Assembly (NCBI GenBank): GCA_021773645.1
Contig: JAJFJU010000019.1
Span: 1-55,933, forward strand
DNA from: Gammaproteobacteria bacterium
GTDB lineage: Bacteria; Pseudomonadota; Gammaproteobacteria; HK1
Reading direction: 5' to 3'
Length of the DNA: 55,933 nt
A program made the position numbers and the translations under genes. The notes below the pieces were generated by a model. That model was not told the origin of the DNA. It was given only the letters and a program-made list of their open reading frames with translations, and did no database searches. This document shows, piece after piece, positions 1-55,933 of the stretch (within the stretch, counting starts at the first letter, position 1; each line of letters begins with the position of its first letter).

Positions 1-143
1 CGCTTTTCCCGGGTTTAGGCTTGCGCTACATCCTGGCTAGGGTATTTCAGAAAAAAAATCTGTTACTTCGGGGGGACTGGGCCCGCCCTACCTTGTTTTT
101 GCGCGCTGATGTTGGGGGGACATTGTCCGCCGAACACCGCCCC
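1..143. other. Sequence downstream of flgH without a recognisable gene
   Basis: No convincing reading frame is visible here on either strand. In most flagellar operons flgI starts within a few tens of bases after flgH, but these 143 bases show no FlgI-like start. The stretch is G/C-tract rich, with two runs of six G near 70-75 and 114-119 and a small palindrome GGACATTGTCC near 118-128. I see no clear terminator. It could be an insertion, a rearrangement point or a long operon gap; the window edge prevents a decision. Confidence 0.5.
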
Positions 144-857
144 CTAGAAGGGCATCAACGCCCCGATGAAGAACTTGGCGAGCCAGCCAACTGAATTGCT
201 GTCTGCCAGCGCACCCTCTCCCGCATAGATGATGCGAGCGTTAGCTACTCGGGGAGAAGAGACTGTATTGTTAGCGTCGATATCCGCCGCCCGCACGATG
301 CCAGAAAACCGAATATGTTCGTGGCCCTGATTCAGGGTCAGGATTTTCTCTCCCTGCACCACCAGATTACCGTTGGGCAATACTTCAGCAACGGTAACGG
401 TAATTTCTCCAGTCAGGGTATTGCTCTGCACGCTCTCAGCCTCACCATCAAAGGCAGAACTCGAGCTCAGATTGGTATCCAGTGTGTTATTCCGAGTGCT
501 GGTAAGCGGCACCTGCCCCGGCAAGTTGAACTGCGGGGTAGAGCCCAGGACAGTAGGATTGGTGATGGTGGTGGTATTCGTTTTAGTGAAGTCGGTCTCC
601 GCTGTCTTGGAGGCATCGGTGCTCTCATTAAGGAGAATAGTCAGCATATCCCCTACCAGGCGTGCCCGTTGATCTTCAAATAATGGTGCCGAGTAGCCGG
701 CCTGATAAATGGCCCCGTTACGCGATTCCAGCAGTGGCATGGCGCTGGGACGAATGACGGAAAAAGCCGGGTCCCGCGTGGGTGCAGACTGACAACCCAC
801 CAGAGCCACAAGCCCCAGCAGCAGTAAACATCTCATTTTTTTGAGCGAATAAGACAT
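144..857 (-). CDS. flgH: Flagellar L-ring protein FlgH
   Basis: FlgH forms the L-ring, the outer-membrane bushing around the flagellar rod. The N-terminus is a lipoprotein signal: basic residues, a leucine-rich core, then LVGC with the lipidated Cys at about residue 22. The mature part has the family's Ser/Thr/Asn-rich middle and the GEITVTVAEVLPNGNLVVQGEK-like core, and ends in a hydrophobic tail. At 237 aa it matches the usual length (about 230). It is the last recognisable gene of the flgB-H transcript, 25 bp after flgG. The ATG start is supported by the signal peptide. Identification is very secure. Confidence 0.96.
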   Translation of the reverse strand: MSYSLKKMRCLLLLGLVALVGCQSAPTRDPAFSVIRPSAMPLLESRNGAIYQAGYSAPLFEDQRARLVGDMLTILLNESTDASKTAETDFTKTNTTTITNPTVLGSTPQFNLPGQVPLTSTRNNTLDTNLSSSSAFDGEAESVQSNTLTGEITVTVAEVLPNGNLVVQGEKILTLNQGHEHIRFSGIVRAADIDANNTVSSPRVANARIIYAGEGALADSNSVGWLAKFFIGALMPF

Positions 858-882
858 TTTATTAACCCCTTAATTCAATCGC

Positions 883-1668
883 TTACAGGTTGTTGCTCAC
901 AAACTGCAACATCTGATCAGTGGTCGATATGGCCTTAGAGTTCATTTCATAGGCGCGCTGGGTCTCAATCATATTGACCAACTCCTCCACCACATTGACG
1001 TTAGAGCTCTCCAAGGCCCCCTGCACCAAGGTGCCGATACCCGTTTGTCCCGGGGTACCGGTTTGGGGCGAGCCGCTGGCAGCGGTTTCCACGAATAAGT
1101 TGTTGCCACGTGGCTCCAGCCCAGTGGGATTGATGAATTCAGCCAGTTGCAGCGTGCCTATCTGCGATGGGGTAGAACTGCCAGCAACCAGCGCTGACAC
1201 CACGCCGTCAGAGCCAATCGTCAGGCTCAGGGTATTGGCCGGCACGGTAATGCTGGGAGCAAGCGCAAGCCCCTCAGAGTTGACGATGCCGCCTGAACTA
1301 TCTAGCTGAAAACTACCATCCCGAGTGTAGCCAAAAGTGCCGTCATCCTGAAGAATCTGGAAAAACCCGCGCCCTTGAATAGCGAGATCCAGATTGTTTT
1401 CCGTATGGGTGAGATTGCCCTGAGTAAATAGTTTCTCGGTGGCCACGGTGCGTACCCCCGTGCCTAGCATCAGGCCCGAAGGTAGCTGCGAGTTTTGGGT
1501 GGATTGGGCACCAGGCTGGCGCAGGTTTTGATATAGCAAATCCACAAAAACACCTCGGTCTCGCTTGAAACCCACGGTGTTTACATTGGCCAGATTATTG
1601 GACACCAGCGCCATGCGTGTTTGCTGGGCATCCAGTCCGGTTTTTGCTATTGCAAGTGCTCGGTCCAT
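883..1668 (-). CDS. flgG: Flagellar distal rod protein FlgG
   Basis: FlgG builds the distal rod that crosses the periplasm inside the P- and L-rings. The 261 aa match the normal length (260). The N-terminal rod/hook signature [13 protein letters not shown] is at about residues 24-36. The C-terminal heptad region [21 protein letters not shown] is typical of rod and hook proteins exported by the flagellar type III system. There is no signal peptide, as expected for that route. It lies between flgF and flgH with short gaps (26 and 25 bp), so it is co-transcribed. Confidence 0.97.
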
Positions 1669-1694
1669 TTTCTTATCCTCTCTAAAGCGTTCGC

Positions 1695-2435
1695 TCAGGA
1701 AATCCGCATGATCTGCGTAGTTACTTCCGCGTTTTCCTCGGCAATACGCATCATCTTGACCTGTAACTCGAATTTTCGTGCCAAATCGATCATCTTAACC
1801 ATGGCCTCAACGCCGTTGACGTTGCTAGCCTCCAGCGCACCAGAAACCAGCCGCACCTCGGCATCCGGCTCCAATGGTTTGGCATCCCGCATATGCAGCA
1901 AGCCATCAGCACCCTTGAAGAGCTGGTCCAGCGATGGATTCACCAATTTAATTCGGTCGACTTCCGCTAGCGCCTTTGCCGCCTGCCCCGAGGGGCGCAC
2001 GCTGATGGTGCCATCGCTACCGACCTCAATCTTTTCCGCTGGTGGAATGGCGATAGGGCCACCATTGCCAAGCACCAATTGCCCCGCGGCGGTCTCCAGC
2101 AATCCACTGGGGGTAAGACGAAAATTTCCGGCCCGGGTATAGGCCTCACCACCATCCACAGTCTGCACTGCAATAAATCCATCACCATGGATCGCCATAT
2201 CCAAATCCCGGCCGGTAGTCTGAATGGCTCCAGCATTGAGATTCACCCCAGGCCGCTCACTCATGGAGTAAACCCGGGATGGCAGACCCGGACCAAATAC
2301 AGGCTGGCTGCGGAACTGATTCAGATCAGCGCGAAAGCCCGTGGTCGTCACATTGGCCAGGTTATGGCTGTTGGCCGCCTGCGCCACCATCACCTGTTGG
2401 GCTCCGGACATTGCGACATAAAGCATGTGGTCCAT
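1695..2435 (-). CDS. flgF: Flagellar proximal rod protein FlgF
   Basis: FlgF is a proximal rod subunit exported by the flagellar type III apparatus. The 246 aa match the family. The N-terminal [17 protein letters not shown] motif and the C-terminal [19 protein letters not shown] helix are diagnostic of rod proteins. The central sequence is shorter than in FlgE and differs from FlgG, which fits FlgF. It follows flgE by 33 bp and precedes flgG by 26 bp. I saw no separate sigma54 site in the flgE-flgF gap, so transcription is presumably from the flgB promoter. Confidence 0.95.
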
Positions 2436-2468
2436 GATTAGCGTCCTATTACCTTCAAATCATCCGGC

Positions 2469-3677
2469 TTAACGGATATTGATGATGGTCTGAGTCACTT
2501 CATCCTCGGCACGAATCATCTGTGCATTGGCCTGGAAGTTACGCTGGGCAACGATCATGTTGACCAGTTGCTCCGCCAGATCCACATTGGATTCCTCCAC
2601 CGCCCCGGCTTGCAATGCGCCCAGACTCGCGGTCCCCGGCGCACCCACCAGAGCCGCACCAGAGCCACTGGTTTCTGCCCAAGCAGAATTACCCAAAGCT
2701 TGTAAACCCTGGGGGTTACTGAAGTTTGCCAGCGCCACCTGTCCCTGAGCCGTGGCCTGCCCATTAGTAAAACGAGCCAACACGATGCCATTCTCGTCGA
2801 TATCCAAGCCGCTCAATCGACCAGTGGTAAAGCCATCCTGCACCAGGGCATTCACGCCAAATTCCGCACCAAACTGGGTGCTGCCGGTATAGTCAACGGA
2901 CAAGGTGAAAGCGGCCGCACCTGTGGTGGGAGTAAAGGCACCATGTCCGGCGGGCGAGCCGCCCGTCAGCGCCCCCGCATTGCTGAATGTCAGATTCTGG
3001 ACGGCATTCGTCTGGGCATTGTCTCCATCGACGCGTAGATGAGACGCCCACGCATTGGCTCCTGTCTTGCGATAAAACAGGGTGGCGAGATGCTCCTGCC
3101 CCAAGGAATCAAAAACGGTTGTGGAAACAGAATTGTTGAAGCTATTAGGATTGGCCGGATCAAAGGCAACCGTCGGAGCAATAGCTCCAGCATCCAGATT
3201 GATACCCACCTGCACTGAGGTGCTCGCCTGTGGCGGAATGTTTGCCGAGCTGACTTGCAAGGTCCCGATCGCTCCTGTAATCACCCCTGCGTTGGCACCA
3301 AATGCCAGCAGACGCTGCCCCGTGGCATTCACCACAAAACCGGTCTTGTCTACACCAAAGGCGCCCGCCCGGGAATAGAGCCGACTGCCAGAAGTATCCT
3401 CCAGAGCAAAAAACCCCTGCCCGTTGATAGCCAGATCCAGACTGTTATCGGTAAAGGCCACGTTGCCCTGATTAAACTGCTGGGAAATCGCGGAAATCTG
3501 CACACCTTGGCCCGTGGCATTTTGATTGCTACCGAGGCTTGAAGCGGCAAAGAGATCAGAAAACTGCGCTCGAGAGCTCTTGAATCCGGTGGTGTTTGCA
3601 TTGGCAATATTATTACCGGTTGCATCCAAGTCCGCGGTCGCGGCGCGAATTCCACTCACTGCTATTCTAAATGCCAT
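2469..3677 (-). CDS. flgE: Flagellar hook protein FlgE
   Basis: FlgE polymerises into the hook, the universal joint between rod and filament. At 402 aa it equals the classical E. coli length. The N-terminal motif GNNIANANTTGFKSSRAQFSD and the C-terminal NVDLAEQLVNMIVAQRNFQANAQ coiled-coil segment are the conserved D0 ends. The middle has Ala/Gly/Thr-rich surface domains (for example around PTTGAAAFTLSVDYTGSTQFG). It lies 17 bp after flgD, whose product is the hook scaffold, matching assembly order. Confidence 0.97.
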   Translation of the reverse strand: MAFRIAVSGIRAATADLDATGNNIANANTTGFKSSRAQFSDLFAASSLGSNQNATGQGVQISAISQQFNQGNVAFTDNSLDLAINGQGFFALEDTSGSRLYSRAGAFGVDKTGFVVNATGQRLLAFGANAGVITGAIGTLQVSSANIPPQASTSVQVGINLDAGAIAPTVAFDPANPNSFNNSVSTTVFDSLGQEHLATLFYRKTGANAWASHLRVDGDNAQTNAVQNLTFSNAGALTGGSPAGHGAFTPTTGAAAFTLSVDYTGSTQFGAEFGVNALVQDGFTTGRLSGLDIDENGIVLARFTNGQATAQGQVALANFSNPQGLQALGNSAWAETSGSGAALVGAPGTASLGALQAGAVEESNVDLAEQLVNMIVAQRNFQANAQMIRAEDEVTQTIINIR

Positions 3678-3694
3678 GATTAATTCTCCTCGTT

Positions 3695-4375
3695 TTACAG
3701 TAGTTCCCGCACCTGATTCATGGAAACGGCACCTAAACCCTTGATATTAAGGCTGATGCCCTCAGCTCCACTACCCAGGGTGACACTCTCTACCCGGGAC
3801 ACCATCAATGTCGGTTGTGCCTGTACTTCATCGTTAATGACAGCTTGGGCCTGCACACGATAACTACCCGCAGGTACCCGTGCGCCCTGTTCATTCAGTC
3901 CATCCCAGCTGAAATGGTTTAACCCTGCCGGCTGTGGACCCAGTTCGAGACGTCGCACCAATTGCCCCGCTGCATCGAAGATGCCAACACTGAGTTGGCC
4001 GGTGGAGTTAACCAACTCCGTCGCCCCACGCAGACTCGCACCGTCTTCAAGGACGCTCTGATTGCCGGCAACGAGGATCTCCCGTCCCACCAGTGTAGAG
4101 GCCTGCAAAGCCTGGCTGGACTGCCACGAGCCAGCGAGCGTGCTGAGTGATTTTTCCATCCGCTGGATACCGTCCACGGTTGAAAATTGTGCTATCTGAC
4201 TCATGAATTCCTGGCTTTCCAAGGGTTTCAGCGGATCCTGATTTTGCAATTGAGCCACCATAAGCGCGAAGAATTCATTTTGGCCAAGTTCGGAATTTCC
4301 GGCCTTGGATGTTTCCGGCTGTTGTATGCCGAGGCCTTCAAAGCCTGCAGGTAATACTTTGGGTAATTCGTTCAT
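3695..4375 (-). CDS. flgD: Flagellar hook capping/scaffold protein FlgD
   Basis: FlgD caps the growing hook and is displaced once assembly is complete. The N-terminal region LGQNEFFALMVAQLQNQDPL followed by ESQEFMSQIAQFSTVDGI is the family's export and scaffold signature. The C-terminal half has the FlgD Ig-like/tudor parts, with the FSWDGLNEQGARVPAGSYRV motif at about residues 160-180. At 226 aa it has the usual size. It sits between flgC and flgE in the canonical order. Confidence 0.96.
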   Translation of the reverse strand: MNELPKVLPAGFEGLGIQQPETSKAGNSELGQNEFFALMVAQLQNQDPLKPLESQEFMSQIAQFSTVDGIQRMEKSLSTLAGSWQSSQALQASTLVGREILVAGNQSVLEDGASLRGATELVNSTGQLSVGIFDAAGQLVRRLELGPQPAGLNHFSWDGLNEQGARVPAGSYRVQAQAVINDEVQAQPTLMVSRVESVTLGSGAEGISLNIKGLGAVSMNQVRELL

Positions 4376-4396
4376 TTCAAGCTCCTAACCCCACGC

Positions 4397-4813
4397 CTAA
4401 CGTCCCATGGAAAGAGTACGTAGCAACATCTGCTTCGATGCATTGATCACTTCCACATTGCTCTGGTAGCTGCGCGAAGCGGAAATCATATTGGCCATTT
4501 CTTCCACCACATTAACGTTGGAACGGAAGATATAGCCCTCAGCATCCGCCGATGGATGGGCTGGCTGGTATTCCTTAGGCAAGGGGGCTTGGCTCTCTAC
4601 GATGCCTTTGATCTGTACGCCCACCGTAGCGGATGATGCATTACGGGCCCCAGCCAGAGCAGCAGAAAAAATGGGATGCCGAGCCCGATAAGTGCTCTCA
4701 ACACTGCTACTGACACTGTCTGCATTGGCCAGATTGCTAGCGGTGACATTAAGACGCAGGGCCTGGGCACTGAGCCCGGAGCCCGCAATATCAAATACGT
4801 TGAAAAGAGACAT
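4397..4813 (-). CDS. flgC: Flagellar proximal rod protein FlgC
   Basis: FlgC is a proximal rod subunit. The 138 aa match the family (about 134-138). It begins with a rod-protein helix and NLANADSV, has the diagnostic PLPKEYQPAHPSADAEGYI segment (consensus YePgHPdAD.dGYv) and ends with NVNVVEEMANMISASRSYQSNVEVIN. It is 2 bp downstream of flgB, so translation is probably coupled. It belongs to the sigma54-driven flgB operon. Confidence 0.97.
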   Translation of the reverse strand: MSLFNVFDIAGSGLSAQALRLNVTASNLANADSVSSSVESTYRARHPIFSAALAGARNASSATVGVQIKGIVESQAPLPKEYQPAHPSADAEGYIFRSNVNVVEEMANMISASRSYQSNVEVINASKQMLLRTLSMGR

Positions 4814-4815
4814 CT

Positions 4816-5223
4816 CTATTCACCCCTGATTGCGGTTAATAACGTTCTGGCCTTACCTTCGGCAAAGCGCAGGCTGGCCTGATAGCGCAGGGCATTATCA
4901 GTAAAAGCGGCCTGCTCCACCTGAGTCTCTACGGTATTGCCATCCAGAGAGGGTTGCATGGGATTGCGATAACGAAGGGGGAAATTTTCTGCACCACCCC
5001 TATCAGAGCTGATATGACTGGAAGAACTACGCTTGAGTTGCAGTGAGGCCAAGCTCTGTCGCCCTTTCTGCGTTGCAAAAACCTGCGAGAAATCGACGTC
5101 CCTGGCCTTGTATCCGGGGGTATCCGCATTGGCCAGATTGGCAGCAAGCACCTCGGCGCGTTGGCTCCTCAGCATCATCGCCTGGGCGTGTATTCCGAAT
5201 ATTTTGTCTGCTGTGAGTGGCAC
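4816..5223 (-). CDS. flgB: Flagellar proximal rod protein FlgB
   Basis: FlgB is the rod subunit thought to contact the export gate and MS-ring. The RSQRAEVLAANLANADTPGYKARDVDF region is the family hallmark. I place the start at a GTG at 5221-5223, giving 135 aa (family about 135-138) with GGAG nine bases upstream. An in-frame TTG at 5277 would add 18 residues, but it overlaps the -24 box of a sigma54 promoter and would lie upstream of the likely transcript start. This is the first gene of flgBCDEFGH. Confidence 0.93.
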   Translation of the reverse strand: MPLTADKIFGIHAQAMMLRSQRAEVLAANLANADTPGYKARDVDFSQVFATQKGRQSLASLQLKRSSSSHISSDRGGAENFPLRYRNPMQPSLDGNTVETQVEQAAFTDNALRYQASLRFAEGKARTLLTAIRGE

Positions 5224-5260
5224 CGGTGTGATCTCCGTTAGTCTTCCTGGGAGATGTAAT

Positions 5261-5276
5261 AGCAGAAACCGTGCCA
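5261..5276 (-). promoter_or_regulatory. Sigma54 (RpoN) promoter of flgB
   Basis: On the minus strand the sequence TGGCACG, four bases, then CTGCT matches the RpoN consensus TGGCACG-N4-TTGCW with one mismatch in the -12 element. The invariant GG and GC are separated by exactly 10 bases. The expected transcript start, near 5250, leaves a 27-base leader to the GTG start with its GGAG. Early hook-basal-body genes of polarly flagellated gammaproteobacteria are classically RpoN-dependent, with a FleQ/FlrC-type activator. Confidence 0.8.
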
Positions 5277-5362
5277 ATCCATAAAAGCCCGCTATGACGC
5301 TGGCATGGCGTGAAAATGGAAGGGGTTTTGGACGCTATAGGGGCAAGCCGCTGCCCTAGCCG

Positions 5363-5381
5363 GCAAGCAACTGCCGCTTGC
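5363..5381 (-). terminator. Small hairpin just after cheR, possible weak terminator
   Basis: GCAAGC and GCTTGC form a perfect 6-bp stem with a 7-base loop, 7 bases after the cheR stop in the direction of transcription. No U-tract follows, so intrinsic termination is uncertain. The hairpin lies between cheR and the flgB promoter, where separation of the sigma28 and sigma54 transcripts would make sense. Confidence 0.35.
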
Positions 5382-5388
5382 AGGTGAA

Positions 5389-6213
5389 TCAGATAGGACG
5401 GTAGACCTGAGCACGGCCGAGACGCTCTGGAGTGTAGTTATTGACCCCCTCCGGCATGACCTCGGTGGAGCCTAAAAACAGGTAGCCACCCGGATTAAGA
5501 ACTCGATACATACGCTCGAGAATGTCGCATTTCAGTTCGCGGGAGAAATAAATAAGGATGTTACGACAGAAGATCACATCGACTTTCCCCACCACACCAT
5601 AGGGGTGCAGCAGGTTCAGATCCCGAAAGCGAATGCGATTACGAACGCTAGAAGACAGTTTCGCTCCCTTGCCGTGCGGAACAAAGTAGCGCTGCCGCAG
5701 TTCTCTGGATAAACCCCGACGTAACTGGGTTTCAGAATATTCAGCCTTTCTCGCCTCCGTTAGCATGGTTGCTGAGATATCCGTAGCGATGAGTTCTGCA
5801 TCCAGATTCGCCCCACCCACTTGAGTACGGCGGAACTCCTCTACCAACATGCTGATGGAATAAGGCTCCTGCCCGGATGAACAGGCTGCTGACCAGATCC
5901 GGGCTTTTTTACGGCGCTTAGAAAATTCTTTGAATATAACGTCATTGAGGGTCCGAAAAGGATGTTCATCCCGAAACCAGCTGGTTTCGTTGGTGGTCAT
6001 GGCATCCACCACACGCACCCGCAACCCAGCCTGTCTGCCGCTTTTCAGCTGTTCTACCAGTTGCCGCAAGGAAACAGCACCACATTCCTGCATGATCCCC
6101 CGTAGCCGGCTTTTAATCAGATAAGCCTTATCGTCCCCTAAACGGATACCGCACAAGGGTTCCAAATACTTTTGAAAGCACTGGTAGTCATTATTGATGG
6201 CCGGCCCTGACAT
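5389..6213 (-). CDS. cheR: Chemotaxis methyltransferase CheR
   Basis: CheR methylates glutamates on chemoreceptors using S-adenosylmethionine, setting adaptation. The protein has the small N-terminal helical domain, then the methyltransferase core with NETSWFRDEHPF, the SAM loop IWSAACSSGQEPYSISM and DVIFCRNILIYF, and ends LGSTEVMPEG. An ATG 15 bases upstream is possible, but the ATG at 6213 has AAGGA at good spacing, giving 274 aa, the normal size. It lies 61 bp after cheV and is probably co-transcribed from the sigma28 promoter at 7253-7279. Confidence 0.96.
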   Translation of the reverse strand: MSGPAINNDYQCFQKYLEPLCGIRLGDDKAYLIKSRLRGIMQECGAVSLRQLVEQLKSGRQAGLRVRVVDAMTTNETSWFRDEHPFRTLNDVIFKEFSKRRKKARIWSAACSSGQEPYSISMLVEEFRRTQVGGANLDAELIATDISATMLTEARKAEYSETQLRRGLSRELRQRYFVPHGKGAKLSSSVRNRIRFRDLNLLHPYGVVGKVDVIFCRNILIYFSRELKCDILERMYRVLNPGGYLFLGSTEVMPEGVNNYTPERLGRAQVYRPI

Positions 6214-6274
6214 GATTGCTTCCTTCATACGGCGCTACAGGCAAGGCCATTGCAAGCAGCGAAACTGGGATTAC

Positions 6275-7219
6275 TCAGGAGTTAACTCCAGAATCAGCTG
6301 TAATAGCATCGAAGCAGTCACGCACCGCGCTGGCTAGCTCATCGGGGCTAAATTTTGGCAGAAATTTGTCAGCCCCCACTTTCTTAACCATAGACTCATT
6401 AAAGGCACCACTCAGGGAGGAGTGCAAAAGCACGTGGAGTTTCGCCAGGTTCGGATCTGCCTTAATCTGGTCGCACAGGGTATAACCGTCCATCTCTGGC
6501 ATTTCGATATCCGAAATCACCAGTGAAACCCGTTCATCCAGGACGCCCTCTTCGTCCCAGGATCGCAGCAAATTCAGTGCCTCACGACCATCCCGAGCCA
6601 ATTCGTGGGCGACGCCCATTTGCTCCAGGGTGCGTGCAATCTGATTGCGCGCCACCAGGGAGTCATCAACTACTAAAGCGCGCTGATAATCGGTCTCTGC
6701 ATCCTGCATATCCCCAAGCAGGGAGGCTGACACTTCGTCATCCACCCCGATAATCTCCGCAAACACCTTTTCAACGTCGATAATTTCCACCAGATCCTCA
6801 TCCACCTCCGTAATCGCAGTGAGATAATTAGCCTCACCTAATCCCGGTGGTGGCGGTCGAATGGCCTCCCAGTTCACATTAATGATCCGGTCCACGGTAC
6901 TGACCAACAAACCCTGTACCGAGCGATTAAACTCGGCAATCATCAAAAACCCCTCTTCCGGGTTCTCCAATGGCGTGCCACCGATGGCCGAACTCAGGTC
7001 GATAACGGGGAAATTACTTTCCCGCACCCGGGCAACACCACACACCGCCGGACTCGCACCAGGCAATTGCATCAAGGAAGGACAAGTCACTACCTCCCTT
7101 ATTTTAAATACATTAATGCCAAAACGCTGGGAGGTACCGAGACGAAAGAGCAATAGCTCCAGCCGGTTTTTACCTGCCATTTGAGTACGCTGATCGATGT
7201 CGTGTAATAGGTCAGCCAT
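6275..7219 (-). CDS. cheV: Chemotaxis coupling protein CheV (CheW-receiver fusion)
   Basis: CheV couples receptors to CheA through a CheW-like domain and is tuned by phosphorylation of a C-terminal receiver domain. Residues about 15-165 are CheW-like (GINVFKIREVV, FPVIDLSSAIG). Residues about 180-305 form the receiver, with the acidic pair VVDDS, the phospho-accepting Asp at about 237 in VISDIEMPEMDG, and the conserved Lys in GADKFLPKF. A GTG 18 bases upstream overlaps the GAGGA ribosome-binding site of the ATG at 7219, so the ATG is chosen (314 aa). It is divergent from flgA. Confidence 0.96.
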   Translation of the reverse strand: MADLLHDIDQRTQMAGKNRLELLLFRLGTSQRFGINVFKIREVVTCPSLMQLPGASPAVCGVARVRESNFPVIDLSSAIGGTPLENPEEGFLMIAEFNRSVQGLLVSTVDRIINVNWEAIRPPPPGLGEANYLTAITEVDEDLVEIIDVEKVFAEIIGVDDEVSASLLGDMQDAETDYQRALVVDDSLVARNQIARTLEQMGVAHELARDGREALNLLRSWDEEGVLDERVSLVISDIEMPEMDGYTLCDQIKADPNLAKLHVLLHSSLSGAFNESMVKKVGADKFLPKFSPDELASAVRDCFDAITADSGVNS

Positions 7220-7252
7220 AATTTCTTCCTCTCCCACTTGGATACACCGCCT

Positions 7253-7279
7253 GTATCGGCCATCACTGCCACAACTTTA
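7253..7279 (-). promoter_or_regulatory. Sigma28 (FliA) promoter of cheV-cheR
   Basis: The minus strand reads TAAAGTTG, 11 bases, then GCCGATAC. This matches the FliA consensus TAAAGTTT-N11-GCCGATAA at 14 of 16 positions with exact spacing. The predicted start, near 7245, leaves about 25 bases to the cheV ATG and its GAGGA. Late flagellar and chemotaxis genes are typical FliA targets. Confidence 0.85.
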
Positions 7280-7291
7280 AAAACAGTTTTT

Positions 7292-7307
7292 TGGCACGTC
7301 TCGTGCA
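7292..7307 (+). promoter_or_regulatory. Sigma54 (RpoN) promoter of flgA
   Basis: TGGCACG, four bases, then GTGCA matches the RpoN consensus with one mismatch in the -12 element and the required GG-N10-GC spacing. It shares the -24 box TTGGCACG with the flgB promoter. The expected start, near 7318, leaves a short leader to the flgA ATG at 7345. The box contains an inverted repeat GCACG-TCT-CGTGC and lies 13 bp from the divergent sigma28 promoter of cheV. Confidence 0.78.
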
Positions 7308-7344
7308 TGATTTCCCCCAATAGCAATCCACGAGAAACCAGCTA

Positions 7345-8034
7345 ATGCGTATATTTCTTTCTTTAATACTGGCCTTGTTAATGCCGATGAGCGAGGCCAT
7401 GGCCAATCAATCACTTGAGCAGATAAGCCGTGCTGTGAGTAATTTCCTGAATCAGGATATACAAAGCTCTAGCGGAGAAATCCAGGTGGAGGTCACTCCC
7501 CCCGATCGACGGCTCCAGCTTAGTGCCTGTAACCACCCCCTTAAGCTATTCCTGCCGCCGGGTAGCCGGGAGTTTGGCAATATGATTGTGGGTGTACGTT
7601 GCCTGCAGCCAAAACCCTGGAAACTCTATGTGGCTGCCAACGTCCGCCAGTACCGCAACATCGTTATCCTGGATAAGGCTTTGGCACGCGGCGAAAAAAT
7701 CGGCAAACACCACCTGCGTATGGAAAAGCGCGATATTAGCGCTTTAGGTGCAGCCTATACAGAAACAGGAGACGTTCTGCTCGGTATGTATACAAAGCGA
7801 AATTTGCCAGCAGGTTTTATGCTCCACCGCGGGGTCTTGAAAGCGCCTCGATTGATAAGCCGTGGTGAACAGGTGGATTTGCTCGCCACCCTCGGCGGGA
7901 TTAGTGTACGTATGAAAGGCACTGCGCTTGCCAACGGCATCTTGGGGCAACGTATCACGGCAAAAAATAAGAGTTCGGGGCGCGTGGTCGAGGGTATCGT
8001 CAGTGACAGAGGGATCTTACGCATAAGCATGTAG
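7345..8034 (+). CDS. flgA: Flagellar P-ring assembly chaperone FlgA
   Basis: FlgA is a periplasmic chaperone that helps FlgI form the P-ring. A Sec signal peptide covers about residues 1-20 (hydrophobic FLSLILALLMP, then AMA-N). A SAF/FlgA C-terminal domain covers about residues 95-229 and includes LARGEKIGKHHLRMEKRDI and GQRITAKNKSSGRVVEGIVSDRG, the family signature. At 229 aa it is normal. It is the first plus-strand flagellar gene, with flgM 106 bp downstream, and is likely driven by the sigma54 site at 7292-7307. Confidence 0.94.
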   Translation: MRIFLSLILALLMPMSEAMANQSLEQISRAVSNFLNQDIQSSSGEIQVEVTPPDRRLQLSACNHPLKLFLPPGSREFGNMIVGVRCLQPKPWKLYVAANVRQYRNIVILDKALARGEKIGKHHLRMEKRDISALGAAYTETGDVLLGMYTKRNLPAGFMLHRGVLKAPRLISRGEQVDLLATLGGISVRMKGTALANGILGQRITAKNKSSGRVVEGIVSDRGILRISM

Positions 8035-8053
8035 TATTCACGCGCTGTAGGCT

Positions 8054-8081
8054 TAAAGTTTCCTTCACTAACGGCCGCTAA
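8054..8081 (+). promoter_or_regulatory. Sigma28 (FliA) promoter of flgM
   Basis: A perfect -35 element TAAAGTTT (8054-8061) is followed after 12 bases by GCCGCTAA, one mismatch from the FliA -10 element GCCGATAA. The usual spacer is 11 bases, so one extra base may lower strength. The start would lie about 50 bases before the flgM ATG. This gives the usual feedback in which FliA drives its own anti-sigma factor. Confidence 0.7.
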
Positions 8082-8140
8082 AGCTTATAGGCTGGTACTT
8101 TAATGTTCGGACCGGATCTAGAGCCGGATAAGAGGTTGAT

Positions 8141-8461
8141 ATGTCAAACGGAATCAAAGGGATAGGCGGGAGACGCATTCCTGCATCCAGCACTCGCGGA
8201 GCCGCCGTATCGGCCGGCAACAGCGCCGGTGGGAGCAAAAGCACAGCTACGGGGGGAGCCACTTCTGCAGATACCCTCAGCCTCACCTCCACGGCGGCAA
8301 AGCTTCAGCAATTGGAGGAAAGTCTGCGCAGCGTTCCGATAGTTAACGCTGCACATGTAGCCGAGACCCGACAAGCCATTGTGGAGGGGCGCTACGAAGT
8401 CGATCCCCAACAGCTAGCCGATCATCTTATCCAGTTCGAGAGTCGACTCCATGGCGCTTAA
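8141..8461 (+). CDS. flgM: Anti-sigma28 factor FlgM
   Basis: FlgM binds and inhibits FliA until the hook is complete, when it is exported through the flagellum. The 106 aa show an unstructured Gly/Ser/Ala-rich N-terminal half and the conserved C-terminal sigma-binding helices: VNAAHVAETRQAIVEGRYEVDPQQLADHLIQFE. It overlaps the flgN start by 11 bp. A sigma28 promoter lies upstream, in addition to read-through from flgA. Confidence 0.93.
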   Translation: MSNGIKGIGGRRIPASSTRGAAVSAGNSAGGSKSTATGGATSADTLSLTSTAAKLQQLEESLRSVPIVNAAHVAETRQAIVEGRYEVDPQQLADHLIQFESRLHGA

Positions 8462-8948
8462 TCAAAACATTCGACATCCCGCCTTTGCCCAGCTAGGAGA
8501 TATCCTGACACGGGAAATTTCGGCTGCGACCACCCTGCTCCACTTGCTTCATAAAGAATGCAAGCTATTGCAGCACAACAACTTTTCCGAGCTAGCGGCT
8601 ACGGCTAATGAGAAGGAGATTGAAATCAGCACGCTCAATGCCCTTGCCCGTGAACAAGGCAGCTTGCTGCAGAAATTGGGCATTAGTGATGACGAGGATT
8701 GCACCATCCACCGACTTTTTGCCCCCCCGGGGATGCGGGAGCTGCGCATGCAGTGGGAAGCACTGATAGAGTTGCTTCACGACTGCCAGCGGCAAAATCA
8801 AATCAACGGTCAGGCGCTTGAATTAGGCCGCCAACACAATAGTCGAGCACTCGCTTTGCTGTTTGGAGACCGCAACACCGATAGCACCTACTCCCGCAAT
8901 GGTTCCCGTTCTAGCATTGCCCCAAGCCGTTACACTGCCTTGGCTTGA
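8451..8948 (+). CDS. flgN: Flagellar export chaperone FlgN
   Basis: FlgN is the cytoplasmic export chaperone for the hook-filament junction proteins FlgK and FlgL. The 165-aa protein is mostly helical with Leu/Gln-rich heptads, including LLHLLHKECKLLQHNNFSELAATANEKEIEI, which fits the FlgN fold. The start overlaps the flgM end, implying coupled translation. The last 19 bases overlap the end of the convergent gene at 8930. The C-terminal 30 residues are Ser/Arg-rich and poorly conserved. The assignment rests on the fold pattern plus the flgM neighbour. Confidence 0.88.
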   Translation: MALNQNIRHPAFAQLGDILTREISAATTLLHLLHKECKLLQHNNFSELAATANEKEIEISTLNALAREQGSLLQKLGISDDEDCTIHRLFAPPGMRELRMQWEALIELLHDCQRQNQINGQALELGRQHNSRALALLFGDRNTDSTYSRNGSRSSIAPSRYTALA

Positions 8949-9595
8949 TGCGGCTGTAGATGACTCACACAATATTCCGGCCAGCTCTCGGGTAAAGCAG
9001 CCAGATCCTCCGGACGATCAATATCCTGTTTTAGCGCTAACTCGACCCAACGCAAACTGGAAGCACGTAGCTTTTCCCGGGTTGAGTCCAGCACTGTCCC
9101 CCCTCCCCAAGCAATATCTTCAAAGATCTGCGGGGCAGATTGACGCAGACCAATCAGACAATAGCCGCCATCCTTGGTTGGTCCCAACACACTATCCGCA
9201 CCATCTCGCAACGCTTGAGCCATATTTTTCAGATCCGTAGCACTGATGCCCGGACAATCACTGCCAATCAGTATCGCCCCCGCGTAGGAAGACAAGGTGC
9301 TGTTAAACGCAGCAGACATCCGCTCACCCAGATCAACACCTTGCTGAAGATATAATTCAAGTGGGTAGCACTTAGCCAGGCTGGCAAAGCATTCGTGCTC
9401 AACCGTCGGGGTGGCATATAGAAACACCGGCCCTACACCGGCCTGATGAGCTACTTCGACCACAGACTTAAGCATCCGCCGATGCAGGCATGCCGCCCCA
9501 TCCGGCCCCAGTGCTGGAATCAAACGCCGTTTCGATTTGCCGGGAATGGGGGCGCGGGCAAAGATAAGTATGGGAATATCTTCGGTATTAACCAT
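8930..9595 (-). CDS. TIGR04282-type nucleotidyl/glycosyltransferase (DUF2064)
   Basis: This is a GT-A fold protein of the family found beside arsenosugar-type radical SAM genes. Visible motifs are the N-terminal IFARAPIPGKSKRRL nucleotide-binding loop (about residues 11-25), ILIGSDCPGISATDL with the metal-binding DCP (about 111-125) and LGPTKDGGYCLIGL. At 221 aa it has the family size. It overlaps the upstream gene by 8 bp, so it forms one unit with 9588-10286 and arsS. The family assignment is firm. The exact sugar or nucleotide substrate cannot be read from the sequence. Confidence 0.86.
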   Translation of the reverse strand: MVNTEDIPILIFARAPIPGKSKRRLIPALGPDGAACLHRRMLKSVVEVAHQAGVGPVFLYATPTVEHECFASLAKCYPLELYLQQGVDLGERMSAAFNSTLSSYAGAILIGSDCPGISATDLKNMAQALRDGADSVLGPTKDGGYCLIGLRQSAPQIFEDIAWGGGTVLDSTREKLRASSLRWVELALKQDIDRPEDLAALPESWPEYCVSHLQPHQAKAV

Positions 9596-10286
9596 AGCGA
9601 CGTGCTAATCCGGCGGGATCCCCACCAAAGGCATAAGATAGACGCAGCCACCACATCAGCAGCACGGTACGTATCACACCGTGCTCCTCCCAGCGGCGAC
9701 TAGAAGTGGTTACCTTTTCTCGCAAACAAAGCGGTGCAGCGAGGCGCTTCAACGCACAACTCATACTGATATCTTCCATCAGCGGAATATCCGGAAAGCC
9801 GTTGACCTCCATAAAGGCCTTTTGGCTTAGAAAGATGGCCTGGTCACCGGTGGCAATCCCGCTTAAGCGCGAACGCAGATTGATAAAAAACTCCACCACT
9901 CGCAACAACGGCTGAGCACCCGAGAGCTTCACATCAAAACGTCCCCAGCAGTGATTGGGATGCGCTAACCCCTGCTGCACCCGAGCCAATGCCTCGGGGG
10001 GTAAACGAGTATCAGCGTGTAGAAAGATCAGTATTTCACCGCGAGCCACTGCCGCCCCGGCATTCATTTGCCGACTACGCCCACGTTTCGAGACCACCAC
10101 TTGGTCAGCTCCGGCTTTGGCCAGCGCCAGAGTGCCATCCTCACTGCCGCCATCACAAACGATAATCTCGGCTCCCTGCAACCGTAGCGGCTGCAGGTTT
10201 TCCAGGGCATCTACAATGTTTGTGGCCTCGTTAAGGACCGGGATGATGATGGAATAGCAGGGATTTTGGGATTCCCCTTTGCTCAA
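9588..10286 (-). CDS. TIGR04283-type GT2 family glycosyltransferase
   Basis: This is a family 2 glycosyltransferase of the subgroup associated with arsenosugar-type clusters. It begins with YSIIIPVLNEATNI, then IIVCDGGSEDGT and KRGRSRQMNAGA, then the metal-binding FLHADTRLPP (about residues 89-98). GDQAIFLS and the acceptor-side PLMEDISMSCAL come later. The start is a TTG that overlaps the arsS stop as TTGA; no closer ATG gives a full N-terminal beta strand. It is a soluble, single-domain protein of 232 aa. The substrate is unknown. Confidence 0.86.
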   Translation of the reverse strand: MSKGESQNPCYSIIIPVLNEATNIVDALENLQPLRLQGAEIIVCDGGSEDGTLALAKAGADQVVVSKRGRSRQMNAGAAVARGEILIFLHADTRLPPEALARVQQGLAHPNHCWGRFDVKLSGAQPLLRVVEFFINLRSRLSGIATGDQAIFLSQKAFMEVNGFPDIPLMEDISMSCALKRLAAPLCLREKVTTSSRRWEEHGVIRTVLLMWWLRLSYAFGGDPAGLARRYG

Positions 10287-11245
10287 GTCAGTGCCCCGCC
10301 ACAGCTACTGCCCTGCCCCGCGGTGCATCCATAACAATGGTTATAGACTTGAATGGGCAAACCCGGGAGTGCGGCATCCAGAAGTTCCGAGAGATGGGGA
10401 TGAACACTACCGTTGTAGCGCAACGGTACCCCCAACATCTGATTAAAATCGCAATCATAGACGCGGCCTTGCCAGTCCACGCTCAATTGGCTACGACACA
10501 TCACATTCTTTAGGTTTTCCGGCTGATGGGCACCCCGCAACAAATCGATATACCCCTGAAGCTTTCCCTTTGAAATCAATGTGCTGCCAAAACGACCAAT
10601 GGGCAAATTGGTTAACGCATAGAGGGCATTGAAGGAAATTCCGTAGCGCTCATGCAGAACTTGTTTGTAGTCTGCTTCCAAGGTCTCCTGGGCGGGCGGC
10701 AAGGTCGCACCCTCGGGGTTATAAATAAGGTCGAGTTCCAGTTCAGTACCCGCTTTCCCGTAACCCAGCTCATTGAGTCGCTGCAACATGCGGATGCTAG
10801 AGCCGAACACCCCGTCACCCCGCTGGGCATCGACATTGTCTTCCATATAACAGGGCAAGGAGGCCACAACATTCACCCGTTGCTCAGCGAAAAACTCCGC
10901 CAACTCCTCGTATCCCGATTCCTCAAGGATGGTCAGATTGCAACGATCAATGACCCGTACCCCCATCTCTCTAGCCGTCTGTACCAAATAACGAAAATGG
11001 GCATTCATCTCCGGTGCCCCACCGGTGAGATCAATGGTGCTTGCCCCTGAACGCTTTAGGAAACGGATAACCATATCAACGGTCTCCCGATCCATCTCCT
11101 CTTTGCGTCGCGGGCTGGCCGCCACATGGCAATGCAGACAAGAGAGGTTGCAGCGATAACCCAGATTGACCTGAAGGGTATCCAGTTCGCCGCGGCGGAT
11201 GGCGGGAAAATCACTCTCAGTAATATGTGGCAAGACGTCGTGCAT
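10283..11245 (-). CDS. arsS: Arsenosugar biosynthesis radical SAM protein ArsS
   Basis: ArsS-family proteins are radical SAM enzymes linked to arsenosugar formation from methylated arsenic. The iron-sulfur motif CNLSCLHC lies at residues 32-39 (CxxxCxxC). DLTGGAPEMN follows as the SAM-binding GGE-like motif. The C-terminal DUF3641 part carries CRSQLSVDWQGRVYDCDFNQML and the terminal CYGCTAGQGSSCGG. A TTG sits directly before the ATG, but the ATG at 11245 has GAGGA at good spacing (320 aa). It leads a three-gene overlapping cluster. No arsM methyltransferase is in the window, so the methylated substrate must come from elsewhere. Confidence 0.9.
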   Translation of the reverse strand: MHDVLPHITESDFPAIRRGELDTLQVNLGYRCNLSCLHCHVAASPRRKEEMDRETVDMVIRFLKRSGASTIDLTGGAPEMNAHFRYLVQTAREMGVRVIDRCNLTILEESGYEELAEFFAEQRVNVVASLPCYMEDNVDAQRGDGVFGSSIRMLQRLNELGYGKAGTELELDLIYNPEGATLPPAQETLEADYKQVLHERYGISFNALYALTNLPIGRFGSTLISKGKLQGYIDLLRGAHQPENLKNVMCRSQLSVDWQGRVYDCDFNQMLGVPLRYNGSVHPHLSELLDAALPGLPIQVYNHCYGCTAGQGSSCGGALT

Positions 11246-11261
11246 CAATATTCCTCTTTGG

Positions 11262-11420
11262 GGAAGCTCTGATTTATTCGGAGCAAAACAAATTATGATT
11301 CAAAATATTCATATTCAAGACGTTAATCGCACGTAATAGCAGACTATTGCGAAGAGCAACAACGATAAAGATGGGCATTTTGGGTGCGAGATGCGAGTTC
11401 ATGAATAGATCAGAGCTTCC
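11262..11420. mobile_element. MITE-like element with 18-bp terminal inverted repeats
   Basis: The left end GGAAGCTCTGATTTATTC (11262-11279) and the reverse complement of the right end (11403-11420) agree at 17 of 18 positions. The 159-bp interior is A/T-rich, has no long reading frame and holds a hairpin AATAG-caga-CTATT at 11335-11348. I see no clear target-site duplication. It lies 16 bp upstream of arsS, so the arsS promoter is inside it or beyond it. The missing transposase and small size suggest a non-autonomous element; the parent family is not identifiable from the sequence alone. Confidence 0.7.
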
Positions 11421-11543
11421 TTAGCTAAGGCGCGAATAATAACGGGGGTTTGAGGTCGCCGCCATGCCGAAAGTTCCCTGTTACAGGAGGCGATGATCCT
11501 ATGGCAGCGCCGTCAACAGCACGGTAGAATAGCGCGCCTGTGT
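11421..11543. other. Gap before tRNA-Ala with probable promoter
   Basis: A 10-base palindrome CTTAGCTAAG lies at about 11420-11429. A -10-like TAGAAT at 11525-11530, followed by a GC-rich discriminator, lies 14 bases before the tRNA and is its likely promoter. The -35 match is poor. No protein gene is visible. Confidence 0.4.
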
Positions 11544-11619
<76 letters not shown>

Positions 11620-11655
11620 ATTTTCCTTCTTTCCTACCCTTGAAAAAACACTCCA

Positions 11656-12174
11656 CTAGCCTAGTTTTCGTGGGCTTACAAAGTACTCCAACTTCCATTC
11701 CACAATAGCCGTTTGCCGCCATGATGATAAGTTGGATTGCAGTATCGCCAAGCCCGCGGTGGGATATTTGCCTTTCAAGTCAGCGCCTAACACCTGTTCT
11801 CCAGCACATACCAACTGTTCAGACAGCTCCTGTATGCCCGGATTATGGGCAATGACCATCAATGACTCCAGGGAGTTTTCTGTCTGGCTAATACAGCTCA
11901 AAATGGTGGCGGGACTGGCGAGATAAAGACTGTCATCCAAGGTTGTCGGCGGTCGCAGTGGTAATTCTGACAACATCCCAAGCAAGGTTTCACGCGCACG
12001 ACACGCGCCAGAGCAGAGGATATGCGCTGGAATCAGTCGTTGCTGATGGAGAAAACGTCCAATGCGCTGGGCCCCTTCACGGCCCCGATCATTGAGAGGA
12101 CGGTCAAAATCCGTACAAGCAAGACTTCCCCAATCAGATTTGGCGTGGCGCAACAAATAGAGGCGGGCCTTCAT
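11656..12174 (-). CDS. sixA: SixA-type phosphohistidine phosphatase
   Basis: This is a histidine phosphatase superfamily protein like E. coli SixA, which dephosphorylates phosphohistidine on signalling or PTS proteins. The catalytic LRHAKSDW lies near residue 8-15. FDRPLNDRGREGAQRIG, SGACRARETL and the second-half VIAHNPGIQEL are the family motifs. The 172 aa are normal for this single-domain type. An in-frame GTG two codons upstream has no better ribosome-binding site, so the ATG is chosen. It is 33 bp downstream of ppk1, which suggests a link to phosphate or polyphosphate metabolism. That link is inference. Confidence 0.88.
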   Translation of the reverse strand: MKARLYLLRHAKSDWGSLACTDFDRPLNDRGREGAQRIGRFLHQQRLIPAHILCSGACRARETLLGMLSELPLRPPTTLDDSLYLASPATILSCISQTENSLESLMVIAHNPGIQELSEQLVCAGEQVLGADLKGKYPTAGLAILQSNLSSWRQTAIVEWKLEYFVSPRKLG

Positions 12175-12207
12175 TGGCACACCGGTTCAGCAAAGCTATC
12201 TAATTGG

Positions 12208-14514
12208 TTAGTGTCGTGCCCCACCACGACGACGTGCGATTCCCTTGGGTTTTCTTTTGCGTAGGCGGGTAGCGGAAAAATAGTGTCGCTGAGCGGCCTC
12301 AATAAATATTTGCTGTGCCGAGCGTATTTCGTTTCCCCGTCCCGGCCGACGCTGCCGATAACTGCCATCTGACTGCATGTCCCAAGCGGTTCGGTTGTCG
12401 TTTAGCTGAGTTGTGAGGATGAAACCCAGGTCCTCTTGTAATGCTGCTTCCTCTACCGGGATGACCAACTCTACCCGGCTCTCCAGATTCCTTTTCATCA
12501 GGTCCGCTGAGCCAATAAAATATTCATCGGCCCCGCCATTACGGAAATGAAAGATCCGGGCATGCTCAAGAAATTGCCCCACCAGACTCACTACACGAAT
12601 ATTTTCCGATATCCCAGCCAGACCCGGCCGTAAGCGACAGGTATCACGAACTACCAACTCTACTCGCACCCCAGCTTGCGAAGCCTGATAGAGGGCTCGA
12701 GTAATATCCGGGTCCTCCAGGGCGTTGGTTTTTAAGCGAATAAGCCCGGGCAGCTCCTTGGAATGAAGCTCAATTTCACGCTTTATCTTATCCAGCAACG
12801 ACTGTTTGAGCACCTTGGGCGCCGGCAGCAGCTTCCCGTAGTTTCGCTTTGGCTTGTATCCCGTGGTCAGGTAGTTAAACAGCTCGGTCAGCCCTTCACC
12901 GATCTCCGGGTCACAGGTTAGAACCCCCAGATCGGCGTATAAACGCGCGGTACCGGCGTGATAATTCCCCGTACCCACATGAGCATAGCGCCGTAAACCT
13001 TCATAGTCCCGACGTATTACCAGACAAACCTTGGAATGGGTTTTAAGTCCCACCACGCCATACGTCACGTTAATGCCAACGGTCTCCAGCCGATTTGCCC
13101 AGCGAATATTGGCGGCCTCATCAAAGCGCGCCTTTAGCTCCACCACCACCGAGACATGTTTGCCATTACGCGCCGCATCCACCAGATAATCAATAATTTT
13201 TGTGCCCGCCGAAGTTCGGTAGAGGGTGAGCTTTATCGCCAGCACCTTCGGGTCTTTACTGGCCTCCCTGACAAAACGTTCCACTGAGGTGGCAAAGGAT
13301 TCATAAGGGTGCTGCAAAAGAATCGGCCCCGTGTCACGAATGATATGAAAAATATTCCGCGTATCGTGCAGCTTGGCATTTTCCACCGGGTGATGCTCGA
13401 TATCGTGAAGCTCCGGCCCACCAAGGCCTGCAAGCGCCATCAGATCCCCCATGCCCAGCAGGGTATCCTCGAAATAGATATCGGCGTCCTCATCCAGACC
13501 CAGTTCGGAAGCCAGCATTCCCCGGTGTAGCGCACTCATATTGCCGGTGACCTCAAGGCGCACCATGGGGGAAAACTTGCGATCTCTTAGCTCGGTTTCG
13601 ATCATATCGAGCAGATCATCTGCAAGCTCTTCATCCTGTTCGGTATTTGCATTCCGTGTGACCCGAAACAATTCACAGGAGACCACTTCCATACCCGGAA
13701 ATAGGAAATCCAGGTTATGACCCATGACCTCCTCTACTGGAATGAAACACTCTCGCTCACCGACACGTAGAAAACGGGGAATACCATTCCCCTGCGGCAC
13801 CTTCAATCGTGCGAGTAGCAGTTCTTCTTCGCCCGGATGCCTCAAGGTCACGAGCAAATTAAGGGAGAGATTGGAAAGAAATGGAAAGGGATGGGCTGGA
13901 TCCATCGCCTGCGGGGTAATCAGTGGAAATATATCGGTGCGAAAATGCTCCCGTAATGCGGCCTGTTCCTCCAGATTCAATTCACTGTAGCAGGCGGGCA
14001 ACAGGATACCTTCCTTCTCCAGCATGCGACGCAATTGAACGAAGGTCTGGTGTTTAATCTTTTGCATCTCGCGCACCACCGCACAGCATTCGTCAATCTG
14101 CTGCTGTGGGGTGCGCCCGTCTATAGTCGGCTCGTGGGCACCGGCAGCAACCAGATGCTTGAGGCCACCAATACGCTTCATGAAGAACTCGTCGAGATTC
14201 GAATCCACGATAGAAAGGAATTTGACCCGCTCCCCCAGTGGCGTGCGTCGGTCACGGGCCTCGTGCAGTACCCGCTTGTTAAAGTTCAGCCAGGTCAGCT
14301 CACGATTTAGATAAAGCTCGGGACTATCCAGGTCGATATCGGAAGCGACCTTTCCTGTCGTCTCGGCAACGCCTTTGTCTTCAGCGGGTAAAGCTTCAGC
14401 CTTTCCCACCGCGGATTTTTTCGCTAGTGCAGACATTTCCTCTTCTTTGGCAGAGGAAATAATAGTGTCCAGGATTTCCGTTACGCTCGTTACGGTTTTT
14501 TCTTTGGCAGCCAT
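12208..14514 (-). CDS. ppk1: Polyphosphate kinase 1
   Basis: Ppk1 reversibly transfers the gamma-phosphate of ATP onto polyphosphate at the inner membrane. From about residue 67, LYLNRELTWLNFNKRVL starts the conserved protein. The catalytic loop KTHSKV at 491-496 carries the phospho-accepting His at about 493, followed by GTGNYHAGTARLYADL. The second conserved LEHARIFHFRNGG and IGSADLMKRNLESRVEL are present. At 768 aa it is about 80 longer than E. coli Ppk. The extra length comes from a Lys/Ala/Glu-rich N-terminal stretch (an internal Met at 27 is an alternative start) and a basic C-terminus (RKRKPKGIARRRGG). It forms a cluster with ppk2 and the CYTH-CHAD gene. Confidence 0.96.
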   Translation of the reverse strand: MAAKEKTVTSVTEILDTIISSAKEEEMSALAKKSAVGKAEALPAEDKGVAETTGKVASDIDLDSPELYLNRELTWLNFNKRVLHEARDRRTPLGERVKFLSIVDSNLDEFFMKRIGGLKHLVAAGAHEPTIDGRTPQQQIDECCAVVREMQKIKHQTFVQLRRMLEKEGILLPACYSELNLEEQAALREHFRTDIFPLITPQAMDPAHPFPFLSNLSLNLLVTLRHPGEEELLLARLKVPQGNGIPRFLRVGERECFIPVEEVMGHNLDFLFPGMEVVSCELFRVTRNANTEQDEELADDLLDMIETELRDRKFSPMVRLEVTGNMSALHRGMLASELGLDEDADIYFEDTLLGMGDLMALAGLGGPELHDIEHHPVENAKLHDTRNIFHIIRDTGPILLQHPYESFATSVERFVREASKDPKVLAIKLTLYRTSAGTKIIDYLVDAARNGKHVSVVVELKARFDEAANIRWANRLETVGINVTYGVVGLKTHSKVCLVIRRDYEGLRRYAHVGTGNYHAGTARLYADLGVLTCDPEIGEGLTELFNYLTTGYKPKRNYGKLLPAPKVLKQSLLDKIKREIELHSKELPGLIRLKTNALEDPDITRALYQASQAGVRVELVVRDTCRLRPGLAGISENIRVVSLVGQFLEHARIFHFRNGGADEYFIGSADLMKRNLESRVELVIPVEEAALQEDLGFILTTQLNDNRTAWDMQSDGSYRQRRPGRGNEIRSAQQIFIEAAQRHYFSATRLRKRKPKGIARRRGGARH

Positions 14515-14566
14515 TTTAACTTCTCTCTTTTCCTGTATTGGGACGCACCGGGCCGATCATGCGCAA

Positions 14567-15445
14567 TCAGTAGGCGTCAGGAACAAAACTCTGGTCGCTC
14601 ATAGGCGGGCGCACGTAACCAGTATCCCCTTGCCGTGGTGGCAGTTTTATCTGCTTGGGCGTCAGGTCCTCGTAGGGAATCATGCTCAACAGGTGCCGGA
14701 TACAATTGAGTCGAGCCCGCTTTTTCACGTCGGCATCCACCACATACCAGGGCGCCTGCTTAATATCCGTATGGGCAAAAAGATCATCCTTTGCCCGGGA
14801 GTACTCCGCCCATCTGGAACGGGATTCCAGGTCCATGGGGCTTAGTTTCCAGTGCTTGGTGGGATCCCCAATGCGTGACTGGAAGCGTCGTTCCTGCTCC
14901 TCGTCACTGACCGAAAACCAGTATTTAATCAGGATGGTTCCAGAACGCACCAGCATGCGTTCAAATTCCGGGCAGGAGCGCAGGAACTCCCAGTATTCCT
15001 CGTCGGAACAAAATCCCATCACCCGTTCTACGCCACCCCGGTTGTACCAACTGCGATCAAATAGCACCATTTCTCCAGCCGCCGGAAGATTTGGAACATA
15101 GCGCTGAAAATACCACTGACTCTTTTCCCGCTCCGTTGGAGTGCCCAAGGCCACCACCCGACAAACACGCGGATTGAGGCTTTGGGTAATGCGTTTGATC
15201 ACCCCACCCTTCCCTGCCGCGTCCCGACCCTCGAAGATAACCACCACTTTCAGACCCGCGTGTTTGATCCATTCCTGCAATTTGACCAACTCTATCTGCA
15301 GGTTAAGCAATTCCTTCTCATACAGCTTATTGTTTATTTTGTTCTTCTTTCCCGGTGGTTTAACTTCAATCTTGGTTTCACTATTGGGTGCCACACGCAT
15401 ATGGTTTTGCGCCTTGCCTTTGGTACTTCCCTTGCTCTTGGCCAT
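14567..15445 (-). CDS. ppk2: Polyphosphate kinase 2 family protein
   Basis: Ppk2 proteins transfer phosphate between polyphosphate and nucleotides, often making GTP or ATP from diphosphates. The P-loop FEGRDAAGKGG lies at residues 71-81. The lid and Walker B part FDRSWYNRGGVERVMGF lies at about 129-145, and DPTKHWKLSPMDLESRSRW follows. At 292 aa it is a one-domain Ppk2 with the class I pattern. The frame stays open upstream to 15703, but that stretch overlaps the CYTH-CHAD gene and looks non-coding. The ATG at 15445 begins the basic MAKSKG leader. It sits 52 bp before ppk1. Confidence 0.93.
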   Translation of the reverse strand: MAKSKGSTKGKAQNHMRVAPNSETKIEVKPPGKKNKINNKLYEKELLNLQIELVKLQEWIKHAGLKVVVIFEGRDAAGKGGVIKRITQSLNPRVCRVVALGTPTEREKSQWYFQRYVPNLPAAGEMVLFDRSWYNRGGVERVMGFCSDEEYWEFLRSCPEFERMLVRSGTILIKYWFSVSDEEQERRFQSRIGDPTKHWKLSPMDLESRSRWAEYSRAKDDLFAHTDIKQAPWYVVDADVKKRARLNCIRHLLSMIPYEDLTPKQIKLPPRQGDTGYVRPPMSDQSFVPDAY

Positions 15446-15596
15446 AGTTTTGCTAATCCCGTAAAAAATGGCTGCCAACGCGGCAGATGGTGAAAGAAGA
15501 GTTAGAGTGGTATCACAAATAAACCTTATATGGAATAGCCATCTCCGGATAATTAGCGGAAAGCCATGAAAAACTAAAGGTTGGATAGCTTGCCAT

Positions 15597-17156
15597 TCAC
15601 CAAAAAGACTTGCAGTCACAGAATTTCCCAAAGGCAAGGTCGGAGCGGAGAAGCAGTTGAGATTTTTGCTGCATATGCCACCCAACCACCATACCCGCCG
15701 CAAACCGAATATCCGCCTCCTCGGTCCCTAAATCAGATAATAAGCTACTGGCATTGGCTGCATCATTAAGGTGCCCCAGGGCATCTTGAAAACGACCTAT
15801 AGCAACAAGGAAAGGGTGTGCTTTTTTGTTTGGATACCGCGATTGGAAGGCGTGGGCCGCATAGCGTAGTTTCTTCAATTCAATGCGTAGCTGGTGACGT
15901 TGTTCGTCCGTTTTCGACGACAAGTTCTCTGCATCCTTCATCACACGTCGCAGACGTTTGGACAGGACTTTTTCTATAAAAGCTTTTGCCGGCTTGCGCA
16001 GGGCTTTGCCCTGTTTCCCGTTAGAAGTACAGCCTTGCTCCAATTGATAAATCCACAATCCGAAAGTGAGCAGAAATTGTGTGTAGCGAGGTGATTTAAT
16101 AACCGCTGTCACCCCTTGGGCATCCGCCTCACGCAAATGCGCCAAATATGCACGCAAGGATTGGCTTTGCCCTGGCTCAAACTTCACCGTCTCAAGAAAA
16201 TCCGATATCAATACATCCCAGTCTCTGAGCGGAGCTAAGGCCCGGTGCGCCCATTTGAGCTCAACACGCAACCAGCGGACCTTGTCCCCAGGCAGCTGCT
16301 TACAAAACAGCGCCACAAAAGTGCGCAGACGACGCAATGCAACCCGCGCCTGATGAACGGCCTCCATGCCGGCATTTAATAGCCCAGCCTCATTTGCCAT
16401 TAGATGTTCAAGCCCGTTGCGCAATATCAGCACGAATAGGTTGCCGATGCTCGCATCAGCAGGAAGCGACAAAGATTTTGCCTTAACACCCACTAACTCC
16501 TGAGGGCTTAGGTGGGAAAAACCACGCTCCGCCTTGCTTAATATCGATAGCTGGAGAGGCACCTGCTGGTGAACCTGAAGTGCCAGTTGAAAGAGTTCCC
16601 CGGGGTCACCGTGCTGTAACCCCAACTCCAGCTCACACAGCGCCTCCCCCTTTTCATTAACCCGAATTTCACCTTGATCGAGATCGATACGAAGCTGAGT
16701 GCCTTGAGCTGTACGCAGAGGCCAACTAGTCCGTTGGAAGCGGGTTTCAAAGAGAGGAATAAATCCAGTCGCCCCTATTTCTTCGACTCTCTCTCGCACT
16801 TGGGCGTCTGGAATCATCCGAATATCAGGAACAGGGACAGCTAACCTCGATTCGTATTCACCACGAAACTCCAGCCCACCTACACGAGCACGCCTGAATT
16901 TAACGCACTGGATGATCTCTTCATCTTCATAGCGTAGCCGTAGACTCAGTCCAGCTTTGCGCAAATCATGATCGATGGTGTCAAAGTAACGGGTGCGAAG
17001 CTGGTGAACGGTGGCTCTCCCCGTTGCCATTTGCTTGAATAGGGGCAATTCCAATAAGCGCTGATACGCGATCCGCGTACACCGAAGCTTTAGCTCGATC
17101 TCTAAGCTATCGGCATTGGTATCCATAGCCAGAGCATAACCCATAGCCCACGCCAT
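15597..17156 (-). CDS. CYTH and CHAD domain protein (polyphosphate-associated)
   Basis: Residues about 17-210 form a CYTH/triphosphatase tunnel domain. It has the ExExK signature EIELK (19-23), RYFDT, then LRLRYED and QCVKFRR. Residues about 225-515 form a CHAD domain rich in conserved His/Arg/Lys: VHQARVALRRLRTF, WAHRALAPLRDWDVL, HQLRIELKKLRYAAHAF. CYTH proteins of this type hydrolyse inorganic triphosphate, and CHAD domains bind polyphosphate. It is first in a four-gene minus-strand cluster with ppk2, ppk1 and sixA, which supports that role. Start is the ATG at 17156; an ATG ten codons later (17126) is also possible. Confidence 0.9.
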   Translation of the reverse strand: MAWAMGYALAMDTNADSLEIELKLRCTRIAYQRLLELPLFKQMATGRATVHQLRTRYFDTIDHDLRKAGLSLRLRYEDEEIIQCVKFRRARVGGLEFRGEYESRLAVPVPDIRMIPDAQVRERVEEIGATGFIPLFETRFQRTSWPLRTAQGTQLRIDLDQGEIRVNEKGEALCELELGLQHGDPGELFQLALQVHQQVPLQLSILSKAERGFSHLSPQELVGVKAKSLSLPADASIGNLFVLILRNGLEHLMANEAGLLNAGMEAVHQARVALRRLRTFVALFCKQLPGDKVRWLRVELKWAHRALAPLRDWDVLISDFLETVKFEPGQSQSLRAYLAHLREADAQGVTAVIKSPRYTQFLLTFGLWIYQLEQGCTSNGKQGKALRKPAKAFIEKVLSKRLRRVMKDAENLSSKTDEQRHQLRIELKKLRYAAHAFQSRYPNKKAHPFLVAIGRFQDALGHLNDAANASSLLSDLGTEEADIRFAAGMVVGWHMQQKSQLLLRSDLAFGKFCDCKSFW

Positions 17157-17186
17157 CTACGGCCCACCATAAACAGATATTTGGGC

Positions 17187-17214
17187 ATACTAGCATCGCT
17201 TTGTCAGCACTCAA
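17187..17214 (-). promoter_or_regulatory. Candidate sigma70 promoter of the polyphosphate cluster
   Basis: On the minus strand TTGAGT and TAGTAT are separated by 16 bases, each 4 of 6 to consensus, about 30 bases before the CYTH-CHAD ATG. It overlaps the oppositely directed tRNA-Arg promoter. I saw no Pho box in the region. Confidence 0.4.
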
Positions 17215-17229
17215 TACAGCGTGTAATAT
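17201..17229 (+). promoter_or_regulatory. Sigma70 promoter of tRNA-Arg
   Basis: TTGTCA (5 of 6) and TAATAT preceded by TG are separated by 17 bases. A GC-rich discriminator follows, and the tRNA starts 30 bases beyond the -10 element. This is a typical stable-RNA promoter layout. Confidence 0.6.
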
Positions 17230-17258
17230 GCGCTCGACTTCACCGCCACACACCTTGC

Positions 17259-17335
17259 GCCCCGGTAGCTCAGTTGGATAGAGCGTCCCCCTCCTAAGGG
17301 GAAGGCCGGGGGTTCGAATCCTCCCCGGGGCGCCA
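17259..17335 (+). tRNA. tRNA-Arg (anticodon CCT)
   Basis: A 77-base cloverleaf. The acceptor GCCCCGG pairs with CCGGGGC, then G73 and an encoded CCA. The D-arm is GCTC/GAGC with GTTGGATA, the anticodon stem TCCCC/GGGGA with loop CTCCTAA (anticodon CCT, reading AGG), and the T-arm GGGGG-TTCGAAT-CCTCC. It stands between the divergent CYTH-CHAD gene and psd. Confidence 0.95.
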
Positions 17336-17412
17336 TTTATAATCACTCTGAGCATCCATAAAATCGCCCATAGATAGCTCGTATCGATGGCTATGTGGGG
17401 GGAATGAAGGCA

Positions 17413-18324
17413 ATGAATAAATCATCAGAATTCCCACATTCCAATGCCGCGGGGGCCAGCGCCTTAGATCTGGCTTGTGGCTGGATGCAATATCTCTGTC
17501 CACAACATGGATTATCACGCTTGGTTTTGCGTGCCACCCGGATTCGTGCACCTTGGCTTAAAACCCGCCAGATCGAGTGCTTTGCCCGAAACTTTCGGGT
17601 TGATCTTGCTACTGCCGCCAATCCCGAGCTATCCACATACGTCGATTTCAACAGCTTTTTTACCCGTGCCCTGCGCCCGGACCTGCTTCCACAACCCACA
17701 GAAGATGGCAGCCTGATCTCACCGGTGGAGGGCGCCGTCAGTCAGCTGGGCCAGATTCAAGCAGGACGGATATTCCAGGCCAAGGGGCGCAGCTACAGTG
17801 CTTGCGAGTTACTTGGAGACGATCGACAGCGGGCCGAGCCTTTTCAAAATGGCAGTTTCAGCACCATTTATCTGTCCCCACGCAACTACCATCGCATACA
17901 TATGCCGATTGCCGGCCAGCTGCGAGAAATGATTCATATCCCCGGAGGTTTGTTTAGCGTCAACGGGCGCACCGCACGGGCCATCCCCCGCCTGTTTGCG
18001 CGCAATGAACGGGTAGTGGCCATCTTTGATACGCAATATGGGCCCATGGCAATGGTGTTGGTGGGAGCGCTTTGCGTAGGCGGTATTGAGATGGTGTGGG
18101 CGGGGTCGGTAACACCACCTAAAGGAAAGGCTATTCGGGTTTCAAACTATCCAGCCACCGGAGCCGATAGTGTCCATCTATCTCAAGGAGCAGAGATGGG
18201 GCGCTTTAATATGGGCTCAACGGTAATTTTGCTATTTCCTAAAAATGCCGTTGAATGGAAACTCGGTTTGGCCTCCGAACAAGCGCTGGGGCTTGGGGAA
18301 AAGCTGGGAACGATGTGGATTTAG
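17413..18324 (+). CDS. psd: Phosphatidylserine decarboxylase proenzyme
   Basis: Psd decarboxylates phosphatidylserine to phosphatidylethanolamine at the inner membrane and self-cleaves to create its pyruvoyl cofactor. The cleavage motif GRFNMGSTVILLF has Gly268-Ser269-Thr270. The His pair is in YLSPRNYHRIHMP (160 and 163), and FNSFFTRALRP, LFSVNGRTA and LFARNERVV are family motifs. The segment SPVEGAVSQLG has Glu106 where E. coli has the catalytic Asp90 (PADG). Candidate starts are GTG 17395, ATG 17404 and ATG 17413; only the last has a well-spaced GGGGGA. It follows tRNA-Arg. The 303 aa are near the family norm. Confidence 0.93.
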   Translation: MNKSSEFPHSNAAGASALDLACGWMQYLCPQHGLSRLVLRATRIRAPWLKTRQIECFARNFRVDLATAANPELSTYVDFNSFFTRALRPDLLPQPTEDGSLISPVEGAVSQLGQIQAGRIFQAKGRSYSACELLGDDRQRAEPFQNGSFSTIYLSPRNYHRIHMPIAGQLREMIHIPGGLFSVNGRTARAIPRLFARNERVVAIFDTQYGPMAMVLVGALCVGGIEMVWAGSVTPPKGKAIRVSNYPATGADSVHLSQGAEMGRFNMGSTVILLFPKNAVEWKLGLASEQALGLGEKLGTMWI

Positions 18325-18352
18325 AAAAAGCCCGCATTAATGCTTTATCCAA

Positions 18353-18381
18353 CGACGGCTGTTCCGAGAGAACGGCCGTCG
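18353..18381. terminator. Strong hairpin between convergent psd and nuoN
   Basis: CGACGGCTGTTC and GAACGGCCGTCG form a 12-bp stem with one T:G pair and a 5-base loop. It lies 28 bp after psd and 15 bp after nuoN on the other strand. A long U-tract is missing on both sides, so it may act as a bidirectional terminator or as a 3'-end protecting stem. Position and stability support an end-of-transcript role. Confidence 0.6.
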
Positions 18382-18396
18382 ATAATAGAATCGAAG

Positions 18397-19839
18397 CTAA
18401 ATAGCGAAGGCGCTAATGCAAAGTGCCATTAGGGCCCCGGGATAGAGGCCGAGGGCTAGGATAGCCAGCGCATTGGTGCTGATCATCACGCGCATATCCG
18501 CAGGCGCCGCCACCGCAGAATGGTCCGTTGGCTTTTCAAAATACATCAAGCGCACGATACGGATGTAATAGAACAGCCCAATTAGCGAGAACACCACGGA
18601 GACCACCGCCAACCACACCATATCCACGGCAACCAACTCACGCAGTACCGACCATTTTGCCCAAAAACCCAGGAATGGCGGCAAACCACCCATGGATAAC
18701 ATCAGGATAAGCATCAAAAAGGCATACCAGGGGCTGCGTTCATTAAGGCCGCGGAAATCATCCAGACGATCCGACTCAAATCCGGCCCGGCTTAGCAAAA
18801 TGATCATGCCAAAACCGCCCATAGCCATCAACGCGTAGACGATGATGTAGAACATGGAAGCGGCATATCCAGCTGCGGTGCCGGCAATCAAGCCAAGGAA
18901 CATGTATCCCATGTGCGCGATGGTGGAATAACCCAACATGCGTTTTAGATTGGTTTGGGCAATAGCAACCACGTTGCCAACGGCCAATGAAAGGATCGCA
19001 AGCAATATCAGCATATCGCTCCAATCACCTCTTAGACCCACCATGCCATCTACGAGAAAGCGCATGAGCATCGCAAAGCCAGCCAGTTTCGGCGCAGTAC
19101 CGACAAACAAGGTGACGGGAGTGGGTGCACCCTGATAGAGATCCGGGACCCACATATGGAATGGCACCGCACCCAGTTTGAAAGCGATACCTACTACCAC
19201 AAATACCAGGCCAAGCATCAGAACAATATTACGTCCCTCGCCTTCAGCACCAATAGCGCTTCTTAGTTCACCAATATCGAGGGTGCCGGTCGCTCCGTAG
19301 AGCAGCGAAATACCGTAAAGCAAGATCCCGGAGGCCAAGGCGGCCAGAATGAAGTACTTCATCGCCGCTTCCGAGGCGACAATGGAATCCCGATGTAGCG
19401 CCACCAGAGCGTAAAGCGCTAGTGATAGCAATTCGAGTCCGAGATAGAGGGTCAGAAAGCTGTGGCCGGAAATCAGCACCATCATGCCCAGCACCGCAAA
19501 CAGGCCAAGCAGATAGAATTCGCCCTTGAATAGATTGCGCGCCCGCAGATACTCCTTGGAATAGAAGAAGGCGAAATAGGTCATCAACAACACGAAAACC
19601 TTGAGCACACTACCCATACGGTCGAGTACAAAGCTATCGCTAAAGGTAAGCACCGACTCCGCCGGATAAAGCAGCATTACCAAAATTGCTGTTACCACCA
19701 AAGAGGCTTGAGACAGCTGATAGGTGACCAATCGATACCGTTCCGGCACGTAGACGTCGACAAGCAGAATCAGGCACGTCATAGAGAGGAGAAAAATCTC
19801 CGGTGCCGCGGGTAGGAAGTCGTTTAGCATAAGGCTCAT
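18397..19839 (-). CDS. nuoN: NADH-quinone oxidoreductase subunit N
   Basis: NuoN is one of the three antiporter-like proton-pumping membrane subunits of complex I. The 480-aa protein is almost entirely transmembrane (about 14 helices). It has the KEYLRARN start of the pump fold, the broken-helix region with Lys/His in FKLGAVPFHMWVPDLYQGAPTPVT (about residues 220-243) and the NLKRMLGYSTIAHMGYM motif. It is the last gene of nuoA-N and ends before the hairpin at 18353-18381. The gap to nuoM is 35 bp. Confidence 0.97.
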   Translation of the reverse strand: MSLMLNDFLPAAPEIFLLSMTCLILLVDVYVPERYRLVTYQLSQASLVVTAILVMLLYPAESVLTFSDSFVLDRMGSVLKVFVLLMTYFAFFYSKEYLRARNLFKGEFYLLGLFAVLGMMVLISGHSFLTLYLGLELLSLALYALVALHRDSIVASEAAMKYFILAALASGILLYGISLLYGATGTLDIGELRSAIGAEGEGRNIVLMLGLVFVVVGIAFKLGAVPFHMWVPDLYQGAPTPVTLFVGTAPKLAGFAMLMRFLVDGMVGLRGDWSDMLILLAILSLAVGNVVAIAQTNLKRMLGYSTIAHMGYMFLGLIAGTAAGYAASMFYIIVYALMAMGGFGMIILLSRAGFESDRLDDFRGLNERSPWYAFLMLILMLSMGGLPPFLGFWAKWSVLRELVAVDMVWLAVVSVVFSLIGLFYYIRIVRLMYFEKPTDHSAVAAPADMRVMISTNALAILALGLYPGALMALCISAFAI

Positions 19840-19874
19840 ATTTAGTCTGACTCGGTGCTAGCGATTAGCCGGCG

Positions 19875-21392
19875 TTACAATTTGGATACGGCGATTTGCT
19901 GTAACAGATTTTCCACGCTGGGCTGCAAAATTTCTAATAGTGGTGCCGGCCATAAACCTATCCATAGCACCGGGATTGCGAGCAAAACGAGGAAAAGAAT
20001 TTCACGTCCATTAACATCGCTTAGGCCCGCGACACCATCATTTCCCACGGGGCCGAAGATCACCCGTTTATACATCCATAGGGTATAGGCAGCTCCCAGA
20101 ATCAGGGTCAATCCCGCCAGGAAGGCAATCCAGAAGTTGGCTTTGAAGCTACCCATAATGACCATGAATTCGCCGACGAACCCGGAGGTGCCCGGCAAAC
20201 CACTGTTGGCCAAGGCAAACAGCATCATAAAGGCGGCGAAGATCGGCATGGTATTCACTACACCGCCGTAATCTTTAATGTCGCGACTGTGAAGGCGGTC
20301 ATACATTACGCCAACGCACAGGAACATAGCGGCCGAGATGAAACCGTGAGAGATCATCTGTACCAAACTGCCCTGCACTCCCATTCCCGCGCCAGCCATG
20401 CTTCCGGTATCAGCAAAGATACGGAAGGCGATAAACAAGCCCAGGGTGGCAAAACCCATGTGAGAAATGGAGGAATAGGCAATGAGCTTCTTCATGTCTG
20501 GCTGCACGATGGCGACAAAGCCAATGTAGACAATGGCAACCAGCGATAGGCCAATCATCATTCCGGACAGCTCAAGACTCGCATCTGGAGCTATAGGGAG
20601 ACTAAAGCGAATGAGGCCATAACCACCCAGTTTCAGCATCACCGCGGCCAGAATAACGGAGCCGCCGGTGGGTGCCTCAACATGGGCATCCGGCAGCCAA
20701 GTATGCACCGGCCACATGGGTACCTTCACCGCGAAGGCCGCCAGGAAGGCGAGGAATATCAGCGTCTGCTCCGTGAGGCTTAGAGGTAATTGATGCAAAT
20801 CGGCGATGGCAAAACTACCGCCCTGAGCATAGAGATAAAGCAATGCCACCAACATCAGCACCGAGCCAAAGAAGGTGAACAGGAAGAACTTTATGGTGGC
20901 GTATACCCGCCGTGGCCCGCCCCAGATTCCGATAATGAGGAACATGGGAATCAGCAAGGCCTCCCAGAACACATAGAACAGGATGGAATCGAGGGCCGCA
21001 AAAGCACCGACCATAAGTCCTTCAAGTACCAGGAACGCCGCCAAGTATTGAGCCGCACGCTGCTTTATCACCGACCAACTGGAGATGATAACGATCACCG
21101 TAATGAATGTGGTCAGAATAACCAGTGGCATAGAGATGCCGTCGACGCCCAAGTGATAATTAATATCGAAGGCAGCGATCCACGGCATGCGTTCGACAAA
21201 CTGCATGTCCGCGGTGGAGAGGTCAAAGCGCGTATACAACGGCAACGACAGCAAAAAGGTGAGGATTGAAGTTGCCAACGCAATAACGCGCGCGGTGGGC
21301 ACATTACGCTCACCACCGGCAATCAGAACCCAGATGCCCCCGAGAATTGGGGCCCAAATGATGAGACTTAGAAGTGGTATATCCGCCAGCAT
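19875..21392 (-). CDS. nuoM: NADH-quinone oxidoreductase subunit M
   Basis: NuoM is an antiporter-like pump subunit of complex I. The 505 aa form about 14 helices. Visible motifs are the conserved Glu region IFYVFWEALLIPMFLIIGIWGG, the key Lys in AFAVKVPMWPVHTWLPDAHVEAPTGGSV and QPDMKKLIAYSSISHMGF. It lies 21 bp after nuoL. Length and motif order fit the family exactly. Confidence 0.98.
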   Translation of the reverse strand: MLADIPLLSLIIWAPILGGIWVLIAGGERNVPTARVIALATSILTFLLSLPLYTRFDLSTADMQFVERMPWIAAFDINYHLGVDGISMPLVILTTFITVIVIISSWSVIKQRAAQYLAAFLVLEGLMVGAFAALDSILFYVFWEALLIPMFLIIGIWGGPRRVYATIKFFLFTFFGSVLMLVALLYLYAQGGSFAIADLHQLPLSLTEQTLIFLAFLAAFAVKVPMWPVHTWLPDAHVEAPTGGSVILAAVMLKLGGYGLIRFSLPIAPDASLELSGMMIGLSLVAIVYIGFVAIVQPDMKKLIAYSSISHMGFATLGLFIAFRIFADTGSMAGAGMGVQGSLVQMISHGFISAAMFLCVGVMYDRLHSRDIKDYGGVVNTMPIFAAFMMLFALANSGLPGTSGFVGEFMVIMGSFKANFWIAFLAGLTLILGAAYTLWMYKRVIFGPVGNDGVAGLSDVNGREILFLVLLAIPVLWIGLWPAPLLEILQPSVENLLQQIAVSKL

Positions 21393-21413
21393 ATGCTCAG
21401 CCCTAAGGCTCCG

Positions 21414-23378
21414 TTAGAGAATGACAAACCAGGAGATCATTACCAGCAAGCCCAAAATCATGGCTAGCGCGTAATGGAAGAGAAAGCCGCTCTGAATATG
21501 ACGCATCACAGAGGCAAGCCAAGCTACTGTGCGGGCTGATCCGTTAATCACCAAGCCATCGATGATTGCCGCATCGCCACCGCGCCAAAGCACTGTACCG
21601 ATTCCGCGCGCACCGCCCGCAAAAAAGACTTCGTTGAAACGGTCGAAACCGTATTTTTGCTCCAATACGTTATAGAGCAGAGCAAAACTCTGTTTGATAC
21701 GTTCCGGCAATTCCGGCCGTACCAGATAGAGGTACCAGGCAACCCCTACACCTGCCATGGCCAGCACAAATGGCGCGCCGGTGATGCCATGAAGCACAAA
21801 GCCACCAGCACTGTGGAAATTGGCAGCTATGGGGCCAAGCACATTATGTTCTGGCAGGACCATGATGGAATGACCGAAAAGCTCGCCATTCAAAACTGAT
21901 TCAATACCCATCCAACCAATGACCACCGAGGGAATAGCCAGCATAATCAGGGGCGCGGTCACCACTCCAGGCGTTTCTCGCAGGCTGGAGCGTACACTGG
22001 CACTCATGCGTTCCTTGCCATGAAACACCAGGAAATACATCCGGAAGCTATACAGTGCGGTAATAAACACCCCGGCAAGCACACTGAAATAGGCAAAACC
22101 GGCACCCGGCAACTCGGAGTGATGCACCGCCTCGATAATAAGATCCTTGGAGAAGAATCCGGAGAATCCCGGGAAGCCTATGAGGGCAACGGAACCGATA
22201 AGTGCCGTTATCCAGGTTATCGGCATGTATTTACGCAACCCACCCATGTTGCGAATATCCTGGTCATGATGCATGGCGATAATGACCGAGCCCGCCCCTA
22301 AAAATAGCAGTGCCTTGAAGAAGGCATGGGTTCCTAAGTGGAAGATGGCACCCGCGTAGGCCGAGGCCCCGAGAGCAACGGTCATATAACCCAGTTGAGA
22401 CAGCGTCGAATAGGCGATGACGCGTTTGATATCGTTTTGCACGATACCCACCAGGCCCATAGCCAGGGCGGTAATCGCACCTATGACCATGACGAAACTC
22501 AACGCAGTTTCGGATAGCTCAAACAGCGGCGACATGCGCGCCACCATAAAGATACCTGCGGTGACCATGGTCGCCGCATGGATCAGCGCTGAGATTGGGG
22601 TAGGGCCTTCCATGGAATCAGGCAGCCAAACATGAAGTGGCATCTGGGCTGATTTACCCATGGCGCCAATAAATAGCAGGATGCAAATAACGCTCATGAG
22701 GGACCAGTTGACTCCAGGAAACACCTGAATCGTCAGTTCCCGCAGCAACGGAGCCGTCTCAAAGACTGTGGCGTAATGAAGGCTACCGAAATACATTAGC
22801 ACGGCAGCGATACCCAGCAGGAAACCAAAGTCCCCTACCCGGTTAACCAAAAATGCCTTGAGATTTGCGTAAATCGCAGATTCACGCTGATACCAAAAAC
22901 CGATGAGCAGGTAAGACATTACGCCGACCGCTTCCCAACCGAAAAACAACTGCAGAAAGTTGTTTGACATCACCAGGGTAAGCATGGCGAAGGTAAACAA
23001 GGAAATATAACTAAAGAAACGCTGGTAACCCGGGTCATCGTGCATATAACCGATGGTGTAGATATGCACCATTAGCGACACGAAGGTCACCACCGTCATC
23101 ATCAGGCTGCTCAGCTCATCAATGCGGAAGCCCACTTCGAGATGAACGCCCTCAATCACGCCCCAGGTATAAAGCGTGGCGTCATAGATCGGGCCACCAT
23201 CAAAGACGATGCCCTTGAAAGTCATTGCCGAAAGGCCAAAGGCAATAGCCACGCCAATGATAGTCACCGTATGCGCGCCAACACGCCCGATAATTTTGCC
23301 GCCAAAGCCCGCTAACAGCGCCCCAAATAGCGGTGCTAGAACGATAGCCAGATACATGGTTTGTGAGTTTTGCGCCAC
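21414..23378 (-). CDS. nuoL: NADH-quinone oxidoreductase subunit L
   Basis: NuoL is the distal pump subunit of complex I, with the long lateral helix along the membrane arm. The 654 aa show the antiporter core (LQLFFGWEAVGVMSYLLIGFW, GKSAQMPLHVWLPDSMEGPTPISALIHAATMV, NDIKRVIAYSTLSQLGYM) and an extended C-terminal part with a final hydrophobic anchor. The chosen start is a GTG with AAGGG seven bases upstream, 3 bp after nuoK. An internal ATG seven codons later has no ribosome-binding site. Confidence 0.97.
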   Translation of the reverse strand: MAQNSQTMYLAIVLAPLFGALLAGFGGKIIGRVGAHTVTIIGVAIAFGLSAMTFKGIVFDGGPIYDATLYTWGVIEGVHLEVGFRIDELSSLMMTVVTFVSLMVHIYTIGYMHDDPGYQRFFSYISLFTFAMLTLVMSNNFLQLFFGWEAVGVMSYLLIGFWYQRESAIYANLKAFLVNRVGDFGFLLGIAAVLMYFGSLHYATVFETAPLLRELTIQVFPGVNWSLMSVICILLFIGAMGKSAQMPLHVWLPDSMEGPTPISALIHAATMVTAGIFMVARMSPLFELSETALSFVMVIGAITALAMGLVGIVQNDIKRVIAYSTLSQLGYMTVALGASAYAGAIFHLGTHAFFKALLFLGAGSVIIAMHHDQDIRNMGGLRKYMPITWITALIGSVALIGFPGFSGFFSKDLIIEAVHHSELPGAGFAYFSVLAGVFITALYSFRMYFLVFHGKERMSASVRSSLRETPGVVTAPLIMLAIPSVVIGWMGIESVLNGELFGHSIMVLPEHNVLGPIAANFHSAGGFVLHGITGAPFVLAMAGVGVAWYLYLVRPELPERIKQSFALLYNVLEQKYGFDRFNEVFFAGGARGIGTVLWRGGDAAIIDGLVINGSARTVAWLASVMRHIQSGFLFHYALAMILGLLVMISWFVIL

Positions 23379-23381
23379 GTC

Positions 23382-23687
23382 TTAACCCTTTAGGGAATCG
23401 AGTTCGCCAACGTTAATAGTCTGGCGGTTACGGAATAGCACCACCAGAATCGCCAGCCCGATGGCTGCTTCCGCCGCTGCCACCGTGAGGATGAAGAAGA
23501 CAAATATCTGTCCTGCCACATCGCCTAAATAATGAGAAAAAGCCACAAAATTCATGTTTACCGCTAGCAACATCAGTTCCAGCGACATCATCAAGATGAT
23601 TAAATTCTTGCGGTTGATGTAAATACCCGCCACGCCGAGGCAAAACATTATGGCCCCGAGGATGAGAAAGTCAGATAAGGCGATCAT
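23382..23687 (-). CDS. nuoK: NADH-quinone oxidoreductase subunit K
   Basis: NuoK is a three-helix membrane subunit of complex I. The 101 aa match the family exactly. The first helix is [22 protein letters not shown]. The second carries the conserved Glu in [18 protein letters not shown]. The third carries [19 protein letters not shown] with the second conserved Glu. It is 13 bp after nuoJ and 3 bp before nuoL. Confidence 0.97.
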
Positions 23688-23700
23688 GGTCTGCAGTCCC

Positions 23701-24318
23701 TTAAGGTGTTTCCAAGTCCGACCGTTCGGCCGCCATCTGTACCAGGCGCACCCGGTCCTTACGATTCACTGCTACCTGTTGATTCGGCTGCTGTCCTTTG
23801 CGCGTCCTGCGGCGTGCACCTAAGGTCAACGCTATCGCGGCAACGATCGCAACCAGTAGCAGTACCGAGGCTATCTCAAAGGGATAGACGTAAACCGTGT
23901 ACAGCACGCTACCCAATTCCTCGATATTGCTATAGCCCGCACCGTGATGCGCAGGTGCCGGTACGATATCGAGTCCAAACTGACTGGCTCCCACAACGGT
24001 AGCGATTTCCAAACCGACCAACACTGCAATGAGAATACCTACCGGCATATATCGGCTAAAGCCCTCCCGCATCACCAGCGAATTGACATCCAGCATCATG
24101 ATGACAAACAGGAACAACACCATCACCGCGCCCACATAGACCAGCACCAGGGTCATGGCGAGGAATTCCGCATCCAACAGCAACCAGATTCCGGCGGTAG
24201 TAAAAAAGGCGAGCACCAGAAAAAGCGCCGCGTGAATCGGGTTGCGGACCGTAACCACCATGCTTCCGGCAAACACCAGAATGCCGGAAAGCGCATAGAA
24301 GACGAGTTGTTCCACCAT
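23701..24318 (-). CDS. nuoJ: NADH-quinone oxidoreductase subunit J
   Basis: NuoJ is a five-helix membrane subunit near the quinone end of complex I. The start [38 protein letters not shown] and the conserved [19 protein letters not shown] with its Tyr/Gly motif identify it. The frame is open to a TTG at 24375, but the ATG at 24318 gives the standard family N-terminus (205 aa). The last 40 residues are hydrophilic and Arg/Gln-rich, as in other proteobacteria. Confidence 0.95.
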
Positions 24319-24425
24319 AAAAAACGACCGACAGTTGTGTGAGTAATGTTGAAAAAGCCCGCAGCGCTCTTTCAACTCGAGGTCAGCAATAACCGACCAG
24401 ATTCCGTTACATTAAAACCTCAGCT
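24319..24425. other. Gap between nuoI and nuoJ
   Basis: About 107 bp separate nuoI from nuoJ, larger than other gaps in the operon. I see no convincing hairpin, promoter or small gene in it. An open frame continues from nuoJ through part of it but looks non-coding. Confidence 0.4.
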
Positions 24426-24914
24426 TTAACGATACTTGGCGTCTACCGCACGATCTTCGGCAATGCGACCTTCTTCGTCAGCACCTACCGCCAATAACTT
24501 AACTTTGTTCATCAGCAAATCGCTACGCTTCTCGCCGTGATATTCAAATATCCGAGTCTCTACGATGGAATCCACCGGACAGGCCTCTTCACAAAAACCA
24601 CAGAAAATACATTTACTTAAATCAATATCGTAGCGAGTGGTGCGGCGCGAGCCATCGTCACGCGGTTCCACATCAATGGTAATAGCAAGTGCAGGACAAA
24701 CAGCCTCACAGAGTTTGCAGGCAATGCAACGCTCCTCGCCATTTTCATAACGGCGTAGCGCATGCAAGCCACGAAAACGTGGGGACTGAGGTGCCTTTTC
24801 CTCGGGATAACGCACAGTCACTTTTTTGGCAAACAGGTAGCGCCCGGTCAGGAACAATCCCTTCCAGAGTTCCCATAACAGGAAAGTCTTAATAAGTCGT
24901 TGAGCAGAATTCAT
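24426..24914 (-). CDS. nuoI: NADH-quinone oxidoreductase subunit I
   Basis: NuoI carries iron-sulfur clusters N6a and N6b in the peripheral arm of complex I. The two 4Fe-4S motifs [13 protein letters not shown] (about residues 62-74) and [13 protein letters not shown] (about 101-113) are complete. The protein has 162 aa and no membrane helices, as usual. The N-terminal [17 protein letters not shown] amphipathic helix associates it with the membrane arm. It lies 12 bp after nuoH. Confidence 0.97.
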
Positions 24915-24926
24915 GGCGTCTATTTC

Positions 24927-25994
24927 CTAATCAAACCAGGGGCCAATGCCGGCGGCAATCGCCACGCCAATCACCAGAATCCAAACTAGGGTAACGGGTA
25001 TAAATACCTTCCACCCCAACCGCATAATCTGGTCGTAACGGTAACGCGGGAAGGTCGCCCGAAACCAAAGATAGAGAAATAGGAACAAGGCAACCTTAAA
25101 CACGAACCAGTGGAATCCTGAATCGAGCAGAGAACCCAACGGACTCGCCAGCGTCTCAGCGGATACCACCCCCTCGAACGGTGACAACCAGCCGCCGAGA
25201 AACATGACAGAGGAAAGCACGCTGATCAAGATCATATTGGCGTATTCAGCCATGAAGAATACCGAGAAACTCATGCCCGAATATTCCACGTGGAAGCCAG
25301 CGACGATCTCAGATTCGCCCTCCGATACATCGAAGGGGGCACGGTTGGTCTCAGCCACACCGGAGATAAAATAGACCACGAAAAGCGGTAACAAAGGCCA
25401 CACAAACCAGTGTCCAAAGCCGCCAGCCTGAGCGTTTACGATCTCGCCCAAATTCAGACTACCAGCTGCCATCAGTACCCCGACGAGGGCAAAGCCCATG
25501 GCAATTTCGTAGGAAACCATCTGCGCCGCCGAACGCATGGCGCCAAGTAGTGCATATTTAGAATTAGACGCCCAACCAGCAATAATCACCCCGTAAATGC
25601 CCATGGAGGTCATAGCGAGGATATATAGCAAACCGGCGTTAATATCCGCCAACACCCGGTCTGGACCAAAAGGCACTACAGCCCAAGCAGAAAGTGCAGC
25701 TGAGAGCGAGATAATCGGTGCCAAAATAAACAGAAAACGATTGGCACCCGCCGGAATGATCAATTCCTTAAAGGCCAGTTTAACCGCATCCGCGATGGGC
25801 TGAAGCAGACCAATGGGCCCTACCCGGTTGGGTCCCATGCGCACCTGCATAAAACCAATGACCCGGCGCTCGGCATAGGTCAAATAGGCCACGCAAAGCA
25901 GTAACGGGGTTACGATGGCAATGATCTTTAGCAAGATCAGCGTCAAGGTTTGTAGCCCGCTGGGTAACAGGTCAAGCAATGGAATCTCAGGCAT
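24927..25994 (-). CDS. nuoH: NADH-quinone oxidoreductase subunit H
   Basis: NuoH forms the quinone-binding chamber together with NuoB and NuoD. The 355 aa have about eight helices. The conserved loops [34 protein letters not shown] and [28 protein letters not shown] are complete. The start overlaps the nuoG end by 8 bp, showing coupled translation. Confidence 0.98.
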
Positions 25995-28341
25995 CTGCTT
26001 GGCCCTCCGTGCTATGGCTCAAGGTGATGGCGCCAAAATCTGAGGCTAAATTAGCCGCTGTGGCCGTTCCCGCGGGTACTCGCACGCAAGCATCCGGGAT
26101 TGCGGCATCGACCCTTAAGGAGCAATGGGCCTCTGCACCATTTTGGCTAACCGTAACCTCTGCGGCGTCCAACAAACCAAGCCGTTCGGCCAGCGCAGGA
26201 TTAATGGCCGCGTAGTCGGCGTCACCATCGCCAGTTTGCTGCAAGGCACTAGCCCGGCGAACCAAGGCATCGGTCGCATAGGGGGCCACGTCACCGATGC
26301 GCTGCAATTCATTCTCAGCGACACCCGCAAGACACTCTGGAATAGCAGCACTAGTACTAAACGGGATTCTGGGCTGATCTACCAAGCCACGAAGTTCTGC
26401 CAGAACCTCAGTAGAATTCTCATACTCGAAACCGTCGGCATCCACCAGATTTCCCAACACCCGCAATACCTTCCAGGCCGGACGACCCTCTCCCGGTGAC
26501 GGTGCCGCACCCGCAAAGCTTTGCCATTCGCCCGCGAGATTCACAACGGTGCCAGAAGTCTCGGGATAGAGTCCGATGGGAAGCAATACATCCGCATAGG
26601 CCTCCATCTCAGCGCTACGATAAGCCCCTGCCATAACAACGAATTCGGCATCATTCAGCGCCTTGCGGGCTAAGCCGGCATCGGCACAGTCGCGCTCTGG
26701 CTCGAAGCCAAGCAGTAGATAGGCGCCGAGTTTCGCTGCAAACATTTCTGATGTAGCAAGCCCGCCATTCACCGATTTTCCAGCAGGGCCACGATGTGGT
26801 ACGCAGCCGGCAAGCCAGGCACCTGCGGCATTTGCTCCTTCAGGCAAAGTGCCAAGCTTAGAGCTAGTCGCATTGGCAATGCGTTCGCTAATAGCGCGCA
26901 ATGCTGCTGCATCGGGATGGTTTAAGGCGCTCGCCCCAAGCAACACAATACTTTGTTCACCCGACTTTAAGCGCTTAGCGATCGCGGCCTGTTCTTCGCT
27001 GACCTTAGCCGTAATGCCCGCCACTTCTAGCGCTGCAGCGATACCAGCAAGGTTGTCGAATAATTCGTTGGGTGCCACTACAAGCTGCTCTTCCACCGCG
27101 CAGTTAAAGGCATAATCAACCGGGTTAACAGCCATTAATGCGCCACCCGCCTGCACCGCCTTACGTACCCGATGCTGGAGCATGGGCTGCTCCTTACGCA
27201 AATTGGAGCCTATAAGTAATATCGCGTCCTGCTGTCCGAGCTCACTAATGCTGCAACCCAGGCCCGGGAATAGCGGAGCCGTTTGCTGATCGCGGACATC
27301 TTGGACCCGCAGACGATGGTCAATATTTTCACTACCCAGGGCGCGGGTAAGCTTTTGCAACAAATAAAGTTCTTCAACGGTTTGCGAGGCGGAGGCGAGA
27401 GCGCCGAGGCCGTTACCGGCATACTTTTTCAAGCCTTCTGCCGCGGCCTGCAAGGCAGTATCCCAATCTACTTCCTGCCAGTTGCCATCGCGCTTTAACA
27501 TCGGTTGCTGCAGGCGGTCGTCGCTATAAAGGCCCTGATAGCTGAAGCGATCACGGTCCGAAATCCACACTTCATTGATATCGGCGTTGGTCCGAGGGAC
27601 GTTGCGTAAAACCTGGTTACGCAATGTGTGTACCGAGATATTCGAACCCACACCATCATGCGCAGCAATGCTCGCATGCTGACGCAATTCCCAAGCACGA
27701 CCCTGGAAGCGATTAACCTTGGAGGTCAAAGCACCCACGGGGCAAATATCAATAATATTACCAGACAATTCCGAGTCCAGACTCTGTTCTATAAAGGTGC
27801 CGATCTCCACCCATTCACCACGACCGGTGGCGCCCATCTGTGGCATGCCAGCGATCTCTTTGCCGAAACGAACACAACGGGTGCAATGGATACAGCGGGT
27901 CATCTCGGTGGCGATGAGCGGACCAATGTCCTTCTCACGCACCGCACGCTTGCCTTCCTGATAGCGGGAAACGTCCTTGCCATAACCTAGGGCCAGATCC
28001 TGCAATTCACATTCGCCACCCTGATCACAAATCGGGCAATCCAGCGGATGGTTGATGAGCAAAAACTCCATCACCGCCTTCTGTGCCCCGCGGGCAAGCG
28101 GTGAACCGGTAAAGACCTTCATACCCTCAGCGATGGTGGTCGCACAAGCCGGTAACGGCTTCGGAATTTTGTCTACCTGAACCAGGCACATGCGGCAGTT
28201 AGCCGCGATGGACAGATTAGGGTGATAACAGAAACGCGGAATCTTAATTCCGGCATCGTCCGCGGCCTTGATGACCCGCGAGCCAGGCTTTGCCTGTACG
28301 GGAATACCGTCGATTTCTAAGTTGATCAGGTCGTCGCTCAT
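25987..28341 (-). CDS. nuoG: NADH-quinone oxidoreductase subunit G
   Basis: NuoG carries the 2Fe-2S cluster N1b and 4Fe-4S clusters N4 and N5, plus a molybdopterin-oxidoreductase-like domain without cofactor. Motifs are [18 protein letters not shown] with PACAT for N1b, [17 protein letters not shown] for N5, and [14 protein letters not shown] with DICPVGAL for N4. The region [14 protein letters not shown] lacks the extra cysteines that bind cluster N7 in E. coli. The frame is open to a GTG at 28380, which would overlap nuoF by 26 bp. The ATG at 28341 gives the usual [11 protein letters not shown] start (784 aa). The ribosome-binding site is weak for either. Confidence 0.94.
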
Positions 28342-28354
28342 GGTTTCATCTGCA

Positions 28355-29656
28355 TCAGGCGGCATTGTCGCGGCGGACACTACCTGGACCCACCAGGCAG
28401 CGTTTATGTTCTATGTGGTACTCGAATTCATCTCGGAAGCGCTTCAAAAATCCTTTAACTGGCCAAGCTGCGGCATCACCCAAGGCACAAATCGTCTTGC
28501 CTTCAATATTACTGGCGACATCAAACAGCAGGTCGAGATCTTCCGGTTTTCCAAGGCCATGCTCTATGCGGCTCACGACCCGATGCATCCAGCCGGTGCC
28601 CTCACGACATGGCGTACATTGACCGCAAGATTCCATCTGGTAGAAGCGACTCAGGCGCTCCAGCACCCGCACCATGCAAGTATTCTCATCCATGACGATC
28701 ACCGCTCCGGAACCCAGCATGGAACCGGATTTCATCACCGAATCGTAGTCCATGTTGGTATCCATCATGATCTCGCCGGGCACTACCGGCATGGAAGAGC
28801 CACCAGGAATAACGGCCTTAATCTTGGCCCCATTGAGCATCCCGCCAGCCAATTCCAGCAATTCTGAAAACGGCGTGCCCATAGGCATTTCATAGTTGCC
28901 CGGCTTGTTTACATGGCCGGAAACAGAGAAAAGTTTGGTGCCTGCTGCCGACGGAATACCGAGATTGGTAAACCATTCAGAACCGTGACGCATGATCGCC
29001 GCAGCCGAGGCAAAGGTCTCAACGTTATTGATGGTTGTGGGCCGCCCGTAAACACCGAAGTTGGCTGGGAAAGGCGGCTTGAAGCGCGGCTTTCCCATCT
29101 TGCCCTCAAGAGACTCAATCAGTGCGGTTTCTTCGCCACAAATATAGGCACCGGCACCGAGATGGATGTGTAACTCAAAATCCCAACCGGAGCCCTGGAT
29201 GTTCTTGCCCAGCATGCCCAGTTCATAGGCCTCTTTGAGGGCCGCCTCTACACGTCTGAAGGGCTCATCCATAAACTCGCCGCGCATGTAGATATAACCA
29301 ACACTGGCGGCCATCGTATAGCCACCGACGGCCAAACCCTCAATCAACTGATGGGGATTGAATCGCAGTATGTCGCGATCCTTGCAGGTGCCAGGCTCAC
29401 TTTCATCGGCATTACAGACCACATAATTCTGGTCACTTCCGCCACGAGGCATGAAGCTCCACTTCAGCCCCGAGGGAAAACCGGCACCACCACGCCCACG
29501 CAAGCCAGACGCTTTAAGTTCGCCAATTATGTCGTCCGATGCCTGCTTTTCCCGCAGGATTTTCTTCCAGCCCTCGTAGCCGCCGATCTCAAGATAATTT
29601 TCCAGCGTCCAGGGCTGGTCAAATTTCATGGTCGCAAAGCAAACGTCATTCGCCAT
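28355..29656 (-). CDS. nuoF: NADH-quinone oxidoreductase subunit F
   Basis: NuoF binds NADH and FMN and carries cluster N3, the electron entry point of complex I. The glycine-rich [19 protein letters not shown], the FMN-site [17 protein letters not shown] and the cluster motif [15 protein letters not shown] (about residues 344-358) are present, with the fourth Cys in [14 protein letters not shown]. At 433 aa it has the normal size. The ATG has GGAG nine bases upstream. It lies 6 bp after nuoE. Confidence 0.98.
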
Positions 29657-29662
29657 AGCGGG

Positions 29663-30151
29663 TCACTCCAGGGTATCCAATATGGCATCCACCTTTTCGG
29701 GCGTCAGGTTAACGTGATAGACGTGGTCTACCATCATCATCGGAGCGCCGACGCAAGCGGCCAGACACTCTTCCTCAGCCTTCAGGTGGATACGACCATC
29801 GGGGGTGCTTTCGCCACGTTTAATGTTCAGCTTGTTTTCCAGATGAGCAACGATGTCATCGGCACCGCGCAGCATGCAGGAAATGTTGTTACAGACAGAG
29901 ACACTGTGACGTCCACAGGGCTCCGTTTCCAGCATGGAATAAAAGCTCGCTACTTCATAAACTTCAATGGGCGTCAGGTCCAGATAGTCAGCAATGCTAT
30001 CCATCAGTTCTTTGGTCAGGTAACCGTTGTTTTCATGCTGGGCACCCCGCAAGGCAGCGAGAATAGAAGAACGGCGCTGCTCGGGCGGATATTTTTCGCA
30101 CCAATGGTCAATCTCGGCACGAAGGCTGTCAGAAAGCGGCTGTACACTCAT
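29663..30151 (-). CDS. nuoE: NADH-quinone oxidoreductase subunit E
   Basis: NuoE is a thioredoxin-like subunit with 2Fe-2S cluster N1a. The four ligand cysteines lie in CNNISC (C-x4-C) and CLAAC (C-x3-C). The N-terminal helical part has EQRRSSILAALRGAQHENNGYL. At 162 aa it matches the family. Its ATG overlaps the nuoD stop by one base (TGATG), typical of coupling. Confidence 0.97.
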   Translation of the reverse strand: MSVQPLSDSLRAEIDHWCEKYPPEQRRSSILAALRGAQHENNGYLTKELMDSIADYLDLTPIEVYEVASFYSMLETEPCGRHSVSVCNNISCMLRGADDIVAHLENKLNIKRGESTPDGRIHLKAEEECLAACVGAPMMMVDHVYHVNLTPEKVDAILDTLE

Positions 30152-31404
30152 CAGCGGTCAATCTCCCCGAATACGATGTCCTGAGTACCAATAACGGCTA
30201 CCACATCTGCCAGCATATGGCCTTTTACCATCTCTTCCATGGAGGCCAAATGTGCAAATCCTGGCGCCCTTACCTTTAATCGATAGGGCTTATTAGCGCC
30301 GTCGGAGACGAGATAGACACCAAACTCACCCTTGGGGGCCTCGACCGCGGCATAGGCCTCACCCGCGGGTATGCAGTAACCCTCGGAAAACAATTTAAAG
30401 TGATGAATCAAGGCTTCCATATCCTCTTTCATCTCTTCCCGGCGCGGTGGTGAAAACTTGTGGTCATCGAGCTTTACCGGGCCAGGGTTGGCACGCAGCC
30501 AATCCACACACTGGCGGATGATCCGATTTGATTGACGCATCTCCTCGACACGCACCAAATAACGGTCATAGCAATCGCCATTAACGCCAACGGGAATATC
30601 AAAATCCAGTTGATCGTAAACCTCATAGGTCTGCTTCTTGCGCAGGTCCCACTCCACACCAGAACCACGCAACATCGGGCCAGTAAAGCCAAGCTGCAGT
30701 GCACGCTCCGGAGAAACCACCGCGATTCCCACGGTACGCTGCTTCCAGATGCGATTGTCCGTCAGCAGAGTTTCATATTCGTCCACACAACCAGGAAAGC
30801 GGTCGGTAAAATCTTCAATAAAATCGAGTACTGAGCCTTCCCGCGGGTTATTCAGCGCACGCAGGGTCTGTGCGTCGCGCCACTGAGAAGAACTGTACTG
30901 GGGCATCTGCTCAGGCAGGTCCCGTGCCACCCCACCCGGACGATAATAGGTCGCATGCATGCGTGCGCCAGAAACCGCCTCATACACATCCAGCAAATCT
31001 TCCCGCTCACGGAAGGCATACAGAAAAATCGTCATGGCGCCGATATCAAGACCGTGCGTCCCTATCCACATAAGGTGATTAAGGACACGGGTGATCTCGT
31101 CAAACATCACGCGGATGTACTGGGCTCGCTCCGGCGGCTGCACCTCAAGCAACTTCTCTATAGCAAGTACATAACCATGCTCGTTGCACATCATAGAGAC
31201 GTAATCGAGACGATCCATATAACCGATGCTCTGGTTATAGGGCTTGGTTTCCGCCAACTTCTCGGTACCACGATGGAGCAACCCGATATGTGGGTCGGCG
31301 CCTTCAATAACCTCGCCATCCATTTCCAGGATTAGGCGTAACACCCCATGGGCCGCCGGATGCTGGGGCCCAAAGTTGAGGGTAAAATTGCGGACTTCAG
31401 GCAT
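30151..31404 (-). CDS. nuoD: NADH-quinone oxidoreductase subunit D
   Basis: NuoD (49-kDa type) forms the quinone site with NuoB. The N-terminal [18 protein letters not shown] and the [10 protein letters not shown] motif with the quinone-site His/Tyr region are present, and it ends in the family's DIVFGEIDR. The chosen ATG at 31404 has GGAGGAAGG just upstream and gives [17 protein letters not shown] start ten codons earlier would overlap nuoC by 29 bp. At 417 aa it is a separate subunit, not a NuoCD fusion as in E. coli. Confidence 0.97.
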
Positions 31405-31405
31405 C

Positions 31406-32098
31406 TTAGCCTTCCTCCTCAACAACCGGCTCAACCTGGAGTGGTTCTTCGCGAATGATTCGCGGAACCAGAGTCCTGGGCACTATATTGACCGGTTCAT
31501 AAACCACGCGCTGTTGCTCCGGGTCATAACGCATTTCCACATGTCCGCTGAGCGGGAAATCCTTACGGAAGGGATGCCCGACGAAACCGTAGTCGGTCAG
31601 GATCCTGCGCAAATCCGGATGCCCGTCAAAATGAATACCAAAGAGATCGAAGGCCTCGCGCTCGTACCAGTTGGCGGAACTCCAAATATCCACCACTGAA
31701 GGCACCTGTGGGGAATCCCCAAGGGCTGGCACCCGAACACGTAAACGGCGATTATGGCGAACGGAAAGCAGGTGGTAAATCACCGCAAACCTTTCTTTGC
31801 CCGGCCAGATACAGCTACCAAACTCACCCTGCCCTACAGCACGGGAAAAGCCACTGGCCGTAGCGGTTTCACTGGTTTGCCAGTCGCCAAGTCCATAACC
31901 AGAATAATCAATACCGCAAAGATCAATCAGCTGTTCAAAGGAAAACTCATCACGATCACAGAGTGCTCGTGCCACCGCCAGGATATGCTCAGCCCCGACC
32001 TCAATAGTCAGTTCGCCAGCGGCCAAGGTGCACGAGCTCAGCTGTTTCTCGAACTGTGCCTGCAGCTGGTCCCGTAGAATTTCGTTGCTTGTGGCCAT
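31406..32098 (-). CDS. nuoC: NADH-quinone oxidoreductase subunit C
   Basis: NuoC (30-kDa type) is a peripheral-arm subunit that binds NuoD. The C-terminal signature [42 protein letters not shown] is complete. At 230 aa it is the stand-alone form. It lies 8 bp after nuoB and ends one base before the nuoD start, inside a strong ribosome-binding site for nuoD. Confidence 0.97.
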
Positions 32099-32106
32099 GA
32101 GTTTGC

Positions 32107-32586
32107 CTAGCGCGCGGCTATGGTGTTGGTTCGCCGGATCTTGTTATGTAATTGGAGTATGCCGTAGAGCAGTGCCTCCGCCGTGGGCGGACAGCCTGGC
32201 ACGTAGACATCTACCGGCACGATACGGTCACAACCACGTACCACCGAGTAGGAATAATGGTAGTAGCCGCCGCCATTGGCGCAGGAGCCCATGGAGATGA
32301 CCCAACGCGGCTCGGCCATCTGGTCATAAACCTTACGCAATGCCGGGGCCATTTTGTTAACCAGCGTACCCGCCACGATCATCACATCAGACTGCCGTGG
32401 GCTGGGGCGGAACACCATGCCGAAACGATCGAGATCGTAACGTGCCGCGCCGGCATGCATCATCTCCACCGCGCAGCAGGCAAGACCAAAGGTCATGGGC
32501 CACATGGAACCGGTACGGGCCCAATTGATTAGCTTATCGGCCGTAGTAGTAACCACGCCCTCCGGAAGCACGCCCTCTATTCCCAT
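32107..32586 (-). CDS. nuoB: NADH-quinone oxidoreductase subunit B
   Basis: NuoB carries cluster N2, the last iron-sulfur cluster before quinone. Ligands are in [26 protein letters not shown] and [15 protein letters not shown]. The ATG at 32586 has AAGGGG seven bases upstream and overlaps the nuoA end by 10 bp, giving 159 aa. A GTG seven codons earlier contains that ribosome-binding site and is rejected. Confidence 0.97.
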
Positions 32587-32933
32587 TCCATCGCCCCTTT
32601 GCGCCACTCATAGATAAAGCCGATGGTCAGCACGCCTAGAAAAACCAGCATCGCCAGCAAACCAAAGATGCCAATTTGGTCAAGCACTACGGCCCAGGGA
32701 AACATGAAGGCGATTTCAAGATCGAAGATGATGAACAAAATGGCCACCAAGTAATAGCGCACATCAAACTTCATACGCGCATCCTCGAAGGGCTCAAAGC
32801 CGCACTCGTAGGGAGACAACTTCTCGTCATCGGGCCGGCGGGGGCCAAGAATCGAACCGGCCATAATCATCATCGAGCCCATTAGCACGCTCACTACGAT
32901 GAATACCAGCACGGGTAGATAATTCTCAAGCAT
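32577..32933 (-). CDS. nuoA: NADH-quinone oxidoreductase subunit A
   Basis: NuoA is a three-helix membrane subunit near the quinone channel. The first helix is [22 protein letters not shown]. The conserved loop [38 protein letters not shown] carries the family's Cys and Glu. The 118 aa match. It is the first gene of nuoA-N and lies 66 bp after tRNA-Leu. The A/T-rich gap may hold a promoter, but no strong match is visible. Confidence 0.97.
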
Positions 32934-32999
32934 GTTCAGCCATCCTATCGATCTCGTACGCTCTCAAAATAGTTATCCAGTAATTCTAAATCTTAAATC

Positions 33000-33084
33000 T
33001 GGTGCCGATGGCCGGACTCGAACCGGCACAGCTTTCGCCACTGCCCCCTCAAGACAGCGTGTCTACCAATTCCACCACATCGGC
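33000..33084 (-). tRNA. tRNA-Leu (anticodon GAG)
   Basis: An 85-base class II tRNA. The acceptor GCCGATG pairs with CATCGGC, then A73 and an encoded CCA. The D-loop contains AATTGGTAGAC. The anticodon stem is CTGTC/GGCAG with loop TTGAGGG (anticodon GAG). The long variable arm and the T-arm GCCGG-TTCGAGT-CCGGC are typical of leucine. It lies 30 bp after secG and 66 bp before nuoA on the same strand, so processing from a secG-tRNA-nuo transcript is likely. Confidence 0.95.
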
Positions 33085-33114
33085 GATAGGGTTTTTAAAT
33101 CGAGCGGAGCACCC

Positions 33115-33489
33115 CTATCCGCCTTCTTTCGCACCGGGAACTGAGGGGAGATCCGACACTGGTGCAGCTTGTTCTTTACCAGTCTGAAATTCGCCATTTA
33201 CGGTCGTGGTCTGTCCTGTGGGGGTCGATACGTGATCAACGATACTACGACGCTCCACACTATGACCGCTGAGGTAGCCCAAACCAAGGCTGGTACTAAA
33301 AAATATCACCGCAAGAATAGCTGTGGCACGGGTCAGAAAGGTTGCCGGACCGCGTGCACCAAATACCGAGCCCGCGCTACCGCTACCAAAGGCTGCACCG
33401 GCATCCGCACCCTTACCATGCTGCAATAGCACCAGACCTATTAGGCCTAGCGCAACCAGCACATGTACGGAAAGTAGAAAAGTCTGCAT
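33115..33489 (-). CDS. secG: Preprotein translocase subunit SecG
   Basis: SecG is the small accessory subunit of the SecYEG translocon. It has two membrane helices (about residues 3-22 and 54-72) around the conserved LLQHGKGADAGAAFGSGSAGSVFGARGPATFLTRATA. The C-terminal 50 residues are hydrophilic and Gly/Thr/Pro-rich, giving 124 aa, within the family's variable tail range. It starts 2 bp after tpiA. Confidence 0.96.
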   Translation of the reverse strand: MQTFLLSVHVLVALGLIGLVLLQHGKGADAGAAFGSGSAGSVFGARGPATFLTRATAILAVIFFSTSLGLGYLSGHSVERRSIVDHVSTPTGQTTTVNGEFQTGKEQAAPVSDLPSVPGAKEGG

Positions 33490-33491
33490 GA

Positions 33492-34244
33492 CTAGGCTGC
33501 CGCCTCACAGATAGTGACAAAATCTTCTGCCTTGAGTGCAGCTCCGCCTATAAGTCCGCCGTCGATGTCCGGCTGGGCAAACAAAGTCGCCGCATTATCT
33601 GCGTTGGCACTACCACCGTAGAGAATACGTACCTTGGCTGCAGCAGCCGCGTCGACAGCAGCGATGCGGCTACGAATGAAAGCATGTACTTCCTGAGCCT
33701 GCTCAGGCGTCGCCGTCATGCCAGTACCGATGGCCCAGACGGGCTCGTAGGCAATCACGCTATCGCACAGAGCCTCAACGCCAGCCGCGGCTAACACCGC
33801 GTCAATCTGGCTGGCTATCACCGCTTCCATGGCACCACTTTCCCGTTCTTCAAGGCTTTCCCCGACGCACAAAATGGGGGTTAAACCGTGTACCCGGGCA
33901 TGGAGAAATTTCTTGCAGACCAACGCATCATCTTCGCCATAGAGTGAGCGGCGCTCGGAATGACCAATAATAACGTATTCACAACCTACGTCCTTGAGCA
34001 TTGCCCCGGATACTTCCCCGGTATAAGCGCCTGCCTCTTGGTCCGAGAGATTCTGTGCGCCGAGAGAGATGCCACTGTCTTTGACCAGCCCAGCGACGCT
34101 ATGGAGATGAATGAATGGAGGACAGATAACGACATCAGCCGCGGGACTGCTCCCAACGCTGGCCACCAACGCCTTCACGAGCGCATTCGCGCTCTCCAGC
34201 GAGCCATTCATCTTCCAATTTCCGGCAACAAACTTACGACGCAT
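33492..34244 (-). CDS. tpiA: Triosephosphate isomerase
   Basis: TpiA interconverts dihydroxyacetone phosphate and glyceraldehyde 3-phosphate. Motifs are FVAGNWKMNGS (catalytic Lys, residues 5-15), VIIGHSERR (catalytic His) and IAYEPVWAIGTGMTA (catalytic Glu), with ILYGGSANADN for phosphate binding. The 250 aa are normal. It is followed directly by secG, the usual gammaproteobacterial order. Confidence 0.98.
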   Translation of the reverse strand: MRRKFVAGNWKMNGSLESANALVKALVASVGSSPAADVVICPPFIHLHSVAGLVKDSGISLGAQNLSDQEAGAYTGEVSGAMLKDVGCEYVIIGHSERRSLYGEDDALVCKKFLHARVHGLTPILCVGESLEERESGAMEAVIASQIDAVLAAAGVEALCDSVIAYEPVWAIGTGMTATPEQAQEVHAFIRSRIAAVDAAAAAKVRILYGGSANADNAATLFAQPDIDGGLIGGAALKAEDFVTICEAAA

Positions 34245-34315
34245 TCAAGGGTCCTAGGGATTCGGAAAAACGGCGCAAAGCTTAGCGGCTAGGGTCCGGG
34301 AAATCAATTTGCCTG

Positions 34316-34356
34316 AGCACTTTTTTTTGCGACGGATAGATGCGAAAAAAGGTGCT
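34316..34356. repeat. Long imperfect hairpin between glmM and tpiA
   Basis: AGCAC, eight T, GC, an 11-base loop, then GCG, six A, G and GTGCT. Read on the plus strand, all 15 stem positions pair, two of them as T:G. On the minus strand, the strand of the genes, those two become mismatches. It lies in the 162-bp gap after the glmM stop. It may help end the glmM transcript or be a relic of a repeat; no plus-strand gene explains it. Confidence 0.5.
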
Positions 34357-34406
34357 GGACACAGGCCGATTTCCATGATCTAAAAAGCCCTGAAAGACCT
34401 CTGACC

Positions 34407-35759
34407 CTAGGCAACTTCCGCAACCGCATCCTGGACCGTATCTGCGATCTTTTGCGCCAGACTTTCAACCTGCCCCCGCTCCCGGCCCTCTACCATGACC
34501 CGCACCAGCGGCTCGGTGCCGGAAAGCCGTAATAACACCCGGCCATTCTCTGCCAGAGTATCCTCCACCTCACGCACAGCAGCCTGTACCGCCGGCAAAG
34601 CCAGTACATCCATCTGCTTGGCAAGCCTAACGTTAACCAATACCTGGGGATATTTACTCATGCCCTGCTTTAACGCGTGCAGAGTTTTGCCACTGCTACG
34701 AATAGCCGCCAATACCTGGAGTGCGGCGACGATACCATCACCGGTGGAAATTCGATCCAGACAGAGGATATGTCCCGAGGTCTCTCCGCCGAGATTACAG
34801 CGCCCTTGACGCATCAATTCCAACACATAGCGATCACCTACCTGAGCCCGGAGCAGTTCCGTGCCCTTGGCACGCAATGCCTCTTCCAGGCCAAGGTTGG
34901 TCATCAGGGTACCCACTACGGCATTGCTAAGGGCATTTTCTGCCCTGCGTGACTCGGCGATGACGTACAACACCTCATCGCCATCGACGATCTCACCTGC
35001 ATGATCCACCATAATTAGGCGGTCACCGTCACCGTCCAACGCAATACCTAAATCAGCTCCGCTATCCAGCACCGCTTTTTGCAGTGCCTGTGGCTGGGTC
35101 GCACCACACGCCTCATTGATATTGAGTCCGTCTGGATCCACCCCGATGCTACTGACCTCCGCACCCAACTCCGAAAACACATTGGGTGCCACGTGGTAGG
35201 TAGCACCGTGAGCGCAATCCACCACCAATTTCATGCCCCGAAGATCCATCCCGTGGGGAATGGTGCTCTTACAAAACTCGATGTAACGCCCTGGGGCATC
35301 ATCCACCCGCTGCGCCTTACCCAGCGCCTCAGAACGAACACTCTGCATGGGCTTATCCATTTCAGCTTCAATGGCCAATTCCACTTCATCAGCCAGCTTC
35401 ATACCCTCGGCAGAAAAGAATTTCACCCCGTTGTCGGCAAAGGGATTGTGGGAGGCGCTAATTACGACCCCGGCACGTGCATGCAGTGTCTGGGTCAGAT
35501 AGGCAATCGCTGGCGTGGGCATCGGTCCCAACAGGTAAATATCCAGCCCAGCGGCCGATAGCCCAGCCTCCAGCGCCGATTCAAACATATAACCTGAAAT
35601 ACGCGTGTCCTTGCCAATGAGAACTTTTCCGCGTCCGCCCTCGGCCAGCACCCGCCCGGCAGCCCAGCCCAACTTGAGCATAAAGTCCGGCGTAATCGGG
35701 TAGCTACCAACCTCACCACGTATGCCATCAGTGCCAAAATATTTGCGTTCCTGCGCCAT
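34407..35759 (-). CDS. glmM: Phosphoglucosamine mutase
   Basis: GlmM converts glucosamine 6-phosphate to glucosamine 1-phosphate for peptidoglycan and LPS precursors. The N-terminal [12 protein letters not shown], the phosphoserine loop [18 protein letters not shown], the metal loop [13 protein letters not shown], the sugar loop GGETSGHI and the phosphate loop [14 protein letters not shown] are all present. At 450 aa it is normal. AAGGAGG precedes the ATG, lying in the folP end 5 bp upstream. Confidence 0.98.
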
Positions 35760-35764
35760 CGTCG

Positions 35765-36601
35765 CTACGTCCTCCTTACTGCTGTCTGTATTTTTAATGC
35801 ATCCGCCGTAGGCGCCACATCGTGGGTACGAATAATGCGCACGCCCTGCTCTGCCGCAAGTATTGCCGCGGCGATACCCGCTGCCGCTCGCTCTTCTGCG
35901 GCTCGCCCGGTCAAGCTGCCGAGCATCGACTTGCGGGAGATCCCCACCAGTACCGGCAGGCCCGTGGCAACAAATCGATTGAGATTGGCGAGTAACGCGA
36001 GATTATGGTCAAGGCTTTTGCCAAAGCCAAACCCGGGGTCAATCAGAATATTTTGGCGGGGGATTCCAGCCTGCAGGCAAACTGCTACCCGCTGCTCCAG
36101 GAAGGCACTCACCTCAGTCACCACATCCTCATAATGCGGTGCCTGTTGCATGCTCTCAGGCGCACCCTGCATATGCATCAGGCAAACGACAACACCCAGC
36201 TCAGATACAGTTTCTACCGCACCCTCTGCTGCCAACGCCTGTATATCATTGACTATGGTCGCACCGGCAGCCACCGCCGCACGCATTACCGTTGGCTTGG
36301 AAGTATCTATAGAAATGCTGACAGGAAGCTCAGCGGCAATGGCCTGAATAACCGGGACTACGCGTTCCAGTTCATCCTCGACCGGCACCGGCTTTGCGCC
36401 GGGACGTGAGGACTCGCCCCCCACATCGATAATCGCCGCCCCCTCTGCCACCATTTCCCGGGCCCGTGCCAACGCCAAGGTGGGGGCAAGAAAGTGCCCA
36501 CCATCGGAAAAAGAATCGGGCGTAACATTAAGGACGCCCATAATTTGGGGCGCGGAAAAACCATCGTCGAAATCGCCTGAGCTAAAGTCACAGGCCATCA
36601 T
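35765..36601 (-). CDS. folP: Dihydropteroate synthase
   Basis: FolP condenses p-aminobenzoate with hydroxymethyl-dihydropterin diphosphate in folate synthesis. It is a TIM barrel with [16 protein letters not shown] (about residues 20-35), [43 protein letters not shown] and the C-terminal IIRTHDV. The 278 aa are normal. It lies between ftsH (42 bp gap) and glmM (5 bp gap), a highly conserved order. Two adjacent in-frame ATGs are possible starts. Confidence 0.97.
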
Positions 36602-36643
36602 TCCCGGCTACCGAGAGTACGTGTATCTGCTGAGAGACAGGGG

Positions 36644-38560
36644 CTAGTGTGAGCTGGCCGGATCGCCAATATTGGAGGAGGGTTTATCTTTTTTCTCCCC
36701 CGGAGCGGAATTACCGCCATCGGACTTCGGCCCCGAATCACCCCAATCCGCAGGAGGCGGCGGTTCATTGCCTTCCATAATGGCGTCAATCTGACCAACA
36801 TCAATGGTCTCATAGCGGATCAGAGCCTTGGCCATGAGGTGAAGCTTTTCCAGATTTTCCTGCAGCAATCGCTCGGCACGCTGGTAATTATCATCGATCA
36901 CACTACGGATTTCTTCGTCGATAACGTGCGAAGTCTCGTCAGAAATCACCTTATGCTGGGTCACACTACGGCCAAGAAATACCTCGCCCTCTTCCTCGCT
37001 ATAGACCTGCGGTCCAAGCTTGTCCGACAAACCCCATTTGGTAACCATGTTGCGGGCGATCTCGGTGGCACGCTGAATGTCATTACTGGCCCCGGTGGTC
37101 ACGTTACTGGCTCCAAAAATAAGCACCTCGGCAATACGTCCACCAAATAGACTGGAAATCTGACTTTGCAGCCGTTCCTTGCTGAAGCTGTAGCGGTCCT
37201 CCTCGGGCAGGAACATGGTCACACCCAAGGCACGACCCCGGGGAATGATGCTGACCTTGTAAACCGGGTCGTGGGAGGGCACCAGGCGCCCCACGATGGC
37301 ATGTCCCGCCTCGTGATAGGCGGTAAGGCTTTTCTCCTCGTCACTCATCACCATGGACTTCCTGTCCGCGCCCATCATGATTTTGTCTTTGGCGCGCTCA
37401 AAGTCCTCCATCTCCACCACCCGCTTGTTGCCACGGGCCGCGAATAACGCCGCCTCATTTACCAGATTGGCAAGATCGGCACCGGAAAAGCCGGGGGTGC
37501 CACGCGCAATGATGCTGGCATCCACTCTTTCGGCTAAGGGTGCCTTACGCATATGTACCTTGAGGATCTGCTCACGTCCGCGAATATCCGGTAGCGGCAC
37601 CACCACCTGACGATCAAAGCGCCCGGGGCGTAATAGCGCGGGATCAAGCACGTCTGGACGATTGGTGGCGGCAATGACGATCACGCCCTCGTTGCCCTCA
37701 AAACCATCCATTTCTACCAACAACTGATTCAGGGTCTGTTCGCGCTCATCGTGTCCACCGCCGAGGCCAGCACCACGATGGCGCCCTACCGCATCGATCT
37801 CGTCGATAAAGATAATGCAAGGCGCGTGTTTCTTCGCCTGCTCAAACATATCCCGTACCCGGGATGCACCCACGCCGACAAACATTTCCACAAAATCAGA
37901 ACCGGAAATAGTGAAAAACGGCACCTTGGCCTCACCCGCGATGGCCTTGGCCAATAACGTCTTGCCGGTACCTGGGCTACCCACCATCAGCACGCCACTG
38001 GGAATCTTGCCACCGAGCTTCTGGAATTTTCCCGGATCGCGGAGAAAATCCACCAACTCCCCAACTTCTTCCTTGGCCTCTTCAACTCCGGCCACATCGG
38101 CAAAGGTAATCTTGATCTGGTCCTCACCTAAGAGGCGGGCCTTGCTCTTGCCAAAGGACATGGCACCACGCCCGCCGGCCCCGCCCTGCATCTGGCGCAT
38201 GAAAAAGATCCATACCCCAATGAGCAGCAACATGGGGAACCAGGAGATAAATATCTGCATCAACAGCGACTGCTGTTCCGGCGGCCGCGCATCAATGACC
38301 ACCCCGTTTTCCAGCAGATCGCCTATAAGGGCACGGTTATCGGTCTCCGGCACATAGGTACGGACCTGTTCACCGCCCTGCAAGAAGGCCGTTACGTTGC
38401 GTCCCTCAAGCACCACCTTCTGCACTACGCCCTGTTTTACGTCAGCAATAAAGCGGGAATACTCCACCTGCTGGGTATTTGTACGTTGTGGACCAAAGCT
38501 CTGAAATACCGACATCAGCACCAGTGCGATCACCACCCATAGAATCAGGTTTTTTGCCAT
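36644..38560 (-). CDS. ftsH: ATP-dependent zinc metalloprotease FtsH
   Basis: FtsH is the membrane-anchored AAA+ protease that degrades membrane and regulatory proteins. Two N-terminal helices flank a periplasmic domain. They are followed by Walker A GSPGTGKT, Walker B IIFIDEID, the second region of homology [20 protein letters not shown] and the zinc site HEAGH. The C-terminus is Pro/Gly/Ser/Lys-rich. The ATG at 38560 gives [19 protein letters not shown], the standard start (638 aa). An in-frame TTG six codons earlier is not needed. It follows rlmE by 72 bp. Confidence 0.98.
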
Positions 38561-38632
38561 TTCATTCAAAATAATCAACCTCTGTTGCCAGCCCTAAGGC
38601 CGCGTATATCGCCGCGCTACGGACCGAATTCA

Positions 38633-39253
38633 CTATACATCATAGCCCCGCGCCAGCAGATAAAGTTCCCGGGACTGGGAGCGTGACGCCTTTGGCTTAC
38701 GCACCTGCACACGCTGAAAGTTATCCCGCAACTCACGAGTAAGAGCCTCTATACCCTCGCCCTGAAACACCTTGACCAATAAAGCCCCACCGGGAGCCAA
38801 TACCCGCCTCGCGAAGTCCAGGGCCAGTTCTGAAAGGCCCATGGAGCGGGGCTGGTCCACCGCTCGGATACCACTCATATTGGGGGCCATATCCGATATT
38901 ACAAGCCCCACCTTGCGCTCACCCAGCATGTCCAATAGCTCTGTCAGCACCGTTTCCTGCTGGAAATCCCCCTGCAGAAACTCGACCCCAGGGAGTGGAT
39001 CCATAGCTAGTATATCGAGCGCGAAGACATTTCCTTGAGGACCGAGCTGTTTTGCAGCGTACTGCGACCAGCCACCCGGTGCGGCACCGAGATCAACCAC
39101 CGTGATGCCGGGCTTTAGCAGGTGATCGCGCTGGTCTATTTCCTGGAGTTTATAAACGGCACGGGAGCGAAAGCCTTCATCTCGCGCCTGTTGAACGTAG
39201 CTATCTTTTTCGTGGGCCTGGATCCAGCGGTGGCTACTTTTAGATTTCGCCAT
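38633..39253 (-). CDS. rlmE: 23S rRNA 2'-O-methyltransferase RlmE
   Basis: RlmE (RrmJ/FtsJ) methylates the 2'-O of U2552 in 23S rRNA. It shows [30 protein letters not shown] with the catalytic Lys, the SAM site [15 protein letters not shown], and [11 protein letters not shown] with the catalytic Asp and LVKVFQGEG with the next Lys. At 206 aa it is normal. It starts 39 bp after greA on the same strand. The yhbY gene that often lies between or opposite them is not here. Confidence 0.97.
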
Positions 39254-39292
39254 AGCGGCATGCCCACCCTCACTAAGAGGGCTTGCAAAAGA

Positions 39293-39769
39293 CTAAAGGT
39301 ATTTGACCTCGAGGATCTCGTAGGTTTTCTCACCCGACGGCGCATTGACAGTGGCGGTATCGCCCTCACTCTTGCCAATAAGTGCACGCGCAATCGGGGA
39401 GCTAATAGAGATACGGTTTGCTTGGATATCCGCCTCCATATCGCCAACAACCTGGTAGACGACTTCCTCGTCAGTATCCACATTAACGAGCTCTACCGTG
39501 GCCCCAAAAACCACGCGACCGCCGGCATTCAAGGCCGTCACATCGATAATCTGGGCGCGGGAAAGGATATCCTCTATGGCGGCGATACGCCCTTCAATAA
39601 AGCTTTGTTGCTCTTTGGCGGCGTGGTACTCGGCATTTTCTTTTAGATCGCCATGCGCCCGCGCCTCGGCAATGGCCTGAATGACCGCCGGACGCTTAAC
39701 CGTCTTGGCGGTATGCAATTCATCGCGCAAATCATCGGCACCAGCAATGGTTAATGGGGGACGACTCAT
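39293..39769 (-). CDS. greA: Transcription elongation factor GreA
   Basis: GreA rescues backtracked RNA polymerase by stimulating transcript cleavage. The N-terminal coiled coil has the tip acidic residues in [23 protein letters not shown] (catalytic Asp-Glu near residues 41-44). The C-terminal FKBP-like domain has [18 protein letters not shown]. At 158 aa it matches the family. The ATG overlaps the carB stop as ATGA, so it is coupled to carAB. Confidence 0.97.
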
Positions 39770-42700
39770 GACACTAACTCCTGATGCAGATCCTGGAGGC
39801 GATTGACCCGGTCACGTACCGGCTCGCCGAGCGCCAGCATCATCGCCCGAGCGCCAGCCATGGTGGTGGTATAGGTCACGCCACGCTGCAGCGCAGTACG
39901 ACGAATGGTGAAGGAATCCATGATCGCCTGCTTGCCCTCGGTGGTGTTGACGATAAGGGTAATATCATCGTTCTTCAGCATGTCCACGATATGGGGTCGT
40001 CCCTCTTTGACCTTGTTCACCACCTGACACCCGATTCCGGCCTGTACTATCGCTCTGGCGGTACCACGGGTGGCCACCAGTTCGAAGCCCAGCCGCACCA
40101 GCTCGCGTCCCACTTCGACACACAATGCCCGGTCCCGCCGACGCACACTGAGAAAGGCCCTACCCTTACGTGGCAGCGCATCCCCGGCCGCCCACTGCGC
40201 CTTGGCAAAGGCCTCACCAAAGGTGCGCCCTACGCCCATTACCTCACCAGTGGATTTCATCTCTGGCCCGAGGATCAGATCCACACTGGGGAATTTGATA
40301 AAGGGCAACACCGCCTCTTTTACCGAAAAATATTCGGGCACACGCTCATGGATAACCCCCTGTTCCTCAAGGGATGTTCCCGCCATACAACGCGCCGCCA
40401 CCCGAGCCAGGGAAACGCCACTGGCCTTGGATACAAAGGGCACCGTACGTGAGGCACGCGGATTGACCTCCAGCACATAAATATCCTGTTCCTGCACCGC
40501 AAACTGAATATTCATCAATCCCACCACCTTCAACCCACGGGCCAGCTGGCGGGTTTGCTCGCGGATACGCTCTTGTATCTTGGAATCCAGGCTGCAAGGG
40601 GGTAACGAACAGGCGGAATCACCGGAATGCACCCCGGCCTGCTCGATGTGTTCCATGATGCCGCCGATCACCACCGCCTCGCCGTCACATACCGCGTCGA
40701 CATCCACCTCGATGGCATCATCCAGAAAATGGTCCAGCAGCACCGGAGAGTCATTGGAGACGGAAACGGCATCTTTAATATAACGACGCAATCCCTCCTC
40801 ATCATGGACGATCTCCATCGCCCGCCCGCCGAGCACATAGGAGGGTCGAACCACTAGGGGATAGCCCACTTCCTCGGCCAGTTGCACGGCCGATTCCGGG
40901 TTACGCGCGGTGCGATTTTCCGGCTGGCGTAGGCCCAGATCCATTACCAATTGCTGGAAACGTTCGCGATCCTCGGCCAGATCGATGGAATCCGGTGAGG
41001 TGCCAATAATAGGCACGCCTTCTGCCTCCAGCGCCCGTGCCAAACCTAACGGAGTCTGACCTCCATAATGGACGATGACCCCAACAGGCTTTTCACAGGC
41101 CACGATCTGGAGCACATTTTCCAGGGTCAAAGGTTCAAAATAGAGCCGATCCGAGGTGTCATAATCGGTCGAAACGGTCTCAGGATTGCAATTGACCATA
41201 ATGGTCTCATAGCCGTCCTCGCGCAGTGCCAGCACCGCCTGCACGCAGCAGTAATCGAATTCAATGCCCTGACCAATACGATTCGGGCCACCGCCCAGCA
41301 CCATGATCTTCTTACGCTCATCGGGTGCCGCCTCGCACTCCTCCTCATAGGTGGAATACAGATAAGCAGTGGTTGCCGGAAATTCCGCGGCACAAGAATC
41401 CACCCGCTTAAAGACTGGCTGAATACTATGCTGCAAGCGCCATTCCCGCACCGCGGCTTCACTGTTTCCCAGCAAAAAGGCTAGCCGTTCATCGCCAAAA
41501 CCCTTGCGCTTTAAACGCCGCATGGCGGCAGGCTCCATGCTGTCCAGGCTCGCCTCGGCCAGTGCCTGTTCCTCATTGATGAGATCGCCTACCTGATGCA
41601 GGAACCACGGATCGATACTGGAGAGCGTAAACAGCTCCTCCATATCCATGCCCGCGCGAAAGCCATCGGCCAGATAGCGGATTCGCTCCGGCCCTGGCTG
41701 CTGCAACTGCTGGCGCACCTCCGCAGAATCAATTTCACCGTCCTCAAACATCGTGCTCAAACCGTTAATGCCGGTTTCGATACCGCGCAATGCCTTTTGC
41801 AGGGATTCCTGGAAGGTGCGGCCCATGGCCATCACCTCACCCACAGATTTCATCTGCGTACCGAGATGTGCGGTGGCCTGGGGAAATTTCTCGAAGTTAA
41901 AACGCGGGATCTTGGTCACCACGTAATCGATGCTGGGCTCGAAGGAGGCCGGGGTTACGCCACCGGTAATGCTGTTGCCCAATTCATCCAGGGTATAACC
42001 CACCGCCAGCTTGGCCGCCACCCAGGCGATGGGAAAGCCCGTGGCCTTGGAGGCTAGCGCTGAAGAACGCGAGACCCGTGGATTCATTTCGATGATCACC
42101 ATGCGTCCATCATCGGGATTAATACCAAATTGAACATTGGAACCGCCCGTCTCCACCCCAATCTCGCGCAATACGGCGAGGGAAGCGTTACGCATGATCT
42201 GGTATTCGCGATCGGTCAGGGTTTGAGCCGGCGCTACGGTAATGGAATCGCCAGTATGCACTCCCATGGGATCGAAGTTCTCAATCGAGCAGATGATGAT
42301 GCAGTTGTCCTTGCGATCCCGTACCACCTCCATCTCGAACTCTTTCCAGCCCAACACCGACTCCTCCAGCAATACCTCGCTGGTGGGCGATGCGGCCAGC
42401 CCCTGCTCACAGATATCGGCGAACTCTTCACGGTTGTAAGCAATACCACCGCCAGTGCCGCCCATGGTGAAGGAGGGACGAATAATGGTTGGAAAACCAA
42501 TGCTGCCCTGCAGTTGATTGGCCTCTTCCATGCTGTGGGCAACCACAGAGCGTGGAGTCTCCAGGCCGATATGCTTCATCGCCTCGCGAAAACGCTCCCG
42601 ATCCTCGGCCTTGTCGATGGCATCACGGCTGGCACCGATGAGTTCGACTCCGAACTCCTCCAGCACTCCCTCACGATGCAGATCGAGGGCACAGTTAAGC

Positions 42701-42984
42701 GCTGTTTGCCCACCCATGGTGGGCAGCAAGGCATCGGGACGCTCGCGTTCAATGATCTTCGCCAGGGTGCGCCAATGCAGCGGCTCGATATAGGTAGCAT
42801 CCGCTGTATCCGGATCGGTCATGATGGTGGCCGGATTGGAGTTGGCGAGGATGATGCGATAGCCCTCCTCACGCAGCGCCTTACAGGCCTGCACTCCAGA
42901 GTAATCAAACTCACAGGCCTGACCAATGATGATCGGTCCGGCACCAATAATCAGAATGCTCTTGATATCGTTACGCTTGGGCAT
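39766..42984 (-). CDS. carB: Carbamoyl phosphate synthase large subunit
   Basis: CarB makes carbamoyl phosphate from bicarbonate, ATP and ammonia for arginine and pyrimidine synthesis. It has the duplicated ATP-grasp architecture: [15 protein letters not shown] in the first half, [15 protein letters not shown] in the second, and [14 protein letters not shown] as glycine loop. The C-terminal MGS-like allosteric domain includes [13 protein letters not shown]. At 1072 aa it is the full family length. It follows carA by 11 bp. Confidence 0.98.
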
Positions 42985-42995
42985 GTTCTAGTCTG

Positions 42996-44135
42996 CTAAC
43001 TCCGGGTGGCGGCCATTAGTTCGATAAAATGATCGAATAGCGGGCTGGCATCATGGGGTCCGGGACTTGCTTCCGGGTGACCCTGAAAACCAAAGGCCAG
43101 CCGATCGCTGCGTTCAAGCCCCTGCAGGGAACCGTCAAACAGAGAACGATGAGTCGCCTGCAAATTAGCCGGCAATGAATCTTCATCGATGGCGAAACCG
43201 TGGTTTTGGCTGGTGATCATCACCTCCCCACTAGCAATATCCTGTACCGGATGATTGGCACCATGGTGGCCAAACTTCATTTTCAGGCTCGTAGCCCCAC
43301 TCGCTAGCGCCAATAGCTGATGACCCAGGCAGATACCAAATAGCGGTATTTGCTGCTGCAGAAATTCCTTGATCGCCTCCAGGGCGTAGCCACAAGGCTC
43401 AGGGTCACCAGGGCCATTGGAAAGGAAAATGCCATCGGGCTCGTAGGCCAATGCTTCACTGGCCGGGGTGTTAGCGGGTACTACGGTAATTTCACAATGG
43501 CGGTCGGCCAGCATGCGCAGGATATTGCGCTTGACGCCAAAATCATAAGCCACCACCCGCCAGGGCCGTTCCGGCGTGTCGTCTGGCTCGGAAAAACCGG
43601 ATTCCAGTGACCAAGCGCCCTGGCTCCATGGATAAGGCCGAGAGGCACTCACCTCGCGTGCTAAGTCCATGCCTTGTAACCCGGGAAATGCCTGGGCCGC
43701 GGCCACTGCCGCCGCTTCATCTATGGACTCACCCGCGAGGATACAACCGCTCTGGGCCCCATTCTCTCGTAGAATCCGGGTCAGCTTGCGGGTATCGATA
43801 CCCGCAATAGCAACCACCTGCTTGCGCTGCAAATACTCCCCCAGCCCCTCGGTGGCGCGCCAATTGCTATAAACCACCGGCAGGTCACGAATCACCAGCC
43901 CGGTGGCAAAAACCTGTGCACTTTCATCGTCTTCCGGGGTGGTGCCGGTATTGCCGATATGGGGATAGGTCAGGCTAACGATCTGCTGGCAATACGATGG
44001 ATCTGAGAGGATTTCCTGGTAACCGGTAATCGCGGTATTAAATACCACCTCTCCCACTGACTGACCCGACATGCCTACAGACTCACCCTTAAACAGGGTG
44101 CCATCCGCCAGCGCGAGTATGGCGGGGATGCTCAT
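42996..44135 (-). CDS. carA: Carbamoyl phosphate synthase small subunit
   Basis: CarA hydrolyses glutamine to deliver ammonia to CarB. The N-terminal domain has [14 protein letters not shown] and [18 protein letters not shown]. The C-terminal class I glutaminase has [22 protein letters not shown] with the nucleophilic Cys, and the downstream [11 protein letters not shown] with catalytic His and Glu. The frame is open 24 codons further upstream, but the ATG at 44135 gives the standard N-terminus (379 aa). It overlaps the stop of a 38-codon upstream ORF (ATGA). Confidence 0.97.
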
Positions 44136-44248
44136 CGGCTCACCGTAGCGGAAACGATAGCAACTACGGGCATAGTCCCTGCCCTCACGGATGTCGCCCA
44201 CCCGCAATACGTCCTGGCACGTCCTTTGGAAGGCGTCGCCATGCTCAT
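44132..44248 (-). CDS. Leader ORF upstream of and coupled to carA
   Basis: A 38-codon frame starts at ATG 44248 with GGAG seven bases upstream, a better ribosome-binding site than that of carA. It ends in a TGA that overlaps the carA ATG (ATGA). The peptide begins [10 protein letters not shown] and ends VSATVSR. It has five Lys/Arg residues and no run of one amino acid. I do not recognise it as a known protein. It is a plausible leader peptide or translational-coupling device controlling carAB. Absence of a homology check keeps the call tentative. Confidence 0.55.
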
Positions 44249-44335
44249 TGATTAACTCCGCTGTATGGTGGAAACAGGGCCCGAGTCTGAAAGGAAAACG
44301 GACGCTTTTTCAGCCCACGACTAAAGGCTTGGTGG
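44249..44335 (-). promoter_or_regulatory. carA leader with hairpin
   Basis: Between the predicted start of transcription and the leader ORF, GCCCAC and GTGGGC form a 6-bp stem with a 13-base loop near 44311-44335. A-rich and T-rich patches follow. No clear intrinsic terminator is visible. Together with the leader ORF this resembles a regulatory leader, as expected for a gene responding to arginine and pyrimidines. Confidence 0.4.
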
Positions 44336-44341
44336 GCGGGG

Positions 44342-44370
44342 ATTCTAATCTACATGGGGAGTGGTTTAAA
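44342..44370 (-). promoter_or_regulatory. Sigma70 promoter of carAB
   Basis: TTTAAA (4 of 6) and TAGAAT (5 of 6) are separated by 17 bases on the minus strand in the dapB-carA gap, with a CCCCGCC discriminator after the -10 element. The start near 44335 gives a leader of about 200 bases before carA. Confidence 0.55.
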
Positions 44371-44396
44371 CCGCCATCCAGCCCCTTTTCTACAAA

Positions 44397-46327
<1,931 letters not shown>

Positions 46328-46385
46328 GCCTCAGTCCGCAGCTATCTATAACCCATCACAAAATCAATGTTTTAAAACGGCAAGA

Positions 46386-46413
46386 CGGGACGTACGTTGT
46401 TAACGCCGTCCCG
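46386..46413 (-). repeat. Nested hairpin between dnaK and dnaJ
   Basis: CGGGACG pairs with CGTCCCG (7 bp), and inside it CGTT pairs with AACG around a 3-base loop. In the transcript it is followed by TCTTGCCGTTTTAAAAC, a weak U-rich stretch. It may be a processing or attenuation site that lowers dnaJ relative to dnaK. Function is inferred from position only. Confidence 0.55.
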
Positions 46414-46442
46414 CCTGCCACTGACTTTCCAACAAGAAGGTT

Positions 46443-48374
46443 TTACTTCTTGCCTTCGTCTACCTCTTCAAACTCGGCGTCGACCACATCATCGCCACCT
46501 TCCGAAGCCTCAGCATCAGCATCGGTGGCGCCTTCAGCCCCACCCTCAGCCTCAGCGGCCTGTTTGTAGACCCGCTCTGCCAATTTCCCGGAGACCTCTG
46601 CTAGCGCCGCGGTCTTGGCCTCAATATCGGCCTTGTCGTCGGTTTTTACAGCTTCTTCCAGCCCCGTAATAGCGGCCTCGATGTCGGTGCGCTCCTGCTC
46701 TTCTACCTTCTCGCCCAATTCCTTGAGCGATTTATTGGTGCCATGAATCAGGTTATCCGCCTGATTGCGTACATCTACCAACTCGTGGAATTTCTTGTCC
46801 TCGTCAGCATGGGCCTCGGCATCAGAGACCATACGATTCACCTCGTCATCATCGAGCCCGCTGGAGGCGGTGATAACGATGGATTGACGCTTGCCCGTGG
46901 CCTTGTCCTGAGCCGAGACATTGAGAATGCCATTGGCATCGATGTCCAGCGCCACTTCAATCTGAGGCACGCCCCGCGGTGCCGGCGGAATATCGGCAAG
47001 GTCAAAACGACCCAGAGACTTATTTCCCGAGGCCACATCGCGCTCACCCTGGAGCACATGCACCGTCACCGCATGCTGATTGTCCTCAGCCGTGGAAAAG
47101 GTCTGTGTCGCCTTGGTGGGAATGGTGGTGTTCTTGTCGATGAGCTTGGTCATCACCCCACCCAAGGTTTCAATACCAAGCGACAGTGGAGTCACGTCCA
47201 GCAACAATACATCGGTGACGTCACCCGCCAACACGCCCGCCTGAATCGAGGCACCCACGGCCACGGCTTCATCAGGGTTCACATCCTTGCGCGGCTCTTT
47301 GCCGAAGATAGAGGCAACGATCTCCTGCACCTTGGGCATGCGGGTCTGACCACCCACCAGAATCACGTCGGAAATCTCGCTCGCCGACAAACCGGCATCT
47401 TTCAGTGCAGTAAGACATGGACCCTCGGTACGCGCCACCAGGTCTTCAACCAATGACTCCAGCTTGGCGCGGGTCAGCTTGATGTTGAGATGCTTCGGGC
47501 CACTGGCATCAGCGGTGATGTAAGGCAGATTGACCTCGGTCTGCTGGGAGGTGGAAAGCTCGATCTTGGCCTTCTCGCCCGCCTCTTTCAGCCGCTGTAA
47601 CGCCAGCGGATCATTGTGCAGATCGATACCGGAGTCCTTTTTGAATTCCGCGGAGAGATAATCGATGATGCGAAGATCGAAATCCTCACCACCAAGGAAG
47701 GTATCACCATTGGTGGAAAGCACCTCGAACTGATGCTCGCCATCTACCTCGGCAATTTCGATGATGGATATATCAAAAGTACCGCCACCGAGATCGAATA
47801 CCGCCACAGTGCTATCGCCCCGTTGCTTGTCCATGCCATAGGCAAGGGCAGCCGCGGTAGGCTCGTTAATAATGCGTTTAACTTCCAGGCCGGCAATACG
47901 CCCGGCATCTTTGGTGGCCTGACGCTGGGAATCGTTAAAGTACGCGGGTACCGTGATCACCGCCTCGGTGACCTCCTCGCCTAGATAATCCTCGGCGGTC
48001 TTCTTCATCTTCATCAGGGTGCGAGCGGAAATCTCCGGGGCAGCCATTTTCTTGCCATCCACCGCGACCCAGGCGTCACCATTATCAGCGGCAACGATTT
48101 TGTAGGGCACCATGTGGATGTCTTTTTGTACCACCTCATCCTCAAAGCGGCGACCGATAAGGCGCTTGATGGCGAACAGGGTATGTTCCGGATTGGTTAC
48201 CGCCTGACGCTTGGCCGACTGACCCACCAGCACTTCACCATCGTTGGTGTAGGCGACGACCGACGGTGTAGTCCGATCTCCCTCGCTATTTTCGATCACC
48301 CGGGCCTCTTTGCCGTCCATAACTGCGACGCAGGAATTGGTGGTTCCGAGGTCGATTCCGATGATTTTACCCAT
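46443..48374 (-). CDS. dnaK: Chaperone protein DnaK (Hsp70)
   Basis: DnaK is the main Hsp70 chaperone. It has the nucleotide-binding [48 protein letters not shown]-type phosphate loop (here [16 protein letters not shown]), the linker [16 protein letters not shown] and a helical lid ending in the acidic [10 protein letters not shown] tail. The frame is open to a GTG at 48389, but the ATG at 48374 has GGAG nine bases upstream and gives the standard GKIIGIDLG start (643 aa). Confidence 0.98.
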
Positions 48375-48413
48375 GACTGCTTTCTCCACTTAAAACGTTG
48401 TACTGGCACCCCA

Positions 48414-48447
48414 ATATCGGCGTGCCGTTAGATTTGTTCGCCGATAT
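48414..48447 (-). promoter_or_regulatory. 9-bp inverted repeat in the dnaK 5' region
   Basis: ATATCGGCG and CGCCGATAT are perfect inverted repeats separated by 16 bases. They begin at about the predicted start of the dnaK transcript. It could be a stable 5' stem or an operator. It is not a CIRCE sequence. It leaves the dnaK ribosome-binding site unpaired. Confidence 0.5.
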
Positions 48448-48449
48448 GT

Positions 48450-48477
48450 ATATAAGGGCACTCTTGCAGACTTCAAG
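48450..48477 (-). promoter_or_regulatory. Sigma32-like promoter of dnaK
   Basis: A perfect CTTGAA -35 core is followed after 13 bases by CCCTTATAT, a partial match to the heat-shock -10 element CCCCATNT. It lies just after the grpE stop. As a sigma70 site, TTGAAG and TATATA with 16 bases between them is also possible. Confidence 0.5.
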
Positions 48478-48484
48478 GCCGCAT

Positions 48485-49063
48485 CTATTTCGCCACGATC
48501 ACCATAGCCGGGCGCACCAGACGACCATTGAGGGAATAACCTCGCTGTACCACCGTGAGTACCGTGCCCGATTCCGATTCGTCCGATTCCTGCAGCGTCA
48601 TTGCCTGATGAAACTCAGGGTTGAAAGGCTCTCCCGCCGGGTCAATTTCCTCTACCCCGAACTTGCTCATGGCCCCTTGCAGCATTTTCAGCGTCATCTC
48701 CATGCCCTCGTGGACATGGCCAAGCTCCGCCTCGGCGTTTGTCGCCGCGCTAATCCCCAGCTCCATGCTGTCCTTCACCGGCAATAATTCTTTAATTAGA
48801 CGCTCAAGCCCATGTTTGTGAGCTTTTTCCAGCTCTCGCGCCGCACGCTTACGAAAATTCTCCAGCTCCGCCTGTGACCGCAACAAGGCATCCTGATGCT
48901 GATTGGCTTCGCCGCTCTTTTCGTCGAGCAAACGCCCAAACTCCTCAGGCGACAGGGTTTCTGTATCCATGGATTCCGGCCCCACGGATTCAGCCTCTGC
49001 ATCAATTGTCTGCGTCTCTGTTTCTATTTCATTTTCCGTTGCTGGTTGCTGCTTTGCGTTCAT
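48485..49063 (-). CDS. grpE: Nucleotide exchange factor GrpE
   Basis: GrpE releases ADP from DnaK and may act as a thermosensor. It has an acidic Glu/Thr-rich N-terminus, a long coiled coil (DALLRSQAELENFRKRAARELEKAHKHGLERLIKELLPVKDSME) and the beta domain signature FGVEEIDPAGEPFNPEFHQAM and VLTVVQRGYSLNGRLVRPAMVIVAK. The 192 aa are normal. A near-perfect sigma32 promoter lies about 100 bp upstream at the end of hrcA. Confidence 0.97.
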   Translation of the reverse strand: MNAKQQPATENEIETETQTIDAEAESVGPESMDTETLSPEEFGRLLDEKSGEANQHQDALLRSQAELENFRKRAARELEKAHKHGLERLIKELLPVKDSMELGISAATNAEAELGHVHEGMEMTLKMLQGAMSKFGVEEIDPAGEPFNPEFHQAMTLQESDESESGTVLTVVQRGYSLNGRLVRPAMVIVAK

Positions 49064-49125
49064 CGTATTCCTGTATTGAGCAATGCTCTGGATTCGGGTC
49101 CAGGCACAATAATTGAATTAGGGAA

Positions 49126-49137
49126 CCTCCATGGAGG
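49126..49137. repeat. 12-bp palindrome in the hrcA-grpE gap
   Basis: CCTCCATGGAGG is a perfect palindrome 63 bp before the grpE start, downstream of the sigma32 promoter. No further signal is visible in the 110-bp gap. It could be chance or an operator. Confidence 0.3.
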
Positions 49138-49164
49138 CCGGAGCTGACTGCAGTACCGATGGGT

Positions 49165-49192
49165 ATATGGGGCCTAATGAGGCTGCTTCAAG
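49165..49192 (-). promoter_or_regulatory. Sigma32 (RpoH) promoter of grpE
   Basis: CTTGAA, 14 bases, then CCCCATAT is an essentially perfect match to the heat-shock consensus CTTGAA-N13-17-CCCCATNT. The hrcA stop codon lies inside the promoter. The predicted start near 49158 leaves a leader of about 95 bases to grpE. Confidence 0.82.
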
Positions 49193-50226
49193 GCCGCGCC
49201 GTATAATTTTGCGGTGAGATCGACAATGGGAATAACCCGCTCATAATCCATCCGAGTCGGACCAATGACCCCGAGCACCCCCAACACCTCACCATCCACC
49301 TCATAGGGAGAGGTCACCACGCTACAGCCATCGAGCACCGAGTGACCTGATTCCTCGCCGATAAACAGCTGCACCCCGCGGGCCATCATGGAGTGGTCCA
49401 GTAGATAAAGAATATCCCGCTTGCCGTTAAAGGCTTCAAAAATCTCCCGCAACTGTCCCATATCCAGCAGATCGCCATATTCCATCAAATTGGTCTGCCC
49501 CGAAACCACCAGGTCATCATCTTCCGGACCGCTGAAAAAAGCCCGCTCGGCCATGCGAATGGCAGCCACCATGACGCTATTAAGGTGCTTGCGGGTGTCC
49601 TGCATATCTTTCAGCAACGCCTCCCGCATCTGGCGCAGATCGCGACCGGCACAAATATCATTCAGGTAGTTTGCCGCCTGCTCCAGTTCGGCCGCGCTGT
49701 ACTGGCGGCCGGTGGTGATGATGCGATTCTCTACCTCACCATCATCACTGATCAAAATCGCCAGCACCTGATTATCGGATAACTTCAAAAATTCCAGCTG
49801 ACGCACCGCAACTGGGCGACGCTTGGGCACCATCACCAAGCCGGCCAAATGCGTGAGGTCCGAAAGCAGGGAGGAGACTTCAGCAGTCAGGCCCGAGGGG
49901 CTTTGACGGGCATCAAGGCCCGTGTGGATACGCTTGACCTGTTGGGAATCGGGCCCCTGGATGGTCAGCAAAGAATCCACAAACACCCGGTAACCCAGGG
50001 AAGTGGGAATACGCCCAGCCGAGGTATGGGGCGAGGCCAGCAAGCCCAACTCTTCCAGGTCGGCCATCACGTTACGGATGGTCGCCGGACTCAGATCAAG
50101 CCCGGAACCACGAGCCAGCGTGCGTGAACCCACCGGGCTCCCATCGCGTATATATTGCTCCACCAATACCTTAAGCAGATGCCGCGCCCGGGGATTTAGT
50201 GCCTGTTCTGCAATGGGGGAATTCAT
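49174..50226 (-). CDS. hrcA: Heat-inducible transcription repressor HrcA
   Basis: HrcA represses heat-shock operons by binding CIRCE elements. The N-terminal winged helix has RARHLLKVLVEQYIRDGSPVGSRTLAR and SPATIRNVMADLEELGLLASPHTSAGRIPTSLGYR, and the GAF-like domain ends with GVLGVIGPTRMDYERVIPIVDLTAKLYG. The ATG at 50226 gives 350 aa, near the family norm; the open frame extends 37 codons further without family similarity. It leads hrcA-grpE-dnaK-dnaJ and has a CIRCE site at its own promoter. Confidence 0.97.
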   Translation of the reverse strand: MNSPIAEQALNPRARHLLKVLVEQYIRDGSPVGSRTLARGSGLDLSPATIRNVMADLEELGLLASPHTSAGRIPTSLGYRVFVDSLLTIQGPDSQQVKRIHTGLDARQSPSGLTAEVSSLLSDLTHLAGLVMVPKRRPVAVRQLEFLKLSDNQVLAILISDDGEVENRIITTGRQYSAAELEQAANYLNDICAGRDLRQMREALLKDMQDTRKHLNSVMVAAIRMAERAFFSGPEDDDLVVSGQTNLMEYGDLLDMGQLREIFEAFNGKRDILYLLDHSMMARGVQLFIGEESGHSVLDGCSVVTSPYEVDGEVLGVLGVIGPTRMDYERVIPIVDLTAKLYGAALKQPH

Positions 50227-50243
50227 ATGAAAAGCTCTCGGCA

Positions 50244-50272
50244 TTGCCCTGCAGCAGTGAAATGCAGGGCAA
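50244..50272 (-). repeat. 10-bp stem in the hrcA 5' untranslated region
   Basis: TTGCCCTGCA and TGCAGGGCAA form a perfect 10-bp stem around a 9-base loop, 18 bases before the hrcA start. In the transcript it is preceded, not followed, by a T-run, so it is not a normal terminator. It may limit hrcA translation or stabilise the mRNA. Confidence 0.6.
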
Positions 50273-50327
50273 AAAATACGGCGTATGAGATTAAATCCAA
50301 TGCTGACAACAGCGTGGATCGGCGCCG

Positions 50328-50356
50328 AATTTAGCACTCTGCCTAGCCGAGTGCAA
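50328..50356 (-). promoter_or_regulatory. Sigma70 promoter of hrcA overlapping CIRCE
   Basis: TTGCAC (4 of 6) and TAAATT (4 of 6) are separated by 17 bases. The -35 lies in one CIRCE arm and the -10 overlaps the other. Repressor bound at CIRCE would therefore block polymerase directly. Confidence 0.55.
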
Positions 50357-50357
50357 A
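50331..50357. promoter_or_regulatory. CIRCE operator (HrcA binding site)
   Basis: TTAGCACTC, nine bases, then GAGTGCAAA. The consensus is TTAGCACTC-N9-GAGTGCTAA, so 17 of 18 arm positions match with the exact spacer. It lies between divergent hrcA and nadK, about 105 bp before the hrcA start. Confidence 0.9.
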
Positions 50358-50379
50358 GGACAATTTAGGGGTTCAATTG

Positions 50380-50395
50380 GCGCACTCCGGTGCGC
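50380..50395. repeat. Inverted repeat upstream of nadK
   Basis: GCGCAC-tccg-GTGCGC is a perfect 6-bp inverted repeat 43 bp before nadK. It could be an operator or a leader hairpin of the nadK transcript. No clear nadK promoter is visible. Confidence 0.35.
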
Positions 50396-50438
50396 GTGTT
50401 AAGTTTCGCCTCCTGTACTTGTTGGCCGGGAATAATGG

Positions 50439-51308
50439 ATGTTTAAACGCATAGGGCTAGTGGGAAAACGACAGGTTTCAGAGGTCGTTGAAACCCTCAA
50501 AAAACTGATCGCCTATTTGCAGGCACATCGGGTCAACGTCATGGTTGATACCGATAACGCACCTCATCTGACTGACTCAGGGGCGAAAACCGCTGACCTG
50601 CCCACCATGGGGCGGAAATGTGACCTGGTGATTATCGTCGGGGGTGATGGCACCTTTCTGCGCGCCGCCAGCACCCTGGTCGACTACGAAATTCGGTTGC
50701 TGGGCATTCATATGGGCCGAGTCGGCTTTCTCACTGACCTGACGCCACCACGTATGTGTGAGCAACTCGATCAGGTGCTGGCGGGGGAATTTACCGAAGA
50801 GCGCCGTTTTCTCCTGCGCACCACCATCCTGCGCGACGGCGAGGCCCTGAGCGAAGTAGATGCCCTCAATGACATCGTTGCCCATAATGCCAACATCGCC
50901 CGTTTGATTGAGTTCGAAACCTACATCAATGGCCAACTGGTGAGCTGTCAGCGCTCCGACGGTTTGATTGTCTCCACCCCCACTGGCTCCACCGCCTACG
51001 CCCTCGCCGGCGGTGGTCCCATCCTCCACCCCAGCCTTGATGCCATCGTATTGGTCCCCATCTGCCCCAACACGCTGAGTAGTCGCCCCATCGTAGTAGA
51101 TGGCGATAGTGAGATAGAAATTGTCATTGGCCCACGCAGCCCGACCCGGGCGCAACTGGCCAGCGATGGCCAGATCACGTTTGATCTAGAGCCTGGGGAT
51201 CGCATCCTGATTCATAAAAAACGCCAGCATCTGCATCTGATACATCCCCCTGGGCACGATTATTTCGCCACCCTGCGGGACAAGCTAGACTGGAATCTGG
51301 AACACTAG
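50439..51308 (+). CDS. nadK: NAD kinase
   Basis: NadK phosphorylates NAD to NADP using ATP or polyphosphate. It has IIVGGDGTFLRAA (GGDGT motif, about residues 66-78), LGIHMGRVGFLTDL, LNDIVAHN-type NE/D region, and the glycine-rich GSTAYALAGGGPILHP with SSRPIVVDGDSEI. The 289 aa are normal. GGGA lies seven bases before the ATG. The last base of its TAG stop is also the first base of the MITE-like element that follows. Confidence 0.97.
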   Translation: MFKRIGLVGKRQVSEVVETLKKLIAYLQAHRVNVMVDTDNAPHLTDSGAKTADLPTMGRKCDLVIIVGGDGTFLRAASTLVDYEIRLLGIHMGRVGFLTDLTPPRMCEQLDQVLAGEFTEERRFLLRTTILRDGEALSEVDALNDIVAHNANIARLIEFETYINGQLVSCQRSDGLIVSTPTGSTAYALAGGGPILHPSLDAIVLVPICPNTLSSRPIVVDGDSEIEIVIGPRSPTRAQLASDGQITFDLEPGDRILIHKKRQHLHLIHPPGHDYFATLRDKLDWNLEH

Positions 51309-51517
51309 GAGCCTATCCGATTTAGGCGCTCGTAGTGAGGGGAAGACATTTTGAGACAGATTTTTTGGTCGTTTGAGGCCAATAGTCATCGCTATTAAAC
51401 GAAAAGGAGCAGGAAATATGGCCAAAATGCCTTTTCCGCACGACTACATGGATGTAGGAGGCAGGGCGGCGCAGGATGCCAAAGCCGAGCAGAGCAGTCC
51501 TAAGTCCGACAGGCTCC
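51308..51517. mobile_element. MITE-like element between nadK and recN
   Basis: The left end GGAGCCTATCCGATTTAGG (51308-51326) and the reverse complement of the right end (51499-51517, GGAGCCTGTCGGACTTAGG) agree at 16 of 19 positions. The 210-bp interior has a hairpin AATAG-tcatcg-CTATT at 51381-51396, nested in CGTTT/AAACG, and one small ORF. There is no transposase. It fills almost the whole nadK-recN gap. The ends differ from those of the element at 11262, but the central AATAG/CTATT hairpin is shared in design. Confidence 0.65.
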
Positions 51518-51522
51518 CTTAA
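51418..51522 (+). CDS. 34-codon ORF inside the MITE-like element, coupled to recN
   Basis: The ATG has AGGAG eight bases upstream, an excellent ribosome-binding site. The frame ends in TAA whose last base begins the recN ATG (TAATG). The peptide starts MAKMPFPHDY and ends SDRLP. I do not recognise it. The recN start itself has only a weak ribosome-binding site, so this ORF may feed ribosomes to recN. Alternatively it is a chance frame carried by the element. Confidence 0.4.
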   Translation: MAKMPFPHDYMDVGGRAAQDAKAEQSSPKSDRLP

Positions 51523-53180
51523 TGCTGACTCATCTGGCGGTACGTGATTTCGCCATCGTCTCAGAACTTGAGCTGGAATTAGAGCCCGGCATGACCGTCC
51601 TCACCGGCGAAACGGGGGCAGGCAAGTCCATCCTGGTAGATGCGGTAAGCCTTGCGCTGGGCGAGCGTGGCAATGCCCATATGGTGCGCCAGGATTGCGC
51701 CCGGGCCGAAGTTAGCGTCACCTTTGATCTATCGGCCCAATCCCACCTGCAAGCCTATCTCGAAGAACAGGAACTGGAAGACGGGGATGCCGAATGCATA
51801 CTGCGGCGCACCCTCAGCAAAGAAGGCCGCACCCGTGCCTACGTCAACGGCCGCACCGTCCCGCTCGCTCTGCTGCGAGAATTGGGTGACCAACTAATAG
51901 ATATCCATGGCCAACATGCTCATCAATCGCTACTACACGCGGCCACCCAACGACAAATTCTCGATGACTGGGGTAACCATGGCTCACTGCTAGCGAGCTA
52001 CCGCGCCACCTGGAAGGCGCTAAAAGCGCTGCGCGAAAAACTGTCTGGAATTATTCCCGAAGGTCCCGATGGCGACCTGGAGTTTCTCCGTTATCAAGCC
52101 AGTGAACTGGAATCACTGGCACTCAGCGCCGGAGAAACGGCTGAGCTCGAAGTAGAATTCAAGCGCCTTAATCATGCGGGGGAACTCCAGCTTGAATGCA
52201 ACCGCGTACTGGAACAGCTAACGGGTGATGAGGCCTGCGCATCTAATTGGCTACAACACAGCGTTTCCACCCTCAGTCGTCTGGAAAGCATCGACCCCGA
52301 TCTCAGCCCTGTCAGAAAGTTGCTGGAAGACGCCGGCGTGCTAGTGGAAGAAGCGGTCAGCGAATTGCAGCACCACATCAGCCACGTAGAAGTGGATGGC
52401 GCACGTCTGCAATCCATAGGCAATCGGCTGGAGCATATTCATGACCTGGCACGCAAACATAAGCTCTCCAGCGATGAATTACACACGGTCTTGCCCATGC
52501 TACAGGCGCAAATCAGCGAGCGGGAAAATGCCAGCGCACATATTGCTGAGCTAGAAACGAAGATTGCCGAGACCGAGGAAAAACTACTTAAAAGTGCGGC
52601 CACCCTGCGCCAGCAGCGCCAGAAGACAGCCAAACGACTGGCACAAAGGCTTAGCCAAAATATCGCCCAACTCGGTATGGCGGGTGGTCGCTTTGAAATT
52701 CAGGTAAAGGCACTCGAAGTGGCTGGGCCAAGTGGCGCCGATGAGATCGAATTTCTGGTCAGCGCCAATACAGGGCAAGCCCCTCAAGCCCTGGCCCGGG
52801 TCGCCTCTGGTGGCGAGTTATCACGCATCAGTCTCGCCATTCAGGTCATCGTCGCCTCAGACAATGGTGTGCCATCGCTGATTTTTGATGAGGTGGACGT
52901 AGGAATCGGCGGCAAGGTAGCGGAAATCGTCGGTGCCCGTCTGCGCACCCTGGGGAAGAAACGTCAGGTACTGTGCATCACCCACCTGCCCCAGGTAGCC
53001 GCACAGGCGCACGCTCATCTACAAGTCAGCAAGCGCCAGCGTAAAAATGAAACCCAAACCCAACTCACGGTATTACAGAAAAAAGAGCGTGTTCAGGAAA
53101 TAGCACGCATGTTGGGGGGGGTAGAAATCAGCCCGGAAGCCGTGGCCCATGCACGGGAAATGCTGGGTGCGAATGAATAA
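51522..53180 (+). CDS. recN: DNA repair protein RecN
   Basis: RecN is an SMC-like ATPase acting in double-strand break repair. It has Walker A TGETGAGKSILVDA (about residues 30-43), a central coiled coil (about 150-360), the ABC signature LARVASGGELSRISLAIQ and Walker B LIFDEVDVGIGGK, then CITHLPQVAAQA. At 552 aa it matches E. coli (553). I saw no LexA box upstream, where the MITE-like element lies. It is convergent with fur, 12 bp apart. Confidence 0.97.
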   Translation: MLTHLAVRDFAIVSELELELEPGMTVLTGETGAGKSILVDAVSLALGERGNAHMVRQDCARAEVSVTFDLSAQSHLQAYLEEQELEDGDAECILRRTLSKEGRTRAYVNGRTVPLALLRELGDQLIDIHGQHAHQSLLHAATQRQILDDWGNHGSLLASYRATWKALKALREKLSGIIPEGPDGDLEFLRYQASELESLALSAGETAELEVEFKRLNHAGELQLECNRVLEQLTGDEACASNWLQHSVSTLSRLESIDPDLSPVRKLLEDAGVLVEEAVSELQHHISHVEVDGARLQSIGNRLEHIHDLARKHKLSSDELHTVLPMLQAQISERENASAHIAELETKIAETEEKLLKSAATLRQQRQKTAKRLAQRLSQNIAQLGMAGGRFEIQVKALEVAGPSGADEIEFLVSANTGQAPQALARVASGGELSRISLAIQVIVASDNGVPSLIFDEVDVGIGGKVAEIVGARLRTLGKKRQVLCITHLPQVAAQAHAHLQVSKRQRKNETQTQLTVLQKKERVQEIARMLGGVEISPEAVAHAREMLGANE

Positions 53181-53192
53181 AGCAGAAATTCC

Positions 53193-53612
53193 TTAAGCCT
53201 GCTCCTTACAACAGCTAGCGCAAAGACCGTAGAGATAATGGCTGTGCCCGGACACCTTAAAACCCGCACGCTTGGCAATTTCTCGCTGTCGACGCTCGAT
53301 AGTCTCATCTGTAAATTCGGTAATCCCACCACACTCAACGCAAAGCAGATGGTCATGGTGAGAGCCCGTATCCAGCTCAAATACCGACTGAGCGCCCTCA
53401 AAATGATGTCGTACCACCAGACCGGCCGTCTCAAATTGAGTCAGCACCCGGTAAACCGTCGCCAGCGCCACCTCCTCGCCTGCCTCGCGCAATAGCGCAT
53501 GAAGATCCTCGGCACTTAAGTGTTGGCGACCATTTTTCTCCAGCGCATCCAGCACCCGCAGCCGCGGCACTGTGGCCTTGAGCCCCACCAGCTTCAATGC
53601 CTTTCGGCTCAT
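53193..53612 (-). CDS. fur: Ferric uptake regulator Fur
   Basis: Fur represses iron-uptake genes when bound to Fe(II). The N-terminal winged helix has GLKATVPRLRVLDAL and EEVALATVYRVLTQFETAGLV. The dimerisation and metal sites are in HHDHLLCVECGGITEF and the terminal GLCASCC. The 139 aa are normal. It is divergent from bamE, the usual gammaproteobacterial arrangement. No Fur box is evident in the shared upstream region. Confidence 0.96.
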   Translation of the reverse strand: MSRKALKLVGLKATVPRLRVLDALEKNGRQHLSAEDLHALLREAGEEVALATVYRVLTQFETAGLVVRHHFEGAQSVFELDTGSHHDHLLCVECGGITEFTDETIERRQREIAKRAGFKVSGHSHYLYGLCASCCKEQA

Positions 53613-53759
53613 CTCATCATCCCCTGTATCCGATCCTCAAGACTGTATAATGCGCGCCAATAACAGCTTTCCACAAGCCCATAAGGAAAGCCTCTACACC
53701 TTCTTTATAACAATATGTTTTGTTTGTAAATCAAACATATATCAAATCATTCTAATAAT
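53613..53759. promoter_or_regulatory. Divergent fur-bamE promoter region
   Basis: A/T-rich 147 bp. On the plus strand a perfect TATAAT lies at 53647-53652 without a good -35 box. On the minus strand TTTACA with a TATAAA-like element 15 bases on is a candidate for fur. An inverted repeat GTTTG-taaat-CAAAC lies near 53718-53732. I cannot choose the active promoters with certainty. Confidence 0.4.
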
Positions 53760-54416
53760 ATGACTGAAGATTTTTTTACGCGCCATTCCAAATATCAAGG
53801 CAGCCATCTACGGATAGGCATGCTTTTCATTTCTTTGTTTGTTGCCGCAACTACGCTGCTGCAAGGCTGCTCCGTGGAAAAACTGCCTGGCATCTATAGG
53901 ATTGATATCCAGCAAGGTAACGTTGTCACCCAGGAGATGCTCGCGCGCCTGGAACACGGTATGAGCAAGGAAAAAGTTCGACGCATCCTCGGCACACCCG
54001 CAATTCAGGACACCTTTCACCAAGAACGCTGGGACTACATCTATACCTTCCAGGAAGGCGGTGGTGAACAGGTCGCGCGTCGTATTTCCCTACTCTTTAA
54101 GAACCAACGCCTGCACAAAATTGAGGGCGACGTAAAACCGGGCACTGGCGGTGCAGCAGAGGCTCAGCCCGTTCGCGAGAAGGTAGTGACCGTTCCTGAG
54201 CAAGAAGAAAAAGGCTTCTTTCGTCGCCTATTGCCTGAAAACAAAAGCAGCATCAAAAAGAAGACAAAGCCTGGTGTTGATTCCACTGATAGCGAGGCAG
54301 GCTTCTTTCAACGCCTGAAGCGAAAAATTGGCCTTGGGGATGACGACAGTACAGATAAATCAGCCAAGGAGGCAACGACCGAGCACAAGGCAGACGATTC
54401 AGCCCCGGCCAAATAA
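53760..54416 (+). CDS. bamE: Outer membrane assembly lipoprotein BamE, C-terminally extended
   Basis: BamE (SmpA/OmlA) is a small lipoprotein of the BAM complex inserting outer-membrane proteins. A lipobox LQGC puts the lipidated Cys at about residue 37. GNVVTQEMLARLEHGMSKEKVRRILGTP, then DTFHQERWDYIYTF and NQRLHKIEGD, is the SmpA domain. After about residue 125 comes an unusual 90-residue hydrophilic tail with two related motifs, KGFFRRLLPE and AGFFQRLKRK. A second ATG at 53820 is an alternative start with a shorter signal. It is divergent from fur and convergent with rnfH. Confidence 0.92.
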   Translation: MTEDFFTRHSKYQGSHLRIGMLFISLFVAATTLLQGCSVEKLPGIYRIDIQQGNVVTQEMLARLEHGMSKEKVRRILGTPAIQDTFHQERWDYIYTFQEGGGEQVARRISLLFKNQRLHKIEGDVKPGTGGAAEAQPVREKVVTVPEQEEKGFFRRLLPENKSSIKKKTKPGVDSTDSEAGFFQRLKRKIGLGDDDSTDKSAKEATTEHKADDSAPAK

Positions 54417-54423
54417 GGCCCTG

Positions 54424-54714
54424 CTAGCCGCCACGCCGCGCGCGCCGTTTTCGGCTCACTCGCGGATCCACCTTTAGCCCACGATAGATTTCGATTCGAT
54501 CACCCGCCTGCAGGACGTGATCAATCTCTACTAAGCGACCATGGATCCCCAGCCGGTTTTTGCCAAGCTCAATCTCCGGAAAGCGCGCCAGAATACCGGA
54601 AGAATCGATAGCGTCAGCGACCGTATCCCCTGAGCAAAGCTTCAGAGGGATAAGAGTCTGATCCCGCTCTCCAGCCCAAACCAGCTCTACTTCAATCGGT
54701 ATTCTTTTCGGCAT
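54424..54714 (-). CDS. rnfH: RnfH family ubiquitin-like protein
   Basis: This is a small beta-grasp protein of the RnfH/YfjF (RatB) family. It has IPIEVELVWAGERDQTLIPLKLCSGDTVADAIDSSGI, the GKNRLGIHGRLV segment and AGDRIEIYRGLKVDPRVSRKRRA, which are diagnostic. The precise role is not established; the name comes from proximity to rnf genes in some species. The ATG at 54714 (96 aa) gives the standard N-terminus; an ATG ten codons earlier would enlarge the overlap with ratA. It overlaps ratA by 23 bp. Confidence 0.93.
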   Translation of the reverse strand: MPKRIPIEVELVWAGERDQTLIPLKLCSGDTVADAIDSSGILARFPEIELGKNRLGIHGRLVEIDHVLQAGDRIEIYRGLKVDPRVSRKRRARRGG

Positions 54715-55141
54715 ACAGTTCCCGGGCCCGTTGGCAAAAAGCATTCAGCATGGAGTGTGCAATTTCATTAAATAGCGGGCCGATACTGGCCTTTAACAGG
54801 GCATTGGCATATTCAAAGTCAAGCCGCAACGAGACCTTGCAGCCATCGGGTCCCAAGGGCTGAAAAGACCAAGCACCCTCCAATTGATGGAATGGACCAC
54901 TGTGTAGCCGCATCTCAATGCGCCGATCCTTTATCATATGGTTGTGGGTGGAGAAGGCCTTACGCAGAGGCCCACGACGAAAATGGATGGTAGCCAGCAC
55001 CTCGTTAGCATGCACCGGCTCCACCTCAGTGGATTCACACCAAGGCAGAAAGGCCGGATAAGATGCCACATCCTGCACTAACTCGAACATAGCCGTAGCG
55101 CTAAAGGGCACGAGCGCACTTTTATTAACGTGAGCGGCCAT
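54692..55141 (-). CDS. ratA: RatA family START-domain protein
   Basis: This is a COQ10/START-fold protein. E. coli RatA (YfjG) was described as an inhibitor of 70S ribosome association, while relatives bind ubiquinone. Motifs are VPFSATAMFELVQDVASYPAFLPWCESTEV and the C-terminal FLFNEIAHSMLNAFCQRA-type helix (here GPLFNEIAHSMLNAFCQRARELY). The 149 aa are normal. It is divergent from smpB with a 49-bp spacer and overlaps rnfH, the conserved ratA-rnfH pair. Confidence 0.94.
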   Translation of the reverse strand: MAAHVNKSALVPFSATAMFELVQDVASYPAFLPWCESTEVEPVHANEVLATIHFRRGPLRKAFSTHNHMIKDRRIEMRLHSGPFHQLEGAWSFQPLGPDGCKVSLRLDFEYANALLKASIGPLFNEIAHSMLNAFCQRARELYAEKNTD

Positions 55142-55190
55142 TAACCACTAACCCGCTGAACATGAAGCATCCGGGAATTCCTACAAAAAA

Positions 55191-55670
55191 ATGGCAAGAA
55201 AAAAATCCAAATCCGCGCCCAAAAGCAGCGTCATCGCACGCAACAAAAAGGCGGGGCACGACTATTTTATCGAAGAACGCCTGGAAGCGGGACTTGTTCT
55301 GGAGGGTTGGGAGGTAAAAAGCCTGCGCGCCGGCCAAGTTCATCTAAAAGAAAGCTACGTACTCCTCAAAGATGGCGAGGCCTGGCTCTTTGGTGCCCAT
55401 ATCACCCCGCTAACCACCGCATCCACCCACATCGACCCCGACCCCCTGCGCAGCCGCAAACTGCTGCTCCACACCAAAGAACTCAGCCACCTGTTTGGTG
55501 CCGCAGAACGGCAGGGCTATACCTTGGTGGCCACCAAGCTCTACTGGAAAAGAGGCCGCGCCAAACTACAAGTGGGCGTCGCCAAGGGTAAAAAGCAGCA
55601 CGACAAGCGGGCGGTAGAGCGTGAACGCGACTGGCATCGCGAGAAACAACGCCTCCTCAAAGATCGCTAA
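55191..55670 (+). CDS. smpB: SsrA-binding protein SmpB
   Basis: SmpB delivers tmRNA to stalled ribosomes. It has [34 protein letters not shown], a central OB barrel with [18 protein letters not shown], and the basic tail [27 protein letters not shown] that enters the mRNA channel. The 159 aa are normal. ssrA starts 50 bp downstream on the same strand. Confidence 0.97.
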
Positions 55671-55681
55671 TGCGGCTGGTG

Positions 55682-55705
55682 CCTGCCCCAAAGCAGGTAT
55701 AAAAT
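55682..55705 (+). promoter_or_regulatory. Hairpin and -10 element before ssrA
   Basis: CCTGC-cccaaa-GCAGG (55682-55697) is a small stem right after smpB. It is directly followed by TATAAAAT, a good -10 element 16 bases before the mature tmRNA 5' end. The -35 region is weak, so ssrA may also be made by read-through from smpB. Confidence 0.45.
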
Positions 55706-55720
55706 GGCCTCGTTGCAACC

Positions 55721-55933
55721 GGGGGCGATCGGTTTCGACGCGGGTAGCAAAACCCAAGGTGCATGTCGAGGTGCAGCATACCTCGTAAATCTAGCTGCAA
55801 ACCTAGATAGTTGCCAACGACGACAACTACGCTCTAGCAGCTTAGGCTTGCTAGCCTCCGACCGACGTGTGCTTGTGCGCTCGGACTCCGGGGGTCGACT
55901 CACACAAGATCGCGGAAAGGTCTGCCCTGAACC
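55721..55933 (+). ncRNA. ssrA: tmRNA (ssrA), 3' end outside the window
   Basis: tmRNA frees stalled ribosomes and tags incomplete proteins. The 5' end GGGGGCGATCGGTTTCGACG is the conserved alanine-acceptor-like start. The tag reading frame runs from GCC at 55813 to TAG at 55843-55845 and encodes ANDDNYALAA, the form common in gammaproteobacteria. Pseudoknot sequences follow. The tRNA-like 3' half is cut at the window end, since a full tmRNA is about 350-400 bases. Confidence 0.95.

Follow-up and report, generated by a model that had tools for sequence, protein, structure and literature searches.

A structured MITE-like element at the nadK–recN junction of a gammaproteobacterium that may supply a leader reading frame to recN

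What happens to two adjoining genes when a short repeated element settles exactly on their border? The question is raised by the junction of nadK and recN in the window, by which we mean the whole stretch of 55,933 nucleotides analysed here (contig JAJFJU010000019.1 of a gammaproteobacterial assembly, GCA_021773645.1). There, a 210-bp unit begins on the last base of the nadK stop codon, and a small reading frame within it ends on the start codon of recN. The genome of the window (G000) was compared with two congeners, G001 and G002, and with sampled genomes of the class.

Results

The element between nadK and recN

The features of the junction are as follows.

50439–51308, plus strand: nadK (NAD kinase), stop codon TAG; PF01513 and PF20143
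51308–51517, plus strand: MITE-like structured element in its long form, with a body of 162 bp and a 48-bp module
51308–51326, plus strand: left terminal inverted repeat, matching the right arm at 16/19 positions
51404–51409, plus strand: Shine-Dalgarno-like AAGGAG of the leader ORF
51418–51522, plus strand: leader ORF of 34 codons, its TAA sharing one base with the recN ATG
51440–51487 (approximate), plus strand: 48-bp module inside the element, belonging to a repeat family of its own (hairpin CTACATGGATGTAG) and missing in 161-bp copies
51499–51517, minus strand: right terminal inverted repeat, pairing with the left arm at 16/19 positions
51518–51521, plus strand: CTTA between element and recN, four bases, its TA a possible right target-site copy
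51522–53180, plus strand: recN; PF02463

The first base of the element is the G of the nadK stop codon TAG (position 51308), and its end at 51517 leaves four bases before the recN ATG at 51522. These positions confirm an earlier note on this DNA, which had described a 210-bp unit with 16/19 terminal repeats starting at the nadK stop and ending four bases before recN. The right-hand TA is displaced by two bases in this copy. The sequence shows that the terminal G of the element rebuilds the nadK stop as TAG.

No promoter-like site was found on either strand of 50150–51700 (shuffles give 1.0), and the two terminator-like sites of this region are both on the minus strand within nadK; a promoter or terminator inside the element was therefore rejected. 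The earlier note had seen no LexA box at recN, and indeed no CTGT-N8-ACAG site with at most one mismatch occurs between 42549 and 51754, while the 14 matches across the window compare with a chance mean of 14.7. No displaced LexA box is visible, and LexA control of recN was set aside because there is no site nearby.

The element belongs to a repeat family of the genus

BLAST with the 215 bases as query matched the own genome 39 times. Fifty-seven copies with both ends were parsed in the genus, 24 in G000, at least 12 in G001 and at least 21 in G002; the set consists of fetched stretches, covers the G001 and G002 matches in part, and fell from 58 to 57 when one double count was dropped. The lengths are 160–164 bp in 41 of the 57 copies, 209–212 bp in 8 and 257–265 bp in 5, and the others measure 66, 91 and 185 bp. 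All but the two truncated copies (66 and 91 bp), 55/57, span 160–265 bp. The length classes are a base form of 161 bp plus one or two modules of ~48 bp.

The ends of the element are GGAGYCTGTCGG. Places resembling the terminal inverted repeat number 51 in G000, 27 in G001 and 84 in G002, against 0, 1 and 0 in the reversed control. The dinucleotide TA stands at the left flank of 33/57 copies, at the right flank of 26/57 and at both of 17/57, where the flank TA rate is 0.063. The units are thus short and multicopy, do not code for a transposase, carry a 19-bp terminal inverted repeat and TA flanks, and have empty counterpart sites at recN and at two further genes, one dgt-like and one for an M17 aminopeptidase. 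The earlier suggestion of a MITE-like element is upheld by the many copies with the same ends (the search that it had proposed gave the 24 parsed in the own genome), by the TA flanks and by the empty site in a congener. On sequence grounds, we regard the unit as a probable non-autonomous, TA-targeting, hairpin-forming mobile element.

The same note had proposed a search for a transposase using these ends; none was found, by family, PF13358 alone being sought. This IS630-type domain (DDE_3) is absent from all three genus genomes (G000–G002) and present in 2 of 7 other genomes, and no end resembling the terminal repeat, at up to 4 mismatches, lies in the six loci of PF13358 matches (G055, G059). 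An IS630/Tc1-derived MITE finds no support: the three genomes of the host genus have no DDE_3 gene, and the G055 and G059 loci have no such ends. For G000 and G001, the listed places include no pair of lone ends at the spacing of an IS. Two wider pairs of terminal repeats were rejected as autonomous insertion sequences, since what lies between the repeats is a VWA/PEP-CTERM gene and a PurT gene at L098 in G060 (2415 bp) and the gene of an EamA transporter in G144 (1108 bp).

Stretches of the internal module also match alone in the genomes G025, G051, G012 and G038. In G025, some of the lone stretches are 48–51 nt apart; a tandem array was rejected, as Tandem Repeats Finder found none when run on a different G025 locus, L035. 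The ~48-nt repeat, with a CTRCATGGATGYAG hairpin, is also found in the distant genome G060 (L093 and L098), where its position inside the element agrees to within a few bases, and two G000 copies (L028 and L030) have a reversed relative at another place.

The family keeps one full-length hairpin and is spread across the class

The RNAalifold analysis of 35 members from nine genomes gave one full-length imperfect hairpin of 50 pairs, 33 of them with two-sided changes. Pairs are kept in 93.6% of cells, compared with 83.7% in shuffled alignments and at most 53.5% in slid ones, and two-sided cells number 145, whereas no slid version exceeds 47. Because the alignment tested is also the one that yielded the structure, it has an advantage over the slid versions, and the sequences are related; the two-sided counts are the stronger part. 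The covariation supports a model of one conserved full-length hairpin. The window element has a predicted fold z of -5.26, and none of 200 shuffles is equally stable. The plus strand is predicted to be more stable than the minus strand in 34/35 members (means -78.2 and -63.4 kcal/mol), which suggests that the strand bearing the ORF is constrained, either as RNA or as single-stranded DNA. On the plus-strand structure, the excess of G-U over A-C is large (147 to 37), but it is small (35 to 25) when the count is confined to the 25 pairs that the structures of the two strands share.

The copies L111 and L120 combine the outer stem of one subfamily with the inner hairpin of another. In L190, L192 and L199, part of both terminal arms is changed jointly (from GGAYTTAGG-type to CGAGAATRG-type) and the inverted repeat is retained. 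The motifs CGTAGCGAG and CGCAGTAGA, at element positions ~24–32 and ~129–137 of the copy L016, are near-invariant in the aligned members and lie in or beside an internal loop near the stem base, as if bound by a protein.

A covariance model from the 35 members, calibrated briefly, was run on 274 sampled genomes of the class and has matches (E up to 1e-4) in 65, three of them being those of this genus; going by the named records, the class is Gammaproteobacteria. Neither window positions 50400–52000 nor L016, L187 and L191 match an Rfam model at E up to 1. The short form matches one plasmid record, Pseudomonas sp. MPC6, over its whole length (70.8% identity), in a stretch that bears no gene annotation, and the distant member L191 matched neither a plasmid nor a phage record. 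In G144, the single contig C1 (2.96 Mb) has 73 terminal-repeat matches at up to 2 mismatches.

The nadK–recN site in the congeners

The comparison of nadK–recN gaps proposed in the earlier note gave one empty site and one occupied at the same dinucleotide. In G001, the nadK TAG and the recN GTG overlap by one base and no element is present. The idea that the element replaces a nadK–recN gap does not hold for the genus, as far as it was seen, since this element-less congener has no gap at all. Nor is there support, in the form proposed, for the idea that the element rewired recN by tying it to nadK transcription: because the stop and start codons overlap where no element is found, the link between the two genes most likely predates the insertion.

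In G002, an element of another subfamily than the window copy follows the same nadK TA dinucleotide, and the spacing to the recN ATG is exactly four bases in both G000 and G002. The two elements are 86.8% identical over 159 shared positions, and dS between the two genomes is 1.07 for recN and 0.85 for nadK. This slower-than-neutral change was not read as constraint because the copies look non-orthologous. In a tree of 55 copies, the G002 nadK–recN copy falls inside a set of ten (support 100/97) that lacks the window copy, and forcing the two into one clade lowers lnL by 33.8 (AU p 0.047). The element of G002 may stem from an insertion of its own or owe its sequence to conversion.

A single ancestral insertion, whose bodies diverged through gene conversion, has a somewhat less than even chance in our estimate. 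The identical four-base spacing before recN favours one insertion followed by conversion, and a chance double hit would be unusual, as matching flanks in two genomes occur at only 2 sites among the 57 parsed copies (nadK–recN, and L026 with L138). However, the nadK–recN copies belong to different subfamilies and a single clade is disfavoured, whereas the L026–L138 pair does group in the tree (support 97/88). At C7:138322-138706 of G002, family ends enclose ~385 bp upstream of nadK, and two elements seem to flank nadK there.

The leader ORF and the translation of recN

The leader ORF of the window, MAKMPFPHDYMDVGGRAAQDAKAEQSSPKSDRLP, ends as TAATG on the recN start, and that of G002 has 36 codons and ends as ATGA on recN. 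The predicted anti-SD pairing of the leader is -7.9 kcal/mol in the window and -9.2 in G002, compared with -2.5 in both for the own site of recN, and recN at the empty site of G001 has -6.6 kcal/mol (duplex energies computed against a typed anti-SD string). Coordinates and energies agree with the 34-codon ORF with a good AGGAG, the TAA overlapping the recN ATG and the weak ribosome site of recN that had been described before. In the predicted fold, the leader SD and ATG are mostly paired (mean unpaired probability 0.25).

Compared with the congener without the element, the insertion separated nadK and recN by 210 bp and distanced recN from a GGGAG-like sequence in the end of nadK. The insertion put a site of stronger predicted pairing ahead of a leader that ends on the recN start; where nadK and recN had overlapped, the element now offers a leader ORF. 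The proposal of a small ORF coupled to recN stands as regards its geometry, which recurs in the second species; the coupling itself we infer from this arrangement. In the long copies L009 and L010, the frame is closed by a TAG at 24 codons, 25 bases short of the element end, where the window has CAG. As this T/C position forms a G-U or G-C pair of the hairpin, the switch between TAG and CAG keeps the structure intact.

Start codons lent to other genes

At C13:165129 of G000, an element lies inside a gene with the Pfam domains HD and HD_assoc, which we take to be dgt-like. The congeners have MSAELAPYAASD and MPMELAPYAASD where G000 has MAKMAFPQQSSPKFDRLLAPYAASD, and the next 381 residues are 93% identical. 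The remnant of the native GTG frame runs for 21 codons before it meets a stop within the element; beyond the element, the next in-frame ATG, GTG or TTG is codon 51. At C26:24411 of G002, an element lies in the M17 aminopeptidase gene; the congeners have MENNLLDAG and MENSLLDAG and G002 has MAKMAFPQQSSPKSDRLLDAG, the next in-frame ATG, GTG or TTG beyond the element is codon 60, and the protein is 79–81% identical to those of the congeners with intact native starts.

In both genes, the insertion hit a CTA codon that had been codon 6 of the original reading frame, and the element is the only early in-frame source of ATG, GTG or TTG for both genes. Because the genes downstream are intact, we infer that the starts supplied by the element are used; the predicted N-terminal peptides are MAKMAFPQQSSPK. 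In L140 (a TldD-type gene) and L024 (a lysine-decarboxylase-like gene), the element frame continues in frame into the gene, and a native ATG may still serve. In L166, the element ORF ends as ATGA on a CNNM/CorC gene.

Start signals and neighbouring genes across the copies

Among the 57 copies, a frame open through the right end occurs in 13/28 copies with a near co-oriented downstream gene versus 7/29 without one (p 0.10), and an ATG in 23/28 versus 17/29 (p 0.08). Such a gene follows 6/12 AGGAGC copies and 20/40 other copies (p 1.0; 52 copies, the five without a readable SD being left out). The tree-corrected tests had just three pairs on supported branches and were therefore powerless. These tests lend no significant support to selection for coupling across the copies (Fisher p 0.08 to 1.0). 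AGGAGC is present in 12/57 copies, among them all four site-compared cases (recN twice, dgt-like and M17), which is a post hoc observation and not a test.

AGGA followed by ATG at 5–12 bases is found in 40/57 copies of the genus versus 3/29 members elsewhere, which indicates that the start signals are not what conserves the family; the frame is open through the right end in 20/57 and 1/29, respectively. The element completes the stop codon of 11/27 co-oriented upstream genes and likewise of 8/21 convergent downstream genes. For the former, 11 completions compare with 10.8 expected under a uniform choice of TA in the gap (23/27 usable), so stop-codon targeting was rejected as nothing special.

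Discussion

We consider it probable that the element entered a TA in overlapping nadK and recN genes, that the stop codon was rebuilt and that a leader ORF now feeds recN by reinitiation. The element would have entered the TA of the nadK stop where the two genes overlapped stop-on-start, and its terminal G restores the TAG. It contributes AAGGAG and an ATG near its right end, with a frame open through the right terminus and ending on the recN start. Ribosomes would then most likely start at the element ATG on the nadK–recN transcript, stop at the TAA and reinitiate on recN. The conserved hairpin probably serves the spread of the element itself or RNA processing, not recN. The leader is supported by the ends shared among copies together with the empty site of G001 and the occupied one of G002, by the dgt-like and M17 genes, which get their only early start from an element and yet stay intact, and by the leader SD, predicted to pair more strongly than that of recN in a region (50150–51700) with no promoter-like site. 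Against it count the leader SD and ATG, mostly paired in the predicted fold, the associations across the copies, which are not significant, and the scarcity of SD plus ATG in members elsewhere.

That the unit is ordinary conserved intergenic DNA is practically out of the question: the empty site, the many copies and the TA flanks contradict it and already refute it, and no supporting point was found. A neutral passenger, with recN using its own weak site or reinitiating after nadK and the leader ORF an accident, seems to us unlikely but deserves weight. The right arm of the family in this genus holds AAGGA and ATATGG, from which such an ORF could arise by accident. Neither the open ORF, the ATG nor AGGAGC is significantly associated with gene orientation, start signals occur in just 3/29 family members elsewhere, and a position at the stop codon follows from TA targeting where gaps are short (11 cases against 10.8 expected). 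Against a passenger, the stop-start geometry is common to two species with elements of different subfamilies, and the dgt-like and M17 genes appear to depend on the element start.

The hairpin could instead act on the transcript, through RNase III-like processing or stability, and lower recN or uncouple it from nadK. The sense-strand fold is predicted to be very stable, the plus strand is favoured in 34/35 members, and PMC2229807 reviews hairpins of this kind as regulators, a role proposed for NEMIS and ERIC. However, insertions are found in both orientations relative to the neighbouring genes, and for pairs that the two strands share the G-U excess is just 35 to 25. We hold such an action on the transcript, too, to be rather doubtful. 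Less likely still, though wider in reach, is that a class-wide family of ~161 nt is held as one structured strand, maybe recognised folded, and that one of its lineages has become a mobile translation-start module repairing the genes it hits. This draws on the paired arms replaced as matched sets, the nearly invariant loop motifs and the near-constant length of ~161 nt; recognition would perhaps be of folded RNA or single-stranded DNA and not of linear ends.

With the leader reading frame as the preferred explanation, the junction offers natural, testable cases of selfish DNA tolerated at gene borders and gene starts, in which one end of the element would regrow a stop codon and the other give a ribosome site and a start codon. 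The finding also draws attention to a structured repeat that is widespread in Gammaproteobacteria and gave no match in Rfam. Fusions between host genes and the ORFs of structured MITEs are already in the literature. Our literature search found neither this family nor a MITE shown to supply gene start codons against empty sites; with sequence words from the inner motifs and the module no paper matched, and with those from the ends no paper was, by title, on bacterial repeats.

The element behaves like ERIC, NEMIS, RUP and the Rickettsia palindromic elements as these are described. The ERIC/IRU, RU-1, RU-2 and RU-3 elements of enterobacteria have the same plan, being small and multicopy with TA-type termini, a long RNA hairpin and ORFs that form fusions, some of them N-terminal, with host genes (PMC2759123, PMC2229807). 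In these descriptions they are set apart by their sizes (RU-1 127 bp, RU-2 168 bp and RU-3 103 bp, against the 161-bp base form) and by the ERIC terminal repeat of 7 contiguous pairs, against 16/19 in the window; the passages of the two papers do not describe start-codon supply checked against empty sites. The Correia/NEMIS elements of Neisseria, with a 24-bp terminal inverted repeat, TA and proposed RNase III processing (PMC2229807), are described as falling into a short and a long class, set apart by an internal piece of ~50 bp, like the 161 and 209 bp here. However, they measure 107 and 155 bp, live in another class of hosts and have an IHF site in the internal piece, which here is a hairpin module. 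RUP of Streptococcus pneumoniae, also non-autonomous and of TA type, is ascribed there to IS630-Spn1 (PMC2229807), whereas the genus studied here has no PF13358 gene in G000–G002. The Rickettsia palindromic elements, as presented in PMC10969869, add a peptide by in-frame insertion into protein genes, whereas the element described here would supply a start codon and an N-terminus.
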